A stretch of DNA of 64,000 nt from contig PSPT01000008.1 in NCBI GenBank assembly GCA_004195635.1, forward strand, positions 1 through 64,000. The letters run 5' to 3'. The first letter of the stretch is position 1, and each line of letters begins with the position of its first letter. Below, piece after piece: positions 1-64,000 of the stretch. Source of the DNA: Methanobacteriota archaeon. Its GTDB lineage: Archaea; Thermoplasmatota; Poseidoniia; Poseidoniales; Poseidoniaceae. The notes under the pieces were generated by a model, which was given only the letters and a program-made list of their open reading frames with translations, was not told where the DNA came from and did not search any database. A program made the translations under genes and the position numbers.

Positions 1-173
1 TGAGGTGCCCAACCATTGCTTCCGTGAAGGGCAATTACACATCCGAATGGTCCTTCACCTTCTGGCAGAAACAGTTCAGACTCAACGATTATTTCTGGAG
101 TTTTTTCCAAACCGGTCAGTATGTGATGAATCTCAAATGGAGAGCGAGATCGAACTTGCAATCGCTCGACCAT
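1..173 (-). CDS. alpha/beta hydrolase, N-terminal fragment (runs off window)
   Basis: An open frame begins at ATG 173, just after an in-frame TAA, and continues off the left edge, so only about 57 codons are visible. The translation starts MVERLQVRSR and reaches CVIALHGSNGWAP. The hydrophobic strand followed by HG is the usual oxyanion-hole strand of alpha/beta hydrolases of the dienelactone hydrolase or phospholipase/carboxylesterase type. The Ser-Asp-His triad would lie outside the window, so the substrate cannot be named. The gene lies downstream of the DoxX-like gene on the same strand with a gap of about 125 bp. Confidence 0.6.
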   Translation of the reverse strand, partial: MVERLQVRSRSPFEIHHILTGLEKTPEIIVESELFLPEGEGPFGCVIALHGSNGWAP

Positions 174-297
174 GAACGTTGGGATGACTTACATCATTTC
201 AAATGTGGTTTTCACAATTTTCTGGTTTATTCAGAGGCTACCCCTATGATTCATGATAGTAAGGCAGACCAGTCTCTGTATAGAGGATTACATTTCT

Positions 298-921
298 TCA
301 AATCGATGAACTGATTTGAGCTTCTTCAACAGCTTCTATTTGCTCATGGTCAATGTATAATCTATATGCAAATGCAGTCAAAAGAAGGAATGTTCCATGT
401 TCCCACAATTCGGTTCTATCACCAAATAATATATCCATCACCATGAATGCTACGAATAGCAAACTACTGGCCTTGAATGATAAGCGGTGTACTGTTTGAG
501 TTGCAAATGCTTTATTCGCTTCAAGTGCGTTTTCCAATTGTTTTGGAAGAAGGGGTTTGTAGAATAGAATACTAAGAAATGCAACACCTAAAATTATCTC
601 AATTGCACCGACAATATACAATGATCCAAGAGCTAATTCCGAAGGCAGGCCGAGCCTGGCAAAATAGCCTATTGTTTTGTCATCGCGATTTACTCCAAAC
701 CACCCATTAGGTTCAGTTGGTTGAAACGTATATGCTACTGTGCCATTCATGTCAACGATGGCTGCCTTTGTTGCATAACCATTGAAATTGATTATGTTTT
801 CACCGTTGAAAAACTTGTCAAAACCGTTTAATAACCAAAATAGACCTAAGAAGAGATACAATATCACTACGAAATCTAGTTTTCGATCAAGCCAAATTAA
901 TGCTTTAGATATCGGGGTCAT
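298..921 (-). CDS. DoxX-like four-helix membrane protein
   Basis: The 207-residue product has about four hydrophobic segments: residues about 17-35, 95-122, 150-165 and 175-190. The first reads LGLFWLLNGFDKFFNG, which resembles the first helix of DoxX/SURF4-type membrane proteins. The third-quarter segment YIVGAIEIILGVAFL resembles the second DoxX helix. A non-membrane insert of about 50 residues separates them, making the protein longer than a typical DoxX of about 130-150 residues. Its ATG overlaps the stop of the small lipoprotein gene (ATGA), so the two are probably translationally coupled. Function is unknown; DoxX relatives have been linked to redox and thiol stress in membranes. Confidence 0.55.
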   Translation of the reverse strand: MTPISKALIWLDRKLDFVVILYLFLGLFWLLNGFDKFFNGENIINFNGYATKAAIVDMNGTVAYTFQPTEPNGWFGVNRDDKTIGYFARLGLPSELALGSLYIVGAIEIILGVAFLSILFYKPLLPKQLENALEANKAFATQTVHRLSFKASSLLFVAFMVMDILFGDRTELWEHGTFLLLTAFAYRLYIDHEQIEAVEEAQISSSI

Positions 922-1031
922 GAAAGAAGGACTCCTATTGGTGAGGGGCTGTAATCATCATCTCCACCCAGACATCCAGAAAGGGAGCATAAAAGCATCG
1001 TTAGAGTAAGCAAAGTTGCAACTTTTCTCAT
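918..1031 (-). CDS. very small lipoprotein, 37 residues
   Basis: The frame from ATG 1031 to TGA 918 encodes a basic start (MRKVATL), a hydrophobic core and the lipobox LSGC, followed by GGDDDYSPSPIGVLLS. This is a complete lipoprotein signal peptide with Cys20 as the predicted lipidated residue and only 17 residues after it. The stop overlaps the next gene's start as ATGA. The Gly-Gly-Asp-rich segment after the Cys is typical of secreted archaeal lipoproteins. The mature peptide is too short to carry an enzyme domain. It may be a membrane-anchored partner of the DoxX-like protein, or a leader that couples translation. Confidence 0.6.
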   Translation of the reverse strand: MRKVATLLTLTMLLCSLSGCLGGDDDYSPSPIGVLLS

Positions 1032-1161
1032 GCTTGTTGGTTAATCATGAGGTCTATTATCCTTTCATCCAACATATCATTTCCATGAAATCGCAAGGGC
1101 TATCTGATTACCCTTACAACCTTCTACCGTGAATTGGGGGGGCCGAGCCTCGATTTCAACA

Positions 1162-2100
1162 TCAAATAGATCCGGTATTAACAACTGGCGTAGTATCTGT
1201 TTCCGAGCATAATACCACTAACAGATTGCTCACCATTGTAGCTTTCTTTTCCTCGGTTAATACGATAATGTTCTTTTCACTTAATTGCTCTAATGCCATT
1301 TCAACCATTCCAACTGCACCCTTGACAATTTCACTGCGTGCTGCAACAACTGCGCTTGCTTGCTGACGGCGAAGCATTGCTTGTGCAATCTCTTGGGAAT
1401 ATGCTAAGTGGCTAATTCTGGCCTCAAGAACTTGGATTCCTGCTCTCTTCAATCTTGCTTCAACTGAAATCTGTAATTCGTGTGCGATAACTTCTTGGTG
1501 GCTTGATAGTGCAATTCCTCCTATATCTTTGTCTTCAATTATATCATAGGGATATTTTGTTGCCATAGCGCGTAGAGCTGCCTCACTTTGAATCTGAACA
1601 TAATTCTGATAATTATCAACTTCAAACAAAGCCTCAGCAGTATCTACGACCTTCCATACTACAACTGCAGCGATTTCAATTGGATTTGCATTGACATCGT
1701 TAACCTTGAGTTTGGCGGATTCGAAGTTTCTAATTCTTAGAGATATTTTGTGCTTTGCATATAACGGATTGATGAAGAAATGGAATCCTTGCTTGTCAAC
1801 AGTCCCCTTGTATTTACCAAAGAATTGGATGGCAGCCCCTTCATTTGGACTAACTATTAAGTAACTATTGAACATTAAAAACCAAATAATGGAAATAATA
1901 AGTTGTACTATTATTCCAATAATAATCAATGCGCCCAACGCATAGGTGACAAACATACAAATCAAGATAAATGGTAAAACGAGCCATTGGATGGCTAAGC
2001 CCAAAAATCCATTTAATGTAATTAATGGAACATCTTTGAACATTATTTCATTATTGGCGAGTTTTTGCACGGGAGTTATCTGAACTGGCACAGGTTGCAC
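1162..2100 (-). CDS. SPFH/Band 7 domain membrane protein
   Basis: The 312-residue protein has one or two N-terminal membrane segments (about residues 28-78), then an SPFH domain beginning around YLIVSPNEGAAIQFFGKY. Next comes an alpha-helical region containing RRQQASAVVAARSEIVKGA, the Ala/Glu-rich helix typical of stomatin and prohibitin relatives. SPFH proteins oligomerise on membranes and organise proteases and microdomains. The first codon shown is GTG with no clear ribosome binding site; an ATG lies 19 codons inside (the M of NNEIMF). No NfeD-type protease partner is adjacent, unlike many stomatin operons. The upstream neighbour is the MerT-like gene on the same strand. Confidence 0.8.
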   Translation of the reverse strand: MQPVPVQITPVQKLANNEIMFKDVPLITLNGFLGLAIQWLVLPFILICMFVTYALGALIIIGIIVQLIISIIWFLMFNSYLIVSPNEGAAIQFFGKYKGTVDKQGFHFFINPLYAKHKISLRIRNFESAKLKVNDVNANPIEIAAVVVWKVVDTAEALFEVDNYQNYVQIQSEAALRAMATKYPYDIIEDKDIGGIALSSHQEVIAHELQISVEARLKRAGIQVLEARISHLAYSQEIAQAMLRRQQASAVVAARSEIVKGAVGMVEMALEQLSEKNIIVLTEEKKATMVSNLLVVLCSETDTTPVVNTGSI

Positions 2101-2214
2101 GGCAAGGGGTAGGTATGTGGTTCCATAATCATTTCCATCTGAGATTTAATTCATTTCTACGTTTTTCGCTACCCTTTGTTCGAACCAACAAGACAGACTT
2201 TCCTTGGTAGTAGT

Positions 2215-2601
2215 TCAATTCCAGAATGCATCATCTTCCCACGGAAGGCCGATGGCTATTCCGATCAGTTCGAGAATGATGTAATTGAAAATCAAAAATC
2301 CAATAATGGCGATAGTAAATACCAGCAATGTCGTGTTAACTACCTTCTGGCGTTCACGTTTAACATCATCTAATGTGCAAATGCCATCTGCTTTGAAATA
2401 GCGATACAGCCCGTAAGAAAGGAAAAGGACGGTTGCAAAGTATAACCACCAACGGAATGGGCCCCAGTACAGTGTATCTGAAAGTGCAGCAGCGGTGGAA
2501 ACCGAAGCTAAGCCTAACATTACCATTACTACTGAAGGAAGACAACACATGGATGCAAGGATGGATGCAGATGAAATCCATTTCCATAAACTCTTGTCCA
2601 T
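2215..2601 (-). CDS. MerT-like membrane protein
   Basis: The start is taken at ATG 2601 (MDKSLWKW), which follows a GAGAGG motif; a longer frame exists upstream but reaches toward the artA stop. The 128-residue product has about three membrane helices. The first contains the vicinal pair ASMCCLPSVVMVMLG, which resembles the Cys-Cys pair in helix 1 of the mercuric transporter MerT. A further Cys lies in the loop after helix 2 (DGICTLDD), where MerT has its second pair. The protein may move metal or thiol-reactive ions, but no MerP or MerA is nearby, so mercury transport is not claimed. Confidence 0.5.
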   Translation of the reverse strand: MDKSLWKWISSASILASMCCLPSVVMVMLGLASVSTAAALSDTLYWGPFRWWLYFATVLFLSYGLYRYFKADGICTLDDVKRERQKVVNTTLLVFTIAIIGFLIFNYIILELIGIAIGLPWEDDAFWN

Positions 2602-2633
2602 CCCTCTCCTCTCCTGGGTGTGGCACACCTACC

Positions 2634-3566
2634 TTATGCTTGGGTCTTTCGTTTCTTTTTCTTTGGCATCAATTTTCCCATCAATTCCAGTATATGTCGA
2701 TGCAGTTGCGGAAGCAATTCAAACAGAACTAATGCCATTAAGAACATGGCTCCAAGCGAAACTACTTTTGCTGCATACGAGTGGCCAAAATCAAACATTG
2801 AAAGAGTTAGCCATTCCCAACCAATGAAGTTGGCATGTAGCCAAACTAGGCCGGCATTGCGAAAAATATTGAGTACATGGATAACGGGGAGGCTAATGAG
2901 CAACGCTCTCACCCTTCGTTGCCAAGGCGCAGTTTGTAAAGCAACGATGGCTCCGACAAATACTATCATTGATTGCAGAGCAGTGCAAGCCAAAACAAAT
3001 GAAATTCCAATAGGGGTGCCATCTGCTAATTGTAAATCGGTAAAAAATGCATTTTCTGCCCCACCAGTGTCTAAGAACCAACGATTGCCATCCCATTCGG
3101 ACCAAGTAACGATACTTTGCCCCTCGATGTTGACATATGTTTCTCCAAGTTGTATGTCTCCGGCTCCAGTCCAGCGCATGAAAAGAACGGTTTGGCCTGC
3201 AACAAACCAAATTGCAAGAACATTCAACCAAGGTATTTTCTCCACCATTAAGTAGGGCATTCCAGCCCAAAAGCAAGCACCTCTAAACCAATTTAGAGAC
3301 TCTGAAATTTCACCATTTTTGATCAGGCGGGCCTCCCAAATTGAAATTGCAATTGCCATAGGTAAAGTTGCTGCCGACATGATGATTAGAACTGGATCGG
3401 CCAATTCTACATAATGCGGAGTGTTCAGAAAAAAGTAAGACCCCAGCAAAATCCAACCAGGCACTGCTGCCCAAGAAGAAGATGCCTTTTTGCTATGAAA
3501 GGCGAGTGCAAGCAATAGTAATCCAGAGAATGCCAAGAAGGACTCGGAAAACGGTAATGCCGACAT
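2634..3566 (-). CDS. artA: archaeosortase (exosortase-family transpeptidase)
   Basis: This multi-span membrane protein of about 310 residues carries the exosortase/archaeosortase signature near its C-terminus. Cys sits in LACTALQSM (about residue 194), Arg in NIFRNAGLV (about 236) and His in FDFGHSYAAK (about 262). These enzymes process proteins with a C-terminal tripartite sorting signal and are thought to move them to a lipid anchor. The C-terminus is basic (PKKKKRK). ATG 3566 is preferred over an upstream in-frame TTG at 3584; the choice is uncertain. The symbol is by family only. No classical PGF-CTERM substrate was recognised in the window, although one candidate tail occurs in the protein at 36989-37603. 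Confidence 0.75.
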   Translation of the reverse strand: MSALPFSESFLAFSGLLLLALAFHSKKASSSWAAVPGWILLGSYFFLNTPHYVELADPVLIIMSAATLPMAIAISIWEARLIKNGEISESLNWFRGACFWAGMPYLMVEKIPWLNVLAIWFVAGQTVLFMRWTGAGDIQLGETYVNIEGQSIVTWSEWDGNRWFLDTGGAENAFFTDLQLADGTPIGISFVLACTALQSMIVFVGAIVALQTAPWQRRVRALLISLPVIHVLNIFRNAGLVWLHANFIGWEWLTLSMFDFGHSYAAKVVSLGAMFLMALVLFELLPQLHRHILELMGKLMPKKKKRKTQA

Positions 3567-3753
3567 ATTATGTAGTGGCCTCAACGGCTTTCCTGTATAA
3601 GTTCTCCTTTAGACTGTCGAGTTAAACCACCCTGATTATTAGATTCAAAATTATTTATTATTGACCTCAAGGATATTGAAAGTGTACGAATTCCATTTAC
3701 AAAATATGCAAATGAGACAATATATTGCGACTTGTTAGGCGAAGTTGTATAAG

Positions 3754-3781
3754 TCCCCCTTCACAGCGAGTATATGGGGGA
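3754..3781 (+). promoter_or_regulatory. hairpin that may hide the gmhA ribosome binding site
   Basis: TCCCCC (3754-3759) can pair with GGGGGA (3776-3781) across a 16-nt loop. The right arm is the purine-rich stretch 6 nt before the TTG start of gmhA and is the only Shine-Dalgarno-like sequence there. Pairing would therefore cover it. This is visible complementarity only; there is no evidence of folding or regulation. Confidence 0.3.
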
Positions 3782-3787
3782 AGTGGC

Positions 3788-4375
3788 TTGAGTGAAACCT
3801 ACGATTTCAACGGATTCATCGATTCATATGTCGCCGATTTAGTAAAAACTCTCATCTCGCTTGATAAGGATGCACTGGAAAATTTTGCATCCGCCGTAGA
3901 AGATGTAATGGATCATGGCGGCACAGTCCACTTCATTGGAAATGGCGGCAGTGCAGGAACTCCAAGCCATTCAGCAGGCGATTGGTCAAAAGAACTCTCC
4001 CTCCCTACACTTTGCCACACCGATAATGCTGCAGGTCTTACCGCATGGGCCAATGATACTGATTTTGATAATGTATTTAAAGCGCAGTTAGGCACTTTCC
4101 TTCGCCATGGCGACCTTGTTGTAGGTTATTCTGGCTCAGGCAATTCCCTCAATGTTCTAAATGGGCTTCGTTATGCTAAGGATATGGGTTGCACTACAGT
4201 TGGCGTTGGCGGAAATTACAAAGGAATGGGTGGTGGCGAGATGGCTAAAATGGTAGAAATAATGATTCTCGCTGATACCGAATCAATGGAAAGGATTGAG
4301 GATATTCAGTTGGTTGTAAACCACATTGTAAAAGAGATTATCAAGGATAAGCAGGCCTTGTCTAAAAATTCTTGA
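3788..4375 (+). CDS. gmhA: SIS-domain phosphosugar isomerase, GmhA-like
   Basis: GmhA converts sedoheptulose 7-phosphate to D-glycero-heptose 7-phosphate at the start of heptose-nucleotide synthesis. The product has the SIS-domain loop GNGGSAGTPSHSAGDW in the position of the GmhA GNGGSA motif, and a second sugar-binding loop GYSGSGNSLNVLNGL. TTG 3788 is chosen because a G-rich stretch precedes it and it gives 195 residues, close to the usual GmhA length. The upstream ATG at 3725 would add an unlikely tail. The next gene is a GmhB-like phosphatase 9 bp downstream, which supports the heptose assignment. A related phosphosugar isomerase role remains possible. Confidence 0.75.
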   Translation: MSETYDFNGFIDSYVADLVKTLISLDKDALENFASAVEDVMDHGGTVHFIGNGGSAGTPSHSAGDWSKELSLPTLCHTDNAAGLTAWANDTDFDNVFKAQLGTFLRHGDLVVGYSGSGNSLNVLNGLRYAKDMGCTTVGVGGNYKGMGGGEMAKMVEIMILADTESMERIEDIQLVVNHIVKEIIKDKQALSKNS

Positions 4376-4384
4376 GGTGTTCAT

Positions 4385-5059
4385 TTGGATTTTCCAAGTC
4401 GTGACGGCGCAGATATTATTGCACCTCTTGACTTACAACCTCTACCAAATAATATTGAATGGGATGGGCGAATTGCTTTTCTTGACCGCGACGGAGTTCT
4501 AAATGTCGGTAAAGTTGACTATGTCAATTGTATTGAAGACCTTGTAGTGTTGCCCTTGGCTGCAAAATCTGTTGGTGATTTACGACGTTCTGGGTTTCGC
4601 ATTTGTGTAGTCACTAATCAATCTCCTGTTAATCGCGGACTATGGAGCCACGACCGCTTGCATGAAATCCATGATGAATTACGCAAGCGCCTCTTAGCAG
4701 AAGATGAGGATGCTCATTTGGACTTAGTTCTCTATTCTCCATATGTTCCGTGGTCTGGCGCTTGGGCAAGGAAGCCTAATCCGGGGATGTTGGAGGCAGG
4801 CCGGCAAATCATTAACGCATCCTCCGAGAAGATTCAATTGAATAATTTGGTAGTTGGAAGTGAATACTCAGCAACACAATTCCCCGAAGGAGATTTTTCA
4901 TGTATGGTTGGTGACCGTCCTGCAGACATTAAGGCAGGTTTGAATCATGGAGTTAGAACTTTTCTTGTTGAAGAGCAATTGGGAATTGCAGACGTTATCC
5001 TGCGAATTCTTGATTTCACCGATCAAGGCGATGATATTTCTGTTATTTCAGGTGATTAA
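4385..5059 (+). CDS. gmhB: HAD-family heptose-bisphosphate phosphatase, GmhB-like
   Basis: GmhB removes the C7 phosphate from heptose 1,7-bisphosphate. HAD motif I is FLDRDGVLN with both catalytic aspartates, motif II is VVTNQSPVNRG, and motif IV includes MVGDRPADIKAG. The start is TTG 4385. The zinc loop with Cys/His ligands that marks many GmhB proteins is missing: the matching stretch reads SPYVPWSGAWARKPNPGML. The related histidinol-phosphate phosphatases also belong to this subfamily, so HisB-N activity is an alternative. Pairing with gmhA favours the heptose role. The stop is directly followed by the tiaS ATG. Confidence 0.65.
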   Translation: MDFPSRDGADIIAPLDLQPLPNNIEWDGRIAFLDRDGVLNVGKVDYVNCIEDLVVLPLAAKSVGDLRRSGFRICVVTNQSPVNRGLWSHDRLHEIHDELRKRLLAEDEDAHLDLVLYSPYVPWSGAWARKPNPGMLEAGRQIINASSEKIQLNNLVVGSEYSATQFPEGDFSCMVGDRPADIKAGLNHGVRTFLVEEQLGIADVILRILDFTDQGDDISVISGD

Positions 5060-6400
5060 ATGGGCTGGTTGGGTCTTGATGATACCGACGGGCTTTCCGG
5101 AGGTTGCACTACTCATACCTTCCATAAGTTGATCTCTTTGCTTGCAAAGGATACCAATGCTATTGGTGAGGATTGGAAGTGGAGAGTATCTACCAACCCG
5201 CGTCTTGTGCGGCTATGGCCGTTTGCTGAGCGCCGCACGAGGGGAAATGCTGCAGTTGCTTGCGAGATTATTCTTTTTGGCGAGGAAGATGATGTAATTG
5301 ATGAAGGAAGAATTGATGAATCTGAAACTGCCCTTCTCAAGCGACTAGATGAATTGTGGGCGGAGCTTGTATTGGCTGATGCTGAACGTCATGGAAGCGC
5401 ATCTGAGAGCCATCATGATCAACGACAACAATCGGAGGCTTCACCTGGAATGGTTTGGTTGAAGCAAGATATTGACAACAAAATATACACAATGGCTGTA
5501 AGAGGGGAAGTAAAGTTAACTGAGATTATGGAGTTTGTTGATGATAAAATCAATGCCTCTGGAGGGAAAGTATGGAAAGACAACGATGGTCACGGCTGCA
5601 TTGGTGCTTTGGCTGCTATTTCGTGGAATGGATTGATTGACCATACTTGGGAAGCAATAGCCTATAGGCTTGAGAAAAATATAGGAACTCTTCGTTTCAT
5701 AAATAACCAAAAAGTCATTCAGTTGACCACTAAATACCCCGACACATTTGTTAATCGCGACCCAACGATTGACCGCTCTTTGATTTCACCTAGGACGCCC
5801 TGTCCGGTATTGTTTGGGATTCGGGCTGAAACCAGAGATGCTGCTGAATCAGCAGCACACTGGTTATTGAAAGACAGGAATAGTGAGAATGCTAGTAGCA
5901 TGCGTGTATGGCAAACGAATCAAGCGACAAATGATCATTTATTTCACAGATACAAAGGAGATTTAGTAGAAAAGCCACAAATCATCAAGGGCGGGCATGC
6001 AATAATTGAATTGGAAAACGGCCTAAAAGCAATTGCATTTTCGCAAAGCGGTGATATCAATAGGGTAATTCAAATGCTTCTTTCTGGTGATGAAGTGGAA
6101 TTTTACGGAATAATCCCTAAGGGAGAAAATATAGTGCACCTAGAGAGATTTATCTTCAAGGCACCATCGCCAAAACGCCATCTACGCCCACTGTGTGATT
6201 GTGGGAGCAGATTTACCTCAAAGGGAAAAGGGCAGCAATTAAAGTGCCCTAATTGCAAGGAGAAAACCTTTGACCATTGGGTAGAATCGCCCCTTCCCGC
6301 TCAACTTGCCCCATTGCTTGGAGTTTGGCTTGAGCCACCTGCATCAGCAAGAAGACATCTTGCCGCCCCATTATCGCGATTACACCCTGATCTCCCTTGA
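5060..6400 (+). CDS. tiaS: tRNA(Ile2) 2-agmatinylcytidine synthetase
   Basis: TiaS attaches agmatine to C34 of tRNA-Ile(CAU) using ATP so that it reads AUA, a modification specific to archaea. The N-terminus GWLGLDDTDGLSGGCTTHTF is the family signature. The C-terminus carries a zinc ribbon, CDCGSRF followed by CPNC (about residues 377-405), used for tRNA acceptor-stem binding. An OB-fold-like region precedes it. At 446 residues it matches the family length. The ATG follows the gmhB stop without a gap, so it is probably cotranscribed with gmhAB although unrelated in function. Confidence 0.9.
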   Translation: MGWLGLDDTDGLSGGCTTHTFHKLISLLAKDTNAIGEDWKWRVSTNPRLVRLWPFAERRTRGNAAVACEIILFGEEDDVIDEGRIDESETALLKRLDELWAELVLADAERHGSASESHHDQRQQSEASPGMVWLKQDIDNKIYTMAVRGEVKLTEIMEFVDDKINASGGKVWKDNDGHGCIGALAAISWNGLIDHTWEAIAYRLEKNIGTLRFINNQKVIQLTTKYPDTFVNRDPTIDRSLISPRTPCPVLFGIRAETRDAAESAAHWLLKDRNSENASSMRVWQTNQATNDHLFHRYKGDLVEKPQIIKGGHAIIELENGLKAIAFSQSGDINRVIQMLLSGDEVEFYGIIPKGENIVHLERFIFKAPSPKRHLRPLCDCGSRFTSKGKGQQLKCPNCKEKTFDHWVESPLPAQLAPLLGVWLEPPASARRHLAAPLSRLHPDLP

Positions 6401-6529
6401 GTGGGCATCTTTCATTCACAACACAACAGATTGAGCCTGTATTTCTGAGAATAATTCATACTATCTAATTAGAAAATTGATGTACTTCTTAGGCAAATCA
6501 TCAATAATCAACTCCCTCTCCGAAGGGCT

Positions 6530-6796
6530 ATGAGTGAATCTGTAAATGACTATGCGTCTTACATTACTTATGCGCTACTGATAATCGCATTTGCTTTTGC
6601 CGTGTGGTTTATTATTAAGAAAGGAAAAGAAAATGTAGCTGCCGCTAAAGAAGATGCTGCGCCCAAGGTTGCTGGTCAAGATTCACTTGAAGGCGGAGCA
6701 CAAAATCCTGAAAAATTTGACGATCCTGATGATGATGCTCTTGATGAAATGGGCGCATTACTCGGTGAGGAAGATGACCAAGTGGACGAAGACTGA
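6530..6796 (+). CDS. small single-span membrane protein with acidic tail
   Basis: The 88-residue product has a short N-terminus, one membrane helix (about residues 10-30, ITYALLIIAFAFAVWFIIKK) and a cytoplasmic tail that becomes very acidic at the end (DDPDDDALDEMGALLGEEDDQVDED). The Lys pair after the helix predicts an inside tail. A GAAGGG ribosome binding site precedes the ATG. No domain is recognised. It is convergent with the degenerate RecA-like gene; the 116 bp between them shows no further gene. Confidence 0.6.
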   Translation: MSESVNDYASYITYALLIIAFAFAVWFIIKKGKENVAAAKEDAAPKVAGQDSLEGGAQNPEKFDDPDDDALDEMGALLGEEDDQVDED

Positions 6797-6912
6797 GGGT
6801 TGGCAGGAGATTTGCCCCCAACAATACTGCTTCCACTACTTCGGCGACTCACCTTTCCCCCGAAGACTTGAGGGTGAAAAGAGCCAACTTCAATCCTGCG
6901 TCTTTTGAAATA

Positions 6913-7512
6913 TCAAATGAAACCATTGGATTCTAAATTGAAATGGAATTGTTTTTTTGTTGTATCTAAGCATCTTTCATTCCCATCTTGCTGACGTAGA
7001 AGATGCCAAGTTTCTACCCCTGTGTCAACCAAACGACTTCCACCTCGCACCTTCATCTCAATGCCTGCATCTGGAGATTCATATGATTTGGAAATAATTA
7101 CTATGCTGCAGGAGTCGCTTCCGTGATTTAGTACTTCAGTTACCATGTCTATATTTTCTCTTGGCGCTTGACCCTCTGATGGAGCCCAGTCATCGATTAC
7201 AATTAATTGAACTCTTGGCAATGTATCCTTGGCATTTACAATTTGCATTGAAATATGCTTAAGGTTATCGTCGAATTGAAGGGCATGGAAACGGCTACTA
7301 GCAATCAGATCAACATCAGAGAACAATTGTTGAAAACGAACAGAATCAGGCATTTCGGGAGTTGCCCAAAGAACTCTACCACCCGAAAGTAACACTTCAC
7401 GAGAATACTGGAGAGCGAGCGTCGTGCCTCCGATACTACCGGAGACTGATAGATGTACCTTGTCAGGAAGTGGTGGTAAGAGCGAAACAACCCTCTCGGA
7501 AACCTCCTTCAT
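6913..7512 (-). CDS. RecA/RadB-like ATPase-fold protein with degenerate P-loop
   Basis: The 199-residue product follows the RecA core: strand and loop LSVSGSIGGTTLALQY where the Walker A motif belongs, then a helix and strand GGRVLWATPEMPDSVRFQQ, and Walker B-like VQLIVIDDW (about residues 99-107). The P-loop lysine is absent (GSIGGTT), so ATP hydrolysis is doubtful. Archaeal RadB and KaiC-like proteins share this order of elements. It may be a non-catalytic recombination mediator or regulator. The start is ATG 7512. Confidence 0.5.
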   Translation of the reverse strand: MKEVSERVVSLLPPLPDKVHLSVSGSIGGTTLALQYSREVLLSGGRVLWATPEMPDSVRFQQLFSDVDLIASSRFHALQFDDNLKHISMQIVNAKDTLPRVQLIVIDDWAPSEGQAPRENIDMVTEVLNHGSDSCSIVIISKSYESPDAGIEMKVRGGSRLVDTGVETWHLLRQQDGNERCLDTTKKQFHFNLESNGFI

Positions 7513-7683
7513 ATGTACAAGGTTAGCGGCAACAGTTGAAATGCATTGCTATTATTATTGCTTGAGCGAAATTACTAATTATCCTCAATAGTAAATATGA
7601 ATGAATGAGAGGGAAGTGATGAATGAATAGTTCAAGTAAATATGCCCAAAAGCCCTATACCCGCCACCGAAGTGGGGAGTAAC

Positions 7684-7896
7684 ATGGCATCCAAAGAGAG
7701 AATCCCCCGTCGACCCTTGCCTGAATTCGCAGAAGTTGAAGGTGGTGCTATAGCCGGAATCTTTGCTCAAGGTTGGAAAATTTGGCGGGTTGCTCTCGAT
7801 GATGAAAATCAATACGGACCTCATGCGATGATTTTGCTACTCGTCGTGACTGCGATTATTACTGGCGGAGTACTTGGTCTTGGAATGGTTTTGTAA
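7684..7896 (+). CDS. small membrane protein, 70 residues
   Basis: The start is taken at ATG 7684, 5-6 nt after GGGGAG; an in-frame ATG at 7642 lacks such a site. The N-terminal half is soluble and charged (MASKERIPRRPLPEFAEVEG). A C-terminal hydrophobic helix, AMILLLVVTAIITGGVLGLGMVL, runs to the end. It is probably a tail-anchored protein. No family is recognised. Confidence 0.55.
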   Translation: MASKERIPRRPLPEFAEVEGGAIAGIFAQGWKIWRVALDDENQYGPHAMILLLVVTAIITGGVLGLGMVL

Positions 7897-7995
7897 AGTT
7901 CGCTACGACTCCGTAATTCTTAGGTGGCGCGGAAACTTCCTTTTCCCGCGGATATTTTTGATTAACCTTAACTGCCTAATTGCAACGGGCAAACT

Positions 7996-8454
7996 ATGAA
8001 TACCCGTAAATCTGTTCTAATAGGTGAGAGAGATAGTGTTGTGGGCAAGTCGCTTTCTGAAAAGCGCTGGACTATAATGGCGGCTTTACTTGGTACTAAT
8101 ATGGCATATTTGCTTTTCCAAGGGATTGCTCAGGAATCTAACTACCAATATTGGCGGCAAATTGGTTTGGTAGTTCTAGTTGCATCAATCCCATTCCAAG
8201 GAATATATTTTTTAATTGAAGCATACGTCCACGAATATAGTCACCGTATGGAAAAACGTGCATTAGTAATTCTCAATCGCCTTTCCATTTTTTGTCAAAT
8301 CGTTTCCTATGGTTCAATAATTGGAATCGCGGTAATTTTCTACTCCTTTCATTGGATAATAGGGGCAACTTTCCTTCTTTCAGGACTGATTGCAGTAGTA
8401 ATGGTTAGGCTTGCTATGTCACAAGTTAGTGAATTCAACCTACAGGAGAAATAG
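7996..8454 (+). CDS. hypothetical four-helix membrane protein
   Basis: The 152-residue product has hydrophobic stretches at about residues 27-45, 56-76, 96-116 and 120-140. Short charged loops link them (EAYVHEYSHRMEKR between helices 2 and 3). No conserved catalytic motif or known family is seen. It converges with purB 37 bp downstream. Confidence 0.55.
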   Translation: MNTRKSVLIGERDSVVGKSLSEKRWTIMAALLGTNMAYLLFQGIAQESNYQYWRQIGLVVLVASIPFQGIYFLIEAYVHEYSHRMEKRALVILNRLSIFCQIVSYGSIIGIAVIFYSFHWIIGATFLLSGLIAVVMVRLAMSQVSEFNLQEK

Positions 8455-8491
8455 AACATCCGTAGTACAAATAGTGCTAATACTCACTAAA

Positions 8492-9844
8492 TTATTGTAT
8501 GGCTTGTCGAGCAATTCTAACAGCATCATCAACCAATTCTGCAGTAACTCCAAGGTGATTCATTGGGTCAAATGCCGACTCTAGTTCATCTGCTGAAAAA
8601 ATACCGGCAATCGCTGGCGTTCTTGAACATACATCAATTAATTCCTCGCCGCTTTCGATACATATCATTGATGCCGTGCGAAGAACTTCATGTGCTTCAT
8701 CACGCGGCATACCCTTATCAACAAGAGCAATCATCATCTTCTCGGCCATCACTAATCCCTTCTGTGAGTGAATGTTTGAAAGCATTCTGTCAGAGTCCAC
8801 CCATAAGTTAGTTAATACTCGGTTTGTCTTAGTTATTACATCATCTAATAATGAACCAGCATGAGAAAGGGTGAATCTTTCAGCACTACTATTGGCTAAA
8901 TCCCTTTCATGCCATAGCAAGGCATTCTCATAAGTTGGAATAATAAATGATCTTACAATCCGTGCTAAACCACAAGCATTCTCGCTAGTAATTGGATTTC
9001 TCTTATGCGCCATGGTTGACGAGCCGACTTGTTTCTCTTTGTCGAAGCCCTCTCCGGCCTCGGCGATTTCAGTACGTTGCAAATTTCTAATTTCCTGCAG
9101 AATTTTCTCACATGTGGTGGCAACATTAGCCAACCAGGCGATATATTCTACATAGCGGTCACGCCCAACCACTTGGGTCGTTACCAAAGGAACTTCTAAA
9201 CCGAGATGAGTTAATATGAGTTCTTGCAATTTTCTTGCATCTTTGCCCTGGGCAGCTCCAGTACCAACTGCACCGAGGAACTTGCCTACTGCAATACGCT
9301 TCCAAGCCTCATCAAGGCGATTGAGATGTCGAACTAATTCATCGGCCCAAACAGCAGTCTTCAATCCAAAAGTAATCGGCACTGCTGCTTGCCCATGAGT
9401 CCTGCCAATCATCACAGTGTCACGTTCGCGTTCAGAAAGGTCAGCAACCACACCAATTAAATCACACAAACGCTTTCGCAAAATGACCATGCTATCACGC
9501 AACTGTAGGCCGACTGCCGAATCAACGATATCATTAGATGTTGCACCGAGATGGATACACCACCCCGCCTCTCCAGCAGCCTCGGCCATAGCCTTGGTTA
9601 GTGCCATAATGTCGTGCTTTGTTTCAGCCTCAATCTCGCTAACTCTCTCTTTTGTGACTGCATCAGGATTTGCTATCGATGCGACTATTTCATAGTCAGA
9701 TTCACTTACTCTTCCGAGCTGCATATGCGCCCAAATAAGTGCGCGCTCAACCTCTAATTGTCGTACGTGCCGCCCCTCTTCAGACCAAATTATTTTGAAG
9801 TCATCATTACCATAACGATAGTCAAGGGGGCAGAAACGCATCAT
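8492..9844 (-). CDS. purB: adenylosuccinate lyase
   Basis: PurB splits succinylaminoimidazole carboxamide ribotide and adenylosuccinate with release of fumarate in purine synthesis. The fumarase-superfamily signature GSSTMAHKRNP carries the flexible catalytic loop. The region HLGATSNDIVDSA contains the second conserved substrate-binding segment, and TMIGRTHGQAA the catalytic His. The length of 450 residues is normal. ATG 9844 and ATG 9841 are adjacent; GGTGAG lies directly before them. An AT-rich TATA-like stretch (ATTATAAAAT on the minus strand, about 9908-9920) lies upstream. Confidence 0.93.
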   Translation of the reverse strand: MMRFCPLDYRYGNDDFKIIWSEEGRHVRQLEVERALIWAHMQLGRVSESDYEIVASIANPDAVTKERVSEIEAETKHDIMALTKAMAEAAGEAGWCIHLGATSNDIVDSAVGLQLRDSMVILRKRLCDLIGVVADLSERERDTVMIGRTHGQAAVPITFGLKTAVWADELVRHLNRLDEAWKRIAVGKFLGAVGTGAAQGKDARKLQELILTHLGLEVPLVTTQVVGRDRYVEYIAWLANVATTCEKILQEIRNLQRTEIAEAGEGFDKEKQVGSSTMAHKRNPITSENACGLARIVRSFIIPTYENALLWHERDLANSSAERFTLSHAGSLLDDVITKTNRVLTNLWVDSDRMLSNIHSQKGLVMAEKMMIALVDKGMPRDEAHEVLRTASMICIESGEELIDVCSRTPAIAGIFSADELESAFDPMNHLGVTAELVDDAVRIARQAIQ

Positions 9845-9966
9845 CTCACCTATACCGATGGTAGTGAATAAATGATTTGATGCTTCCGCTTCAATTGCCG
9901 TATATGGATTTTATAATATGTGGCATTCATTAGTGGAAATAAAGCCATTGTATAGGCTTATTATTG

Positions 9967-10722
9967 CTATTCAAGTTTCGCATCAGTAATGATGAATTCC
10001 CCGCGTCGACCCTGCCAATTACTTTCACCTTGCACGGAGATATCACCGTCAAAATGAGGTGCTGAGGTGACTATAGTCTCATATTCGCCACCCTCACCGT
10101 CAACAGAGAAACGGAATTCTTTTGCTAGATTATTAAGTGTTGATAATGATTCCCGAGTCAATAATTGGCCGAGCCATTCTTCGGTCAAACCATCAGACGA
10201 TACAGATACGAGCATCATTTTGAAACCACATGAAACTAATTCCTGCATGTGTTGCAATGGGTCGTGATGCCAAAGCGGAGTGAATGAAATAACTCCTAAA
10301 CGCTCGCACATCAATTCAATTCTTCGGCGCTGGTATTCAGATCTTATTGCGCCGCAGACAATTGCATCAATCGCAGGCCCCGAATCTATATTACGTAATG
10401 CTGAAGGTATTTTCCACCCACCACCGGGAAGACTAGTTGGGGGATTAGGACCAACCTTTCCCGATATTACACCTACTAATGACCTCTCTAATTCAATTAC
10501 TTCTTGATCGGGTTTTCCGCTAACTGTCACCTGCATCCACCCCACATTCATTGCAGCAGATTGGTAGGCTGCCAAATTAGTACTTTGCAATTGGAACATA
10601 AAGGAATCATCATCCTCTACGCTGACTGTTACTAAGCCCGCCACATCCCAACCCTTGCTAATGGCCCACCATGATGCCAGTGCCGAATCCTTGCCACCTG
10701 ATGCTAAAACTAGGACTCGCAT
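9967..10722 (-). CDS. dph6: diphthine-ammonia ligase
   Basis: Dph6 performs the last step of diphthamide formation on elongation factor 2, amidating diphthine with ATP and ammonium. The N-terminal PP-loop reads VLASGGKDSALA. The C-terminal family signature is VDGEGGEYETIV. The length of 251 residues suits an archaeal Dph6. Its substrate aEF-2 is encoded in the same window (23433-25640) and keeps the modifiable histidine region. The gene is divergent from psmA over about 200 bp that holds no other gene. Confidence 0.9.
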   Translation of the reverse strand: MRVLVLASGGKDSALASWWAISKGWDVAGLVTVSVEDDDSFMFQLQSTNLAAYQSAAMNVGWMQVTVSGKPDQEVIELERSLVGVISGKVGPNPPTSLPGGGWKIPSALRNIDSGPAIDAIVCGAIRSEYQRRRIELMCERLGVISFTPLWHHDPLQHMQELVSCGFKMMLVSVSSDGLTEEWLGQLLTRESLSTLNNLAKEFRFSVDGEGGEYETIVTSAPHFDGDISVQGESNWQGRRGEFIITDAKLE

Positions 10723-10924
10723 AATTGGGCGATAGGTTTCGCATCCATCAATGCACCCCTCTCACAAGGCCCTTCACCCGGCGCCTGCTAAATTGCGTGA
10801 TTTAATTGAGAATAATACATACATTTCTCAAATAATTTACAAATTGAAATGAGGTGCATTATTGAAGTGATTTACCGCATAGATTGATAAGACCCCTTCT
10901 CGGGTCGGAGGTTGAGGGTAGCCT

Positions 10925-11647
10925 ATGCAACCGAGCGGAAGAGGATATGACCACAGTATTACAATGTTCAGCCCAGATGGAAGATTATTTCAAGTTGAAT
11001 ATGCTAGGGAATCTGTAAAAAGAGGAACTACGACTGCAGGATTAAAGTTCCGCGATGGTGTTGTTTTGGTCTGCGATAAGAGAATTGCAAGTCGTTTGAT
11101 TCTTCCCGAAAGTATTGAGAAGATGTTCAAAATTGATGAACACATTGGTTTTGCCACCTCTGGACTTGTCGCCGATGCCCGGCAATTAGTTGACCGCGCA
11201 AGAGTTGAATGCCAAGTTAACAGGATTACTTATGCCGCTCCTATTCCTGTTGATATGCTCACCAAGAAAATGTGCGACTTCATGCAATCTTTCACCCAAT
11301 ACGGAGGCGCTCGCCCATATGGAACCGCCCTCTTAATCGGCGGAGTTGATGAGAACGGTATTCACTTGTTTGAAACCGACCCTTCCGGCGCATACCAATC
11401 CTATCATGCAGGTGCAATCGGCTCAGGGAGAAATACCGTTATTGATTTCTTTGAATCAAATTGGAAGGATAATCTCACTATGAATGCAGCTATGAAGTTG
11501 GGTCTTGAAGGATTACGTAAGAGCCTTGATACTGAGTTGAACCGTGAGGCTATTGAAGTTGTAGTGATTGATGCTGATGGTTACCGCATCCTAAACCGCG
11601 AACAGGTAGTTAAGCAAATTGACCGCCTAAAGCCTCTTGAGGAGTGA
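10925..11647 (+). CDS. psmA: proteasome alpha subunit
   Basis: PsmA forms the outer heptameric rings and the gate of the 20S proteasome. The N-terminal signature SPDGRLFQVEYA is intact after the gating YDHSITMF segment. The 240-residue length is typical. PAN, the ATPase that docks on this ring, is encoded at 60049-61278. The gene is first in a plus-strand cluster with SBDS and the exosome, the conserved archaeal superoperon. A GGTTGAGGGT stretch precedes the ATG. Confidence 0.95.
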   Translation: MQPSGRGYDHSITMFSPDGRLFQVEYARESVKRGTTTAGLKFRDGVVLVCDKRIASRLILPESIEKMFKIDEHIGFATSGLVADARQLVDRARVECQVNRITYAAPIPVDMLTKKMCDFMQSFTQYGGARPYGTALLIGGVDENGIHLFETDPSGAYQSYHAGAIGSGRNTVIDFFESNWKDNLTMNAAMKLGLEGLRKSLDTELNREAIEVVVIDADGYRILNREQVVKQIDRLKPLEE

Positions 11648-11701
11648 TTGGTTTCCTGCTTGCGCTTTGTGAGTTAATGGATAAACCATTGAGGGATTTG
11701 G

Positions 11702-12388
11702 ATGGTAAGTTTAGATGCAGCGGTATTGGCTAGACTTGAGAAAGGTGGTAAGCGTTACGAGATTCTAGTTGACCCCGAATTAGTTGATCTATACAAGCGT
11801 CTTCCGGAGAAAGTTGAATGGGATAACCTCCTTGCTACTGATGAAGTTTGGCATGATGCAAGAGGTGGCGAAAGGCCAACGGCGGAGGCTATTGAAGCGA
11901 CTTTTGCAACCCAAGATATCCATCAAATCGCCGCCATCATTCTGAAAAAAGGTAATATCCAGTTAACTACTGCGCAACGAAAAGGAATGGTCGAGGAAAA
12001 GCGACTAAAAATCATCAATTCAATCGTTAAAACAGCAGTTGACCCTAAGACAAAACTCCCTCATCCCGCAGTACGAATTGAGAACGCATTGGATGAATCT
12101 AGATATTCTGTTGACCCTTTCAAAACAGTTGATGCTCAGGTTAAGGAAGTATTAATAATCCTCAAACAGTTAATACCCCTCTCGTTCGAAACTTGCAAAT
12201 TGGCATTTAGGGTTAGTGGAAGGGCCTATGGTGGAGTTTCACAGTTATTGCGCCCTCATATGAAAAAAGAACAATGGCTAGAGAATGGAGATTGGGCGTG
12301 TGTAGTTGTTATCCCCGCTGCACTGAAGGCCGATTTGATTTCTCAAGTTGCTAGTCGTGATTCTAATTTAAGTGTAAAAGAAATGTAA
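11702..12388 (+). CDS. sdo1: ribosome maturation factor SBDS/Sdo1
   Basis: Archaeal SBDS acts with EF-2-like GTPases in late 50S maturation. The N-terminal fold is recognisable in VARLEKGGKRYEILVDPELV-type sequence (residues about 7-30), followed by the helical domain II with TTAQRKGMVEEKR. A ferredoxin-like C-terminal domain completes 228 residues. It lies between psmA and rrp4, the standard archaeal order, which supports the call. Confidence 0.92.
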   Translation: MVSLDAAVLARLEKGGKRYEILVDPELVDLYKRLPEKVEWDNLLATDEVWHDARGGERPTAEAIEATFATQDIHQIAAIILKKGNIQLTTAQRKGMVEEKRLKIINSIVKTAVDPKTKLPHPAVRIENALDESRYSVDPFKTVDAQVKEVLIILKQLIPLSFETCKLAFRVSGRAYGGVSQLLRPHMKKEQWLENGDWACVVVIPAALKADLISQVASRDSNLSVKEM

Positions 12389-12467
12389 TAGAGATTGCAA
12401 TTCCATGCCCTACTCTTAGTGAATGGTTAAAATGGGTGGGCTGGTCGGCGAGTTTGGAGGAAACAAA

Positions 12468-13139
12468 ATGAGTAACCTAGAAGTTGGCGCCGAGCAGCGC
12501 CTAGTAATACCAGGAGAGTCCATTGGGGACTGCGCTGGAAAAAACCTTGGGAGTGGGGTTGCATCCACCAATAACGGCACAATTGCAACACGCCTCGGGT
12601 ATTTGAAAGAGAACAATGGAACGATATATGTCGTTCCTATAAACGCAGCATATATGCCCCGTTCCGGTGATTTGATCGTCGGAATAGTTGAGGCAGTCCA
12701 AAGTAATCTTTGGTTCTTGGACGTAAATGGTCCATTCAATGCTTTATTGCCTATGTCTCTGGCACCATGGAAGGTTGAATTTGGCGATGCCCGCAACCAC
12801 ATGGATGTTGGCGAAGCAGTACTAGCAAGAGTCCAAGAAGTCGATGAATGTCATAATTTGGTTTGTACAATGAAGGGCGTGGGGCTTCGCAAAATCTCCG
12901 AAGGTCATGTTGCCTCAGTATCTATTCAGCATTTACCTATGGTAAAAGAGATTCTCGGTGATTTAAAAATTGCCGCCGATTGCCGCATTATTGTAGGCGA
13001 TAACGGAAGGGTATGGGTGGATGGTGGAGCAGAAGGAATTCGCCTTGCAGTCAATACTCTAAATTCAATTTCCAAGACAGGTCATATCGATGGTGCAAAG
13101 GCACTTCTTGAGGCTACTATTGTTGGAGGTGTTGCCTAA
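12468..13139 (+). CDS. rrp4: exosome RNA-binding subunit Rrp4
   Basis: Rrp4 caps the archaeal exosome and feeds RNA to the Rrp41/Rrp42 ring. ATG 12468 is chosen over 12423 because TTTGGAGGAAACAAAATG gives an excellent ribosome binding site. Domains in order are an N-terminal beta domain (RLVIPGESIGD), S1 (GDLIVGIVEAVQSNLWFLDV and onwards) and a C-terminal KH-type region with IIVGDNGRVWVDG. Its stop overlaps the rrp41 start (TAATG). Confidence 0.93.
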   Translation: MSNLEVGAEQRLVIPGESIGDCAGKNLGSGVASTNNGTIATRLGYLKENNGTIYVVPINAAYMPRSGDLIVGIVEAVQSNLWFLDVNGPFNALLPMSLAPWKVEFGDARNHMDVGEAVLARVQEVDECHNLVCTMKGVGLRKISEGHVASVSIQHLPMVKEILGDLKIAADCRIIVGDNGRVWVDGGAEGIRLAVNTLNSISKTGHIDGAKALLEATIVGGVA

Positions 13140-13870
13140 TGGGCGGATATGGAGATGTAAAATTACTGAATGATGACGGTACTCGTTTGGACGGCCGTGC
13201 TATTGATGAAATGCGACCGGTTGAAATCAGGGCCGGTGTTTTACCTGCCGCTGATGGTTCAGCATATGTAAAGCATGGACTCAATGAGGCAATCGTTGCA
13301 GTATATGGACCCATGGAAGCACATCCTCGTCGTATCCAATTACAGGATCAAGCGGTATTGGATGTTCGCTACAATATGGCGCCCTTCAGCACAAGCGACC
13401 GAATCCGCCCTGGATTTAACCGCCGAAGCCGAGAAATTAGTAAAGTCACAGCCGAAGCCTTGGCTTCAGTAGTATTGGTTGAGCGATACCCTCGTTCAAA
13501 AATTCGCGTTGAAATTGAGATACTTTCTGCCGAAGCAGGAACTCGTTGCGTTGGAATTACCGCTGCAGCAGTTGCTCTAGCCGATGCAGGCATTCCAATG
13601 CGCGACTTAATAGTTGGTGTCGCCGCAGGTAAAGTGGAAGACACAGTAGTTCTTGACTTAGATAAAGCAGAAGACAACTATGGGCAAGCCGATCTGCCAA
13701 TGGGTATTATGCCCGCAACTGGTGAAATTGCTTTCATGCAAATGGATGGAGATCTTTCAATGGATGAATTAAACACTGCAATTGAATATTGTTTCAAGGG
13801 TGCAGCAGATATTTACGAATTGCAAAAAGCTGCACTCAAAGATCGTTATGACGGTGGTGTTTCTCAATGA
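13139..13870 (+). CDS. rrp41: exosome catalytic subunit Rrp41
   Basis: This RNase PH-fold subunit carries the phosphorolytic site of the archaeal exosome. It begins with the family hallmark DGTRLDGRAIDEMRPVEI and contains GSAYVKHG, EAHPRRIQ, and the active-site region DKAEDNYGQADLPMG with the catalytic Asp. The 243-residue length is normal. It is linked by overlapping codons to rrp4 upstream and to rrp42 downstream (ATGA at 13867). Confidence 0.95.
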   Translation: MGGYGDVKLLNDDGTRLDGRAIDEMRPVEIRAGVLPAADGSAYVKHGLNEAIVAVYGPMEAHPRRIQLQDQAVLDVRYNMAPFSTSDRIRPGFNRRSREISKVTAEALASVVLVERYPRSKIRVEIEILSAEAGTRCVGITAAAVALADAGIPMRDLIVGVAAGKVEDTVVLDLDKAEDNYGQADLPMGIMPATGEIAFMQMDGDLSMDELNTAIEYCFKGAADIYELQKAALKDRYDGGVSQ

Positions 13871-14652
13871 GTACTCAAACAGTACCGCAATTATTGCGCC
13901 AACAATTGGCAATACTCGCCGAATCAGATCAACGTATCGATGGCCGAGGTCGTTGGGAGATGCGCGATATTGATCTTGAAGTCGGTTGCCTTTACAATGC
14001 TGAAGGTTCAGCAAAAGTAACTTGGGGAGATACCGTAATTTATGCCGGCGTTAAGTTTGAAATTCGCACACCATATGATGATCGCCCAGCTCAAGGTTCT
14101 CTAATGTGTGGTTCCGAATTGCGCCCCGTCGCTCACCGCAAATATGACCCTGGGCCACCAAGCCCCGAGTCCATTGAACTTGGACGCGTTGTTGACCGTG
14201 GAATCCGCGAAAGTGGCTGTATTGACATGGCTAACTTGTGTATTGTTCCAGGAGAAAAGGTTTGGATGGTCGTCCTTGATATTCATGTTCTAAGCGATGG
14301 AGGAAATTTGTTTGATGCAGCCGGACTAGCAGCAATCGCTGCATTACGCAACGCAACTGTCCCTGCCGCAAGATTTGATGTTGGTGAAGATTACCAACTT
14401 CCAGTAAGCCTTACTCCAATCATGACTACCTTTACTAGAGTTGGTGGAAGATTAGTGTATGATGCAAACGAAGAGGAAGAACTCGGAGGTGACGAAAGAG
14501 TAAGTGTTACCTTAGGCGATACTGGTGCAATGCATTCAATGCAAAAGGGGTTAAAAGGCACTTTCACTCCCCCCGAACTCGCAGAGATTCTTGATGTGGC
14601 TGCAGAACACTGTAAAAACCTCAGAGAATTGGTTGATTCAAAGGTGAATTAA
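13867..14652 (+). CDS. rrp42: exosome structural subunit Rrp42
   Basis: Rrp42 alternates with Rrp41 in the exosome hexamer and contributes to RNA binding without its own active site. The sequence has the RNase PH fold (DQRIDGRGRWEMRDIDLEVG near the start) and the Rrp42-type segment AHRKYDPGPPSPESIELG. The length of 261 residues fits. The start overlaps the rrp41 stop, so 1:1 coupled translation is likely. Confidence 0.94.
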   Translation: MSTQTVPQLLRQQLAILAESDQRIDGRGRWEMRDIDLEVGCLYNAEGSAKVTWGDTVIYAGVKFEIRTPYDDRPAQGSLMCGSELRPVAHRKYDPGPPSPESIELGRVVDRGIRESGCIDMANLCIVPGEKVWMVVLDIHVLSDGGNLFDAAGLAAIAALRNATVPAARFDVGEDYQLPVSLTPIMTTFTRVGGRLVYDANEEEELGGDERVSVTLGDTGAMHSMQKGLKGTFTPPELAEILDVAAEHCKNLRELVDSKVN

Positions 14653-14653
14653 A

Positions 14654-15016
14654 ATGGCTAAGCGAACACAAAAAGCAGGACTAGCAGCACGATATGGCGC
14701 ACGCTACGGTGTTAGTGTACGTAGAAACGCCGCCAAGGTTATTGCGAAGAAATCAAGAAAATACACTTGCCCCGTTTGTCAATATCAAAAGGTAACTCGT
14801 AAATCCGTGGGAATTTGGTCTTGCGGAAAATGTAAGCACACATTTGCTGGCGGTGCATGGGAGCCCTATACACGAGCAAGCGATGCAAATAACCGTGTTA
14901 TTCGTCGTAATACAGAAGGTGCTTCTGCCGCAGATATGGCATATATCGCCACTCAGGCTGCAGTTGAATACGAGCGAGCTCGTGCTGCCGGTGAAATAAG
15001 CGAAGAAGAGGAGTGA
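14654..15016 (+). CDS. rpl37ae: ribosomal protein L37Ae with C-terminal extension
   Basis: This zinc-ribbon protein of the large subunit has its C4 zinc site in CPVC and CGKC (about residues 38-60) after the basic RYGARYGVSVRRN segment. Archaeal L37Ae is usually about 85-95 residues. Here about 30 extra residues follow (ADMAYIATQAAVEYERARAA, then an acidic end), forming a likely helix. RpoP, the RNA polymerase zinc-ribbon subunit often next in this cluster, is absent. The stop overlaps the Pcc1 region. Confidence 0.92.
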   Translation: MAKRTQKAGLAARYGARYGVSVRRNAAKVIAKKSRKYTCPVCQYQKVTRKSVGIWSCGKCKHTFAGGAWEPYTRASDANNRVIRRNTEGASAADMAYIATQAAVEYERARAAGEISEEEE

Positions 15017-15021
15017 TATTC

Positions 15022-15261
15022 TTGACTTGGCAGGCGGTCCTACGGGTCCGCCATTTGCAGGCTGAAGCATTACTTTCTTCATTAATTACTGAAGGTGGTT
15101 ATACTTCACCACAGGAAGAAGGTGGTTCTTACGAGGTATCTTTGCAAGAAATCAGTGCAAAAAATCTGCGAGCTTTTTGGAATACTAAACTACGTTCTTT
15201 AGAGGCAGCCGAGGGTGCGCTCAACGCTCTAGCCTCACTTTCGGCAGTTGAATCATTGTAA
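15022..15261 (+). CDS. pcc1: KEOPS complex subunit Pcc1
   Basis: Pcc1 is the small dimerisation subunit of KEOPS, which makes t6A on tRNA. The 79-residue product starts MTWQAVLRVRH and contains the family segment ISAKNLRAFWNTKLRSLEAAE. TTG 15022 is favoured by a GAGGAG site at suitable distance; GTG 15013, which overlaps the L37Ae stop, is the alternative. Its position between rpl37ae and prefoldin beta is the standard archaeal context for pcc1. Confidence 0.8.
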   Translation: MTWQAVLRVRHLQAEALLSSLITEGGYTSPQEEGGSYEVSLQEISAKNLRAFWNTKLRSLEAAEGALNALASLSAVESL

Positions 15262-15295
15262 GGGTTCTTGAATAACTAACACTTGAGAGGGTTTG

Positions 15296-15619
15296 GTGGC
15301 GACAATGGATAAGCGACAACAATTTTCGGGAATGGTTCAAGAGCACCAAGCAATTACTCAGCAAATCGCTGCACTACAGGGTCAACTCAGTGAACTCGAG
15401 GCTACAGTTGATTATGTAAAGAGTCAACCTGAAGACCGAGCCATTTACCGAAATGCCGGTGCGGTCTTAGTAGAGGTCGATGACCGAGCCTCTTTGCAAA
15501 ATGATTTGAAATCGACAATTGAACGCGTATCTTTAGCCTTAGAAAGATATGTTACTCGCGAGAATGAGATAAAGTCCGCTTACGAGACATTAGCAAAGGA
15601 ATTAGAGGGTAGTAAATGA
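15296..15619 (+). CDS. pfdB: prefoldin beta subunit
   Basis: This subunit of the hexameric co-chaperone prefoldin hands unfolded proteins to the thermosome. It has two long coiled-coil helices joined by a beta hairpin (AIYRNAGAVLVEV), the typical beta-class layout at about 107 residues. GTG 15296 follows GAGAGGG; TTG 15293 and ATG 15305 are also in frame. Its last codons overlap the DHH gene start as ATGA. Confidence 0.9.
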   Translation: MATMDKRQQFSGMVQEHQAITQQIAALQGQLSELEATVDYVKSQPEDRAIYRNAGAVLVEVDDRASLQNDLKSTIERVSLALERYVTRENEIKSAYETLAKELEGSK

Positions 15620-16605
15620 AATCCCTCGATGATGACTTGGATTCACTGCATAATTGGCTCACTTCTGCAGCAGAGCAGGGAGCAATTGCAATTATTTGCG
15701 GTAGTAACGGCGACATGGATACGATCGGGTCTGCTCTATCCCTTGCTTCGGCATTTCCTCAAGCAATGGCTTGTGGAGTTGGAATTAGCAAAATTGCAAA
15801 GCGTATGATTGCGCAAACCAAGGCTCCTTTCATGCAACTAAGTGTTGAGGCGCCGATGTGGCCAAAGAAACTGGAGGCAGTAGTATGCGTAGATGCTGCG
15901 GCACCTAGTCAAATCGGCTTGACGATGCCTGAAGTACCATTTGCAATCATTGACCATCATGATACTAATTCATGGGAGGTCGGAGAAAAGGACCTTATGA
16001 TTAGGAGGGATGTTTCAGCAACAACACAAATCATTTTCGCATACCTACAGAAATTCCATCCAAAATGCCTTACAATGGAAGTAAGGAAGTTATTACTTGC
16101 TGGCCTGATAACCGATACTGGGAGGTTTAAACATGCAAAAGCAGAAACTTTCCGTTGTGTCGGTGAATTATTAATGGGCTCAGGAATTGACTATCCGAAG
16201 TTCCTTGAAACATTTGAATCAGATAGAATGACTGATTCAGAAAGGGGGGCTATGGCGGCAGGAATGCAAAGAATGGAATCCAAAAATGCTGGTGAATGGT
16301 ACCTCATGCATACTAGAGTGGGCGCGAATGAAGGTAGGATGTGTAATGTTTTACTTGCAGCAGGTGCCGAAGTTGCATTGGCATCGCGCACGAGAGACGG
16401 AATTACTCGACTTACCGCCCGAGCACCTAGAGTCTCAACTGCATGTGGAGTCCACCTAGGTAAAATCATGGAATTAATAGCAGAAAAAATTGGTGGAGAT
16501 GGAGGAGGTCATGATGGGGCGGCTGGATGGTCGGGTCCTGTCGACCGAATTACCGCTGAATCAGCATTTATTCATGCCCTGTCAGGGGCGAAAAAAGAGA
16601 GGTGA
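15616..16605 (+). CDS. DHH/DHHA1 phosphoesterase, NrnA/RecJ-like
   Basis: DHH phosphoesterases degrade short oligonucleotides (nanoRNase) or cyclic dinucleotides, using two metal ions. The motifs appear in order: GDMDTIGSA (about residues 31-39), VVCVDAAAP, IDHHD (about 112-116), ITDTGRFKHA, and the DHHA1 GGGHDGAAGW near the C-terminus. The protein is 329 residues. The start overlaps pfdB and the stop overlaps the next gene, so it is firmly part of the exosome-cluster transcript. This context suggests removal of short RNAs left by the exosome, which is inference. Confidence 0.85.
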   Translation: MKSLDDDLDSLHNWLTSAAEQGAIAIICGSNGDMDTIGSALSLASAFPQAMACGVGISKIAKRMIAQTKAPFMQLSVEAPMWPKKLEAVVCVDAAAPSQIGLTMPEVPFAIIDHHDTNSWEVGEKDLMIRRDVSATTQIIFAYLQKFHPKCLTMEVRKLLLAGLITDTGRFKHAKAETFRCVGELLMGSGIDYPKFLETFESDRMTDSERGAMAAGMQRMESKNAGEWYLMHTRVGANEGRMCNVLLAAGAEVALASRTRDGITRLTARAPRVSTACGVHLGKIMELIAEKIGGDGGGHDGAAGWSGPVDRITAESAFIHALSGAKKER

Positions 16606-16610
16606 ATGAC

Positions 16611-17672
16611 GTGAGACAATCTACTGCAAATCTTGTACAAAGGTGGAAGGATGAGGGGCCAGTTGACTTACCGGCGCTTTCTCAATGGCGAATTGATGAC
16701 GAGTGGCCTGAAAATTCATGGTTACCTCATGCTGAAGAGGCATTTGCCCAAAAGCAAAATGACCTTCTTGAAATCATCGTAGCCGAATTAACCGATGCGC
16801 AACTGGCAACACTCAATCTTACAAAACTACGCTTCGAAGGCAAAGCAGATGAGTTGCCGGAGGCTCTTGAAAATGCTTGGGCGGCTGCGAGTAATCCAAA
16901 ATCTCGTGACCTAGTTCTAGAAGGGCGCATACGTATGGAGCGAGGCCTTGTGAAGTTTGAAGCAGGAGATATTGAAGCTGCAAGAGACGACCTCGCATGG
17001 GCAGAAACTAGATTAAAGTCAGTGGCTAAAGCCAGCAGAGAGCATGATTTGTCCCTTCTCAACAAGGCTGCTTTTCACCTAATGATTGGTGAGGATTTGA
17101 TGGCATTACAAGTCTATGGAGATATTCCAAGAAACGGTGAACATGCACCTGAAACAGTTGCATTCTCTCGACTTGGAGCTAGCCGGATATTAGCAAATCA
17201 CGGTGACGTACCTGCGGCGATTCGCCATTCTTGGGTTTCTTTTAACCTCTCAAGGCAACAAAATATGAATGACATTATGTTACAGGCTGGCTCCACCTTT
17301 CTAATGCTAGCATCCGATTCAATGTATGATAATGCCGTCCCAATGGAGAAGCAAATTGAAGATGCTAAACCAAGAGGTACTGACCAACCTGCTGGGGAAC
17401 CAAGAGTCCTTCCAATAGAGGTAAGTGATGTGTTCAAAACTTGTGTTGAGTCTTGGGATGGCGATGTATCTGGACAGGACAGAGGCGATCTCCTCGGCTT
17501 ACTTTTTGCTGGCCATATGCTTGGGCGAGTAGGTGAAATTAATGGTATAATGACGAAACCAGATGAGGTTGAAGACATGATGCTTGTAGCAGCAGTGCTG
17601 CAAGTAATAGATCCTGAAAAGGCTGAATCATGGCAAAATAGGTTAAATCAACTTGCAAAAACCAGTGAGTGA
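16611..17672 (+). CDS. TPR-like helical protein, function unknown
   Basis: The 353-residue, largely alpha-helical protein has repeated helix pairs resembling tetratricopeptide repeats (for example RMERGLVKFEAGDIEAARDD and ETVAFSRLGASRILANHGDV). GTG 16611 is preferred because GAGAGG lies 9 nt upstream; GTG 16602 overlaps the DHH stop region. It is the last gene of the exosome cluster and has no enzyme motif. It could be a scaffold for proteins made from this operon. A hairpin follows its stop. Confidence 0.6.
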   Translation: MRQSTANLVQRWKDEGPVDLPALSQWRIDDEWPENSWLPHAEEAFAQKQNDLLEIIVAELTDAQLATLNLTKLRFEGKADELPEALENAWAAASNPKSRDLVLEGRIRMERGLVKFEAGDIEAARDDLAWAETRLKSVAKASREHDLSLLNKAAFHLMIGEDLMALQVYGDIPRNGEHAPETVAFSRLGASRILANHGDVPAAIRHSWVSFNLSRQQNMNDIMLQAGSTFLMLASDSMYDNAVPMEKQIEDAKPRGTDQPAGEPRVLPIEVSDVFKTCVESWDGDVSGQDRGDLLGLLFAGHMLGRVGEINGIMTKPDEVEDMMLVAAVLQVIDPEKAESWQNRLNQLAKTSE

Positions 17673-17680
17673 AAATCAAA

Positions 17681-17701
17681 AATATTTCCGCAATAAATAT
17701 T
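17681..17701. terminator. inverted repeat between convergent genes
   Basis: AATATTT (17681-17687) is perfectly complementary to AAATATT (17695-17701) around the 7-nt loop CCGCAAT. It lies just after the TPR gene stop (17672) and before the end of the convergent Nudix gene (17737). An AT-only stem is weak, so a terminator role is only suggested by position. Confidence 0.3.
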
Positions 17702-17736
17702 ACTATTTTGGCCACTTTCAACATCGCTCGCCGCAC

Positions 17737-18213
17737 CTATTCTAACGGAGTCCATTCGGCAGCCCATTTAGCCAATACGGTAATTTCGCTTGCATCCCAT
17801 GTGTACATTTCCGGCGACTCGGTATGCCATTTTGCTTCCACAACACCTGAATCATAAACTTTCCAAGATTCTGGTTCTGTATCTGGAGTATTTTGAGAAT
17901 TTTGTGTCCAATCCTTATTATCATCATTTGTTAGTTTCTTACCGAATAATTCCTCTGCAATTACCCAGCCAACCCAACCTTTTGGATAGAATTTCTTATT
18001 CCAGCAAATGAAACGGCCGCTAACACCTGTTTCCTCAAATAACTCACGGAACAAAGTCTGCATTGGAGTTTCATCGCTTTCACGAGTCCCTCCCGGCAGT
18101 TCCCATCCGCGGGTCTTATTTCTAACTAATAAAAAGCGACCACCTTCGCCTTCAGGTGTAACTGCTTCATCAGCAAGAGTGACCCAGGCTAATACAAATT
18201 CCGGCTCGGTCAT
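17737..18213 (-). CDS. Nudix hydrolase
   Basis: The complete Nudix box GGTRESDETPMQTLFREL, followed by FEETGV (about residues 41-64), matches Gx5Ex7REUXEEXGU. The protein is 158 residues. It should hydrolyse a nucleoside diphosphate linked to another moiety, with metal bound by the box glutamates. The substrate cannot be read from the sequence. The acidic, Asn-rich loop DDNKDWTQNSQNTPDTEPE is an insert. It lies downstream of a TPR-like gene on the same strand. Confidence 0.88.
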   Translation of the reverse strand: MTEPEFVLAWVTLADEAVTPEGEGGRFLLVRNKTRGWELPGGTRESDETPMQTLFRELFEETGVSGRFICWNKKFYPKGWVGWVIAEELFGKKLTNDDNKDWTQNSQNTPDTEPESWKVYDSGVVEAKWHTESPEMYTWDASEITVLAKWAAEWTPLE

Positions 18214-18258
18214 CCAATCTTCTCCAAATCTATATATCAGTTGGTGTATCGATATTAT

Positions 18259-19281
18259 TTACTCAAGTTCCAAGCCCCGGCGGGCTTTGTCTAGATATTC
18301 TTGAGCCCATTTTTCACCCAGCGTCAAGAGGCGGCGAGCGTAGAAGAACGCTGCGGCAAAATCTTTTGCCGCCAACAATTTTTCCATTTCAACAAGATCT
18401 GGATTAATTTTTTCCACGACCTTTTCTGCTGCTACCATAGATGAACCATGTTGACTCAGTTGGGCTGCTGTTGTTTTTGCCTCCAAAGTGGAAGCAAGTG
18501 ATTGCATTCGTTGTAAGAAATTGCTGCGAATGTTTGTGTCTGGTTCGGACCATTTTTTACCTTCAAGCCGTTTAATCAACCTCTCTCTAAAGGCATCACG
18601 AGTATCAAAATGAGGTCTTATTTGCTGGACATGATCATAGCAAAGCCAAGCCTCATCCCACTCCTTTCGCTTCTCATGGAGGAGGCCAAGATCCATCCAC
18701 AATTCATGGTTGCTTGGACGCTGAGCAAGTAAATGGTGAACTAATTCAATGAATAATTCTGCCCTACCAGATTTCAACACACGTTCAAGCCGTCGTCCAA
18801 AAATGATGTTCGCTCTTTGATCTGAAAAATCCAACCTTTTACAACGTTTGGCGAACTTTTCAAGTTCTCCTTCAGCACCATTACTTTTACAATGTTCCCA
18901 CCATTTATCGGGGTTTAATGGATCGGCGAGGAATGCTGCTGAAAGCAATTCATACCCCATCGTAAGCATATTTATTCCTTCCAACTGAACCAGTTGATCT
19001 GGGTCTCGACCAAGGATAGTAAAAACATCGTCGAGGACAGCAGCTAGCCCCTCTTTGTCCTCAAGGAGGACTTTCACATGTGCTAGGCAGGCCCAGTTGC
19101 GCTCGTCGGTAAAATCATGCAATACCGATTGACGAGCGTTCTGCTCAGCCCATTGTAAGTTTTCCAAATTGCGAGAGGGATCTTTTTTGGCTGACTTAAT
19201 GAAACGCTCGGCTTGTGAACGACAACGATTTCCAAGATTTCGCCTTGGATGTTGCAATTCACCTCCGCTATCACCCTGCAT
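18259..19281 (-). CDS. TPR-like repeat protein, function unknown
   Basis: The helical protein of about 340 residues contains a clear TPR unit, NHELWMDLGLLHEKRKEWDE, and several degenerate helix pairs. The N-terminal part (QAERFIKSAKKDPSRNLENL) also looks repeat-like. ATG 19281 is used; TTG 19287 is also in frame. No catalytic motif is seen. It is followed by the Nudix gene and preceded by the UbiD-family gene, all on the minus strand. Confidence 0.6.
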   Translation of the reverse strand: MQGDSGGELQHPRRNLGNRCRSQAERFIKSAKKDPSRNLENLQWAEQNARQSVLHDFTDERNWACLAHVKVLLEDKEGLAAVLDDVFTILGRDPDQLVQLEGINMLTMGYELLSAAFLADPLNPDKWWEHCKSNGAEGELEKFAKRCKRLDFSDQRANIIFGRRLERVLKSGRAELFIELVHHLLAQRPSNHELWMDLGLLHEKRKEWDEAWLCYDHVQQIRPHFDTRDAFRERLIKRLEGKKWSEPDTNIRSNFLQRMQSLASTLEAKTTAAQLSQHGSSMVAAEKVVEKINPDLVEMEKLLAAKDFAAAFFYARRLLTLGEKWAQEYLDKARRGLELE

Positions 19282-19350
19282 ATGCAATAGGAATTAGTCT
19301 CACATTATCCCTATTGCGGTATTTGGTGTCAGGGAATAATGAAGAAATTA

Positions 19351-20637
19351 TCAGACGGCAGTGTAAGGTGCCCTGTCAATACCTGGAGGCAAAGTCGCAT
19401 CATAGCCAATTTTTGCAGTAGTTCCATCAGGATTTCTTGAAGGGTCGAGGCTGGAACCCTTCTGATTGGAAGTAATTATAGTATCTTTATCGGGTTGCCA
19501 TCTCGTCATCATAGCCCACTCAACTTGGACACTGTTGCTCACATCTATGTCTGAATCTACAACAATTACCTGCTTCATCGAACGGTGTCCTGCTAATGCG
19601 GCTTCTATCGCTTTACGTCCATCTCCTTCCGCGACTGGATTAATAGAGACAACAGAAGATAGCCAACCACAACCACCTTCAGTTAGATATACATCAACGC
19701 AATCAACTACATTGTTTACTGCATTTTTGATAGTTGGGGCACGTGGAATTCCCATCAAAGTTTTGTGTTCAGCCTCGGCTGGAATTAAGCCGTGAAAAAT
19801 TGGTTCCACTCGGTGATGAATTTTATGCACTTCAATAACCGGCTCTTGGCGTACAATGTCAAGTGTTCCTGTAATATCTACATACGGCCCCTCATTATCA
19901 TCTTGTAGAGTGATTGATGCCTCCATTAGATATTCTGCATGTGCTGGCGCCAATATCCCATTGCTCAATCTTACTAATTCAAGCGGTGAACCATTAAGTT
20001 CTTGGTGGAGAGTTGCTGCAACGGTCATTTCATCAATCGGCTCGTCGAAAGACATTGCAGCTGAAAGTAAAACAGTTGGATCTGCACCATTGACAATTAC
20101 AATAGGGATAGTGTCTCCATTTTCTCGCGCCTTGTCAACCATGGTTCTCAAATGGCGAGGCACTAAACGGGCAACGGTGTGATTAGCATCGCGGATATAT
20201 TGGCGATGGAATGAAACATTACGCTGCCCATCGTATTCTGCAATTATTATGCTGGCTGACATATAATGTCCTCGATCATCGGGGTAATGCCATGGAATGG
20301 GTAACTTAGTTAGGTCAACTTTCTCCTGTCCGGATTTGAGAGCTAGCGATTTGGAAATATCTACTTCGGCAGGAGTTTGGCGATTGTTCATTGCATTGGC
20401 AAGAATGTCAATCAAGTCAGAGGAATTAATGCCGAAAGAATCTGATAAACGCTGACGTGTAAGTAGGTTCAATACAACTCTATGTCCGGGTGAACTTGGG
20501 ATGTTCTGAAAAACCATTTTACAATGATTATGCTGGGCCGATATTGACATAATTTCATTAATACACGAGGTGGAGTCACTGATAATCATCGCACCGGAGA
20601 TGTGGTCGCGGAACCCCATATGTAACCCGAGGAGCAT
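19351..20637 (-). CDS. UbiD-family decarboxylase, candidate AMPD of archaeal mevalonate pathway
   Basis: UbiD enzymes decarboxylate unsaturated acids with prenylated FMN. The prFMN-binding region is RNVSFHRQYIRDAN (compare NxGxYR in UbiD), and the later EGPYVDITGTLD matches the conserved EGPFGEFTG-type segment. At 428 residues it is shorter than E. coli UbiD (about 497) and near the archaeal trans-anhydromevalonate 5-phosphate decarboxylase. IPK and IDI-GGPPS lie 5-8 kb away, which fits that pathway. A second option is a menaquinone-pathway UbiD homolog, since MqnA/D/E are also encoded here. The UbiX partner is not in the window. Confidence 0.75.
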   Translation of the reverse strand: MLLGLHMGFRDHISGAMIISDSTSCINEIMSISAQHNHCKMVFQNIPSSPGHRVVLNLLTRQRLSDSFGINSSDLIDILANAMNNRQTPAEVDISKSLALKSGQEKVDLTKLPIPWHYPDDRGHYMSASIIIAEYDGQRNVSFHRQYIRDANHTVARLVPRHLRTMVDKARENGDTIPIVIVNGADPTVLLSAAMSFDEPIDEMTVAATLHQELNGSPLELVRLSNGILAPAHAEYLMEASITLQDDNEGPYVDITGTLDIVRQEPVIEVHKIHHRVEPIFHGLIPAEAEHKTLMGIPRAPTIKNAVNNVVDCVDVYLTEGGCGWLSSVVSINPVAEGDGRKAIEAALAGHRSMKQVIVVDSDIDVSNSVQVEWAMMTRWQPDKDTIITSNQKGSSLDPSRNPDGTTAKIGYDATLPPGIDRAPYTAV

Positions 20638-20917
20638 TCATGACTTCAATATCACCCCATTAAAATTCTTGAGAATTAGTGAGGGAAAAGAAGAGGGTTA
20701 TTTTCGATTGGAATTGGCTTTTAGGGGAGATGTGGTGCAATAATGAAGAGAAACGAGAGTGATAGTCGGAGTTTTTCAATCAAAAATATGTGCACTAATT
20801 TCTCACATAATTAGAGGTGCATTGCATATTACAACAGTCTTTGTAAGTGCCAAAGTTGCACCATACAGTCAAATAGGGGAGGTTGGTCGGCGGATTGCTC
20901 TTAGGAGGCTTGAATAT

Positions 20918-21346
20918 ATGGGCAGAGGACTCTTCGCAGGAAAGAAGATGAAAAATGACCGCCAAAAGTTTAGGTGGTCTGATCGTAGATATAAGAAGCG
21001 TATGCTCAAATCTCGAGAGAAACACGACCCTCTCGGTTCCTCAACACAAGCTAAAGGAATCGTTATTGAAAAGGTCGGTGTCGAAGCTAAACAGCCTAAC
21101 TCGGGAATTCGTAAAGCGGTAAAAATTTCATTGATTAAGAATGGAAACAAACTTACCGCTTTCGCACCAGGTGATGGTGCAATTAACTTCATTGATGAAC
21201 ACGATGAAGTTATGGTAGAAGGTATAGGTGGACGTATGGGACGTTCATACGGAGATATTCCTGGAGTCCGATACAAGGTTATTCAAGTCAATGGCGTAAG
21301 TCTTGATGAAATGGTTCGTGGCAGAAAGGAGAAGCCTGTCCGCTGA
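20918..21346 (+). CDS. rps12: ribosomal protein uS12
   Basis: This is the decoding-centre protein of the 30S subunit. ATG 20918 is chosen from the AGGAGG about 10 nt before it and the archaeal N-terminus [17 protein letters not shown]; the open frame continues upstream but without support. The conserved decoding loop is [13 protein letters not shown] and the C-terminal part has [18 protein letters not shown]. The length is 142 residues. It is followed 11 bp later by rps7, the str-operon order. The 280 bp before it contain no gene. Confidence 0.95.
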
Positions 21347-21357
21347 GGTGAATTATC

Positions 21358-21969
21358 ATGAGTGAAGAAAATGAAGAAGTTGATGATGAGCGCCCTATTG
21401 CCGGCATCGGCACACTTGTTTTCGGCAAGTGGGATGCTACCGAAATTGTCTGTTCAGACCCTGGACTCGCACCATACTTAAATCTCAAAACTGTTGGAAC
21501 TCCTCACTCCGGTGGCCGCCATGCAAATGCATGGTTTGGTAAAGCAAAATTATCCATTGTTGAGAGATTTATTAACGGCTTGATGCGATCTGGCAAGTAT
21601 ACTGGAAAGAAATTGGGTGCTGCTAAGGCTTTCGAAGCAGCGCTTGACCGTATCGGTGACCGTACAGGCGAAAACCCTCTGCAAACTTTCGTTAATGCAA
21701 TCGGTAACGCTGCACCTATGGAAGAAATCACTCGTATCCGCTACGGAGCAGTTAGCCAGCCAAAGGCGGTTGACTCTTCACCTTCTCGTCGTTTAGATGT
21801 TGCTCTTCGCCATTTGTGCAAAGGTAGCCAACAGGGCACTCACAAGACAAAGCGTTCACTTACTCAGTGTATCGTAAATGAATTGACTAAAGCCGCTGCT
21901 GGTGATGTTGCTTCATTTGCAATTGCAAAGAAGGAAGAAGTTGAGCGTATTGCAGCAAGTGCACGCTGA
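21358..21969 (+). CDS. rps7: ribosomal protein uS7
   Basis: This 30S head assembly protein contains the family region GRHANAWFGKAKLSIVERFI and AFEAALDRIGDRTGENPLQT, followed by the basic segment DSSPSRRLDVALRHLCKGS. It has 203 residues with the acidic N-terminal extension (MSEENEEVDDERPI) common in archaea. Two hairpins follow its stop. The usual downstream neighbour aEF-2 is separated from it here by a desaturase gene. Confidence 0.95.
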   Translation: MSEENEEVDDERPIAGIGTLVFGKWDATEIVCSDPGLAPYLNLKTVGTPHSGGRHANAWFGKAKLSIVERFINGLMRSGKYTGKKLGAAKAFEAALDRIGDRTGENPLQTFVNAIGNAAPMEEITRIRYGAVSQPKAVDSSPSRRLDVALRHLCKGSQQGTHKTKRSLTQCIVNELTKAAAGDVASFAIAKKEEVERIAASAR

Positions 21970-21986
21970 ACCAATACTTACGCCAA

Positions 21987-22019
21987 GCTCGCTCATGCGA
22001 GCATCAATTAATTATTGAT
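21987..22019 (+). terminator. tandem stem-loops after rps12-rps7
   Basis: The first stem is GCTCGC (21987-21992) with loop TCAT and GCGAGC (21997-22002), a perfect 6-bp GC-rich hairpin. It is followed at once by ATCAAT (22003-22008), loop TAATT and ATTGAT (22014-22019), then a T-rich run. Their place 18 bp after the rps7 stop suggests a terminator or an mRNA 3' end; this has not been shown. Confidence 0.45.
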
Positions 22020-22094
22020 ATCCTTTTAGGATTATAGATTATATTCGATTCATCAAGCCTGGTCGTTCAGATGATTACCCCGAACGTGTAGGGT

Positions 22095-23318
22095 TTGGCT
22101 ACATCAAGAAGTAAGGCTAAAAAGTATAATCAGTCGGGCGTGTCTATGATGAGTGCAACTAGCGAGGGGGCAAACCAATCCCTTGCTAATAAAAAAAGGA
22201 TAAATTGGCTCAATTCTATTTTCCTAATTGGTTCACCCGTTGTGGCTCCCATTGCTGGATATTGGCATGCCACTACATATGGCATTGGGTGGGCTGAGAT
22301 TCTAATCTTCTTCATCTGGTACTGGGCATGCGGACTCTCAATTACCGTAGGCTACCATCGCTTGTTTAGCCATAAAAGTCATGAAGCGTCTTCTGCATTA
22401 GTGTTTCTCTATGCAATTTTTGGCGCAGCCGCTTTTCAGAATTCAATCGTTGAATGGGCCAGTGACCATCGAAATCATCACAAATACACAGATCTCCAAA
22501 AGGACCCCTATAATGCGAAAAAGGGTTTTCTTTGGTCCCACATCCTTTGGATATTAGTAGATAATACAAGTGAACAAGATTTTACCAATGTTAAGGACTT
22601 ATCTTCTGTTCCAATTATTGCTTGGCAGCATAGGCATATTTTCAAGATTGGCATATTTGTAGGGATGATTATACCGGGTCTCATAGGTTTTGCATTCGGC
22701 GGAATTGGAGGCGGAATAGGTGGTTTTATTTGGGGCGGGTTTCTTAGAACAGTTTTTGTTCATCATGGTACTTTCCTTATTAATTCAGCATCCCATATCT
22801 GGGGGCGGCAACCATATTTACAAACAAACACAAGCCGCGACTCTTTTTGGCTGGCCTTTTTCACCTTTGGAGAAGGATACCATAACTTCCACCATGCTTT
22901 CCAAGCAGACTATCGCAATGGGCATCGCTGGTTCCACTTTGATCCTTCAAAATGGTGGATTTCCACTTTCAGTTTGTTTAAACTAAATAAGAAACTAAAG
23001 AGGGCACCACAGGGTTCAATCGCCGTCGCCAAGTTAGATGGGAGATTTGAGAGAATGAAAAGTCAAGTGATTAGAAATAATTCATCTGCAGATATTTCTG
23101 ACTTTGAGCTCAAAATGGCTGAGTGTAGAAAAAATCTCCGCCGAAAAATGCTCGAATTATCAAAGAAAAATGAAGAATACAAAAAATCAATTGCTGCTAA
23201 GAAGGCTGAACTCGGCCGGCAAATTACTGAAATAAAAGGGACTTTGGCGGACATCCGCGTAGAAATTTCTAAAATATTCAGCGAAATGAAAGTCACTTCA
23301 AAAACAACTTTGGGCTAA
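22095..23318 (+). CDS. acyl-lipid/acyl-CoA delta-9-type fatty acid desaturase
   Basis: This membrane di-iron desaturase has all three histidine boxes: HRLFSH (about residues 88-93), HRNHH (about 126-130) and HNFHH (about 263-267), with four hydrophobic helices between them. It introduces a cis double bond into a fatty acyl chain using oxygen. The C-terminal ~80 residues form a charged coiled coil (ELSKKNEEYKKSIAAKKAEL) not found in standard desaturases. The start TTG 22095 is uncertain; ATG 22146 is possible. It sits between rps7 and aEF-2, an unusual place, and suggests fatty-acid metabolism in the organism. Confidence 0.85.
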   Translation: MATSRSKAKKYNQSGVSMMSATSEGANQSLANKKRINWLNSIFLIGSPVVAPIAGYWHATTYGIGWAEILIFFIWYWACGLSITVGYHRLFSHKSHEASSALVFLYAIFGAAAFQNSIVEWASDHRNHHKYTDLQKDPYNAKKGFLWSHILWILVDNTSEQDFTNVKDLSSVPIIAWQHRHIFKIGIFVGMIIPGLIGFAFGGIGGGIGGFIWGGFLRTVFVHHGTFLINSASHIWGRQPYLQTNTSRDSFWLAFFTFGEGYHNFHHAFQADYRNGHRWFHFDPSKWWISTFSLFKLNKKLKRAPQGSIAVAKLDGRFERMKSQVIRNNSSADISDFELKMAECRKNLRRKMLELSKKNEEYKKSIAAKKAELGRQITEIKGTLADIRVEISKIFSEMKVTSKTTLG

Positions 23319-23387
23319 TCTATACTCTTTTCCGCCTATTTGAAAACGCAACACTGTAAGCACATGCTGAAAATATTGGCGGGTGCG

Positions 23388-23395
23388 TTTATTTA
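23388..23395 (+). promoter_or_regulatory. TATA-like element upstream of aEF-2
   Basis: TTTATTTA lies 38 bp before the aEF-2 ATG. A start site about 25 bp downstream would leave a leader of some 13 nt containing the ribosome-binding stretch GAAGGTGA. The placement fits an archaeal core promoter and supports ATG 23433 over upstream in-frame starts. Confidence 0.35.
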
Positions 23396-23432
23396 CCCCT
23401 TTCCGGTCGCCGCATTTACCGAAGGTGACCTT

Positions 23433-25640
23433 ATGGGACGCAAAGAAGATAACATTAAGCGAGCAACTGAAGTTATGCACATTTTACCACAGATTCGAAA
23501 TCTCTGTATTGCTGCCCACATTGATCACGGGAAGACTACTCTATCTGACAATTTGATTGCTGGTGCCGGGATGATGTCCGAGGAATTGGCTGGGAAAAGC
23601 CGCGTACTCGATTTCGATGAGCAGGAGAGTGCACGTGGAATTACAATTAATGCAGCCAGTGCTTCAATGGTTCACACTGTAGATGGTACTGATTACTTGA
23701 TTAATTTGATTGATACACCTGGTCACGTTGACTTTGGTGGAGATGTAACTCGTGCAATGCGCGCTGTTGACGGTTGTTTCATTCTTGCTTGTGCCGTAGA
23801 AGGCCCAATGCCACAAACTGAAACTGTTGTCCGCCAAGCATTGAAGGAGAAGGTTAAGCCAGTTCTTTTCATTAACAAGGTTGATCGACTTATCAATGAA
23901 TTACAAGTAACTCCCGAAGACATGATGGAGCGTTTCAAAGGTACAATCACTAAGGTTAACAAGTTAATTCGCCAATTCGCACCAGAAGAAAAGAAGAAAG
24001 AATGGCAAGTCAGTGTTGCTGATGGAACTGTAGCATTTGGTTCTGCTTACCACAACTGGGGTATTACCGTACCATATATGAAGAAATCAGGAATATCTTT
24101 CAAGGATATTTTTGAATATTGTCACAAAGAAGAACAAAGAGCACTTTCAAAGAAAGCACCCGTTCACGAAGTTCTTTTGGATATGGCAGTATCAAAGTTG
24201 CCAGGGCCAGTAGAAGCACAAGCTTACCGCATTCCAAATATTTGGAATGGAGACTTGGAGAGCGAACTCGGACAATCAATGATCAACTGTAATCCAGATG
24301 GTGAACTTGCAATGATGATTACCAAGATCTGGATGGATCCGCACGCAGGCGAGGTTGCAGTTGGTCGTATTTACTCAGGTTCAATCAACCACGGTCAATC
24401 TGTTTGGGCTATTGGCGCAAACAAGGCAGAGCGTGTTCAACAAGTTAGCATGATGGTCGGTGGAGACAGAATCGCTGTACCTTCTGTTGTTGCTGGAAAC
24501 ATCGCAGCAATTACTGGAATCCGTTCCGCCGCAGCAGGTGTAACAGTTACCTCAAATCCTGACATTGAACCCTTTGAACCAATTCGTCACTACTCAGAAC
24601 CCGTAGTTACCGTTGCAGTTGAACCACTGTCCATGAAGGACTTACCTAAGTTCATCGACGCTCTACGTTCTCTAGCAAAGTCAGATGCAAGTTTGCAAGT
24701 TACCACAAATCAAGAGACCGGCGAGGCTCTACTCGCTGGAATGGGGGAACTTCACTTGGAAATCACCACATACCGTATTGAGGAAGAACAGAACATTAAG
24801 GTGAAAGTAAGTGAACCAATTGTAGTTTACCGTGAATGCATTCAAGGAAACAACCGGGGCAATCCGTTTGAAGGGAAATCTCCTAACCGCCACAACAGAT
24901 TCTACGTTGAAGTTGAGAAATTACCTGATGATGTAGTTCTTGCACTTAGAAATGGCGACATCCATAATGGAAAGGTTCGACCAAAAGACGCAAAGGGTAT
25001 TGGAGACAAATTCTCTGAATACGGGATGGACAAGGACCTAATGCGCAAAATATATGCAATTAATGGCACAAATGTTCTTATTAACGATACCAAGGGTATT
25101 CAAGCACTTCACGAAACCCGTGAATTGATTATTGATGCTTTTGATGCAGTTTGCAAGGCAGGACCTCTAGTAGAAGAACCAGTTTCTGGAATCATGGTCC
25201 GTCTTGTTGATGCTAAACTCCACGAAGATGCTATCCATCGTGGACCAGCACAGACAATACCTGCGGTTAGAAATGCAATAAAGGGTGCAATGATACGCGC
25301 TCGTCCAGCAATTCTAGAACCAATGCAGAAATTATACGTTAGCGTACCAAACCAATGGTTGGGTGGCGTAACTCGTGAAGTTACTCAACGACGTGGTATT
25401 ATTGAAGACATGCCTTCTGAAGGAGAAGTAACTACTGTAATTGGAACTGTACCTGTGGCTGAATCTTTCGGTTTCTCCAATGACATTCGTGCTGCAAGTC
25501 AAGGACGTGCTATTTGGAACACAGAAAACTCTGGATTCGTTGAGTTGCCACGTGGACTTTACGAGAACGTAGCCGGAGGGATCCGATCTCGCAAGGGATT
25601 GAAGCCAGAAATACCTGGTGAAGCATACTATTCTGACTGA
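23433..25640 (+). CDS. fusA: translation elongation factor 2
   Basis: aEF-2 is the translocation GTPase. ATG 23433 (MGRKEDNIKRATEVMHIL) is supported by GGTGA just upstream and gives 735 residues, the usual archaeal length. GTPase motifs are AHIDHGKTT, DTPGH and NKVDR. Domain IV contains LHEDAIHRGPAQT, whose histidine is the diphthamide site. The Dph6 gene in this window would complete that modification. The following 113 bp to the convergent IDI-GGPPS gene hold no gene. Confidence 0.97.
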   Translation: MGRKEDNIKRATEVMHILPQIRNLCIAAHIDHGKTTLSDNLIAGAGMMSEELAGKSRVLDFDEQESARGITINAASASMVHTVDGTDYLINLIDTPGHVDFGGDVTRAMRAVDGCFILACAVEGPMPQTETVVRQALKEKVKPVLFINKVDRLINELQVTPEDMMERFKGTITKVNKLIRQFAPEEKKKEWQVSVADGTVAFGSAYHNWGITVPYMKKSGISFKDIFEYCHKEEQRALSKKAPVHEVLLDMAVSKLPGPVEAQAYRIPNIWNGDLESELGQSMINCNPDGELAMMITKIWMDPHAGEVAVGRIYSGSINHGQSVWAIGANKAERVQQVSMMVGGDRIAVPSVVAGNIAAITGIRSAAAGVTVTSNPDIEPFEPIRHYSEPVVTVAVEPLSMKDLPKFIDALRSLAKSDASLQVTTNQETGEALLAGMGELHLEITTYRIEEEQNIKVKVSEPIVVYRECIQGNNRGNPFEGKSPNRHNRFYVEVEKLPDDVVLALRNGDIHNGKVRPKDAKGIGDKFSEYGMDKDLMRKIYAINGTNVLINDTKGIQALHETRELIIDAFDAVCKAGPLVEEPVSGIMVRLVDAKLHEDAIHRGPAQTIPAVRNAIKGAMIRARPAILEPMQKLYVSVPNQWLGGVTREVTQRRGIIEDMPSEGEVTTVIGTVPVAESFGFSNDIRAASQGRAIWNTENSGFVELPRGLYENVAGGIRSRKGLKPEIPGEAYYSD

Positions 25641-25753
25641 GGATTTATACCACTATTTCTCAATAAGTATTGACCAGTTTCCTTCAAGGAATCATTAAAC
25701 TTGCTGAAAATTTACTTCAAGTCAATCTCAAGCAAATGTAGTCTCTGAGAAAA

Positions 25754-27532
25754 TTAAGAGAGTCTCATAAGTTGAAAGTCGGTCAACTCACGCAAAGCAG
25801 TGAGGTCGCCATCTCCCGGTAATTTGTTGAGGCATGCGTGAGCCATAGAATGGTACTCCTCTGCCCGCTCTCTTGCATATGCAACCGACCCTATCTCGTG
25901 CAAACCGGCAAGCCCCTTAGCAAGTATTTCGGCATCTACTTCCTCTCCCTTTCCTAAGGCAGCCAACACATCCCGCTTGGAAGGGGAATCTGATTGCTCT
26001 AGAGCATGAATCACCATCAATGTGCGCTTTCCTTGGGCCAAATCGCTACCAGCTGGCTTACCTAAGGTCTTGGAATCAGATAATACATCAATTAGGTCAT
26101 CCATCAATTGAAAGCATAGGCCGACATTTAGTCCCCATTCGGTCATGATTTCAACGACATCTTCGCTAGCGTTAGACAATAGAGACCCAATCCTTCCGCA
26201 AGTCCTAAACATCACCGCAGTTTTACCCTCAATCATCTCGATGTATTCACTCTCAGCCACCGTTTTTCGGTCCTCAAAACTAATGTCTAATTGCTGCCCC
26301 TCTGCAACACGACGAACCATGTCACTAATTGTCAAAACGACCTCACGTAAATGGGAGGAAGGAATATTGTCGCTTAGCGCTAATACTTCAAAACCGACAG
26401 CGAGCATTGCATCACCGGCATTTATTGCAGTAGGTAAGTCATATGCTACATGTACGGCAGGGCGCCCTCGACGAATTTCATCATCATCCATAATATCATC
26501 ATGGACCAAAGTGAAATTATGAATAATTTCAATTGCAGCACCAACATCATACAGACAATCATTAGCGAGCCCAACAGCCTCGGAAACAATAATTGGCAAA
26601 GTTGCCCTCATTCTCTTGCCTCCGCCGTCAATAAGATGCATCATTGCATCTCGCAACCGCGGTTGTGAACTTTTTGAAAGCGCAGAAATAATACGAGATT
26701 CCACTTCTCCCTTATGGCGCAATATCGCTGAAGAAAGGCCTTCACCAATAAAATCACCACCTGGATTAGCCGATTGGCCTTGATCTCCGGAAGTGGTGTC
26801 TGGGGTCAACATGGCAGTCACGTCACCTGCACGGTGGATATCCGGGTGGTAAATATATTCCTTTGAATCATTAGGCCAGCAAGCAGGAAGGAATTGCTGG
26901 CAAATGAACTTAAACCATGGAGCAATAACTTCACCTCTATCTTCTATTTCAGCGCACCAAGCGGCAAAACCATCCCTACTAACCCAAGCGACTTCGCAAA
27001 CTTCATTGGGATTGAGATTCAATTCTACATCCACATCTATGCGTATCACATGGTCTAATTCATGTTCGACCCATTCGTCATTCATCCGGGCCATATAGTG
27101 GAAACGCCCAACAGTTGCAAAGTCTGAAGTTAATATTTTGGTAGTATCTATTCCCAATTCTTGATTCAATTTACGGATTGCGGCAACATGAGTGCCTGTG
27201 GAAGCATCCATCTCCTCAGCAAAATGAAGAGGATGGGAGCAACAGGAATTGGCCCAAATGCCTGGAAAGGTTATCTTATCCAAAGCCCTCCTTTGAAGCA
27301 ATAATTCTCCCTTTGAATTGAATAAAAGAACACTGAAAGCCCGATGCAATGAGCCCTTGGCTTTGTGGGCGGACAATTTAGATGCAGGACCAATAATAAC
27401 ATCATCCTTATTGACTAATATTACAGCCTCAGACATCATTTTGACCTGCTCGACATCGAGACTAGAGTTCAAAAGTTCAACTCCATCCATCTCAATGTCA
27501 ATGGTCGGAACTTCAGCATTTACGTCAGCCAT
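25754..27532 (-). CDS. fusion of type I isopentenyl-diphosphate isomerase and GGPP/FPP synthase
   Basis: Residues about 25-230 are a Nudix-type IDI with ITFPGIWANSCCSHPL (catalytic Cys) and WVEHELDHV plus NPNEVCEV. These are close to the eukaryotic/actinobacterial type I form. Residues about 270-592 are a trans-prenyl synthase with the first Asp-rich motif LVHDDIMDDDE and the second LMDDLIDVL. One polypeptide would thus turn IPP into DMAPP and elongate it to C15-C20 for ether lipids. ATG 27532 follows GAGGG; TTG 27544 is also in frame. IPK lies 95 bp upstream on the same strand and supplies IPP. Confidence 0.9.
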   Translation of the reverse strand: MADVNAEVPTIDIEMDGVELLNSSLDVEQVKMMSEAVILVNKDDVIIGPASKLSAHKAKGSLHRAFSVLLFNSKGELLLQRRALDKITFPGIWANSCCSHPLHFAEEMDASTGTHVAAIRKLNQELGIDTTKILTSDFATVGRFHYMARMNDEWVEHELDHVIRIDVDVELNLNPNEVCEVAWVSRDGFAAWCAEIEDRGEVIAPWFKFICQQFLPACWPNDSKEYIYHPDIHRAGDVTAMLTPDTTSGDQGQSANPGGDFIGEGLSSAILRHKGEVESRIISALSKSSQPRLRDAMMHLIDGGGKRMRATLPIIVSEAVGLANDCLYDVGAAIEIIHNFTLVHDDIMDDDEIRRGRPAVHVAYDLPTAINAGDAMLAVGFEVLALSDNIPSSHLREVVLTISDMVRRVAEGQQLDISFEDRKTVAESEYIEMIEGKTAVMFRTCGRIGSLLSNASEDVVEIMTEWGLNVGLCFQLMDDLIDVLSDSKTLGKPAGSDLAQGKRTLMVIHALEQSDSPSKRDVLAALGKGEEVDAEILAKGLAGLHEIGSVAYARERAEEYHSMAHACLNKLPGDGDLTALRELTDFQLMRLS

Positions 27533-27627
27533 GATATCCCTCAAACTTTGCGATGTGCTAGAGGGTTATCACAATAGCGGCTTTGAAGATACAATCTAAC
27601 AGACTGATTCAAAATAGTACAAAGATT

Positions 27628-28473
27628 CTAGTTAGGTAAAATGACAGTACCGCGGCAATCCTCGCCTTTCATAGCAGAATAAAGTGTGGCGGCGACCCCT
27701 CTAACCATTTTTACTTCGATTCCTTGATTTGCAACATGTGAACCGCGTTCTGCCTTGAGGAAAATGCCCCCCGTTACATCAATATTTTCAAAATGTTCAC
27801 CAGAAAAACCATCACTTTCTCGCCATTCAAATAGCAAATCCTGCGGCTCGCCTTCAATAGGCGGTGAACGCAATAAACCATCAACTCCACCAAGTGCAAA
27901 TACTAATCTACTGACATTAGGCACTTCAACTGCAATTCTATAGACCAAATCATCACCAGATAATATTCCAAATTCCCTGCTACCCTCGCAAGCAACAACA
28001 TCGCCAAAAGTTACCTTTACTTCCATGGGATGATGATCTGCAAAAATACTGACATCCCCTTTGAATTTCTCTCCGGTTCCAATAGCCCACTCATGAGGCG
28101 GATACACTTTGGAAGAGATTCCGTGTTTTTCTAATCCAGCAATTACGTGATTATTGAGATTAAACATGTCCTTTCGTACTGCGATAATAGCTTCATCCTG
28201 GGAACTAATGTGGCCCTCTGCGGAGATGTCACCCTCCGTACTGCCCACCAATTCTGATTCATCAAGTCTGCCAAGGTGCAGGCTCCACCTTTTGGCTTTT
28301 AGGTGGCCGAATGAACCGGCCCCATGTACTAGGATTACCGAATATCCCTCGCTGACGATTTCTGCTATCACGCCACACAAACTATCGATAATGGCAAGTT
28401 TTGGTGTGCACAATTTTTCCTTTTCGGTGATTAGGCCACCACCCAATTTGACGACAACACACCCCTTCACCAT
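27628..28473 (-). CDS. ipk: isopentenyl phosphate kinase
   Basis: IPK phosphorylates isopentenyl phosphate to IPP in the archaeal mevalonate pathway. This amino-acid-kinase-fold protein starts VVVKLGGGLITEK. It has the family motif LVHGAGSFGHLKA, whose His is catalytic, and a C-terminal nucleotide site near LALGGVDGLL-type sequence. ATG 28473 gives 281 residues with the first strand at once; the upstream open frame (to 28689) is antisense to the neighbouring gene and is rejected. The order IPK then IDI-GGPPS suggests an isoprenoid operon. Confidence 0.9.
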   Translation of the reverse strand: MVKGCVVVKLGGGLITEKEKLCTPKLAIIDSLCGVIAEIVSEGYSVILVHGAGSFGHLKAKRWSLHLGRLDESELVGSTEGDISAEGHISSQDEAIIAVRKDMFNLNNHVIAGLEKHGISSKVYPPHEWAIGTGEKFKGDVSIFADHHPMEVKVTFGDVVACEGSREFGILSGDDLVYRIAVEVPNVSRLVFALGGVDGLLRSPPIEGEPQDLLFEWRESDGFSGEHFENIDVTGGIFLKAERGSHVANQGIEVKMVRGVAATLYSAMKGEDCRGTVILPN

Positions 28474-28558
28474 TATACCGCCAATTACGCCTAACGGTAT
28501 TCCTTGATGAAGGTGGCGGAATAGTTGGATTGAAGTTAAGTTGCTGCGTGGGAGAATC

Positions 28559-28891
28559 ATGACCGAACCAACTATTGATGAGTTCATCCGCCATTTGCAA
28601 GTAAAACTCGACAACCCTGAGTCAAATAACGATAGTGAAGAATTGAAGCGAACACAAAGGCAATTGGATGGAGCGATTAACCTAGCCATTTCATTTAGAG
28701 ATAGGCACGCTAAATTGCTGGCTGCTGGAGAAAAGGAATTTGAAATTCAGCAGAATGTACGCATTTTGGCCGACAAAGTTCAGAGCGAAATAGTTTCAAG
28801 CGGGGATTCTCTTTCAGATATCTGCAGTTCATGCTCTGCAATACTTGAAACAGACTTGGACTTCTGCCCAGCATGTGGGACAAAAAAATAA
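28559..28891 (+). CDS. small zinc-ribbon protein with helical N-terminus
   Basis: The 110-residue product starts at ATG 28559 after GGGAGA. Residues 1-80 are predicted helical and charged. The end is a C4 zinc ribbon, ICSSCSAILETDLDFCPACG. Such double-CxxC tails occur in many archaeal regulatory or scaffold proteins. It diverges from IPK and converges on the MamK-like actin gene with 39 bp between. Function unknown. Confidence 0.65.
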   Translation: MTEPTIDEFIRHLQVKLDNPESNNDSEELKRTQRQLDGAINLAISFRDRHAKLLAAGEKEFEIQQNVRILADKVQSEIVSSGDSLSDICSSCSAILETDLDFCPACGTKK

Positions 28892-28930
28892 TTACTCAGT
28901 ATTCCTTGAACTAATGAACTACTAATTTTC

Positions 28931-29956
28931 TCAGCGAGAAGCAAGAGTCAAATTAGCCCACATTTCTTCAGGTACTTCCATTGCTAATCTTAGGCCGCCC
29001 ATGGCGCCGAGATGAATAGGAGCGTCTACAGTGTGTACTTCAACATCTCCAAGGTCAGAGAGGCGGCGCTCAATTAGCGCACCGAGTCCATTGATTCCGG
29101 AACCGCCACCTGCAAGAATTAGATTTCGGCGGAAGGCATCGTGGTATTCTGGGTTTGAGGCGGAAATCAATTTTTTAACGTTCTCAACGATTGGGTCAAC
29201 GATGCTTTCGCATGCACGTTGTATACAGTCGGTGATGTCCAAGGTCATTGCCTTTCCTTCAACTGAGAAATCAACCATTACAGGTGAATCAGGAGCAGAG
29301 GCCGAGGTGAACGAAAATTGCTCCTTCCAGCGACGAGCCATGTCCTTAGTAATTTGTGCGCCGGCATATTTGAGTTGGACTTCCCTTATGATTTGCGCAT
29401 CAATATGATCTCCAGCAAAGGAGGTGTGGACTTGGTCCTCAGGTTGTGGGACAGTACCATAGACGCGACAAAGATCAGTAGTTCCTGCTCCAATGTCAAT
29501 GACCAAAGAATGATCAAGCATATCCAAAGAATAGGCAACCGCGAAAGGTTCTGAAATAATCATGCAGGCATTTACACTTCCTGCTGCTGCATCAAAGATA
29601 GCAGTCTTGTCAACATAACTAGCTTCTGCTGGTGCTCCAATTACTGCGACAACTCTGCCATAATCTTCGGGGTCAGCAAGGCTCATGATATGGGTGATGA
29701 AATCCGCAATATACTTCTTGTCCTCCGCATTATCTTTAATCACTCCATGCTCAAGAGGGCGAAATAAATTCAAAGCGAGGCGATTCTTCAAAGCATCCTC
29801 GCCAAATAGAACATCACGACGCAAGAAATTTCGCGCAATAACATCTTTTGGTGTTCCAATGACTGTCAACACTTCTTCCTCTTGTCCAGCACTGGATACC
29901 ATTACACTTCTAAAAGTCCCAAGGTCAACTCCAATGTACAATACGTCATCACTCAT
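28931..29956 (-). CDS. MamK-like bacterial-type actin
   Basis: This 341-residue actin-fold ATPase has phosphate-1 loop IGVDLGTFRSVMVSS, phosphate-2 loop SLVIDIGAGTTDLCRVYGTV and adenosine motif LILAGGGSGINGLG. Beyond these shared motifs it keeps stretches that I recall from the magnetosome filament protein MamK: GTPKDVIARNFL, VVAVIGAPAEAS, GTVPQPEDQV, KEQFSF, NPEYHDAF and GLRLAEEL-type GLRLAMEVPEEMWANL. The homology is from memory, not computed. ATG 29956 (MSDDVLYIG) fits the family start. In-frame upstream codons to 30037 would add a hydrophobic stretch (LMSLLLIFVVCLI) and, if used, a membrane anchor. Likely a cytoskeletal filament. Confidence 0.85.
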   Translation of the reverse strand: MSDDVLYIGVDLGTFRSVMVSSAGQEEEVLTVIGTPKDVIARNFLRRDVLFGEDALKNRLALNLFRPLEHGVIKDNAEDKKYIADFITHIMSLADPEDYGRVVAVIGAPAEASYVDKTAIFDAAAGSVNACMIISEPFAVAYSLDMLDHSLVIDIGAGTTDLCRVYGTVPQPEDQVHTSFAGDHIDAQIIREVQLKYAGAQITKDMARRWKEQFSFTSASAPDSPVMVDFSVEGKAMTLDITDCIQRACESIVDPIVENVKKLISASNPEYHDAFRRNLILAGGGSGINGLGALIERRLSDLGDVEVHTVDAPIHLGAMGGLRLAMEVPEEMWANLTLASR

Positions 29957-30076
29957 GCTATCGCCAATATCGCCGAGTGTGGTCCACCTTATCAAGCATA
30001 CCACAAAAATAAGCAATAGTGACATGAGATATTGCAAGTATTCTGGAAGTTTGATTATAGATAATTGTTGAATAGA

Positions 30077-30175
30077 ATGCGTTTGAGAAATAGCACAGAA
30101 GCGGTTATTGAATCCCTAGAAGGGCGAGGAATGGGTATCGTATTCTGCGATGCAAGAAGGATTCGAAGGATGTAA
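30077..30175 (+). CDS. possible 32-residue basic peptide
   Basis: A short frame from ATG 30077 to TAA 30175 encodes MRLRNSTEAVIESLEGRG and then MGIVFCDARRIRRM. It lies alone on the plus strand between two minus-strand genes, in the leader of the actin gene. No clear ribosome binding site is seen. The composition is plausible for a protein (basic, mixed) but the length makes chance likely. Confidence 0.25.
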   Translation: MRLRNSTEAVIESLEGRGMGIVFCDARRIRRM

Positions 30176-30187
30176 GTATTTACTTAC
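30172..30187. terminator. inverted repeat at end of double-zinc-ribbon gene
   Basis: GTAAGTA (30172-30178) and TACTTAC (30181-30187) are perfect inverted copies separated by TT. The repeat covers the stop codon of the minus-strand gene ending at 30184 and the stop of the small plus-strand frame. It could be a weak bidirectional terminator or a protein-binding palindrome. Confidence 0.3.
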
Positions 30188-31191
30188 AACCACTCCTCGC
30201 AGGGCTGACAATACCATGCATTATATTCGGGGTAGAGTCGACCCATTTCACTACAATTGGGACACTCTTTGAGGACATTCTCACCCATCATACTCATTAC
30301 CATGTGGACATGCACATGGTCCTCAATTCCAAGATGTTGACGCATAGCCCAAAGCATTTGATCCTCGCTGGGCGAAATAATTCCATCCTCTAATACTATT
30401 TCTAATGCCGCACGATAATCCTGTATCATTGTTAAATCACGTGGGTCAAGGCTGACTCCGCCCTTTTCGTAAATAATATCTCGACCACCAGGGTCATCGA
30501 CAAATAAGACCAATGAAGCAGCTTGATATTCATCACTTCGCATTTCAAACGAAATTGTTGTGCCTTCAAGATTAGCAAAAACTAATTGTGAATGGCGATT
30601 AATCACACTGGCGATGCTGCGGGCAGTATCTTCAGCCGAGCGGCCTCGTCGCCAACCGGTTTCAGATGCCTCGTCAAAGATATAGAATTCAGTACCTACG
30701 CCGGGATATTCGAGTCTAATTTCCTCGCCTCCATCAAAACCATTTGCAACTATGGTCAATGAAGCAACTGTGGTGTTGACGAGGTTATCATCCTCATCAA
30801 AAGAGATCATTAAGGGCTTACGTTCTTCTGTTGCAACATTGAAATGGCCCTGCATTCCATCCATCCATTTTGATTCCAAACGATGTAAACTTTCTTCTTG
30901 AGCAGAATTTAATTTCTTATCTATGCCCAAAATGCCCTTGAGATGTCCATCTTCCATTTCCTGATTAAACTCGCTAATTAGCTCGGCATCACGGCGATGT
31001 GTAGGTGGAGGTCCAGATCTTTTTGATGAAGCTTCTGGGTCAGGCCATTCATAAGAACACTTTACGCATTGCAAATAATCGGGAATTGATGAGGGTTGAC
31101 TATCACTCCGGCAACGGGGGCAATCTCCCTCTTCGTCAACAGACAAATTTTCCTGCGCTTCTTCTCTTCCTCGGCGGATTCCAAGCCCCAT
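30184..31191 (-). CDS. double zinc-ribbon protein with possible TerB-like domain
   Basis: The 335-residue product has an N-terminal C4 ribbon (CPRCRSDSQPSSIPDYLQCVKC, residues about 24-45 with two CxxC pairs) and a C-terminal one (CPNC and CQPC). Between them are a charged helical part, a beta-rich part (residues about 130-250) and a helical hairpin YRAALEIVLEDGIISPSEDQ. That hairpin resembles the acidic helix pair of TerB or EF-hand-like domains. No family is firmly recognised. It lies upstream of the MamK-like actin on the same strand, 227 bp away, and could work with it. Confidence 0.6.
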   Translation of the reverse strand: MGLGIRRGREEAQENLSVDEEGDCPRCRSDSQPSSIPDYLQCVKCSYEWPDPEASSKRSGPPPTHRRDAELISEFNQEMEDGHLKGILGIDKKLNSAQEESLHRLESKWMDGMQGHFNVATEERKPLMISFDEDDNLVNTTVASLTIVANGFDGGEEIRLEYPGVGTEFYIFDEASETGWRRGRSAEDTARSIASVINRHSQLVFANLEGTTISFEMRSDEYQAASLVLFVDDPGGRDIIYEKGGVSLDPRDLTMIQDYRAALEIVLEDGIISPSEDQMLWAMRQHLGIEDHVHVHMVMSMMGENVLKECPNCSEMGRLYPEYNAWYCQPCEEWL

Positions 31192-31280
31192 GAAGCATGT
31201 TTGACGGTAGGGGTCATATGAAGTTTAACCATAATCCATAGTGGGATTAGGCCTCCAAAGGGCAAATGCATAGTTTAAGT

Positions 31281-32417
31281 TCACAACTTGCGCAAAACTG
31301 TAGCAATTCCCATGCCCCCGCCGATGCACATGGTAGACAAGCCGTATTCTCCACCGGTTCTTTGCAGGAGTGAGGCGGTTTTTCCTGTGATTCGACAACC
31401 GCTTGCTCCTAGTGGGTGGCCAATTGCTAATGCGCCGCCGTCAATATTGAGTCGGGGGTCTTCAGGTTCAATCGCGAGGTCTTTACAGACGGCAAGAGAC
31501 TGGCTTGAAAATGCCTCATTTAACTCAATTACATCCATGTCATCAAGATTCAGTCCTGCGCGCAGAAGGGCTTTTTGTGTAGCCGGGACTGGCCCTATTC
31601 CCATTATATCAGGATCTACACCTGCAATTGCGGTTGAAAGTATCTCGGCATGCGGGTTAAGGTTGTTTTCTGCAGCATATTTATCGCTTGACACCAAAGC
31701 AAACGCAGCACCATCAGTAAGTGGTGAGGATGTTGCCGCTGTTACACTACCGGTTTCCAAAAAAGCCGGTTTCAGAGTAGCCATTTTTTCCAAATTAGGC
31801 GAGCGCATACATCCATCAGCAGCTACTTGGCCATTGGGAGTATCTATTGAAACGATTTCTGCCGATAAATGGCCTTTATTTTGAGCAGCAATAGCCTTGG
31901 TGTGACTATTGAAAGCAAACAATTCTTGGGTATCTCGAGAAATGTTATGCGAGGTAGCCAGATTTTCGGCAGTAATGCCCATATTAATATAGGCTTGAGG
32001 AAATGATTCTTCTATGCCAGAGTGAAGGTCTCTAGTCCAACCTCCACGTTGAACCAAGGACATTGTCTCAACTCCGCCGCAAAGAAACACATCGCCGCTA
32101 CCCATTGAAATTGAACCTGCGGCTGTATGAATTACTTGCATGGAAGAACCACATAATCGGTTTGTGGTGGCACCGGGTACTGAAGTAGGTAGCCCGGAAA
32201 GATAGGTGGTAATTCGCCCGAGATTGAGACCCTGCACTCCCTCTGGATATGCGCAACCAAGAAGCAAATCTTCGATGTCGGAACCAGGCACTCCAGTTTT
32301 TGCTAGAACGGCTTTTGCCGCAGTAGATGCGAGGTCTTCGGGGCGGACATCCTTTAGAGCACCCCTGTGAGCACGGTGAAATGATGTCCTACTATAGCCC
32401 GAAATAACCGCTGCCAT
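31281..32417 (-). CDS. acetyl-CoA C-acyltransferase (thiolase)
   Basis: This thiolase makes or cleaves acetoacetyl/3-ketoacyl-CoA. It has the acyl-accepting Cys in TNRLCGSSMQVIH (about residue 88), the His motif GGALAIGHPLGASG and the second active Cys in STMCIGGGMG. ATG 32417 (MAAVISGYSRTSF) gives 378 residues. It resembles beta-oxidation-type thiolases (FadA/PaaJ-like) rather than the archaeal acetoacetyl-CoA thiolase that pairs with HMG-CoA synthase, so fatty-acid breakdown is the likelier role. Divergent from kptA. Confidence 0.9.
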   Translation of the reverse strand: MAAVISGYSRTSFHRAHRGALKDVRPEDLASTAAKAVLAKTGVPGSDIEDLLLGCAYPEGVQGLNLGRITTYLSGLPTSVPGATTNRLCGSSMQVIHTAAGSISMGSGDVFLCGGVETMSLVQRGGWTRDLHSGIEESFPQAYINMGITAENLATSHNISRDTQELFAFNSHTKAIAAQNKGHLSAEIVSIDTPNGQVAADGCMRSPNLEKMATLKPAFLETGSVTAATSSPLTDGAAFALVSSDKYAAENNLNPHAEILSTAIAGVDPDIMGIGPVPATQKALLRAGLNLDDMDVIELNEAFSSQSLAVCKDLAIEPEDPRLNIDGGALAIGHPLGASGCRITGKTASLLQRTGGEYGLSTMCIGGGMGIATVLRKL

Positions 32418-32519
32418 GAACCTGCCAAACATACTTCCCCAATGAGAGTTCCCCAAACAAAATCACTCTCTCATACAGAACGGGTTATGAAGGGGTGGGC
32501 GGTCGGCGAGGTGTTATTC

Positions 32520-33287
32520 ATGCTACGCGAATGCAAGACCCACGGATTTTTCACTGGTTTAAACTGTCAGGTTTGTAATGAAGAAGGTAAGTTCATTATG
32601 AGCGATAGAGAGCATAATGGGCTTGGCCGTTTAGTTGCAGGAGTGCTTCGCCACTTCCCCGAGAAATTTGAATTGGAGATGGATATTAACGGCTGGGTTA
32701 GTACAAAAGATATGACTGACCGTTTCAAGGCACACCGCCGCTATTATCATTGGCTTCGCCCTTGGCATTTCAAAGCCATCGCAGAATCCGATGGCAAGGG
32801 CAGATACCAAGTTGAGGGTAATATGATGCGCGCAACATATGCCCATAGCGTTGAGATCGAAATTGACTTGCCTACTGACGATATTCCTGAAGCATTATTT
32901 TGGCCGTGCAAGCCAGAGGAATTGCAAAACCATTTGGAATTAGGTATTAAGGCCGGCGACCGCATACATGTCCACCTTTCAAAGACAATTGCAAATGCTC
33001 TAGAAGCGGGACATGTTCACATGCCACGTCCTACAATTCTTGAAGTTGATACTACTGCTGCAATAGTTGATGGGCATACTATTTACAAGGCAGGCACTAC
33101 TGTATATCTAACCGAGGATATTCCTCCAAAATACCTATTTGTAGTTCCTTCTGATGATCCAATAATTGAAGAGATGGTCTGTGAGTGGGAAGTTCAAGAG
33201 GCAAAGGATGCGGCAAAAGCGAAAGCAGATGCAGCAAAGGCCGCTGAAGAAGCATTAGCCGCAGCAGCGGCAAGTGAAGAAGAGTGA
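32520..33287 (+). CDS. kptA: RNA 2'-phosphotransferase KptA/Tpt1
   Basis: KptA transfers a 2'-phosphate from RNA to NAD+. The product has an N-terminal zinc motif typical of archaeal forms (CKTHGFFTGLNCQVC), the first catalytic block LVAGVLRHFPEKFELEMDIN, and the second block MMRATYAHSV. The C-terminal ADP-ribose-binding half has GDRIHVHLSKT. ATG 32520 follows GAGGTG. About 35 residues at the end are Ala/Lys/Glu rich, an added helix. The natural 2'-phosphate substrate in archaea is unclear. Confidence 0.88.
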   Translation: MLRECKTHGFFTGLNCQVCNEEGKFIMSDREHNGLGRLVAGVLRHFPEKFELEMDINGWVSTKDMTDRFKAHRRYYHWLRPWHFKAIAESDGKGRYQVEGNMMRATYAHSVEIEIDLPTDDIPEALFWPCKPEELQNHLELGIKAGDRIHVHLSKTIANALEAGHVHMPRPTILEVDTTAAIVDGHTIYKAGTTVYLTEDIPPKYLFVVPSDDPIIEEMVCEWEVQEAKDAAKAKADAAKAAEEALAAAAASEEE

Positions 33288-33395
33288 TTTCAAAACTCCT
33301 CCACTACAAATCCACCTAAATGGAAAATCTAATTCCCTTTCGAATGAATAGGTTCAATTAGCCTATATATTACATTCTCAATATCATTGAAGTTT

Positions 33396-34085
33396 CTATT
33401 CTTCCTCATATTTTTTACTTGAGAGTGGAGATGTGAAGTCGCCATTAAGTCCAGCCATTCTCTCAGCAGTTTCGGAGAGAACCAAAGGACGCATGCAGTG
33501 GGGGCAATTGTCATCAGGAGTAAGTAACATAGGAATTATCGCAAGAGTAGATTCGCAGTGGGGGCAAGAGGCAATCATTTCCCCTTCCTTTAATTGCGAT
33601 TGATTTGGTAAATTCATACCCTGTCCTGAATACCAAGCGCGGAAAAGTGGATGCTTGAGCAATAATAAGCGCTTGAAACTCGACCAAGCCATGAATAACA
33701 TGAGTACCCCAAGTATTAATCCTGTGCCTCCTGATGTAATTGTTAGAACTGAGAAGAGCAAGAAGAGCAAACTGGCAATGGTGAATGTGGCAATAACAAA
33801 AGGTAGGGCGAATGGCCGCTTTCGGCGAAATGAACCCCATAAAAAAGCAGCAATTGCAGAGGGTAGTATTGTTAAATAACTAGCAACTGGGTCGATGAAA
33901 CTCAAAATACTCCATGTGAGGAACAATAGCATTACCAATGCACCGGCTAAAACCACAATAGTTTGTCGATGAGCATTCTCCAATGGATGGTTTGAACGCC
34001 CTGGGACTGAGCCGGCGAGCACCATGCCTCCTTTGTCGCCCATGCTTGGGGCCGGAGGTATTGGTTGAAAAACTAACACCTCCAC
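33396..34085 (-). CDS. membrane protein with C-terminal zinc ribbon
   Basis: The product of up to 229 residues has four hydrophobic helices between about residues 42 and 140 and a cytoplasmic C4 zinc ribbon, SCPHCESTLAIIPMLLTP followed by NCPHCMRPL. The charged linker LPNQSQLKEGEMIA joins them. The start is unsure: GTG 34085, ATG 34043 or ATG 34025. No family is recognised. It converges with kptA and diverges from coaBC. Confidence 0.6.
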   Translation of the reverse strand: MEVLVFQPIPPAPSMGDKGGMVLAGSVPGRSNHPLENAHRQTIVVLAGALVMLLFLTWSILSFIDPVASYLTILPSAIAAFLWGSFRRKRPFALPFVIATFTIASLLFLLFSVLTITSGGTGLILGVLMLFMAWSSFKRLLLLKHPLFRAWYSGQGMNLPNQSQLKEGEMIASCPHCESTLAIIPMLLTPDDNCPHCMRPLVLSETAERMAGLNGDFTSPLSSKKYEEE

Positions 34086-34200
34086 TTCGCAAAGGAAAAC
34101 GAATCATCCGCCACAAAATACATTTCCAAACCATCTTTCAATATAGTAAACTAATAATGAATACCGAAGAAGTCATGTTTGACTGGTCTTTGGGGGAGTT

Positions 34201-35427
34201 ATGGCGAGTACTAATGACACCGGAGTCGAACGGGCTGGTACAAGCCTAGATGGGCAGCGGGTTCTTTTCGGAATTTCCGGCGGCATAGCCGCAGTTGATA
34301 GCGTTCGCATTGCGCGAGAATTACGCCGGCACGGTGCTGATGTGGTAGTTTGCATGACTCATTCAGCACTGCGAATCATCAATGCATTACCACTAAAATG
34401 GGCAACAGGAATTGAGCCAATTGTTGACTGGGGTGGAGATATGACTCAACTTGAGGGCTTTAATGCAGTTTTAGTTGCACCTGCTACGCGTAACATTCTG
34501 GCTTCACACGCTCATGGAATCCTCTCTTCCCCTCTGCTTATGGCATTAACTGCAGCAAGAGGAAAGGGAATCCCTTCTCTATTTATCCCGTCAATGCATT
34601 CATCCCTATCAGATGACCCTGTGACCGGTGAATTGGTTGATCTAGTACGAGGCCAAGGTGCTAATGTTTTTTGGGGGGAGGAGGAAGAAGGGCGAATGAA
34701 GACCCCAAGCCATGTGGATATTGTAGCTGAATTAGGCCACCTAATTAACTCAAAAAAACCACAACGCAAGAGCGTAGTGGTTACATTAGGAGCAACTCGC
34801 TCTGCGATAGACGATGTTAGGTTCGTACAGAATGCCTCTTCTGGACAAACCGGCTGGGCTATCGCCACACACCTCCACCGTATGGGACATGATGTGACCG
34901 TAGTAGCCGGTGCTACTTCTTGTGAACCCGAAATAAAATTACCGCTAACAATTGGAGCCGAATCACCAGATGAAATGCTCGCTGAATTACTGGCCCTTTC
35001 AAATGATAATATCAATGCTTGGGTTCATTCTGCCGCGGTATTGGATTATGTGGTTGAGAACCCTATAGAAGGTAAAGTTGCAAGCCTACAGGGTGGTTTG
35101 GAAGTAAGATTAGTAGAAGGGAAAAAGCACATTTTGGAACTGCGTGAAAAAACCTCTGGCGCATGCCGAATTGGCTTCAAATTGGAATCTGGGGTAAAGA
35201 TTCAAGACCTTGTTTATCGAGCAGTTGCTCAAATAAAGAATGCAGGGATGACTGCGGTAATTGCAAACAGACTTGAAGACATTCAAAAAATCAACAAGGG
35301 TAGCCAAGAAGATATCCCATCTGACCTACACAGGGCACATCTCGTTGATTCTAATTCTGAGCATTGGGCACTAAAGGATGAGAGGGCCATAGTTGAGGCC
35401 ATTGAAATCCTAATTCAAAGGCACTGA
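34201..35427 (+). CDS. coaBC: phosphopantothenoylcysteine decarboxylase / phosphopantothenate-cysteine ligase
   Basis: This bifunctional CoA-biosynthesis enzyme couples cysteine to phosphopantothenate (CoaB) and decarboxylates the product (CoaC, FMN). Residues about 18-190 form the flavoprotein domain with GISGGIAAVDSVRIAREL and APATRNILAS. Residues about 195-408 form the ligase with VVTLGATRSAIDDVRFVQNA and HSAAVLDY. In the decarboxylase half, the position of the usual catalytic His (HIEL-type motif) reads DMTQL, so activity there is uncertain. The length of 408 residues is normal. Confidence 0.88.
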   Translation: MASTNDTGVERAGTSLDGQRVLFGISGGIAAVDSVRIARELRRHGADVVVCMTHSALRIINALPLKWATGIEPIVDWGGDMTQLEGFNAVLVAPATRNILASHAHGILSSPLLMALTAARGKGIPSLFIPSMHSSLSDDPVTGELVDLVRGQGANVFWGEEEEGRMKTPSHVDIVAELGHLINSKKPQRKSVVVTLGATRSAIDDVRFVQNASSGQTGWAIATHLHRMGHDVTVVAGATSCEPEIKLPLTIGAESPDEMLAELLALSNDNINAWVHSAAVLDYVVENPIEGKVASLQGGLEVRLVEGKKHILELREKTSGACRIGFKLESGVKIQDLVYRAVAQIKNAGMTAVIANRLEDIQKINKGSQEDIPSDLHRAHLVDSNSEHWALKDERAIVEAIEILIQRH

Positions 35428-35444
35428 AATTTAGTCGATTAGGC

Positions 35445-36971
35445 TCAATAAGTTCGGCCAACATATACCCTTCTCTTCGTAGGCTTTCCGGTGACAACAC
35501 AAGGTATCTCTTGCTCAAAATTCTCAACCGAGTCGCCCAATATGTTGAAGCCCGAAAACTTTTCAATTTCCTCGGCCTGTGCATCAGACCCATCAAATGG
35601 CATCTCATAGATGGTGCCCTCTTTCAGTTCATTAAACACCATTGAACCATCGGCTTTCCAACCAATTTTAGGGAATTTCTTTATTCGGTTCTCAACATGG
35701 CTCGCGGCCTTTTCGCGTAATATTTTGGCTATATTATCCAACTGGGCTCTTACCTGATCAACTACATCAGCAACTGGCAAGGGCTCCTTCCCACCAGTTC
35801 TTCTAGCGGCAAAAACGGTTCCATTCTCAATATCTCGCCTACCAATTTCAAGACGTAAAGGAACACCCTTGATTTCCCAATCAAAGTACTTCTTCGCCGC
35901 TCTAATATCACGACTATCAACCTTTACTCGCAGGCCAGCAGTTCTCAAGGTAGCTGCAACTTCATCAACGTGAGTAAGCACTTCCTCCTTGCCTTCAGTA
36001 TGCAGAACTGGAATAATTACGACTTGAATGGGTGCAACAGCAGGCGGCATAATCAATCCCTGATCATCACCATGCATACCAACCAGAGCACCAAGAAGTC
36101 TCTCGGACATGCCATAAGTTGTCTGATGGCAAAATTGTTGCTCGGCATTTTCATCTTCATATTTTATGTCAAATGCCTTTGCCCATTGGTCACGGTAATG
36201 GTGTACAGAAGCAACTTGTAGAGTCCTACCGTTAGGCATACAAACATCAATCGCTATAGTGTACCATGCTCCAGGGAAAGTATCCCAAACTGGCCGCTTG
36301 GAAATCATTACTGGCAGACATAATTGGTGCATAATATTCCTCACAATTTCAAGGTCTTCCTCAATCTGCTTCGTTGCACATTCCTCATCAGCATGGGCAG
36401 TATGCGCTTCAAAGAAATGAATTTCTCTAACGCGTATAAAGGACCTTGTCTGCTTAGTTTCATACCTAAAAGTATTCACAACTTGGTAAGTTTTGAGTGG
36501 TAAATCAGCGTGTGAGCGTATCCACAACGGGAACATGGTGTACATTGCAGTCTCACTTGTAGGGCGCAAGAACATCGGAATATCCAACTCGTTTTCTCCT
36601 GCATGCCTAACCCAGTAAACTTCTTTTTTGAAACCGGCTTCATCCTCATCCAGTCTCAACTCACTGGGATCAACTCCTTCCTCTCTTGCTTTCTTTAACA
36701 GGGCAACCAAGCGGTTCTCCTTCTCCAACAAACTCTCAGGGATTAGCAATGGAAAATTTACTTCTTCATGTTCGGTACGTTCCATTTCAGCGTGAGTTAG
36801 ATTATCGATCATTCGCATGGCCTTCCAGCCGTATGGACGCCAAACATCCATACCCTTTATTGGATATCTTTTGTCGACTAATTCAGCTGCTTCAACAATG
36901 AACGGATACCATTCATTAAAGTCCTCTTTAGCAGGAATTCCCCGCTTTGCTTTACCATGCTTTTGTGACAT
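35445..36971 (-). CDS. proS: prolyl-tRNA synthetase, archaeal/eukaryotic type
   Basis: This class II synthetase has motif 2 VVNTFRYETKQTRSFIRV, the substrate region FLRPTSETAMY and the anticodon-binding domain with VIIPVLHTEGKEE. The C-terminal domain ends in RVYVGRTY, the Tyr-terminated end typical of the archaeal/eukaryotic form that lacks the bacterial editing insert. Length 508 residues. It lies directly downstream of the 37.0-37.6 kb membrane protein and converges with coaBC. Confidence 0.95.
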   Translation of the reverse strand: MSQKHGKAKRGIPAKEDFNEWYPFIVEAAELVDKRYPIKGMDVWRPYGWKAMRMIDNLTHAEMERTEHEEVNFPLLIPESLLEKENRLVALLKKAREEGVDPSELRLDEDEAGFKKEVYWVRHAGENELDIPMFLRPTSETAMYTMFPLWIRSHADLPLKTYQVVNTFRYETKQTRSFIRVREIHFFEAHTAHADEECATKQIEEDLEIVRNIMHQLCLPVMISKRPVWDTFPGAWYTIAIDVCMPNGRTLQVASVHHYRDQWAKAFDIKYEDENAEQQFCHQTTYGMSERLLGALVGMHGDDQGLIMPPAVAPIQVVIIPVLHTEGKEEVLTHVDEVAATLRTAGLRVKVDSRDIRAAKKYFDWEIKGVPLRLEIGRRDIENGTVFAARRTGGKEPLPVADVVDQVRAQLDNIAKILREKAASHVENRIKKFPKIGWKADGSMVFNELKEGTIYEMPFDGSDAQAEEIEKFSGFNILGDSVENFEQEIPCVVTGKPTKRRVYVGRTY

Positions 36972-36988
36972 GTTAGTGGCTCCTTACC

Positions 36989-37603
36989 TCACTTGCGTTT
37001 CGTCATGATAACAAAGATTGCAAGCAATCCGATTATTGCTACAATATCAGGAATTCCGATTGAGCCGGCTTGCAAGGGTTCGGACCAAGCGTTGCCTGAA
37101 CCAATGTCACCTATTGACAAGAGGTTGATTCTTGTTCTGCCCACATCAGGACAAATTCCGCTTGAACAGACGCTTCCAAAGAGGGTGCCAAAAATCCCAA
37201 ACAGATTTAACATTTCAAGAATAAGTATTGAGAGTACTCCCATGCGAATTTTGCCAAAACCAGCATTACTACCCTCTACTCCACCAGACATTTGGCCAGG
37301 GGCGGGAGGTATCAATCCAGGTAAACCCATACTAGGTGAACCTGCGGCATGTGGCGGGAAATTACCCTCAACTACCTCGACCATTAAGTCAAGAGGATCA
37401 GTTGATAACTCGACAACAGAAGAACTAACATTGGATGAAACAGAAGCCTCTCCGCTCATTTGAGAAGGCTTGGAAATTTTCATCGGTTCGATGCTAATTC
37501 CGTAAACCCTCTCTGCAATACTTGCGAGAGTAGGATTGTTTGCCAACTCCTCTGCATCAACATCTCCATCAAGGAGTCGACGTAAGTCATCTAGGTCTTC
37601 CAT
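36989..37603 (-). CDS. membrane protein with two helices and basic C-terminal tail
   Basis: The 204-residue product starts at ATG 37603 after GAGGG. The N-terminal ~120 residues are acidic then Ser/Pro/Gly rich. A first helix (MGVLSILILEMLNLFGIFGT) is followed by an external loop with two Cys and a final helix IPDIVAIIGLLAIFVIMTKRK. That end has the order short motif, hydrophobic helix, basic cluster, as in sortase-like sorting signals, but also fits a plain second helix. No signal peptide and no family are seen. Confidence 0.55.
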   Translation of the reverse strand: MEDLDDLRRLLDGDVDAEELANNPTLASIAERVYGISIEPMKISKPSQMSGEASVSSNVSSSVVELSTDPLDLMVEVVEGNFPPHAAGSPSMGLPGLIPPAPGQMSGGVEGSNAGFGKIRMGVLSILILEMLNLFGIFGTLFGSVCSSGICPDVGRTRINLLSIGDIGSGNAWSEPLQAGSIGIPDIVAIIGLLAIFVIMTKRK

Positions 37604-37769
37604 ACCCATCCCTCAATGTATGCGAGAGTTCCCTCCTTCTTCAAGCCTTTCGGAAACAGGGGTGCAAAGTAAGAGGGAGTATGAGGTGGAATTTATGTTC
37701 AAAGGGCTGGCGCGGAACGAGGTTGGAAGTTCGAAATGGGGTGGGAAGGTGAAGATGTAATTTGAAGAA

Positions 37770-38432
37770 TCAGGCATTTCCAGCCTTCTCTACTTCGGCC
37801 CAATCAGCCATAAATCCTTCAATTCCCTTGTCAGTAAGTGGATGCTTGATTAACATCTTAAAAATCTTAGTTGGCATTGTTGCAGTATGTACGCCCATTT
37901 GCATACACTGCAGCATGTGCATTGGATGCCTGATTGAAGCCGCCAATACCTTTGTATCAATATCGGGATAATTATCCCAAGTATTCATGATTTCAGCAAT
38001 CAAGTCCATGCCATCTGCCCCAGTATCATCAATTCTTCCGATGAATGGAGAAACATACATAGCACCGGCTTTGGCCGACATTAGTGCTTGAGAAGCGCTA
38101 AAAATTAGTGTAACATTAACTCCAATACCTTGGCTTGAAAGTACTTTTGTTGCCTTCAAACCCTCTGGAGTACAAGGAATTTTTATTATTACATTATCTG
38201 GTAGTTCAGCCTTCAATTGCAGACCTTCTTCCACCATTCCTGCAGCATCTAGTGCAGTGACTTCGGCTGATATTGGGCCTGAACAAAGTGCTGCGATCTC
38301 GGATACAACCTGCTTGAAATCACGACCTGATTTCTTTATCAGGGAAGGATTGGTTGTCACCCCGTCCAAAATGCCCCATTCGGCAATTTCTTTTACTTCT
38401 TCTATTATTGCTGTATCTAAAAAAAACTCCAT
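37770..38432 (-). CDS. tal: transaldolase, small type
   Basis: This TIM-barrel class I aldolase moves a dihydroxyacetone unit between sugar phosphates. The start MEFFLDTAIIEEVKEIAEWG and the segment GVTTNPSLI are family marks. The Schiff-base lysine is in IIKIPCT, and the barrel has NVTLIFSASQA. Its 220 residues fit the short TalB3/Fsa-like group; fructose-6-P aldolase activity is an alternative. ATG 38432 follows AGGTGAT. It lies directly after the two transketolase subunits. Confidence 0.92.
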   Translation of the reverse strand: MEFFLDTAIIEEVKEIAEWGILDGVTTNPSLIKKSGRDFKQVVSEIAALCSGPISAEVTALDAAGMVEEGLQLKAELPDNVIIKIPCTPEGLKATKVLSSQGIGVNVTLIFSASQALMSAKAGAMYVSPFIGRIDDTGADGMDLIAEIMNTWDNYPDIDTKVLAASIRHPMHMLQCMQMGVHTATMPTKIFKMLIKHPLTDKGIEGFMADWAEVEKAGNA

Positions 38433-38441
38433 TTTTATCAC

Positions 38442-39383
38442 CTAATTATTTTCCTTTCGCTGGATGGCACGACGGGCTGCCGCTGCTATATGCTTGCTTG
38501 TTAATCCCATCATTTCTAACATTTCATCGGATTGAGCAGATTCGCCAAAGCGGTCTTTGACTCCAACCATTTCAAGAGGGACAGGTTGATTGGCACAAAC
38601 ATATTCAGCAACTGCGCCACCAAGTCCTCCAATAACAGAGTGGTCTTCAGCAGTCACTAGGCAGCCACAAGTGTCAACGGCTCGATTAATTGCTTCATTA
38701 TCCAACGGCTTCAGAGTATGCATATCCAACACCATTGCTTCAATTCCTTCTGCTGCTAATGCTTCAGCAGCTTCCAATGACTCTCCAACCAAAACTCCAC
38801 ATGCGATTATTGCCACTGCGTCACCATGACGAAGAATATTTGCCTTACCTATGGTAATTTCGGACTCATCGGAATACAACTTAATGGTTTTATTACGAGC
38901 AGTTCTCATGTATGAGGGTCCCGAAAGCCCGAGGCATTGCTTTGTCAATGACATTGCACTTAGATAGTCACTAGGATGCATGACTGTCATATTTGGAAGG
39001 GTGCGGTAAATTGCTAAATCCTCTATAGACTGTGCGCTACCTCCATCTGTACCAGTATGTGTTCCACCGTGGCTTCCACAAATATGCACGGCAAGATTTG
39101 GTCGTGCAATTCCGTTTCGAACCTGCTCAAACCCTCGCTCTGTGAATATTGCAAATGTACTGGCAAACGGCTTGTATCCCGAAGAAGCCAAGCCTGCTCC
39201 AATCAGCATCATGTTCTGCTCGCCGATTCCACATGAAATAGTTCGCTCTGGATGTGCCTTACGAAATATTACTGATTTTGTTGACTTACCGAGGTCGGCT
39301 TCGAGGACTACCACCTTTTCATCGCCAGCCATTTCAAGCAATGCCTGACCATAGCCATCTCTTGTTGCAGCCATATCACTCAT
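38442..39383 (-). CDS. transketolase C-terminal subunit
   Basis: This pyrimidine-binding plus C-terminal half of a split transketolase contains VVLEADLGKSTKS, the catalytic Glu region SCGIGEQNMMLIGAGLA and the C-terminal fold with DMHTLKPLDNEAI. It has 313 residues. The ATG overlaps the stop of the N-terminal subunit gene (ATGA), so both halves are made together. Split transketolases are common in archaea and supply pentoses and sedoheptulose 7-phosphate. Confidence 0.93.
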   Translation of the reverse strand: MSDMAATRDGYGQALLEMAGDEKVVVLEADLGKSTKSVIFRKAHPERTISCGIGEQNMMLIGAGLASSGYKPFASTFAIFTERGFEQVRNGIARPNLAVHICGSHGGTHTGTDGGSAQSIEDLAIYRTLPNMTVMHPSDYLSAMSLTKQCLGLSGPSYMRTARNKTIKLYSDESEITIGKANILRHGDAVAIIACGVLVGESLEAAEALAAEGIEAMVLDMHTLKPLDNEAINRAVDTCGCLVTAEDHSVIGGLGGAVAEYVCANQPVPLEMVGVKDRFGESAQSDEMLEMMGLTSKHIAAAARRAIQRKENN

Positions 39384-40210
39384 TGAATCAACCCCAGTTC
39401 TGCAAGACCTTGCCCTAACTGTTCGTCATTTGGCGCTGCACCATGAAAGGCAGGATTATTTTCCATGAATGAAACTCCCTTGCCCTTCACAGTATTTGCG
39501 ACAATAACTGCTGGCTTATTTCCTACACCGTCAAACCAATCAAGAGCATCGAGTATTTCCTGCATATTATGGCCATCTATTTCACGAACTGCCCAACCGA
39601 ATGATTCCCACTTAGCAGCAATATCAAACATTCGCATTTGATTCTCGACGAAATCATCATTTTGAATACGGTTGCAATCAACGAATACTTTGAGATTACC
39701 CAATTCGTGATGGGCGGCGGCCATTGCCGCTTCCCACACACTTCCTTCTTGAATTTCACCATCGCCAAGCATCACATAGGCATTTCTTTCGCTTCCATCA
39801 AAACGGGCAGCTAATGCGCAACCAATTCCGTAGGATAAGCCCATACCTAGGCTTCCAGCACTGAAATCAACACCTGGTGTCCACTTCATGTCCACATGTC
39901 CTTGGCAAGTTCCCCCCATTACTCGGTATGATTTTAAATCCTCTTTTGAAATGAAACCCTGTTCCTCTAAAATGGCGTACATACCTGGGCTTGCATGACC
40001 TTTGGATAGAATAAATCTGTCACGGTCTGGCCACTTTGGGTTTGCAGGATCAACCCGCATTTTTGTAGCATATAGGGCGACTAGAATATCTGTTTCGGAA
40101 AGAGAGCCGCCAGGGTGACCCGCACTCGCTCGATGAGTCATTCGGAGGATTTCTCCCCTGCAACGACTTGCTTTTGCTTCCAATTCAGAGATGCTACAGT
40201 CCTCAGCCAT
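39380..40210 (-). CDS. transketolase N-terminal subunit
   Basis: This is the thiamine-diphosphate-binding half. It has the motif LGDGEIQEGSVWEAAMAAAH (GDG start of the ThDP fold), the substrate/ThDP contacts HRASAGHPGGSLS, and SKGHASPGMYAIL. ATG 40210 is chosen over GTG 40225 and gives 276 residues. The operon order tktN, tktC, tal covers the non-oxidative pentose phosphate pathway. The 204 bp before it contain no gene. Confidence 0.93.
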   Translation of the reverse strand: MAEDCSISELEAKASRCRGEILRMTHRASAGHPGGSLSETDILVALYATKMRVDPANPKWPDRDRFILSKGHASPGMYAILEEQGFISKEDLKSYRVMGGTCQGHVDMKWTPGVDFSAGSLGMGLSYGIGCALAARFDGSERNAYVMLGDGEIQEGSVWEAAMAAAHHELGNLKVFVDCNRIQNDDFVENQMRMFDIAAKWESFGWAVREIDGHNMQEILDALDWFDGVGNKPAVIVANTVKGKGVSFMENNPAFHGAAPNDEQLGQGLAELGLIQ

Positions 40211-40414
40211 ACCCTTGCCCCACACTCCTTGCGGAGGGATGGGTCTTTGATGGTTGTGCTATTTTTGTGATTTCTTTACTTTGAATATTGTCCTTAATTA
40301 TTAGGCTGTGAGCGAGAATAAGATGGAGAATAAATAATATCAATATTTCGGAGGATGCTGACGTATTTTACAATGTGATTGAAGGCTGCTGACCTACTAG
40401 TTCAATGCAAAAAC

Positions 40415-42547
40415 CTATTTGGGTGGCATTATTGCAGTGGTAAATCTTCGTCCGACATCAACTAATACCGACAAGATATCGGCAACAATAGTTCGGTCTG
40501 AATTAGGTAGAGACCTTGTTGCCAAGAAGGCGAATACGGCAACGAATGCTAAATAGAATACGATTGACAGGCCTTGCCCAAGAGTACCAATTACCTCAAA
40601 CCAATCTTTAGGGTGCTTCCATGTAACAATGAAGAATGCAATTGCTACTCCCATCAGAGATTCTCCGGCGATAAAACCTGCTCCAATTAATATGCCTTTG
40701 TCGGTAACTGATTTTGCTTCTGCTTTAGCTTCTGTTGAAGGTTCTCCGCTAAGGTCGCCATCTATTCTTTGGTGAGTGATACGTGTAACGAAGAAGTGAA
40801 GAAGACCGCCGATAACAATTGGCACAGACAGGTAAATTGGAAGGTAAATGCCAATCGCAACTGCCATAACAGGCATTTTTTTCCAAATAATAATACAGGC
40901 GATCGCTGCTCCAATTAGCACCATAGGGAGATTAAAACTGCCGCCGAAGAAACCGTTGATTATTGCCCCAATTAATTCTGCTTGAGGTGCCAATAATGCA
41001 TCCTCACAATCGTAATATTCCGCATCGGCGGTAAATCTCATGCGTTCATTTGTTGCCACACAGGCGGTTTGAGTGATTTGAAATGCTTTATGTAAAAGCA
41101 TCAATATTGGACCTATAGTAATGGCGCCAACGAGTACTCCTACGATTTCAGCAATTTGCTGTTTCCAAGGAGTTGCTCCAAGCATATGACCTGTCTTTAG
41201 GTCCTGCATTACATCTCCCGCAATAGCCGCGTTGACGGCAACTACTGCGGCAATGATTAGCGTTGCAGTCATCAAAGAAGCAGTGGACATTCCAAGAAGC
41301 AAATCTCCAACAACCCACACAATTCCGGCAGTAAACATTAGTGTAGCAATAGTCATTCCAGATACGGGGGAATTAGAAGAACCAAGAACACCAGCAATAT
41401 ATCCGGCAACAGTAGAAAAGAAAAAGGCTGCAACTGCCAAGAATAATGCTCCGACCAAGGCCAGCCACAATGATCCAGTTGCCCACCAATAAAAGCAAAA
41501 AGTCAGGACAGTGATAATTCCGCAAGTTAGCAGGACCTTATCCATAGGCAGGTCCATTTCGGTTCTCAAAGGAGGCGTACCATCTTCATCTCCAACAGAA
41601 AGGGCCTTTTTAAAACCAGTTTTGATAGTGTCGCGCATAGAAATTAATGTCCAAACACCACCTACAACCATTGCTCCAACACCAACATAGCGGATTTGTT
41701 CATTCCAAATTATCATAAAACTAGTAGTCATATCAACACCGGCAGGCCAGCCATTTATCATGCCATACAAAGGAACCAAAACCATGAAACCAAGAACTCC
41801 TCCGAGGAAAATGAAAGAGGCGATACGTAGTCCAACAATATATCCTACTGAAAGCAATGCTAGTGATAATTCTGAACCGGCGTATAGACGAGTGCCGAAG
41901 AAAGAGGTTGCTCCTTGAACTAATTCCTTGGTGATGTGGAAACCTTTGACAAACCATCCATAAAGAGCTCCAATAATGAGGGCATAAACGATTGCGATAA
42001 GACCTGAACCGCCTTCTTCCCCAGCAACTAATACCTCTCTACAGGCTACCCCTTCTGGGTAGGGCAATGCTTCTTCGACAATGAAAACGCGACGAAGGGC
42101 GATTGTAAACATGGTGCCTAATACGCCACCAAGTAGAGCAATAATAAAAGTCTCAACTAATTGAATTTCAGTCCAAACACCCATCACAAGGAGGGCTGGT
42201 ACGGTGAAAATTACACCGGCAGCTAAACTTTCACCTGCACTTGCCATAGTTTGAACGGCATTGTTTTCCAAAATGCTAACATCTTCGAATTTACCTATTC
42301 GCAAAATCAGCATTGACATAACGGCAGCGGGAATTGAGGCTGATACTGTCATTCCGACTTTTAATCCCAAATATGCATTTGCTGCAGTCATCAATGCGCC
42401 AAGAATAATTCCGATTACGAATACCCTTATTGTCAGTTCCTTCGGATTTTCCGAAGCCGCGATGTAGGGTTCGGCGGCACTGCTCATGTACCGGCGAAAC
42501 CCTCTTACTTTGTCAATAATGCGTATGTGAGGGGTCAAATCTATCAT
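40415..42547 (-). CDS. OPT-family oligopeptide transporter
   Basis: This protein of about 710 residues has some 14-16 membrane helices. Its start, ELTIRVFVIGIILGALMTAA, and the segment GMTVSASIPAAVMSMLILR match the oligopeptide transporter (OPT) family. The helix with ALPYPEGVACREVLVAGEEGG carries the family's conserved PEGVA stretch. OPT members import small peptides or metal chelates by proton symport. ATG 42547 is used; TTG 42559 is in frame. It lies alone, divergent from the P-type ATPase. Confidence 0.88.
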   Translation of the reverse strand: MIDLTPHIRIIDKVRGFRRYMSSAAEPYIAASENPKELTIRVFVIGIILGALMTAANAYLGLKVGMTVSASIPAAVMSMLILRIGKFEDVSILENNAVQTMASAGESLAAGVIFTVPALLVMGVWTEIQLVETFIIALLGGVLGTMFTIALRRVFIVEEALPYPEGVACREVLVAGEEGGSGLIAIVYALIIGALYGWFVKGFHITKELVQGATSFFGTRLYAGSELSLALLSVGYIVGLRIASFIFLGGVLGFMVLVPLYGMINGWPAGVDMTTSFMIIWNEQIRYVGVGAMVVGGVWTLISMRDTIKTGFKKALSVGDEDGTPPLRTEMDLPMDKVLLTCGIITVLTFCFYWWATGSLWLALVGALFLAVAAFFFSTVAGYIAGVLGSSNSPVSGMTIATLMFTAGIVWVVGDLLLGMSTASLMTATLIIAAVVAVNAAIAGDVMQDLKTGHMLGATPWKQQIAEIVGVLVGAITIGPILMLLHKAFQITQTACVATNERMRFTADAEYYDCEDALLAPQAELIGAIINGFFGGSFNLPMVLIGAAIACIIIWKKMPVMAVAIGIYLPIYLSVPIVIGGLLHFFVTRITHQRIDGDLSGEPSTEAKAEAKSVTDKGILIGAGFIAGESLMGVAIAFFIVTWKHPKDWFEVIGTLGQGLSIVFYLAFVAVFAFLATRSLPNSDRTIVADILSVLVDVGRRFTTAIMPPK

Positions 42548-42690
42548 GGCAATTGCCAAATTAGAATGTTATTCAAAAAATATAATGTAATCTAGTTAAT
42601 TATATATGCAGTTAGTGATAATAATCTGTCCTATAATAATCGCTCTAATATTTCCCCCTCATCAAGAAAGTATCAATATTTACAATTGCA

Positions 42691-42698
42691 TATAAAAG
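42691..42698 (+). promoter_or_regulatory. TATA-box candidate upstream of P-type ATPase
   Basis: TATAAAAG follows TTGCA in a very AT-rich divergent region. Transcription about 25 bp downstream would leave a leader of about 110 nt before the TTG start at 42832, long enough to contain the inverted repeat at 42801-42814. Assigned by sequence likeness only. Confidence 0.4.
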
Positions 42699-42800
42699 GC
42701 ATCACTCAGAGGTGTTTAAAAAGATTATGAATATGATTATTATGTGAATGTTTTAGCATTTAAGCGGGAAACCCCACCCTCTTGCTTTTGTATTGATTAG

Positions 42801-42814
42801 AACTGCAAGCAGTT
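42801..42814. promoter_or_regulatory. palindrome before P-type ATPase start
   Basis: AACTGC AA GCAGTT is a perfect 6-bp inverted repeat with a 2-bp centre. It is flanked by ATTAG and AAT, which extend the symmetry imperfectly. It ends 6 bp before the GGGAGG ribosome binding site. It could be an operator for a dimeric regulator or a short RNA hairpin. Confidence 0.4.
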
Positions 42815-42831
42815 AATCGGGAGGGTATCCT

Positions 42832-45759
42832 TTGGCTAAAGACGCAACAGATTGGTCCAAATTGACGGTTCAGGAATCCTTTGCTAAACTGACCTCTTGG
42901 CCTGAAGGCCTCACTACTGCTGAGTGTGAAACCCGGCAAGTGAAATACGGTCTTAATGAAATTGACGAAGTTGAACGAGAACCAAAGTGGAAGCGGTTTA
43001 TTGCTCAGTTCCAAGATCCATTGATTTATTTACTTATTATTGCTGCAACTATCGCCCTAATCTTACATCCAAATGAACCAGGTGATGCGATTTTCATTGT
43101 TCTAGTTCTAACTGCTAATGCTTTCTTTGGCTACTTGCAAGAGGAGAAGGCCGAACAAGCAATGGGCGCTCTTAAGCAAATGGCGGTATCGTCTTGTGTA
43201 GTATCTCGAGATGGTATTGAAATCGAATTACCAACGATAGAATTGGTACCTGGCGATATTATTCGCCTTGAGCAGGGGCTCAATGTTCCGGCCGATGTTA
43301 GGCTTACAGAGGTGTATCAATTTACTGCTGATGAATCTGCACTTACTGGAGAATCTATTCCTGTTCGCAAACAATTAGAACCGCTCCAAGGCAGAAATCT
43401 CATCGCCGACAAAACAAATATGGCATTCACGGGAACACTGGTTGCTACCGGAAGAGCCGTCGGTATTGTTGTGAGTACTGGTATGAACACCGAACTCGGG
43501 CATATCGCCAGCGACATCGCCGATGCTGAAACGCCAAAGACCCCCCTTGAGATAAAATTGGAATCTCTTGGCAAGTTCCTCGGAGGTGTGGCTTTAGTGG
43601 TTGCAGTACTTATGTTGTCTCTAAAAATGGTATTCGCGATATTAGGAAATAGTGATGTCCCGCTAATTGATGTATTGGTGGAGCAGTTTATTATTGCCAT
43701 TGCCATTTTCGTTGCCATTGTCCCTGAAGGATTACCTATTATTCTAGTGATTACTCTCTCACTTGGAATGCGTAATATGTCACGTCACAAGGCAATTATA
43801 AGGCGGATGAAGGCAGTAGAAACGCTCGGCTCGACCACAATCATCTGTAGTGATAAAACAGGAACTCTAACGAAGAATCAAATGACTGTAAGGAAATTTT
43901 GGCTCGGTGGCGACACTTGGGGTGTTAGTGGCAGCGGTTTTGATCCAACCTCGGGAGGCTTAGTCGGCCCAGATGGAGAAATTAATGTAGAGGGATTAAC
44001 TTCACTTAATGAAAGAAGAGATTATCGCCTCTCAACTGCTTGTTTGGCACTAGCGCATAATAGCCGTATTTTCCGAGACGAAGGACACTGGGCTGCCATC
44101 GGTAATCCCACCGATTCTGCATGCGCAGTATTTGGCTGGAAATTAGTAGGGGAGGTTGACAAGTTTGCAATCCGCCACCCTCGCCGCTTCGAATACTTTT
44201 TTGATGCTGATAGAAAGCGAATGTCTGTATTACATGAATGGGAAGGTAAAGATTGGCTATTTGTTAAAGGAGCAGCAAGTTTCATGGAGGACCGATTAAA
44301 ATACGAATTGGTTAATGGAGAGGTTGTCCCACTAACTGAAGATACTCTTTCTGCTTTCCTCAAGGCTAATGATGAAATGGCTTCTGACGCCTTAAGAGTC
44401 ATTGCATTGGCCGCACGAGAAATCCCCGAAGGTATTGATTTGGAAGATACCGACGTAATGGAAGATGAGTTAATTCTTCTTGGTCTGGTCGGAATCAATG
44501 ATCCTCCTAGATTAGAGGTGTATGATGCAATTGCTATTTGTAAGAATGCCGGAATAAAGGTCAAAATGATTACCGGCGACCAAGCAATTACCGCGCAAGC
44601 AATTGCTGAAGAATTAGATATTTGTGAATCAAACAGTATTGCAATTAGCGGATTTGAGTTGCAAACTATGAGCGAAAATGAGCTCAATAAACGCTCTGTT
44701 GATACGGCAGTTTTCTCTCGCGTTACCCCAGAGCAAAAAATGCGCATAGTCACCAGTCTACAAGAAAAAGGACACGTTGTCGCAATGACCGGAGATGGAG
44801 TAAACGATGCGCCAGCATTATCTCGCGCTAATATCGGTATCGCAATGGGTATCGCAGGCACCGATGTTGCAAAAGATGCATCAGACATGGTATTACAGGA
44901 TGATAACTTTGCCAATATTGTCAATGCTGTGGAAGAGGGGCGGAAAATTTACATTAATATCCGAAACTTTGTTCGCTATCAGATTTCTACAAATGTTGCA
45001 GCAGTCGCTCTAATTATACTCTCAACATTTGTTTTCGGGTGGCGCTTACCACTGACTGCAACCCAAATATTAGTCATTAATATTCTCATGGATGGACCCC
45101 CTGCAGTGGCTCTCGGAGTAGAGACAAAGCATGGAAAAGTAATGGATAGGCCACCTCGACCTGTGGACGAAGGGCTACCAAATATGAAAGACATGATTAT
45201 GATATTCTACCTTGGTGCAATAATGGTCATTGGAACTTTGGCAATCTTCTATATCGCAGACGGGCATCTTGTTACCAGCGAAGTTTGTACTAAGCCAGTT
45301 CTTTGGGACGGGGGAGCAATAGCCTTTGAAGGAAGCCTTGTATTTGACGAAAATGGTGAATGTGTATCTGAAACCGTGTGGGAGAATTGGGCCGAATGGA
45401 AGTTTACTCTCGCATGTACTTCAGCATTCGCGGTTTTTGTGCTCTTCCAATTATTTAATGTGTTAAATTGTAGAAGTTCAGATACCTCTATTTTTTCCTT
45501 AGGTATCTTTTCAAACAACGCCATAAACATCTCTTTCGTCATAAGTGCGGTGTTATTATTTGCCTTTATCCAAGGCGCTAATTTCACTCTGCCGCTAGCA
45601 GGTTCAGCCTCAAATGGCTCCCTTAATGTCAACATTGGATCCTTACTCCACACTGTTAAATTACCGTGGAATACCTGGATTGTACTGCCTGCAACAGCTT
45701 CAGTTGTGTTTTGGTTCGAGGAATTTAGGAAGATTTTTATCAATATAAAGAAGAAATAA
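42832..45759 (+). CDS. cation-transporting P-type ATPase, P2 (Ca2+-type)
   Basis: The 975-residue pump has an N-terminal cation-ATPase domain, TGESIPVRK in the actuator domain, the phosphorylation motif SDKTGTLTKNQM (about residues 342-353) and GDGVNDAPALSRA in the hinge. Helix 4 reads AIVPEGLPIIL, the P-E-G-L-P ion-site motif of P2 pumps (Ca2+, Na+/K+ and H+/K+ types). About ten helices are present. A periplasmic loop of about 70 residues with Cys pairs follows helix 7. The start is TTG 42832 after GGGAGGG. Calcium or sodium export is likely; the ion cannot be fixed. Confidence 0.92.
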   Translation: MAKDATDWSKLTVQESFAKLTSWPEGLTTAECETRQVKYGLNEIDEVEREPKWKRFIAQFQDPLIYLLIIAATIALILHPNEPGDAIFIVLVLTANAFFGYLQEEKAEQAMGALKQMAVSSCVVSRDGIEIELPTIELVPGDIIRLEQGLNVPADVRLTEVYQFTADESALTGESIPVRKQLEPLQGRNLIADKTNMAFTGTLVATGRAVGIVVSTGMNTELGHIASDIADAETPKTPLEIKLESLGKFLGGVALVVAVLMLSLKMVFAILGNSDVPLIDVLVEQFIIAIAIFVAIVPEGLPIILVITLSLGMRNMSRHKAIIRRMKAVETLGSTTIICSDKTGTLTKNQMTVRKFWLGGDTWGVSGSGFDPTSGGLVGPDGEINVEGLTSLNERRDYRLSTACLALAHNSRIFRDEGHWAAIGNPTDSACAVFGWKLVGEVDKFAIRHPRRFEYFFDADRKRMSVLHEWEGKDWLFVKGAASFMEDRLKYELVNGEVVPLTEDTLSAFLKANDEMASDALRVIALAAREIPEGIDLEDTDVMEDELILLGLVGINDPPRLEVYDAIAICKNAGIKVKMITGDQAITAQAIAEELDICESNSIAISGFELQTMSENELNKRSVDTAVFSRVTPEQKMRIVTSLQEKGHVVAMTGDGVNDAPALSRANIGIAMGIAGTDVAKDASDMVLQDDNFANIVNAVEEGRKIYINIRNFVRYQISTNVAAVALIILSTFVFGWRLPLTATQILVINILMDGPPAVALGVETKHGKVMDRPPRPVDEGLPNMKDMIMIFYLGAIMVIGTLAIFYIADGHLVTSEVCTKPVLWDGGAIAFEGSLVFDENGECVSETVWENWAEWKFTLACTSAFAVFVLFQLFNVLNCRSSDTSIFSLGIFSNNAINISFVISAVLLFAFIQGANFTLPLAGSASNGSLNVNIGSLLHTVKLPWNTWIVLPATASVVFWFEEFRKIFINIKKK

Positions 45760-45809
45760 CCGACTCAACTAATCTGCTTCCTGCAAGGTCACTTGACCAT
45801 TAGTGTAAA

Positions 45810-45851
45810 TAATACCAATATTGAAAGTTATTAGAATCGGGTAATACCAAT
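45810..45851 (+). repeat. two direct repeats TAATACCAAT upstream of mqnE
   Basis: TAATACCAAT occurs at 45810-45819 and again at 45842-45851, start to start 32 bp, about three DNA turns. The pair lies 78-110 bp before the mqnE start. Same-face spacing suggests a regulator or TFB/TBP-related site; chance is possible in AT-rich DNA. Confidence 0.4.
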
Positions 45852-45928
45852 TTCGGATTATTTTTTGCTAATTTGCAATACCTAGTTGAAGGCATAGTTC
45901 TTCAAGGCGTGGCGATTCGGGCTAAATA

Positions 45929-47164
45929 ATGCAGAAGACACGCCAGCCATGGTCCTCCGACCAATACTCGGCGGGAATAAATCCCGAATGGCAAATGGTA
46001 CTGGCTAATTTGCTCTCACCTCAAAAGTTCCCCCTTGAATTACAAGATATTGTAAATAAAGTATCCACGGGTCAGCGCCTGAGCATTGAAGATGGACTTA
46101 TCCTGTACAATCACCCCTCACTTACAGATGTTGCTAGGATTGCAAACGCTGCCCGTCAAGCGAGGTTTTCAAACGATGTTTTTTTCAATCATAATGTCCA
46201 TGTTAATCAAACAAATCTTTGCATTCTTTCATGCAAATTCTGCGCTTTTAGTAGAACGAAAAAATCTGCTGACGCTTATGCTCTATCAATTGATGATTAC
46301 TTGCAACAAATTTCTCTCTACGCTCCCTTTGTTGATGAGGTCCATACTGTTGGTGGATTACACCCCGATTGGGGTATTGAACAGTACGAAGGCATGTTTT
46401 CTGCAGTCAAGAAAATGTTTCCAAACATTCACATCAAGGCACTAACTGCTGTTGAAGTAAACCATCTCTCAGTTATTTCTGGATTAGGTGTTTCTGAAAC
46501 TCTTATTCGTCTAAGAGATGCTGGATTAGATTCATTACCAGGCGGAGGGGCTGAAATTCTTGATGATTCGATTCGCGATATTATTTGTAGGGGTAAAGAG
46601 ACTACTGCTGAATACTTGGAGATACATCGTTGTGCTCATGAAATAGGTATGCCGACAAATTGCACTATGCTCTATGGTACAATTGAGACAATTGAGCAAC
46701 GCCTAAACCATTTGGATTTATTACGTCGTCAGCAAGACGAAAGTGGTGGATTTCAGTGCTTCGTACCGTATCCCTTCCTCCCTGATTCATCACGCTTGCC
46801 CGAAGCACAACTTGCAACCGGAACTGAAATACTGCGAACGATGGCAATTAGTCGGCTAATGCTGGATAATATCCCACACTTGAAGGCTTATCGCATGAAC
46901 TTGGGCGATGAAATTTCCGAACTCGCTCTACAATTCGGTGCCGACGATCTTGACGGTACTGTTCAGCAAGAATCAATAATGCATCTTGCAGGATCAACTA
47001 CTCCTCTTGATTCCGATATGTCTCAACTTGCTAAAATAATATATAACGCTGGCAAGATCCCGATCCTCAGAAATTCAAAATATACCAACTTCACAGAATA
47101 TATCGCAACGGATCCCAAAACTAAACCACTAAAGGGCAAAGGTGTTTCACTAAGGGTGATTTGA
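45929..47164 (+). CDS. mqnE: aminofutalosine synthase, radical SAM
   Basis: MqnE joins the chorismate-derived enolpyruvyl benzoate and S-adenosylmethionine to aminofutalosine in the futalosine menaquinone route. The radical SAM cluster motif is CILSCKFC within NQTNLCILSCKFCAFSR. Family blocks follow: VDEVHTVGGLHPDWGIEQY, GLDSLPGGGAEILDDSIRD and CTMLYGTIETIEQR. The length of 411 residues is close to known MqnE. The match to GGGAE and LHPD blocks separates it from MqnC and CofH. mqnA follows 9 bp later. Confidence 0.9.
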   Translation: MQKTRQPWSSDQYSAGINPEWQMVLANLLSPQKFPLELQDIVNKVSTGQRLSIEDGLILYNHPSLTDVARIANAARQARFSNDVFFNHNVHVNQTNLCILSCKFCAFSRTKKSADAYALSIDDYLQQISLYAPFVDEVHTVGGLHPDWGIEQYEGMFSAVKKMFPNIHIKALTAVEVNHLSVISGLGVSETLIRLRDAGLDSLPGGGAEILDDSIRDIICRGKETTAEYLEIHRCAHEIGMPTNCTMLYGTIETIEQRLNHLDLLRRQQDESGGFQCFVPYPFLPDSSRLPEAQLATGTEILRTMAISRLMLDNIPHLKAYRMNLGDEISELALQFGADDLDGTVQQESIMHLAGSTTPLDSDMSQLAKIIYNAGKIPILRNSKYTNFTEYIATDPKTKPLKGKGVSLRVI

Positions 47165-47173
47165 GGTGAAAGG

Positions 47174-47971
47174 ATGACTGAAGAAGCATTGTGGCTAAAG
47201 ACGATAGGAAGGGTTTCTTTCCTAAATTGCGACCCTCTATTCCATCACCTGCCGAATACGTGGTCGGTATTACCTGCGCCACCTTCATGGTTGACCGGTC
47301 ACTTATTGCGTGGAGATTGTCTTGTTGCACCGATACCTTCTGCCGATTACGCCAAATATTCCGATGAATTATTCCTCCTCCCGGGCATGGGAATTTCGGC
47401 ACCAAATGAGGTCGGCAGCGTGCTTCTTTTCGGCAACCGCCCTGTTGATGAAATGCGCGATATAGCCTTGCCAAGTGACAGTTCAACTTCCCAGCGCCTT
47501 CTTTTGTATTTGTTAAAACAAAAAAATCTGGACCCTCGTCCAATTGAAATGGGTCCAGACTTACATGAAATGCTTAGAAGATGTGATGGTGCATTGCTTA
47601 TCGGAGATAGAGCATTGTGGGAGGCGCAGCAGCACCCTGAACTCGTACAAATGGACTTAGGTTCTGCTTGGTATGATTTGACAGGTTTACCAATGGTTTT
47701 CGGGGTGCTAGCAGCAAGAAAGGATTCACCCCTCTCGGCTTTGAGAGAGGCATATGAGGCTTTAATTACCTCTCTGGGAGAATTTGCATCAGCCGAGGGT
47801 AGAGGTCGCGTCGTCAAGCAGAGTTCACAACGAAGCCGCTTTGATGAGGAGCGTATTGACAAGTATTTTTTTGAAGTTTCAAACCAAATGAGAGAGGAAG
47901 AAGTGAACGGTCTAAACAAATTCCTCTCTGATGTGTGTGGCATGGAAGAAAAGGCCCAGTTCATGGAGTAG
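47174..47971 (+). CDS. mqnA: chorismate dehydratase
   Basis: MqnA forms 3-enolpyruvyl benzoate from chorismate, the first futalosine-pathway step. The periplasmic-binding-protein fold begins IGRVSFLNCDPLFHHLP and has LVAPIPSADYAKY and GALLIGDRALWEAQ, as in MqnA. Length 265 residues. AGGTGAAAGG precedes the ATG. It converges with the propeller protein gene, only 18 bp between them. Together with mqnE and mqnD three of the pathway genes are within 6 kb. Confidence 0.88.
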   Translation: MTEEALWLKTIGRVSFLNCDPLFHHLPNTWSVLPAPPSWLTGHLLRGDCLVAPIPSADYAKYSDELFLLPGMGISAPNEVGSVLLFGNRPVDEMRDIALPSDSSTSQRLLLYLLKQKNLDPRPIEMGPDLHEMLRRCDGALLIGDRALWEAQQHPELVQMDLGSAWYDLTGLPMVFGVLAARKDSPLSALREAYEALITSLGEFASAEGRGRVVKQSSQRSRFDEERIDKYFFEVSNQMREEEVNGLNKFLSDVCGMEEKAQFME

Positions 47972-47989
47972 ACCTTGATTGCCTGTGCC

Positions 47990-50608
47990 TTATTTATCAG
48001 GATTAATTAACTTACTAAGCGCTGAAGACATCATTGCCTCTTCATCCTTTTTGGCTATTTTTGAATTGCCTCCTTCACCAATTTTTGTTTTTGAGTCAGC
48101 AGAGGAGGTTGACTTTTGGGAGATTTTTTTGCCGGATTTGGCTGTAGTTTTTTTCTTACTGACCTTCTTGCGACTCACCTTTTTACGCTTCGTTGCGACT
48201 TTATGAGTTGTAGGAGCGGTTGAAGTATCTTCATTCGCACTATCATTTACTTTCACTTTACGAGCGACCTTTGTGTTGGACTTACGAGTAGATTCGTTTG
48301 ACTCTGGTTTGACCTTTCGTACCTTAACTGGAAGCTCCTTCAATATAGGTTCATATCCAAATTCTTCCTGTGAATCATCATATGCGCCATCCCAGCCATA
48401 ATCCCATTCAGTTGGCGCATCTCTATCATTACTCTGGATTGCTGCAACATCAGCTAAGGAACCACGAGTGCGCCCTGCAGGTTTCGAGTCTTCGGCCCTC
48501 CTACGCCGGTGAGTTTTCTCGTCCTGGAAAGACAGCTGCATCGATGTTGCGCCGATTCTCTGCCTCCTTGAAGGTGGCCCTTTTAGTGGAGATGGCGGTG
48601 CAATACCTGAATCCACTGTCCATGCATTGTCCTCAACAGAACCGCCCCATTCTTTAGTTTCCTCGTCGTAATCATGATCTAGTGAGTCATCTGCCCATTC
48701 TTCATCCTCGTCTGAATTATCAAGAGGGGGCTGATAAGAATTGGTTTCTTCATCTTCGTCGGAAAAAGATAAATCAATCGCATTTCTTTTGCGAATTATT
48801 ACCACAAATGAAAGCGTGAGAGTTATTATTAATAGGACAATCCAAATAATATTGCCTGACGTAAAGGAAAGTAGATTATCAGTAGCGGTTGGCTCAGCAA
48901 GTGGCTTTGCCTCAATAAATAACTCCAAACTACCAGAATCGCTTGTCCAAGTCGGGACGACTGATGAAATGGCTCCCTCCATAGATACTTCGAGATTTAT
49001 TGGTGAAAGTGGGGCGATTTGGGCGGCACTGCCGGCAATATGTGGAATTATTTCTGAAAAACTAATATTGTATGGAAGTGTTGGAGTATGAGACAGATTG
49101 AAAGTCGTAACCCATGTCATACTTAATCGTGTGATTTCATCATATTTTGATACTCCAAAGAGGCCTGATGTTGCATAACAGGCAAAAGAAGGGTTTGACA
49201 TATCTGTGCCCTCAATAGTGACAATGCTATCCCACGCATAAAACACATCCTCCTGGCGAATATTGTCACATAATGCTTGCGCCACCCTATCTACTTCTGG
49301 TTCAGTGATACTTTCAGCCGTACCATCAATAGCCTCGGCAGTAATCTTACGAATTGCCGAACTGATTTCAGATGAGTAGAGGACAGTATCGCGAATTACT
49401 AATTGGCGATTAATAATTTCTATGTTAATTTGTCTAATTAGTTTTATATTTGCATCCAGTGAACAATCAGAATTAGGGCATTCATCACCGCGGTCATAGA
49501 TGTCAGCAATCCCATCGCCATCATCATCCAAATCAATATCATTTGGAATTCCATCGCGGTCGGTATCGGTTCCGGAAACTCCGAATCCTTCGGGGGTAAA
49601 CTCCGATGAATAAAGGGCAACATGAGTCGAAGATGAAGCAATAGCAAGCAACTCATTACTACTATGCATTGAAAAATCCAAAGCCGCATGACCAATTGAA
49701 GTTGCATCAACAATATCCCATGAACCAGTAGCATACGAAATGATTCTTGGTGCGCCAATGTCTTGCAGGACAAAGAATCGGGTGCCGTCATCTGCCCACT
49801 GAATGGTTGTAGCAGAATTTAGTTGATCGGTGAGTAAAAGTCCACCTGAATTTGAATATATCCTCAACTCACCCGAGCTTGATAATGCAGCAAAGCGGTT
49901 TTCTATGGGGTCAAATGCACAATCTGCTACTGCAGAGGAAAAAAACCATTCATCCTCAATTTGCGAAGACCCTTGAATCCATTTTACTACGCGCCCATCT
50001 TCATCACCGGAAAGAATAAACGATGCATCGGGATTGTAAGAAATGCAAGTAACACTAGCAGTATGTCTGTTGTCATATTTTATTGAATTTTCAAATCCAG
50101 GATTGCTATACTCGGTAATTCCAGTTGAAGTATCGCGCAATGCGACAAGTGAATTATCATCACTGATAGCAATTGCACCTACATCTCGACCCCCTGTCGC
50201 ACTATCGGTTATATTCCAATTATCTAGCTTTGAAATAACAATAATGGAGGGTTGGGTAGCTTGAAAACTTTTCATGCCTGCAATAAGCCAATTGCTATCT
50301 TTGGAAAATTTCACCTCTTCCACCCGATCATTTGTTGGAATTTGTTTTACCACCTCTCCAGTTTCAACCAAATAGATTGCTACTCCGGTTCTAAAACCTG
50401 CAGCCAAATATTCTCCATCTAAGGAATATGCAACAGATAATGAATCGTCGCTTGGATCAATACCCGGTAAAAAACCCGATAAACCTAATCCGCTTTGGTC
50501 CAAAGAACTTCCACTTGAAGCAAAAGGGATTAGCAGAGATAGGGAAAAAATAAGAGCCAGTAATATCGCCGTTGCTCTGGTTTTTGGGACACCAGTACTA
50601 GAGCGCAT
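47990..50608 (-). CDS. secreted/membrane beta-propeller protein with TSP3 repeat and basic tail
   Basis: The 872-residue product has a signal peptide (TRATAILLALIFSLSLLIPF), a WD40-like propeller (about residues 40-350; repeated units such as SVAYSLDGEYLAAGFR and CISYNPDASFILSGDEDGR) and a calcium-binding thrombospondin type 3 stretch (GTDTDRDGIPNDIDLDDDG). An extracellular beta-rich part follows, then one helix (IIWIVLLIITLTLSFVVII). The cytoplasmic tail is acidic and then Lys/Arg/Ser rich. ATG 50608 follows GAGG. A surface sensor or adhesin with a nucleic-acid- or partner-binding tail is possible; no enzyme site is seen. Confidence 0.75.
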   Translation of the reverse strand: MRSSTGVPKTRATAILLALIFSLSLLIPFASSGSSLDQSGLGLSGFLPGIDPSDDSLSVAYSLDGEYLAAGFRTGVAIYLVETGEVVKQIPTNDRVEEVKFSKDSNWLIAGMKSFQATQPSIIVISKLDNWNITDSATGGRDVGAIAISDDNSLVALRDTSTGITEYSNPGFENSIKYDNRHTASVTCISYNPDASFILSGDEDGRVVKWIQGSSQIEDEWFFSSAVADCAFDPIENRFAALSSSGELRIYSNSGGLLLTDQLNSATTIQWADDGTRFFVLQDIGAPRIISYATGSWDIVDATSIGHAALDFSMHSSNELLAIASSSTHVALYSSEFTPEGFGVSGTDTDRDGIPNDIDLDDDGDGIADIYDRGDECPNSDCSLDANIKLIRQINIEIINRQLVIRDTVLYSSEISSAIRKITAEAIDGTAESITEPEVDRVAQALCDNIRQEDVFYAWDSIVTIEGTDMSNPSFACYATSGLFGVSKYDEITRLSMTWVTTFNLSHTPTLPYNISFSEIIPHIAGSAAQIAPLSPINLEVSMEGAISSVVPTWTSDSGSLELFIEAKPLAEPTATDNLLSFTSGNIIWIVLLIITLTLSFVVIIRKRNAIDLSFSDEDEETNSYQPPLDNSDEDEEWADDSLDHDYDEETKEWGGSVEDNAWTVDSGIAPPSPLKGPPSRRQRIGATSMQLSFQDEKTHRRRRAEDSKPAGRTRGSLADVAAIQSNDRDAPTEWDYGWDGAYDDSQEEFGYEPILKELPVKVRKVKPESNESTRKSNTKVARKVKVNDSANEDTSTAPTTHKVATKRKKVSRKKVSKKKTTAKSGKKISQKSTSSADSKTKIGEGGNSKIAKKDEEAMMSSALSKLINPDK

Positions 50609-50750
50609 AGACTTGCCTCGCACCTCTCTAATATGTCATATGTATTGAGGCTTCGGAAAAAATTCATACTACGAGTTGATTTGCAGCTGAATAGGTGGTA
50701 TTTCGGGAGAAGGTTTGAAAGTCACCCTCTGCCGGCAAGGTTTGATGGTA

Positions 50751-51611
50751 ATGTCCGACATTCAGGTAATAACGATTGGCCACTCGCCCGATCCTGATGA
50801 TGCATTTATGTTTCACGCACTAACAACTGGCGCCTTCCCAACTCCCGGGTTGAAATATATTCATGAATTGCAAGACATTGAAACTCTAAACCATCGCGCA
50901 ATGCGAAATGAGTTAGAAGTAAGTGCTGTGTCTATACATGCATTCCCTGAGATATCTGGTTCTTATTCACTCATGAATTGTGGGGCTAGCATGGGAGAGG
51001 GATACGGCCCAATGGTTGTCGCAAAGGAAGGAGTTAGCAAGGAGGACGCACTCAGCAAGCCGATTGCAATTCCTGGACTAAAGACAAGTGCTTACCTCGG
51101 TTTGCGCTTGTGCTGGGGAGATGTAGAAGTAGCCGTCGTTCCTTTTGATGAAATTATCCCTAGAATCCTCACTGGAGAGTACCTCTCTGGCCTCATTATT
51201 CATGAAGGGCAGTTGACTTATGCCGATGATGATTTAAATGTCTTAGTTGACCTTGGAATTTGGTGGGGTGAAAAAACAGGTGGGCTACCTTTGCCATTGG
51301 GGGGGAATGTTGTTCGAAATGACCTCGGCGACGATTTGATGTTACAAATTACAGAGGATACAAAAAAATCAATAGTGCATTCAATTGAGTCACCAGATGC
51401 TGCCCTTGAATTTGCCAAACAATGGGGAAGAGGTATTGATGATGACACAAATCGTGAATTTGTTTCAATGTATGTTAATGAGCGTACAATTGACTACGGG
51501 GACGATGGAAGAATGAGCATTCGCCTTTTCCTAAAGGAGGGGCAAGAACTCGGATTGATTGATAGCAATTTTGATGTTGATGGCATGCAATTCATCGGAT
51601 CCAATGAATAA
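50751..51611 (+). CDS. mqnD: 1,4-dihydroxy-6-naphthoate synthase
   Basis: MqnD converts cyclic dehypoxanthine futalosine to dihydroxynaphthoate. The start MSDIQVITIGHSPDPDDAFM matches the MqnD SPCPND(T/A)FMF motif, and VSAVSIHAFPEI plus GGLPLPLGGNVVRNDL are family blocks. ATG 50751 gives 287 residues; TTG 50715 and ATG 50745 are in frame. It lies on the plus strand beyond the propeller gene from mqnEA. MqnB and MqnC are not in the window. Confidence 0.85.
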   Translation: MSDIQVITIGHSPDPDDAFMFHALTTGAFPTPGLKYIHELQDIETLNHRAMRNELEVSAVSIHAFPEISGSYSLMNCGASMGEGYGPMVVAKEGVSKEDALSKPIAIPGLKTSAYLGLRLCWGDVEVAVVPFDEIIPRILTGEYLSGLIIHEGQLTYADDDLNVLVDLGIWWGEKTGGLPLPLGGNVVRNDLGDDLMLQITEDTKKSIVHSIESPDAALEFAKQWGRGIDDDTNREFVSMYVNERTIDYGDDGRMSIRLFLKEGQELGLIDSNFDVDGMQFIGSNE

Positions 51612-51790
51612 TTGAGGGGTTCAAGGTCACCAAGACCCGCTACGATTTATTTTCGAAGGCTGCAAAGTTTTTATTACACAATAACAATAGTGAAAAATGG
51701 TGGCGGCTAGGGCCACTTGTTTTGTTTTTGCAAAGTATTTATGCGACTAGTTCAAGGACTTGATACCTGCCGCAGGGGTTGAGGATTAGT

Positions 51791-51994
51791 ATGCCCCGTG
51801 ACAACGTACCCATTGCATTGTCTCCATCAGGTGAAATTGGACCACTTTGTAATGTATGCAATAAACGCATGACATTTGGTGAGTCAATGGTTCATAATGA
51901 ATATTATTTATGCTGGGAGCACTATCAAGAAGCAACCGGCGCATCCAGTATTACTGATGATGAGGAATTGGAAAAACCATTTTTTAAACCTTAG
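51791..51994 (+). CDS. small zinc-finger-like protein
   Basis: The 67-residue product (ATG 51791, MPRDNVPIAL) has CNVC and, about 20 residues on, CWEHY, a possible CxxC/CxxH metal site. The rest is polar with an acidic end. It lies 6 bp before the priS start, so the two are probably cotranscribed. The 179 bp before it hold no other gene; a TATA-like TATTTATG lies near 51735. No family is recognised. Confidence 0.55.
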   Translation: MPRDNVPIALSPSGEIGPLCNVCNKRMTFGESMVHNEYYLCWEHYQEATGASSITDDEELEKPFFKP

Positions 51995-52000
51995 GGCAAG

Positions 52001-53278
52001 TTGAAAAGCCCCCCCTCGCTTTCGCAGTTTGGTGGCAAAGTGTCAAGCACAGGTTGGGCTAAATTTGCTTACCTTTTCGGTGAGTATTATCGTACATCCG
52101 ATTTTTGGCTACCTCCTCGTTTACGAATGAGAGAGTGGATGTTTATTCCATTTGGTGGTGGCACTCCTTTGCGTCATCGGGCTTTCGATGACGCTTCACG
52201 CTTGCGCCAATATTTATTGCGCTCCCCGCCCCATTCCGCATTCTATAGTACTGCATACTGGAGAAAGCCACGTGAATATAAAATGGTGGAAAAGGAGTGG
52301 AAAGGCGCTGATTTAATTTTTGATTTGGACGGTGACCACTTACCTGGTATCAGTGATGTTGATTTTGAGGGTATGTTAATTGCAATACGCGAACAGGCTC
52401 ACCGATTGTGGAATGATTTTTTGGAGCCTGAATTTGGCTTTGACAAAAAATTCTTGCAAGTAACATTTTCCGGCCACAGAGGATATCATTTGCATTACCG
52501 TGACCCAACTATTGTTCACCTAGACAGTGAGGCAAGAAGGGAATTAGTTGCCCATATTAGAGGTGAGGGGATTGACGTAGGTGTTGCATTAGAGGAATGG
52601 CAAAACCAGGATGCGAGTGGGTGGACAAAGAGATTGAGAGAGGGATTGAATCAAACTTTACAACGCCTAGATACTGTTAGGGAGGGCGAGAGAAAACAAG
52701 CAAAGCCAATCATTGATGAAATGATTGAATCAATGCGCCGTTCAGCAATTTTAAGTGGGAAATCAATTAAGAGAGGTCCCACTGTAGTGGAAAAAATTGC
52801 TGAATTAATTGAACACCCCGAACGGCGTATGCGATTACTGAATGGTAATTGGAATGCTCTTGGAGGTAAACAAAGAGGAGACCCCAATTTTTACCGCAAT
52901 GCACTCATTGACATTGTTAGAAGCGATAGAGGGATTGTACTCGGGGGCGCAGGTGAAACTGACGAAGTTGTAACCGTTGATACCCGGCGAGTAATTCGCT
53001 GGCCAACCTCATTGCACGGTAAATGTGGTCTGCGCGTCAGTGAATTTCCACTTGACAGGTTAGACCCTGATGGGTCAAACCCTTTTGACCCCCTTACCGA
53101 AGCAATCGCTTTGCCTATGTCAAAATCAATTACTGTGGAGACTACTATTGAGCAAGCGAGTACGAGAGTGGGAGAATATTCTATTGACACGAATTGTGGT
53201 GATATCTTGGAATTACCCGAAGGAGTTGCCGCTTTTTTGGTTCTCAAAGGGTGGGCGAAATTGGCACCATCTGCCTAA
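52001..53278 (+). CDS. priS: DNA primase small (catalytic) subunit
   Basis: PriS is the polymerising subunit of the archaeal/eukaryotic primase. Catalytic acidic residues are in ADLIFDLDGDH (about residues 101-111). The second conserved block is VTFSGHRGYHLHYRD (about 158-172), and a further Asp region lies in RLDPDGSNPFDPL. It has 425 residues, long for the family, with a C-terminal part containing VVTVDTRRVIRWPTSLHG. TTG 52001 is the start. The large subunit PriL is not in the window. Confidence 0.92.
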   Translation: MKSPPSLSQFGGKVSSTGWAKFAYLFGEYYRTSDFWLPPRLRMREWMFIPFGGGTPLRHRAFDDASRLRQYLLRSPPHSAFYSTAYWRKPREYKMVEKEWKGADLIFDLDGDHLPGISDVDFEGMLIAIREQAHRLWNDFLEPEFGFDKKFLQVTFSGHRGYHLHYRDPTIVHLDSEARRELVAHIRGEGIDVGVALEEWQNQDASGWTKRLREGLNQTLQRLDTVREGERKQAKPIIDEMIESMRRSAILSGKSIKRGPTVVEKIAELIEHPERRMRLLNGNWNALGGKQRGDPNFYRNALIDIVRSDRGIVLGGAGETDEVVTVDTRRVIRWPTSLHGKCGLRVSEFPLDRLDPDGSNPFDPLTEAIALPMSKSITVETTIEQASTRVGEYSIDTNCGDILELPEGVAAFLVLKGWAKLAPSA

Positions 53279-53460
53279 GGCTACACCCACCTGTCAATAT
53301 ACATTGAATTTACAGTCTCAGTGGTGACTTTTAGTTCCATTATTCCCAAGCCGTGAAATTTCGGCAACAAAATTGCAAGGGCCGATAGGCACCCTGCTAA
53401 CCCGATATAGGCGAATCTTCAATACGGGGTCTTTGTTCACAGGGTCGTTGAGGGACACAT

Positions 53461-54543
53461 ATGGCGTTCGGCAAGAAGAAGTCAAAGAGGAGAAATGCAC
53501 CTGCTGCAGGGCTCCCTCTGCCACCTTTGCCCGGTGCTGCACCATTGCCTCCGCCACCCGGACTTGCACACATGCCACCATTACCTGGTGCCGCTCCTGC
53601 CCCTGCCTCTCCTGCCCCAGTTGGCAATATCCTCCCTCCTGCCCCAGAGATCCCTTCACTACCTGCTGAGCCGCAAGCCGCAGATACTCCTTCGGAGGCA
53701 AATGAAGGCGGGGATGAGGGTGATGAATATTCAAAAATGTGGGCAAAGCGAAGCGAAACACCCCTTCAACAAATCTATGGCCAAATTGACCGTATTGGCG
53801 AAAAGGATACTGGCAGTTTACTAGACCGCTATTCAGACCGATTCGGACATCAATTGGACCGTGAAATAATAGTCTTGCGTGGACAAGCAGCAGAAGCAGC
53901 AAAGGCAGCGGTTCGAGATGCTCCTGTCGTTGAGTTGATCGGTGAAGATGTGGAGGAAAATATTTCGGCAATGGAGGAGGAAATAGTTTCTCAAACCGAT
54001 GTTGAGACTGCTGGCGAGGCTAGTGAAAATGATCTATCTGCTGATGAAGAGGTGGAACTTCAAGAGCAACTTTCAATTATTGAGAATGAAATTCGTGAGT
54101 TGAAGCCACAATACAAAATGGCTAAAGCCAAAGGTAATTCTCGCCAACTAAAGAAGTTGAAGCCTGCTTTACAAACTCTAATGAATGAGAGAAAATTGAT
54201 AATGGCAGTCATAGCAGGAGAGGAGTCAATGGATTCCTTACTGGGTGATGATGCTGAAGTTGTTGAAAGTGATGACCTTTTCCTGTCATTCGTTGGCATT
54301 GTTGATGATTTACTTGGAAAAATGCCTGAAGGGGCTATTGATGAATTCGTAGCAAGTTCAGATTTCGCCCTTTACCAGCAAGTAGCCAGTAACCCTAGTG
54401 AAGCCGACGATGCTTCAAGAGAGGATTTCTTCAACCTAGTTGATAGCAAATTGGGTGAAATGCCCGAGGAAGCAATTAATTCCTTCGTTGCGAGTAATGA
54501 CTTTTCCATATACCAAGAAATGGGTGCATACTTCAGGAGTTGA
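53461..54543 (+). CDS. Pro-rich, coiled-coil protein with duplicated C-terminal module
   Basis: The 360-residue product starts with a basic patch (MAFGKKKSKRRN) and a Pro/Leu/Ala-rich low-complexity region with repeated PLPGAAP units (about residues 17-65). It continues with an acidic linker and a coiled coil (about 190-250). It ends with two copies of a ~35-residue module: LLGKMPEGAIDEFVASSDFA (about 284-303) and SKLGEMPEEAINSFVASNDF (about 329-348). No known family is recognised. TTGAGGG lies before the ATG. The next gene starts 5 bp downstream. Confidence 0.65.
   Translation: MAFGKKKSKRRNAPAAGLPLPPLPGAAPLPPPPGLAHMPPLPGAAPAPASPAPVGNILPPAPEIPSLPAEPQAADTPSEANEGGDEGDEYSKMWAKRSETPLQQIYGQIDRIGEKDTGSLLDRYSDRFGHQLDREIIVLRGQAAEAAKAAVRDAPVVELIGEDVEENISAMEEEIVSQTDVETAGEASENDLSADEEVELQEQLSIIENEIRELKPQYKMAKAKGNSRQLKKLKPALQTLMNERKLIMAVIAGEESMDSLLGDDAEVVESDDLFLSFVGIVDDLLGKMPEGAIDEFVASSDFALYQQVASNPSEADDASREDFFNLVDSKLGEMPEEAINSFVASNDFSIYQEMGAYFRS
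54280..54540 (+). repeat. internal duplication encoding a 35-residue module
   Basis: Codons starting near 54280 and near 54427 encode matching segments with the shared pattern LGxMPExAIxxFVASxDFxxYQ. The two copies are separated by about 15 residues. This is a protein-level tandem duplication inside one gene; the DNA has diverged. Confidence 0.7.
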
Positions 54544-54547
54544 TTAA

Positions 54548-55384
54548 ATGGGACTATTAGACAAAGCAGATGGAATGCAAGGCGGTTCAGCGCCTAAGGC
54601 GAAGCCGAAAGTGGCATCAAAGAAACCGGCTGCTCGTACCGCAAAGCCAGTTAGGGCAAAGCCAGTAAAGGCTAAGCAACAGAAGACTGCAAAGCCAGCG
54701 CGACAAAAGAAGGCTCGTACTCAGCGCCAAGCAACAAATCGTGATCTACCCGGAGAGTTTATGCTTGCAAGTACAGGTAACCGTGCAGCGGCAGGATTTA
54801 TCAATTTCTTTTGGAATTGGAGCGCGTTCACAACCGGAATCGCACTGAATGTATTCGCTGGAGCAAATACAACCTGGATTATTATTGGCGGCCTATTGAT
54901 GGCCATTGTTAACATCGTAATCGTCCCTGGTAAGTGGGGTCGCAGCATTGGTCAATTCGCATCTCGGACCAAGTACATCAAATATACAGGGAAAAAACCA
55001 TTCTTCCTCCATGGAATTCTATCTAATTTAGATGTTCTTTTCATTGCGGCTGGATTAAATTTCACTCTTGTTGCTTCAGCTGGAGATGGTCAAGTTGATG
55101 CTATCAATTTGGTGATCGGAATTCTTTGTTTGTCAATCCCTACCGCTAATTATTTCTTCAAGAAGAAGTCAGAAAGTAAACAATCATTGTGGGACGTTGC
55201 CTTTGGCGCCTATCTGGTTGCGCATGTGCCAACTGGCGAAGAGACCGGATGGGCAGCACGCCTTGAGAACCTTGGCGAGTACTACGAGAAGCGGCAATCT
55301 GACAAAACAGATAAGCAGTCAAAGACGGCCAAAAAGGCAAAAGCCAATAAGGCAAAGAAAGAGTCTGAAAACAAAGATGAATAA
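54548..55384 (+). CDS. membrane protein with Lys/Ala-rich ends, possibly RDD-like
   Basis: The 278-residue product has a highly basic, Lys/Ala/Pro-rich N-terminus (residues about 15-62), about four hydrophobic helices (85-210) and a Lys-rich C-terminal tail. Between helices 2 and 3 lies WGRSIGQFASRTKYIKYTG, which recalls the G-x-x-(I/L)-G-K segment of RDD-family membrane proteins; this is weak. It is paired with the Pro-rich coiled-coil gene. The basic ends could bind nucleic acid or the acidic partner. Confidence 0.6.
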   Translation: MGLLDKADGMQGGSAPKAKPKVASKKPAARTAKPVRAKPVKAKQQKTAKPARQKKARTQRQATNRDLPGEFMLASTGNRAAAGFINFFWNWSAFTTGIALNVFAGANTTWIIIGGLLMAIVNIVIVPGKWGRSIGQFASRTKYIKYTGKKPFFLHGILSNLDVLFIAAGLNFTLVASAGDGQVDAINLVIGILCLSIPTANYFFKKKSESKQSLWDVAFGAYLVAHVPTGEETGWAARLENLGEYYEKRQSDKTDKQSKTAKKAKANKAKKESENKDE

Positions 55385-55398
55385 TTGCTGGTGAGTGT

Positions 55399-56400
55399 GT
55401 GAAACTCACTTCACTTGTCCTACATTTATGCGTAGTTATTATTTTGGCTTGTTTAATACAAAATACTCTAGAAGTATTTGTAGCAATTGCGATATATGTG
55501 GCTACTGTTATTTTGATTACTATAGCCTCTAATAGCGTAATGAAATATGTATTCCGCCACCCAAATAAGATGCGCTCAACTTTTCACCACCCAGATTGGA
55601 AGAATTATCACCTTCAAAATGAAGGTCATTCAATACCCACATATTCCCGGTTTCATGCTATAAGGGCCCCTCTTGTCATCCTTATTCATGGATGGACTTC
55701 TTCATCAAAGAAGATGCTTGATCGAGCAAATTTGATTTTCGAGAAGGGTTTTCACACAATAATGTTCGATTACCGAGGGCATGGTGCGGCCGAACCAAGT
55801 AAACTGTTTACCGCCGAAATACAAGTACTCGACCTCAAGTATGTATTGGCCAATTTGCATGAAGTAGGTGATGTGGAATTAATTACTTCATTCTCACTAT
55901 ATGGGCACAGTCTCGGCGGATTTATTGCCCTAGGTTTTTCTCGCCACTACCATCCAGTTAATGAGCAGATTCAAAATGAAGTTGGTGAAGTGGCAATTAT
56001 ACCATATGCATCATTGATTCTAGAATCTCCAATGACCAGTTATAATTTAATTATGGAACAAGATAATAACGGAGCAATCAAAATCTTGATGCCGATTTTG
56101 AGAAATAAAATGAAATATATTTGGGCGCAAATGCATCCGCACTATCCCCTTCTAACAAAAGCATATTTGGAAGTTCCAACTTGGGGGATGCCAGAGTGTC
56201 CCGTTTTAATTGTTCAAGCTAAAGATGATTCAAGACTTGGCCGCCAACATTTCGATCACATCATACCATTTTTGCCTACCGGCTCTGAGGCTCATTTACT
56301 AGAAGAACTAACACATACTGGATCTCAAATATGCCAACCGAGAGATGAATTAGTAATCAATTTTTTACAAGGTAATACCGACAACTCACAACTCAAATGA
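55399..56400 (+). CDS. membrane-anchored alpha/beta hydrolase
   Basis: The 333-residue product has two N-terminal hydrophobic helices (residues about 5-45) and an alpha/beta hydrolase domain. Visible are the oxyanion motif VILIHGWTSSS, strand IMFDYRGHG, nucleophile elbow YGHSLGGFIALG (Ser), an acid near VQAKDDSRLG and the late His in ELTHTGSQ. It looks like a lysophospholipase/serine esterase. GTG 55399 follows GGTGAG. It is the last gene of a plus-strand group and converges with the CNNM-like gene. Confidence 0.82.
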   Translation: MKLTSLVLHLCVVIILACLIQNTLEVFVAIAIYVATVILITIASNSVMKYVFRHPNKMRSTFHHPDWKNYHLQNEGHSIPTYSRFHAIRAPLVILIHGWTSSSKKMLDRANLIFEKGFHTIMFDYRGHGAAEPSKLFTAEIQVLDLKYVLANLHEVGDVELITSFSLYGHSLGGFIALGFSRHYHPVNEQIQNEVGEVAIIPYASLILESPMTSYNLIMEQDNNGAIKILMPILRNKMKYIWAQMHPHYPLLTKAYLEVPTWGMPECPVLIVQAKDDSRLGRQHFDHIIPFLPTGSEAHLLEELTHTGSQICQPRDELVINFLQGNTDNSQLK

Positions 56401-56482
56401 GTGGGAGATGATTTTCACCGGCATTTTTAGCACACCTTTTGTTGAGGAGGCAGAAGGCGAGTAATAAGAAAATTAGCAAACA

Positions 56483-57538
56483 TCACTCATTAGAGATTAC
56501 AGAGGAGGATGCGCCATCATCGTTGGTCAATTCCATGGCCAATTCACGCATATCTTCAACCTCATCGGTCTCATCAACAATTTCCTCGCCGAGTAAAGTT
56601 TCAATAACATCTTCCATTGTTAAGATGCCCGAGGTGCCGCCGAATTCATCTTGCACGACTACTAACTGTTGCCGGCTCTTAAGGAAAATGTCAAGTGCGC
56701 CATCTACATTTGCCTCATCAGAAATAGTCCTTATTGGGTTGGTGAACTCACTCAATGTTTTTCCCCATTCATCATTAGACGCAGCAGTTAATATTTCGCT
56801 CCGAATAATCAAACCCTTGAGGTCATCAATATTGTCGCCATAAACCGGAATACGAGAAAATCGCAATATTGGGATTTCATCCAATACCTGACGTATAGTA
56901 TGGGTAATCGGGAAGGCAGTTACTACTACCCGTGGAGTCATTACCTCCTTCACAGAGATTTCTGCAAGACGTAATAAATTCGTTATTACTTTTTCCTCAT
57001 CAGCCTCAATAGCCCCTTCTTCCTCACCGATATCTGCTAATACTGCTAATTCCTTTCGAGTTACGCGCTCGACCTTTTGATGTGGAAGCATTTTCTTTAG
57101 AATAATGATCAAAAATACAATTGGATAAGTTATTCGAGTAAGAAACAGAGTTGCATGTGCAGCAGGAGCGGAAAGTCCCTTCCAATAAGTTGACCCGATG
57201 GTTTTTGGTAATATCTCAGAAAGCAAGAGAACACCAATGGTTAGAAACACAGATGAAATTGTAAGTGCTGATTCTCCAAAATGTCGTTGGACTTCTGCGC
57301 CAACTCCTGCAGCCCCCATGGTATGTGCAATGGTATTGAGTGTCAAAATAGCAGTAATGGGGCTTACTGCGTCGTTTTCCTTCAATTTAGCCCAAATATC
57401 TCCGCTTCGCTTCCCTGAATTTTGCATCAATTTAATATGCCCATGGGAAATTGACAGGAGGACTGATTCAAGGATACTGCAGAGGAAAGAAACGCCCAAG
57501 GCGAGGATTATGTAGAACAATAATAGGTTGTATTCCAT
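56483..57538 (-). CDS. CNNM/CorC-type protein with DUF21 and CBS pair
   Basis: The start ATG 57538 (MEYNLLLF) gives 351 residues. The N-terminal DUF21 (CNNM) membrane domain (about residues 1-150) has GVGAEVQRHFG and SEILPKTIGSTYW. Two CBS domains follow (about 185-335), with VMTPRVVVTAFPI in the first and IRTISDEANVDGALDIFL in the second. Such proteins transport or sense Mg2+ and other divalent ions. The CorC/HlyC C-terminal domain is missing. It diverges from metG. Confidence 0.88.
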   Translation of the reverse strand: MEYNLLLFYIILALGVSFLCSILESVLLSISHGHIKLMQNSGKRSGDIWAKLKENDAVSPITAILTLNTIAHTMGAAGVGAEVQRHFGESALTISSVFLTIGVLLLSEILPKTIGSTYWKGLSAPAAHATLFLTRITYPIVFLIIILKKMLPHQKVERVTRKELAVLADIGEEEGAIEADEEKVITNLLRLAEISVKEVMTPRVVVTAFPITHTIRQVLDEIPILRFSRIPVYGDNIDDLKGLIIRSEILTAASNDEWGKTLSEFTNPIRTISDEANVDGALDIFLKSRQQLVVVQDEFGGTSGILTMEDVIETLLGEEIVDETDEVEDMRELAMELTNDDGASSSVISNE

Positions 57539-57686
57539 TTCGTGCTTTGCCCCTAGGTGGAGAAGTTCCCAACTCCCGCACATGGTTTGAGTTCTTTAGG
57601 CTTTCAGTCGGATGACAAATTTGTTCGCATGTAAATAGTGAAAAACCAAAGAGGGGTGGCCTGTACGAAGGCTTGGTGAGAATTGC

Positions 57687-59966
57687 ATGGTAGACGAGCA
57701 TGTGTTGATTTGTGTTGCATGGCCCTATGCAAATGGGCCCTTGCATCTAGGACATGTTGCAGGTTGCTATTTACCGCCTGATATTCAATTCCGCTTTGAG
57801 CGTTCACGTGGAAATCGGGTGCTAATGGTTTCCGGAAGCGATGAACACGGAACTCCTATTACCGTCACTGCAGAGCAAAGCGGTGTAGAACCACAAGATA
57901 TTGTGGACAAATATCACAAAATTAATTCCAAAGCATTACTCGACCTTGGATGCTTGTGGCAACCCAATATTGATACGCGTGGGATTGAGTACGGAGGGGC
58001 TTTGTTTAATCGCACCTCTGACCCAGAGCACAAAGCACTAGTGCAAGAGAACTTTCTCTCATTGTTTAATGCTGGCTTATTTGAGAAAAAGACTATGCAG
58101 CAGTATTACGAGTTGCGGGGAGATGATGGAAGATTTCTTCCTGACCGCTATGTAGAAGGAGAGTGCCCCAACTGTGGAGAAGATGGTGCTAGAGGTGATC
58201 AGTGTGACGAGTGTGGAACTACTTACGAGTCACATGAATTGAATAATCCACGTTCAAAAATGCATCCAGAGGCGAAGATTGAAATTCGTGATACCGAGCA
58301 TTTCTTTTATCGCCTTGATAAATTTCAATCTGCTCTTGAGGCTCATGCTGCAGACAGGCAGGCAGTTTGGAAACCAAATGTACGTGCAATGACCAAGCAA
58401 TGGCTCGACATGGGGCTACGCCCACGAGCGGTTACTCGCGACCTCGCATGGGGTATTGAATTGCCCTTAGAAGGAACTGAATGGCAGGGCAAATGTGTTT
58501 ATGTCTGGTTTGAGGCAGTCCAAGGATACTATACCTGTGCAAAAATATGGTCAAAACGACATGCTTTGAGTGCGGGCCATCCCGACGGTGAATCGGCATG
58601 GGAAAGTTGGTGGAAAGATGGCAAAGATGGTTCTAAGCCACGCCATCTATATTTTTTGGGCAAGGATAATATTCCCTTCCATACCGTTATTTGGCCAGCC
58701 CTTATTATGGGATTGAATCATGCAAATAAAGGACTTGGAATTGAAGATGAGGTAACACTACCAAAACCCGGCGATTTACATCTTGAGGATAATGTTCCAG
58801 CAATGGAATACTTAATGCTAGCCGGAGGGCAATTTAGCAAGAGTCGAAAACACGCTATTTGGCTGCCTTCATTCCTCGAGCGTTTTGACCCCGACACATT
58901 ACGCTACTATCTTGGAATAAACATGCCTGAAAATCACGATACGGACTTCAATTGGCCTGATTTTGTTGAAAAGATAAATAATGAATTGATTAGCACATAT
59001 GGAAATTTTATTCACCGAGTATTATCTCTTGGTGAGAGACTTGATGATGGGGAAAGTAACCCATTGAGCGAATTTGATGACTTGACCCATTATTCCACCG
59101 AGGCAAAACAAATTGAGGATATTCAGCAAAAGGTAACTGCGAGCCTAGAGGCTCATCGCTACAAGGAGGCGCTTCGCGGAGTAATGTCAATTGCACAAAA
59201 GGGAAATCAAATACTTCAATCTGCCGCCCCGTGGAAATATCTTTCACCTACGCCAAAGGATGATGCAGACTTAGCGTTTGGCTGGAGAATCTCCCGCACC
59301 CTTGCAATCCTCACTCAACCATTCTTACCTTTCAGTTCACAACGTTTGTGGAACTCACTAGGCCTAAACGGCCAGTCAAGTGAGACATTGTGGAATACTG
59401 CATGCGATTGGAACTCACCAATGGCTTGGAATCATGATAAACCTACACCACTATTCAAGCGCCTTGATTTAGAAGAAATATTGGCTGCAGAACAAGGACT
59501 TGTGAAGATCACTGATGACGAAGGTGCGAAGGACCCAGGGCACGGCGTCAAGGGAAGTAAGAGAAAGAATAATGCACCAAAGGAAGGCACAAAGCAACAG
59601 AAGGGAAATAAAATGACTGAAGCACCAGAAGGAATAACTTATCTCAATTTTGAAACGTTTATGGAAGTAGAACTACGTGTTGGCCATATTTTGGCAGTAG
59701 ACGACCACCCCAATGCTGACAAACTCTTTGTTGTCAACATTGATGATGGAAGCGATGAAGGACGCACTGTATGTGCAGGCCTAAAGGGCTATTACAAGGC
59801 TGAAGACATGGTAGGCAAATCAATAGTATTTGTCGCAAATCTGAAGCCCCGTAAATTGCGAGGAGTCATGTCAGAGGGAATGATGCTAGCTGCTGACGAT
59901 GGCAAAGGTGGAGTGCGCCTTGTTTCCATTGACGGCGATATTGCAGTTGGTTCTCGGGTGCGCTAA
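57687..59966 (+). CDS. metG: methionyl-tRNA synthetase with C-terminal Trbp111-type domain
   Basis: This class I synthetase has the HIGH-like motif PLHLGH (about residues 20-25), a zinc knuckle CPNCGEDGARGDQCDECG and a KMSKS-like FSKSRKH. A Lys-rich linker joins it to an OB-fold tRNA-binding domain (about residues 648-759; VELRVGHILAVDDHPNADKL). Some archaea carry this domain as a separate MetG-beta protein; here it is fused. GGTGAG lies 6 nt before ATG 57687. Confidence 0.95.
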   Translation: MVDEHVLICVAWPYANGPLHLGHVAGCYLPPDIQFRFERSRGNRVLMVSGSDEHGTPITVTAEQSGVEPQDIVDKYHKINSKALLDLGCLWQPNIDTRGIEYGGALFNRTSDPEHKALVQENFLSLFNAGLFEKKTMQQYYELRGDDGRFLPDRYVEGECPNCGEDGARGDQCDECGTTYESHELNNPRSKMHPEAKIEIRDTEHFFYRLDKFQSALEAHAADRQAVWKPNVRAMTKQWLDMGLRPRAVTRDLAWGIELPLEGTEWQGKCVYVWFEAVQGYYTCAKIWSKRHALSAGHPDGESAWESWWKDGKDGSKPRHLYFLGKDNIPFHTVIWPALIMGLNHANKGLGIEDEVTLPKPGDLHLEDNVPAMEYLMLAGGQFSKSRKHAIWLPSFLERFDPDTLRYYLGINMPENHDTDFNWPDFVEKINNELISTYGNFIHRVLSLGERLDDGESNPLSEFDDLTHYSTEAKQIEDIQQKVTASLEAHRYKEALRGVMSIAQKGNQILQSAAPWKYLSPTPKDDADLAFGWRISRTLAILTQPFLPFSSQRLWNSLGLNGQSSETLWNTACDWNSPMAWNHDKPTPLFKRLDLEEILAAEQGLVKITDDEGAKDPGHGVKGSKRKNNAPKEGTKQQKGNKMTEAPEGITYLNFETFMEVELRVGHILAVDDHPNADKLFVVNIDDGSDEGRTVCAGLKGYYKAEDMVGKSIVFVANLKPRKLRGVMSEGMMLAADDGKGGVRLVSIDGDIAVGSRVR

Positions 59967-60048
59967 CTGATGAATGATTTTCCAACAACGTTGCACTTTT
60001 TGCGATATGGCACATTTCATTCCATGTAAAATTACCAAAGGTGAATAA

Positions 60049-61278
60049 TTATTGATAGAGGCTGTCGGGGATTTTGTCTTTAAATCCAGTCGTGCGTTTC
60101 TTTGAAATAACTCCAAGAGCCTTTTTGAAATCATCATTTGTTACTTTGTCTCTGTTTTCGCGAATGGCTATCATTCCCGCCTCGACACATGTTGCTTTTA
60201 AGTCGGCACCACTGAAGTCTTTTGTTTGCATTATTAGATGCTGGATATTAATCTTCCCAGTTGACATTTTCTGTATATGGATTGAAAGAATTGACTTTCG
60301 CCCCTCATCATTGGGTAGGGGAATCTCGACAATTCGGTCAAAGCGACCTGGTCGAAGTAAAGCGTCATCTAGAATATCAGGGCGATTGGTAGCAGCGATA
60401 ATTTTAACATCCTCCAAAGAATCAAAACCATCTAATTCGGCAAGTAATTGCATCAATGTTCTCTGAACTTCGCGGTCACCGCTAGTTGAACCATCGAGTC
60501 TTTTTGCGCCAATAGCGTCAATTTCATCGAGGAAAATAATTGATGGTGATTTTTCCTTTGCAAGAGAAAATAATTCTCTTACCATCCGGCCCCCTTCGCC
60601 AATATACTTCTGAGCAAGTTCCGAACCAACCATACGGATGAATGTCGCATTAGTTTGTGAAGCTACTGCTTTGGCAATCATTGTCTTTCCACAACCAGGT
60701 GGGCCAATCAAAAGGACTCCCTTTGGCGGATCAATCCCCACCTTCCTAAATGATTCTGGGCGCTCAAGGGGCAATTCAATTGCTTCTTTTAAGGCGAATA
60801 TTTGTTCATCAAGTCCACCAATCATGTCATATGAAACATCCGGCTTAACAGTAATCTCTGCACCTGAAACTAGAGGATCCCATGCTTCATGTAGCACATC
60901 CACTACTGAAAGAGTATCTTGGTTTAGGGTGACGCGTGTACCAGGTAGCAATTTACTCTTTTCAAGACGTTGATTAAGAGCAACTTGGAATACGGTCCCG
61001 TTTGAAGAACGAACAATACAAAAACTATCATCCAAAACATCTTGAATATGTCCGATAATCAAGGGAGGGGATTTGAGCAGGCGCACTTCCTCTTCCAGAC
61101 GATGAGTCTTCTTTTTGAGGCGCCCCAACTCACTTTCTAATTGAACTCGCTCAGTAAGCAGTTTCTGAGCAGTGTCATGGAGTTCCTTGTAAGATACCTC
61201 CAAACTGTCTAGATTGTCCTCAGGAGAACTGTTTCTGCCCGAGCCAGCGGGCCGCATAGAATCGCTCTCAGATGTCAT
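60049..61278 (-). CDS. pan: proteasome-activating nucleotidase
   Basis: PAN unfolds substrates for the 20S proteasome. It has an N-terminal coiled coil (about residues 20-65), an OB-fold (about 70-130) and an AAA+ domain with Walker A IGPPGCGKTM, Walker B SIIFLDEIDAIG and the SRH arginines in ALLRPGRFDRI. The last residues, SLYQ, form an HbYX-type end that docks in the alpha-ring pockets. ATG 61278 is used; TTG 61314 is in frame. psmA is in the same window, about 50 kb away. Confidence 0.94.
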   Translation of the reverse strand: MTSESDSMRPAGSGRNSSPEDNLDSLEVSYKELHDTAQKLLTERVQLESELGRLKKKTHRLEEEVRLLKSPPLIIGHIQDVLDDSFCIVRSSNGTVFQVALNQRLEKSKLLPGTRVTLNQDTLSVVDVLHEAWDPLVSGAEITVKPDVSYDMIGGLDEQIFALKEAIELPLERPESFRKVGIDPPKGVLLIGPPGCGKTMIAKAVASQTNATFIRMVGSELAQKYIGEGGRMVRELFSLAKEKSPSIIFLDEIDAIGAKRLDGSTSGDREVQRTLMQLLAELDGFDSLEDVKIIAATNRPDILDDALLRPGRFDRIVEIPLPNDEGRKSILSIHIQKMSTGKINIQHLIMQTKDFSGADLKATCVEAGMIAIRENRDKVTNDDFKKALGVISKKRTTGFKDKIPDSLYQ

Positions 61279-61391
61279 CCGTATCAATACCCGGTTGAAT
61301 CCGTCGTTATTCAACCTATTTAATTCATTTTTATCTTGAGGGGCAAAGCGAATTGTTCATACAGGGCAAACTCCTCACAATGTTGATTCAA

Positions 61392-61895
61392 ATGGGCGCG
61401 TGTGAACTTTGCGGAGCGGAGAAAGTGGGAACTCGAGCAGTGAAAATGGGGCGCGCAGTCATATCCGCGTGCACTAGGTGCATTGAAAAAATGAATTTGG
61501 AATTGGTTGAAAAACCTAAATCTGCCCTAAGTCAGTCAACGACTAGCAAGACGGAAAAATTTTCTGGTGGATACGGCGGCCGTGGTATGGCTGGCTCAGA
61601 TGTAATGATACGCGGCGAGAAGGATCTCGCTGATGATTTTGCTAAGAGAATCGTTGATGCTCGACAAAAACTAGGCCTAGATAAACGCCAATTGGGTCAT
61701 AAGATTGCTGAAAAAGTTAATGTGATCCAGGCAGCGGAATCGGGGAAAAGACCAACTGATGCCTTAATTAAGAAACTTGAGCGCTTCTTAAAAATAGAAT
61801 TGATGGTTGAAACTACTGTTGAAGAAACTTCAATGGTAGGGGTTGGTTCATCTCGTGGTTTAACCCTTGGTGATTTTTTCAAGCAAAATGATTAG
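61392..61895 (+). CDS. mbf1: multiprotein bridging factor aMBF1
   Basis: Archaeal MBF1 has an N-terminal zinc ribbon (CELCGAE and CTRCIEKM, about residues 4-36), a flexible Gly/Ser linker and a C-terminal helix-turn-helix (ARQKLGLDKRQLGHKIAEK). It is a conserved transcription/translation factor. ATG 61392 puts the zinc motif near the N-terminus as usual; ATG 61380 is in frame. Divergent from pan. Confidence 0.9.
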   Translation: MGACELCGAEKVGTRAVKMGRAVISACTRCIEKMNLELVEKPKSALSQSTTSKTEKFSGGYGGRGMAGSDVMIRGEKDLADDFAKRIVDARQKLGLDKRQLGHKIAEKVNVIQAAESGKRPTDALIKKLERFLKIELMVETTVEETSMVGVGSSRGLTLGDFFKQND

Positions 61896-61910
61896 TGGAG
61901 TTCAACCAAA

Positions 61911-62453
61911 ATGGATAATTCTGTTTCGATTCATGCTATTTGGTTAGCGCAAGATGACCCCAAAAAGAATACTGCGGTCAAATTAGGCAAGCGCGGTCAG
62001 CTGAAACTTCATGAAAACCTACGGAGATTACCGCGAAGGGGAATATTACTAGATCCGCTTTGCGGCAAGGTTTTTGGTCCAGAGGATCATCATTTATTGG
62101 AAACTGGTTCGTTAGTAGGGCTTGATTGTAGTTGGGCGCAAATTGAAAGCAGTGTAGAAACTGTCACACACAAGACTAAACTTGTTCGCCGAATGCTACC
62201 TCTACTATTGGCAGCCAATCCAGTGAACTGGGGTAAGCCAAGCCGTCTAACTACTGCAGAAGCAATTGCAGCAACTCTCTATTTAGCCGGACACAAGGAG
62301 CAGGCAAAGACAATAATGGCCGCCTTTGGCTGGGGTGAAAGATTCATTGAATTGAATTATGAACCTCTTGAAGCATATGCAAATGCGGCAACAAGTAGTG
62401 ACCTAATAGACCTACAATTTGAAATTTTTGATATTGAGCGCCCCGAGGAATAA
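61911..62453 (+). CDS. tsr3: rRNA aminocarboxypropyltransferase Tsr3
   Basis: Tsr3 transfers the aminocarboxypropyl group of SAM to a modified uridine near the decoding site of small-subunit rRNA. Family blocks are LDCSWAQI (about residues 73-80), the SAM-binding loop MLPLLLAANPVNWGKPSRL and TAEAIAATLYLAG. The 180-residue length is typical of archaeal Tsr3. It lies 15 bp after mbf1 and is probably cotranscribed. Confidence 0.92.
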   Translation: MDNSVSIHAIWLAQDDPKKNTAVKLGKRGQLKLHENLRRLPRRGILLDPLCGKVFGPEDHHLLETGSLVGLDCSWAQIESSVETVTHKTKLVRRMLPLLLAANPVNWGKPSRLTTAEAIAATLYLAGHKEQAKTIMAAFGWGERFIELNYEPLEAYANAATSSDLIDLQFEIFDIERPEE

Positions 62454-62491
62454 CCGGTAATGTTGAAGAATCGCCTCTGCACCGAGTAACT

Positions 62492-63538
62492 ATGCAAGGC
62501 CAACTTGTTGAGTGCGTCCCGAACTTCAGTGAAGGAAAGGATATGGATGCCATATCCGCTATTTTAGCTTCGGTTTCAGGAATTGATAATTGTCATTTAC
62601 TTTCAGCAGAACCGGATGCTGATTACAACCGCACAGTTGTCACATTAGTTGGGATGCCCGATGCAGTCAGCGAGGCGGCTTTCAGAATAATTGCCGCAGC
62701 ACAGCAGAATATAGATATGCGTAATCATTCGGGTGAGCACCCCCGGCTTGGCGCCGTTGATGTTTGCCCATTTATCCCATTACGGAATATTGACATGGAA
62801 GAATGTGCCCGCCTTGCCCTTCAATTGGGTAATCGCGTAGCGACTGAATTGAACTTACCCGTTTACCATTACGGAGCGGCAGCAAGTGATGATTCGCGCA
62901 AGGTATTGTCAGTATTGCGCAAGGGCGAGTATGAAGGACTTGAAGGTCGTTTGACAGAGGGTGAGTCAGCACACTCCAATTCTACACGCTGGCCAGACCA
63001 AGGACCAAGAATTTGGTCTGAATCAACAGCAAAATTTGGGGCGGTTGTTATAGGCGCTCGCCCAATTCTCGTCGCTTACAATGTTAATCTCAAAGAAAAA
63101 GATGCTAAAGTGGCAAAACTAGTTGGCACCTTGGTCCGTAGTTCAGGCCGCCTCCTAAAGCAAGAGGATGGACGACGTATGCGAATACCGGGTATGTTGC
63201 ATGCAGTACAGGGAATGGGTGTTCCACTCGAGGCCCATGGCCTATCACAGGTCTCGATGAATTTGATTGATGTTGAGGCATGTCCACTTCATTGGGCCTA
63301 CGAGGCTGTGAAGTCAGTATCAGCAGACCATGGAGTTGAAGCAGTAGGTAGCGAATTAATTGGACTTGCACCCCTTGATTCTCTACTCGTCGCTGGTAGA
63401 TGGTACCACAAGGCTCCTGATTCAGCAAGCGATGAAGATTTAGTAGCTGCTGCAGTTGAGGGGCTTGGCCTCTCTTCACTTTCCCCATTTAATCCTCGAG
63501 AGAGGATAATTGAATGGGCAGCTGAGAGGAGTGAGTAA
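62492..63538 (+). CDS. ftcD: glutamate formiminotransferase
   Basis: This enzyme moves the formimino group of formiminoglutamate, the last intermediate of histidine breakdown, to tetrahydrofolate. The start LVECVPNFSEGKDMDAI and HSGEHPRLGAVDVCPFIPL (His and Glu of the active site) are family signatures, and GARPILVAYNVNL follows. At 348 residues it is a stand-alone N-terminal FTCD domain. The cyclodeaminase is the next gene, 1 bp downstream. Confidence 0.92.
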   Translation: MQGQLVECVPNFSEGKDMDAISAILASVSGIDNCHLLSAEPDADYNRTVVTLVGMPDAVSEAAFRIIAAAQQNIDMRNHSGEHPRLGAVDVCPFIPLRNIDMEECARLALQLGNRVATELNLPVYHYGAAASDDSRKVLSVLRKGEYEGLEGRLTEGESAHSNSTRWPDQGPRIWSESTAKFGAVVIGARPILVAYNVNLKEKDAKVAKLVGTLVRSSGRLLKQEDGRRMRIPGMLHAVQGMGVPLEAHGLSQVSMNLIDVEACPLHWAYEAVKSVSADHGVEAVGSELIGLAPLDSLLVAGRWYHKAPDSASDEDLVAAAVEGLGLSSLSPFNPRERIIEWAAERSE

Positions 63539-63539
63539 T

Positions 63540-64000
63540 ATGAGTAGTATTAATTGGTCAGAAATGAGTGTGAGAGAATTTCAAGCAGCCTTAGCTAGTT
63601 CATCACCAACCCCCGGTGGTGGAACCGCAGCAGCAATCGCTTTAGGGCAAGCTGCAGCATTGACTTGCATGGTTTGCGACCTCACAATTGATAAGGATAA
63701 ATGGAAAGATGGGTGGGCAGCGGCAGAAGTTGCTCAATTGGCTGCATTTCCTTTGTTCAATCGATCACTTGAACTTGCAACTGAAGATAGCAATAGTTTT
63801 GATGCAGTGATGGCTTCTTTTAAATTGCCTAGGAATGATGATGATGAAATTTCTGCACGACGTAACGCAATTCGTCAAGCAACACTTGAAGCATCAAGAG
63901 TGCCACTCCATACTGCAGAACTCGCATTTACCCTGCTGGAAACTCTGCCAGATTTGGCCAGCAAGGGCAACGGAAATGCTACCAGTGACGTCGGTGTAGC
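63540..64000 (+). CDS. formiminotetrahydrofolate cyclodeaminase (runs off window)
   Basis: The frame opens at ATG 63540 and continues past the right edge, 153 codons visible. It starts MSSINWSEMSVREFQAALAS and has the family motif SSPTPGGGTAAAIALGQA, then a helical bundle. The cyclodeaminase closes formimino-THF to methenyl-THF with loss of ammonia. It immediately follows glutamate formiminotransferase, so the mammalian FTCD fusion is split here and made from one transcript. Confidence 0.88.
   Translation, partial: MSSINWSEMSVREFQAALASSSPTPGGGTAAAIALGQAAALTCMVCDLTIDKDKWKDGWAAAEVAQLAAFPLFNRSLELATEDSNSFDAVMASFKLPRNDDDEISARRNAIRQATLEASRVPLHTAELAFTLLETLPDLASKGNGNATSDVGV

Follow-up and report, generated by a model that had tools for sequence, protein, structure and literature searches.

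The genes under study lie in a 64,000-nucleotide stretch of contig PSPT01000008.1 (the window), part of a draft genome (G000) of the order Poseidoniales that comprises 1.75 Mb in 31 contigs and is 80% complete. The source had been suspected from its letters to be a marine planktonic archaeon, which was borne out: where relatives share this locus, they bear the names Poseidonia, Poseidoniaceae or Thalassarchaeaceae. The central gene, A, is surrounded by archaeal housekeeping genes, and a paralog, B, that was overlooked by the preliminary description is located elsewhere in the genome. The features are as follows.

28541..28891, plus strand: small zinc-ribbon protein (cluster 13) that adjoins A in this genus only
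28931..29956, minus strand: MamK-like actin A, 341 amino acids from ATG, an actin-fold ATPase
30184..31191, minus strand: TerB-like/zinc-ribbon partner of 335 amino acids, lying immediately upstream of A in the same orientation and co-distributed with it
31281..32456, minus strand: thiolase-like gene, a conserved flank of the A cassette that is kept in genomes without the cassette and is outside the module proposed below
33396..34085, minus strand: zinc-ribbon membrane protein family (cluster 10), a flank that is also outside the module
G000, contig C24, 38919-39905, strand not given: actin B, MamK-like paralog unlinked to A (MamK model, 330 bits)

In most relatives the cluster 10 gene borders the A cassette at the end opposite the thiolase-like gene; in this genus it has moved. 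The cluster 13 gene owes its position beside A to rearrangement: elsewhere it remains linked to the isopentenyl phosphate kinase gene, whether or not the genome has A. The coordinates of A had been given correctly, with omission of the minus strand; an alternative TTG start is located 27 codons upstream of the ATG. The translation contains every one of the MamK-like segments that had been named, each aligned with its counterpart in MamK of strain AMB-1 (PDB 5ljv): PKDVIA with PKDVIG, IGAPAEAS with IGVPARAS, GTVPQPEDQV with GTVPGPEDQV, KEQFSF with KEQFSF, and GLRLAMEVPEEMWANL with ALRLAEELPPQYWRQL. The MamK ATPase residues D17, T20, E143, D161, G163-T166 and GGG/S288-291 are all kept in A. Among 18 A and 19 B sequences, E143, D161 and the nucleotide loops are invariant except that G290 is serine in two of the 19 B proteins. 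Comparison of two species of the genus yielded a dN/dS value of 0.03 for A, indicating strong purifying selection, and values for A, B, the TerB/zinc gene and the coiled-coil gene described below were 0.030-0.037 (0.03-0.04 when rounded). In one single-contig genome (G011:C1:1175447-1176441) actin A is split into two frames, as a pseudogene or by sequencing error.

The relationship of A to known actins was assessed with family profiles, sequences of solved structures and a predicted fold. MamK was the best-scoring NCBIfam model with 361 bits, a lead of 140 bits over BeeR (218 bits), followed by MreB (90 bits), salactin (64 bits) and volactin (29 bits). The match to the MamK model (NF040964) extends over the full length (positions 1-331 of 335), although the score is below the curated cut-off of 400 bits that B, with 330 bits, also does not reach. 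The equivalog models of MreB (cut-off 293 bits), salactin (400 bits) and BeeR (530 bits) were failed by A, and for MreB only the broad Pfam MreB_Mbl model was passed (89 bits); the Pfam Salactin model also was passed with 57 bits against a cut-off of 27. A third MreB_Mbl match in the genome is, in our reading of its sequence, probably DnaK. In phmmer searches of PDB sequences, A matched MamK with an E value of 2e-71, BeeR with 1e-45 and MreB with 5e-14. Thus, the likeness between A and MamK is far beyond chance. The AlphaFold model of A (pLDDT 90, pTM 0.86) was matched first by the MamK filament subunit 5ljv (TM 0.89), then by BeeR (0.81) and MreB (0.78). Identity is 36-38% with alphaproteobacterial magnetosome MamK and up to 48% with other bacterial MamK-like proteins. 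The column of the polymerization-blocking A278D mutation of MamK (5ljw) was considered as a clue: it holds D, N or E in A proteins and usually P in B proteins. It was uninformative, as 10 of 16 other bacterial relatives and Thermotoga MreB likewise have an acidic residue there. The MamK cut-off was passed by one Nitrospinota contig and by L082, an archaeal-looking contig on which the actin lies beside an archaeal Kae1 gene. The L082 contig is titled Thermoplasmata archaeon; its actin (5905-7002) scores 435 bits and is followed by a 618-amino acid protein with long charged helices.

These affinities were mirrored in phylogeny. A single IQ-TREE tree of 61 rows, with loci drawn from the best 80 of 382, gave support of 100/100 for A, 98/97 for B and 98/99 for bacterial MamK and MamK-like proteins, with the alphaproteobacterial magnetosome MamK inside the bacterial group. 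The A, B and bacterial MamK proteins split from BeeR and MreB at 93/80, with long outgroup branches. A single clade of A and B was not rejected (AU p 0.116), and the tree, which is rooted on long branches, leaves both a sister relationship of A and B, which are 46% identical, and a closer placement of A to bacterial MamK. The contig L127 (JAOMAZ010000019.1) is titled Deltaproteobacteria, but is mislabeled or contaminated as its actin falls inside clade A and the gene order around it is that of the Poseidoniales A locus. The family models, PDB sequences, fold and tree together place A closest to MamK and apart from MreB, BeeR, salactin, FtsA, DnaK and ParM. Judged from sequence, A is a relative within the MamK family rather than a transferred magnetosome gene, because it scores below the MamK cut-off and the A and B clades lie beside, not inside, bacterial MamK. 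The preliminary recognition of a MamK relative therefore stands, with the addition that A is no lone filament gene but part of a co-inherited module.

The distribution of the actins was examined in 35 Poseidoniaceae and 24 Thalassarchaeaceae drafts of 68-97% completeness, the family labels being our own assignments for which the archaellum pattern was among the grounds. Both A and B were found in 28 of the 35 Poseidoniaceae genomes, some copies being fragmentary. Five genomes possess only one of the two, which may reflect incompleteness, and the two that lack both are 71 and 78% complete. Among 390 genomes of the phylum, all matches with E < 1e-40 are in Poseidoniales except for one in G124; this genome measures 5 Mb and has 7% contamination, and its match scores the same as L082.

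Survey of the same neighborhood in related genomes revealed that the TerB/zinc gene adjoins A in nearly all loci. Of 19 loci compared, 18 have it immediately before A in the same orientation, and in 44 named loci the two are no more than 6 kb apart. The protein has zinc ribbons at the N- and C-termini and a TerB-like stretch; the Pfam TerB match is weak, reaching only E 0.04 in a relative, and neither this protein nor the coiled-coil partner scores above the cut-off of any Pfam family. Its structural model had a mean pLDDT of 70 with weak fold matches. In ten genomes without the cassette, the TerB/zinc gene and A are both missing while the flanking order is kept on at least one side, and on both sides in nine. 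The retained flanks are EF-2, IDI/GGPPS, IPK, Tpt1-like and thiolase genes on one side, and zinc-ribbon membrane protein, CoaBC and ProRS genes on the other; the zinc-ribbon membrane gene also is missing in two of the ten.

At the B locus a subtilase gene precedes B in 18 of 19 loci, and a coiled-coil gene follows B in 17; genus g5 has its coiled-coil gene elsewhere, not adjoining B. The coiled-coil protein comprises 385-438 amino acids with a nearly invariant block, GPRSVSAEHDYLVEQIEELKRRLLERNREYEALRRRERRLHNDVFERDER, in the C-terminal half. In all eight actin-less loci inspected, the subtilase gene and B are missing between L18a/LX and GGGP synthase (the L156 contig stops short of the latter), and a remnant of the coiled-coil gene persists as an ORF of 140-166 amino acids that matches model positions 16-166 only. 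These N-terminal-only ORFs, with strands not given, are located as follows.

L155, 9125-9592
L156, 7449-7943
L157, 8759-9253
L158, 9193-9687
L159, 6148-6570
L160, 8416-8916
L161, 8739-9224
L162, 9084-9509

As the remnants match N-terminal positions only, the C-terminal half accompanies the actins and the N-terminal half is of use without them. The subtilase has a signal-like N-terminus and a hydrophobic stretch at the C-terminal end, and could be a hitch-hiker at this locus. In the protein at L036:5717-8815 and its Poseidoniaceae homologs, a short tail after the hydrophobic stretch often bears a P-x-PF-like motif; this ending of the protein could be a membrane tether or chance.

The genes at these two separate loci are present or absent jointly. 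Of the 24 Thalassarchaeaceae genomes, five (G042, G043, G050, G054 and G057) have the complete set of A, B, TerB/zinc gene and full-length coiled-coil gene, and the other 19, with a mean completeness of 90%, have none of the four. Because these genomes are related, the number of independent events behind the counts is small, perhaps two or three. The A and B loci of Thalassarchaeaceae remain syntenic where the module genes are gone. G038 is devoid of all four genes although the two other members of its genus have the module; this may be a separate loss, but CoaBC was not found in G038 either, so assembly gaps are possible. Loss and gain fit the pattern at both loci alike. In the Poseidoniaceae, G007 (90% complete) has B and the coiled-coil gene and neither A nor the TerB/zinc gene; thus, the halves of the module may be separable. 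What is new here is the pairing of A and B in most Poseidoniaceae, their two gene neighborhoods and the co-inheritance in Thalassarchaeaceae.

Among known systems, MamK (NF040964; 5ljv, 5jyg) most resembles A in the full-length match, fold, ATPase residues and family-specific segments. MamK filaments place magnetosomes, and in many cases a further actin and adaptors of coiled-coil or acidic type take part (Mad28, MamK-like, Mad20/23/25/26, MamJ; PMC12748827). Desulfovibrio magneticus RS-1 employs MamK, Mad28 and coiled-coil Mad proteins; there MamK joins with Mad28 in heteropolymers, and Mad25 connects the parts (PMC12748827). Coiled-coil neighbors also were detected at several bacterial MamK-like loci by a home-made proxy; GC-rich loci contributed shadow ORFs, and the central ORF is not the actin in some loci. 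A differs from MamK in being ~37% identical, in the separate clades of A and B and their sub-threshold scores, and in having other partner genes. As had been noted for the window, no other magnetosome gene accompanies the actins: none was apparent around A or B, a search for MamE in the 80% complete genome found nothing, and the only CDF protein of the genome scores 188 bits against the MamM cut-off of 350. BeeR (8r2n, NF053558) is second in both family and fold comparisons, but is ~36% identical and is outside the MamK-A-B group on a long branch of its own. Salactin and volactin also are archaeal actins, but are poorly matched by A; salactin, which has been reported as nearest to MamK (PMC10746226), is found in Methanotecta and is not known from Poseidoniales. 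Crenactin is an archaeal actin whose filament regulator, Arcadin-2, is encoded next door (PMC7613921), but is absent among the matches listed in the family, PDB and fold searches of A; the coiled-coil and TerB/zinc partners fall in no Pfam family at its cut-off. No paper on Poseidoniales MamK-like actins or the A278D position was found in the open-licence literature, and Rinke and Tully reported no actin in these archaea.

We consider it probable that A belongs to a two-actin cytoskeletal module of Poseidoniales in which a putative A/B filament would be served by a coiled-coil adaptor and a TerB/zinc partner and would act on a cargo other than the magnetosome. A main role of A and B in cell shape or division, as for archaeal MreB or crenactin, is unlikely. 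Archaeal actin-family genes do tend to accompany elongated shape, and crenactin likewise has regulators encoded by neighboring genes (PMC7613921). However, MGII cells are coccoid, ~0.7 μm, and similar in shape in MGIIa and MGIIb (PMC6864105), so that rod shape is an improbable role. Tubulin-family genes, including copies of FtsZ length, are present in 59 of 59 genomes with or without the actins, which argues that division is independent of the module, and A matches MreB far less well than MamK.

That the filament positions the archaellum or an attachment apparatus is somewhat less likely still. All Poseidoniaceae genera have the actins as well as an archaellum (genome searches; PMC6461757), and in 27 genomes an ORF at a distance of 6-9 kb from the archaellins resembles a short part of the TerB-like stretch of the partner of A, but these matches are weak (E 1e-8 to 1e-3). 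Moreover, in Thalassarchaeaceae the actins occur without archaellin in genus g17 and archaellin without the actins in g14 and G038, and the association is not significant (Fisher p = 0.13). Thus, the cargo is not strictly the archaellum. Weak TerB-like matches of 50 amino acids also lie within ~3 kb of an ftsZ-family gene in at least 10 genomes, as counted among the ftsZ genes listed, and the stretch is possibly a shared adaptor domain of polymer systems. Short matches near archaellins or ftsZ were noted at L173:14442-14885 (G000:C6), G005:C130, G021:C17, G014:C2 and G025:C9, among others. Finally, mam genes are known to move between bacteria and the genome is a draft, but recent horizontal acquisition of a magnetosome mamK, or an artifact of metagenome binning, is refuted by the tree, in which the archaeal clades are outside bacterial MamK, and by the synteny of A among archaeal housekeeping genes in dozens of independent assemblies, leaving this reading with hardly any probability.

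Within the two-actin module, by analogy with MamK, A and B may polymerize on ATP, jointly or in parallel, into dynamic MamK-like filaments. The C-terminal half of the coiled-coil protein is a candidate for binding or organizing the filament, because this half is missing wherever the actins are missing, and the N-terminal half may hold an anchor or cargo, as it survives alone in the same place. The TerB/zinc protein would be a cofactor or adaptor of A itself. Working like the magnetoskeleton, the filament might position or segregate a cell structure other than the magnetosome. The fuller scheme, in which a MamK-type A/B heterofilament with these two accessory proteins organizes an unseen intracellular or surface structure and certain Thalassarchaeaceae lineages dropped the whole unit, is advanced more tentatively, at slightly under even chances.

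MamK has so far been studied as a magnetosome protein, yet two of its relatives are conserved in very abundant archaea of the surface ocean (Marine Group II) that are described as coccoid and are not known to make magnetosomes. Together with other non-magnetosome relatives, this suggests that the family serves generally to organize some component of the cell, magnetosomes being one example. For a putative cytoskeleton in uncultured archaea, the analysis names partner proteins and maps a candidate binding region, and the co-occurrence of the actins, the coiled-coil protein and the TerB/zinc partner suggests that these cells, which make no magnets, have an internal skeleton not described before.
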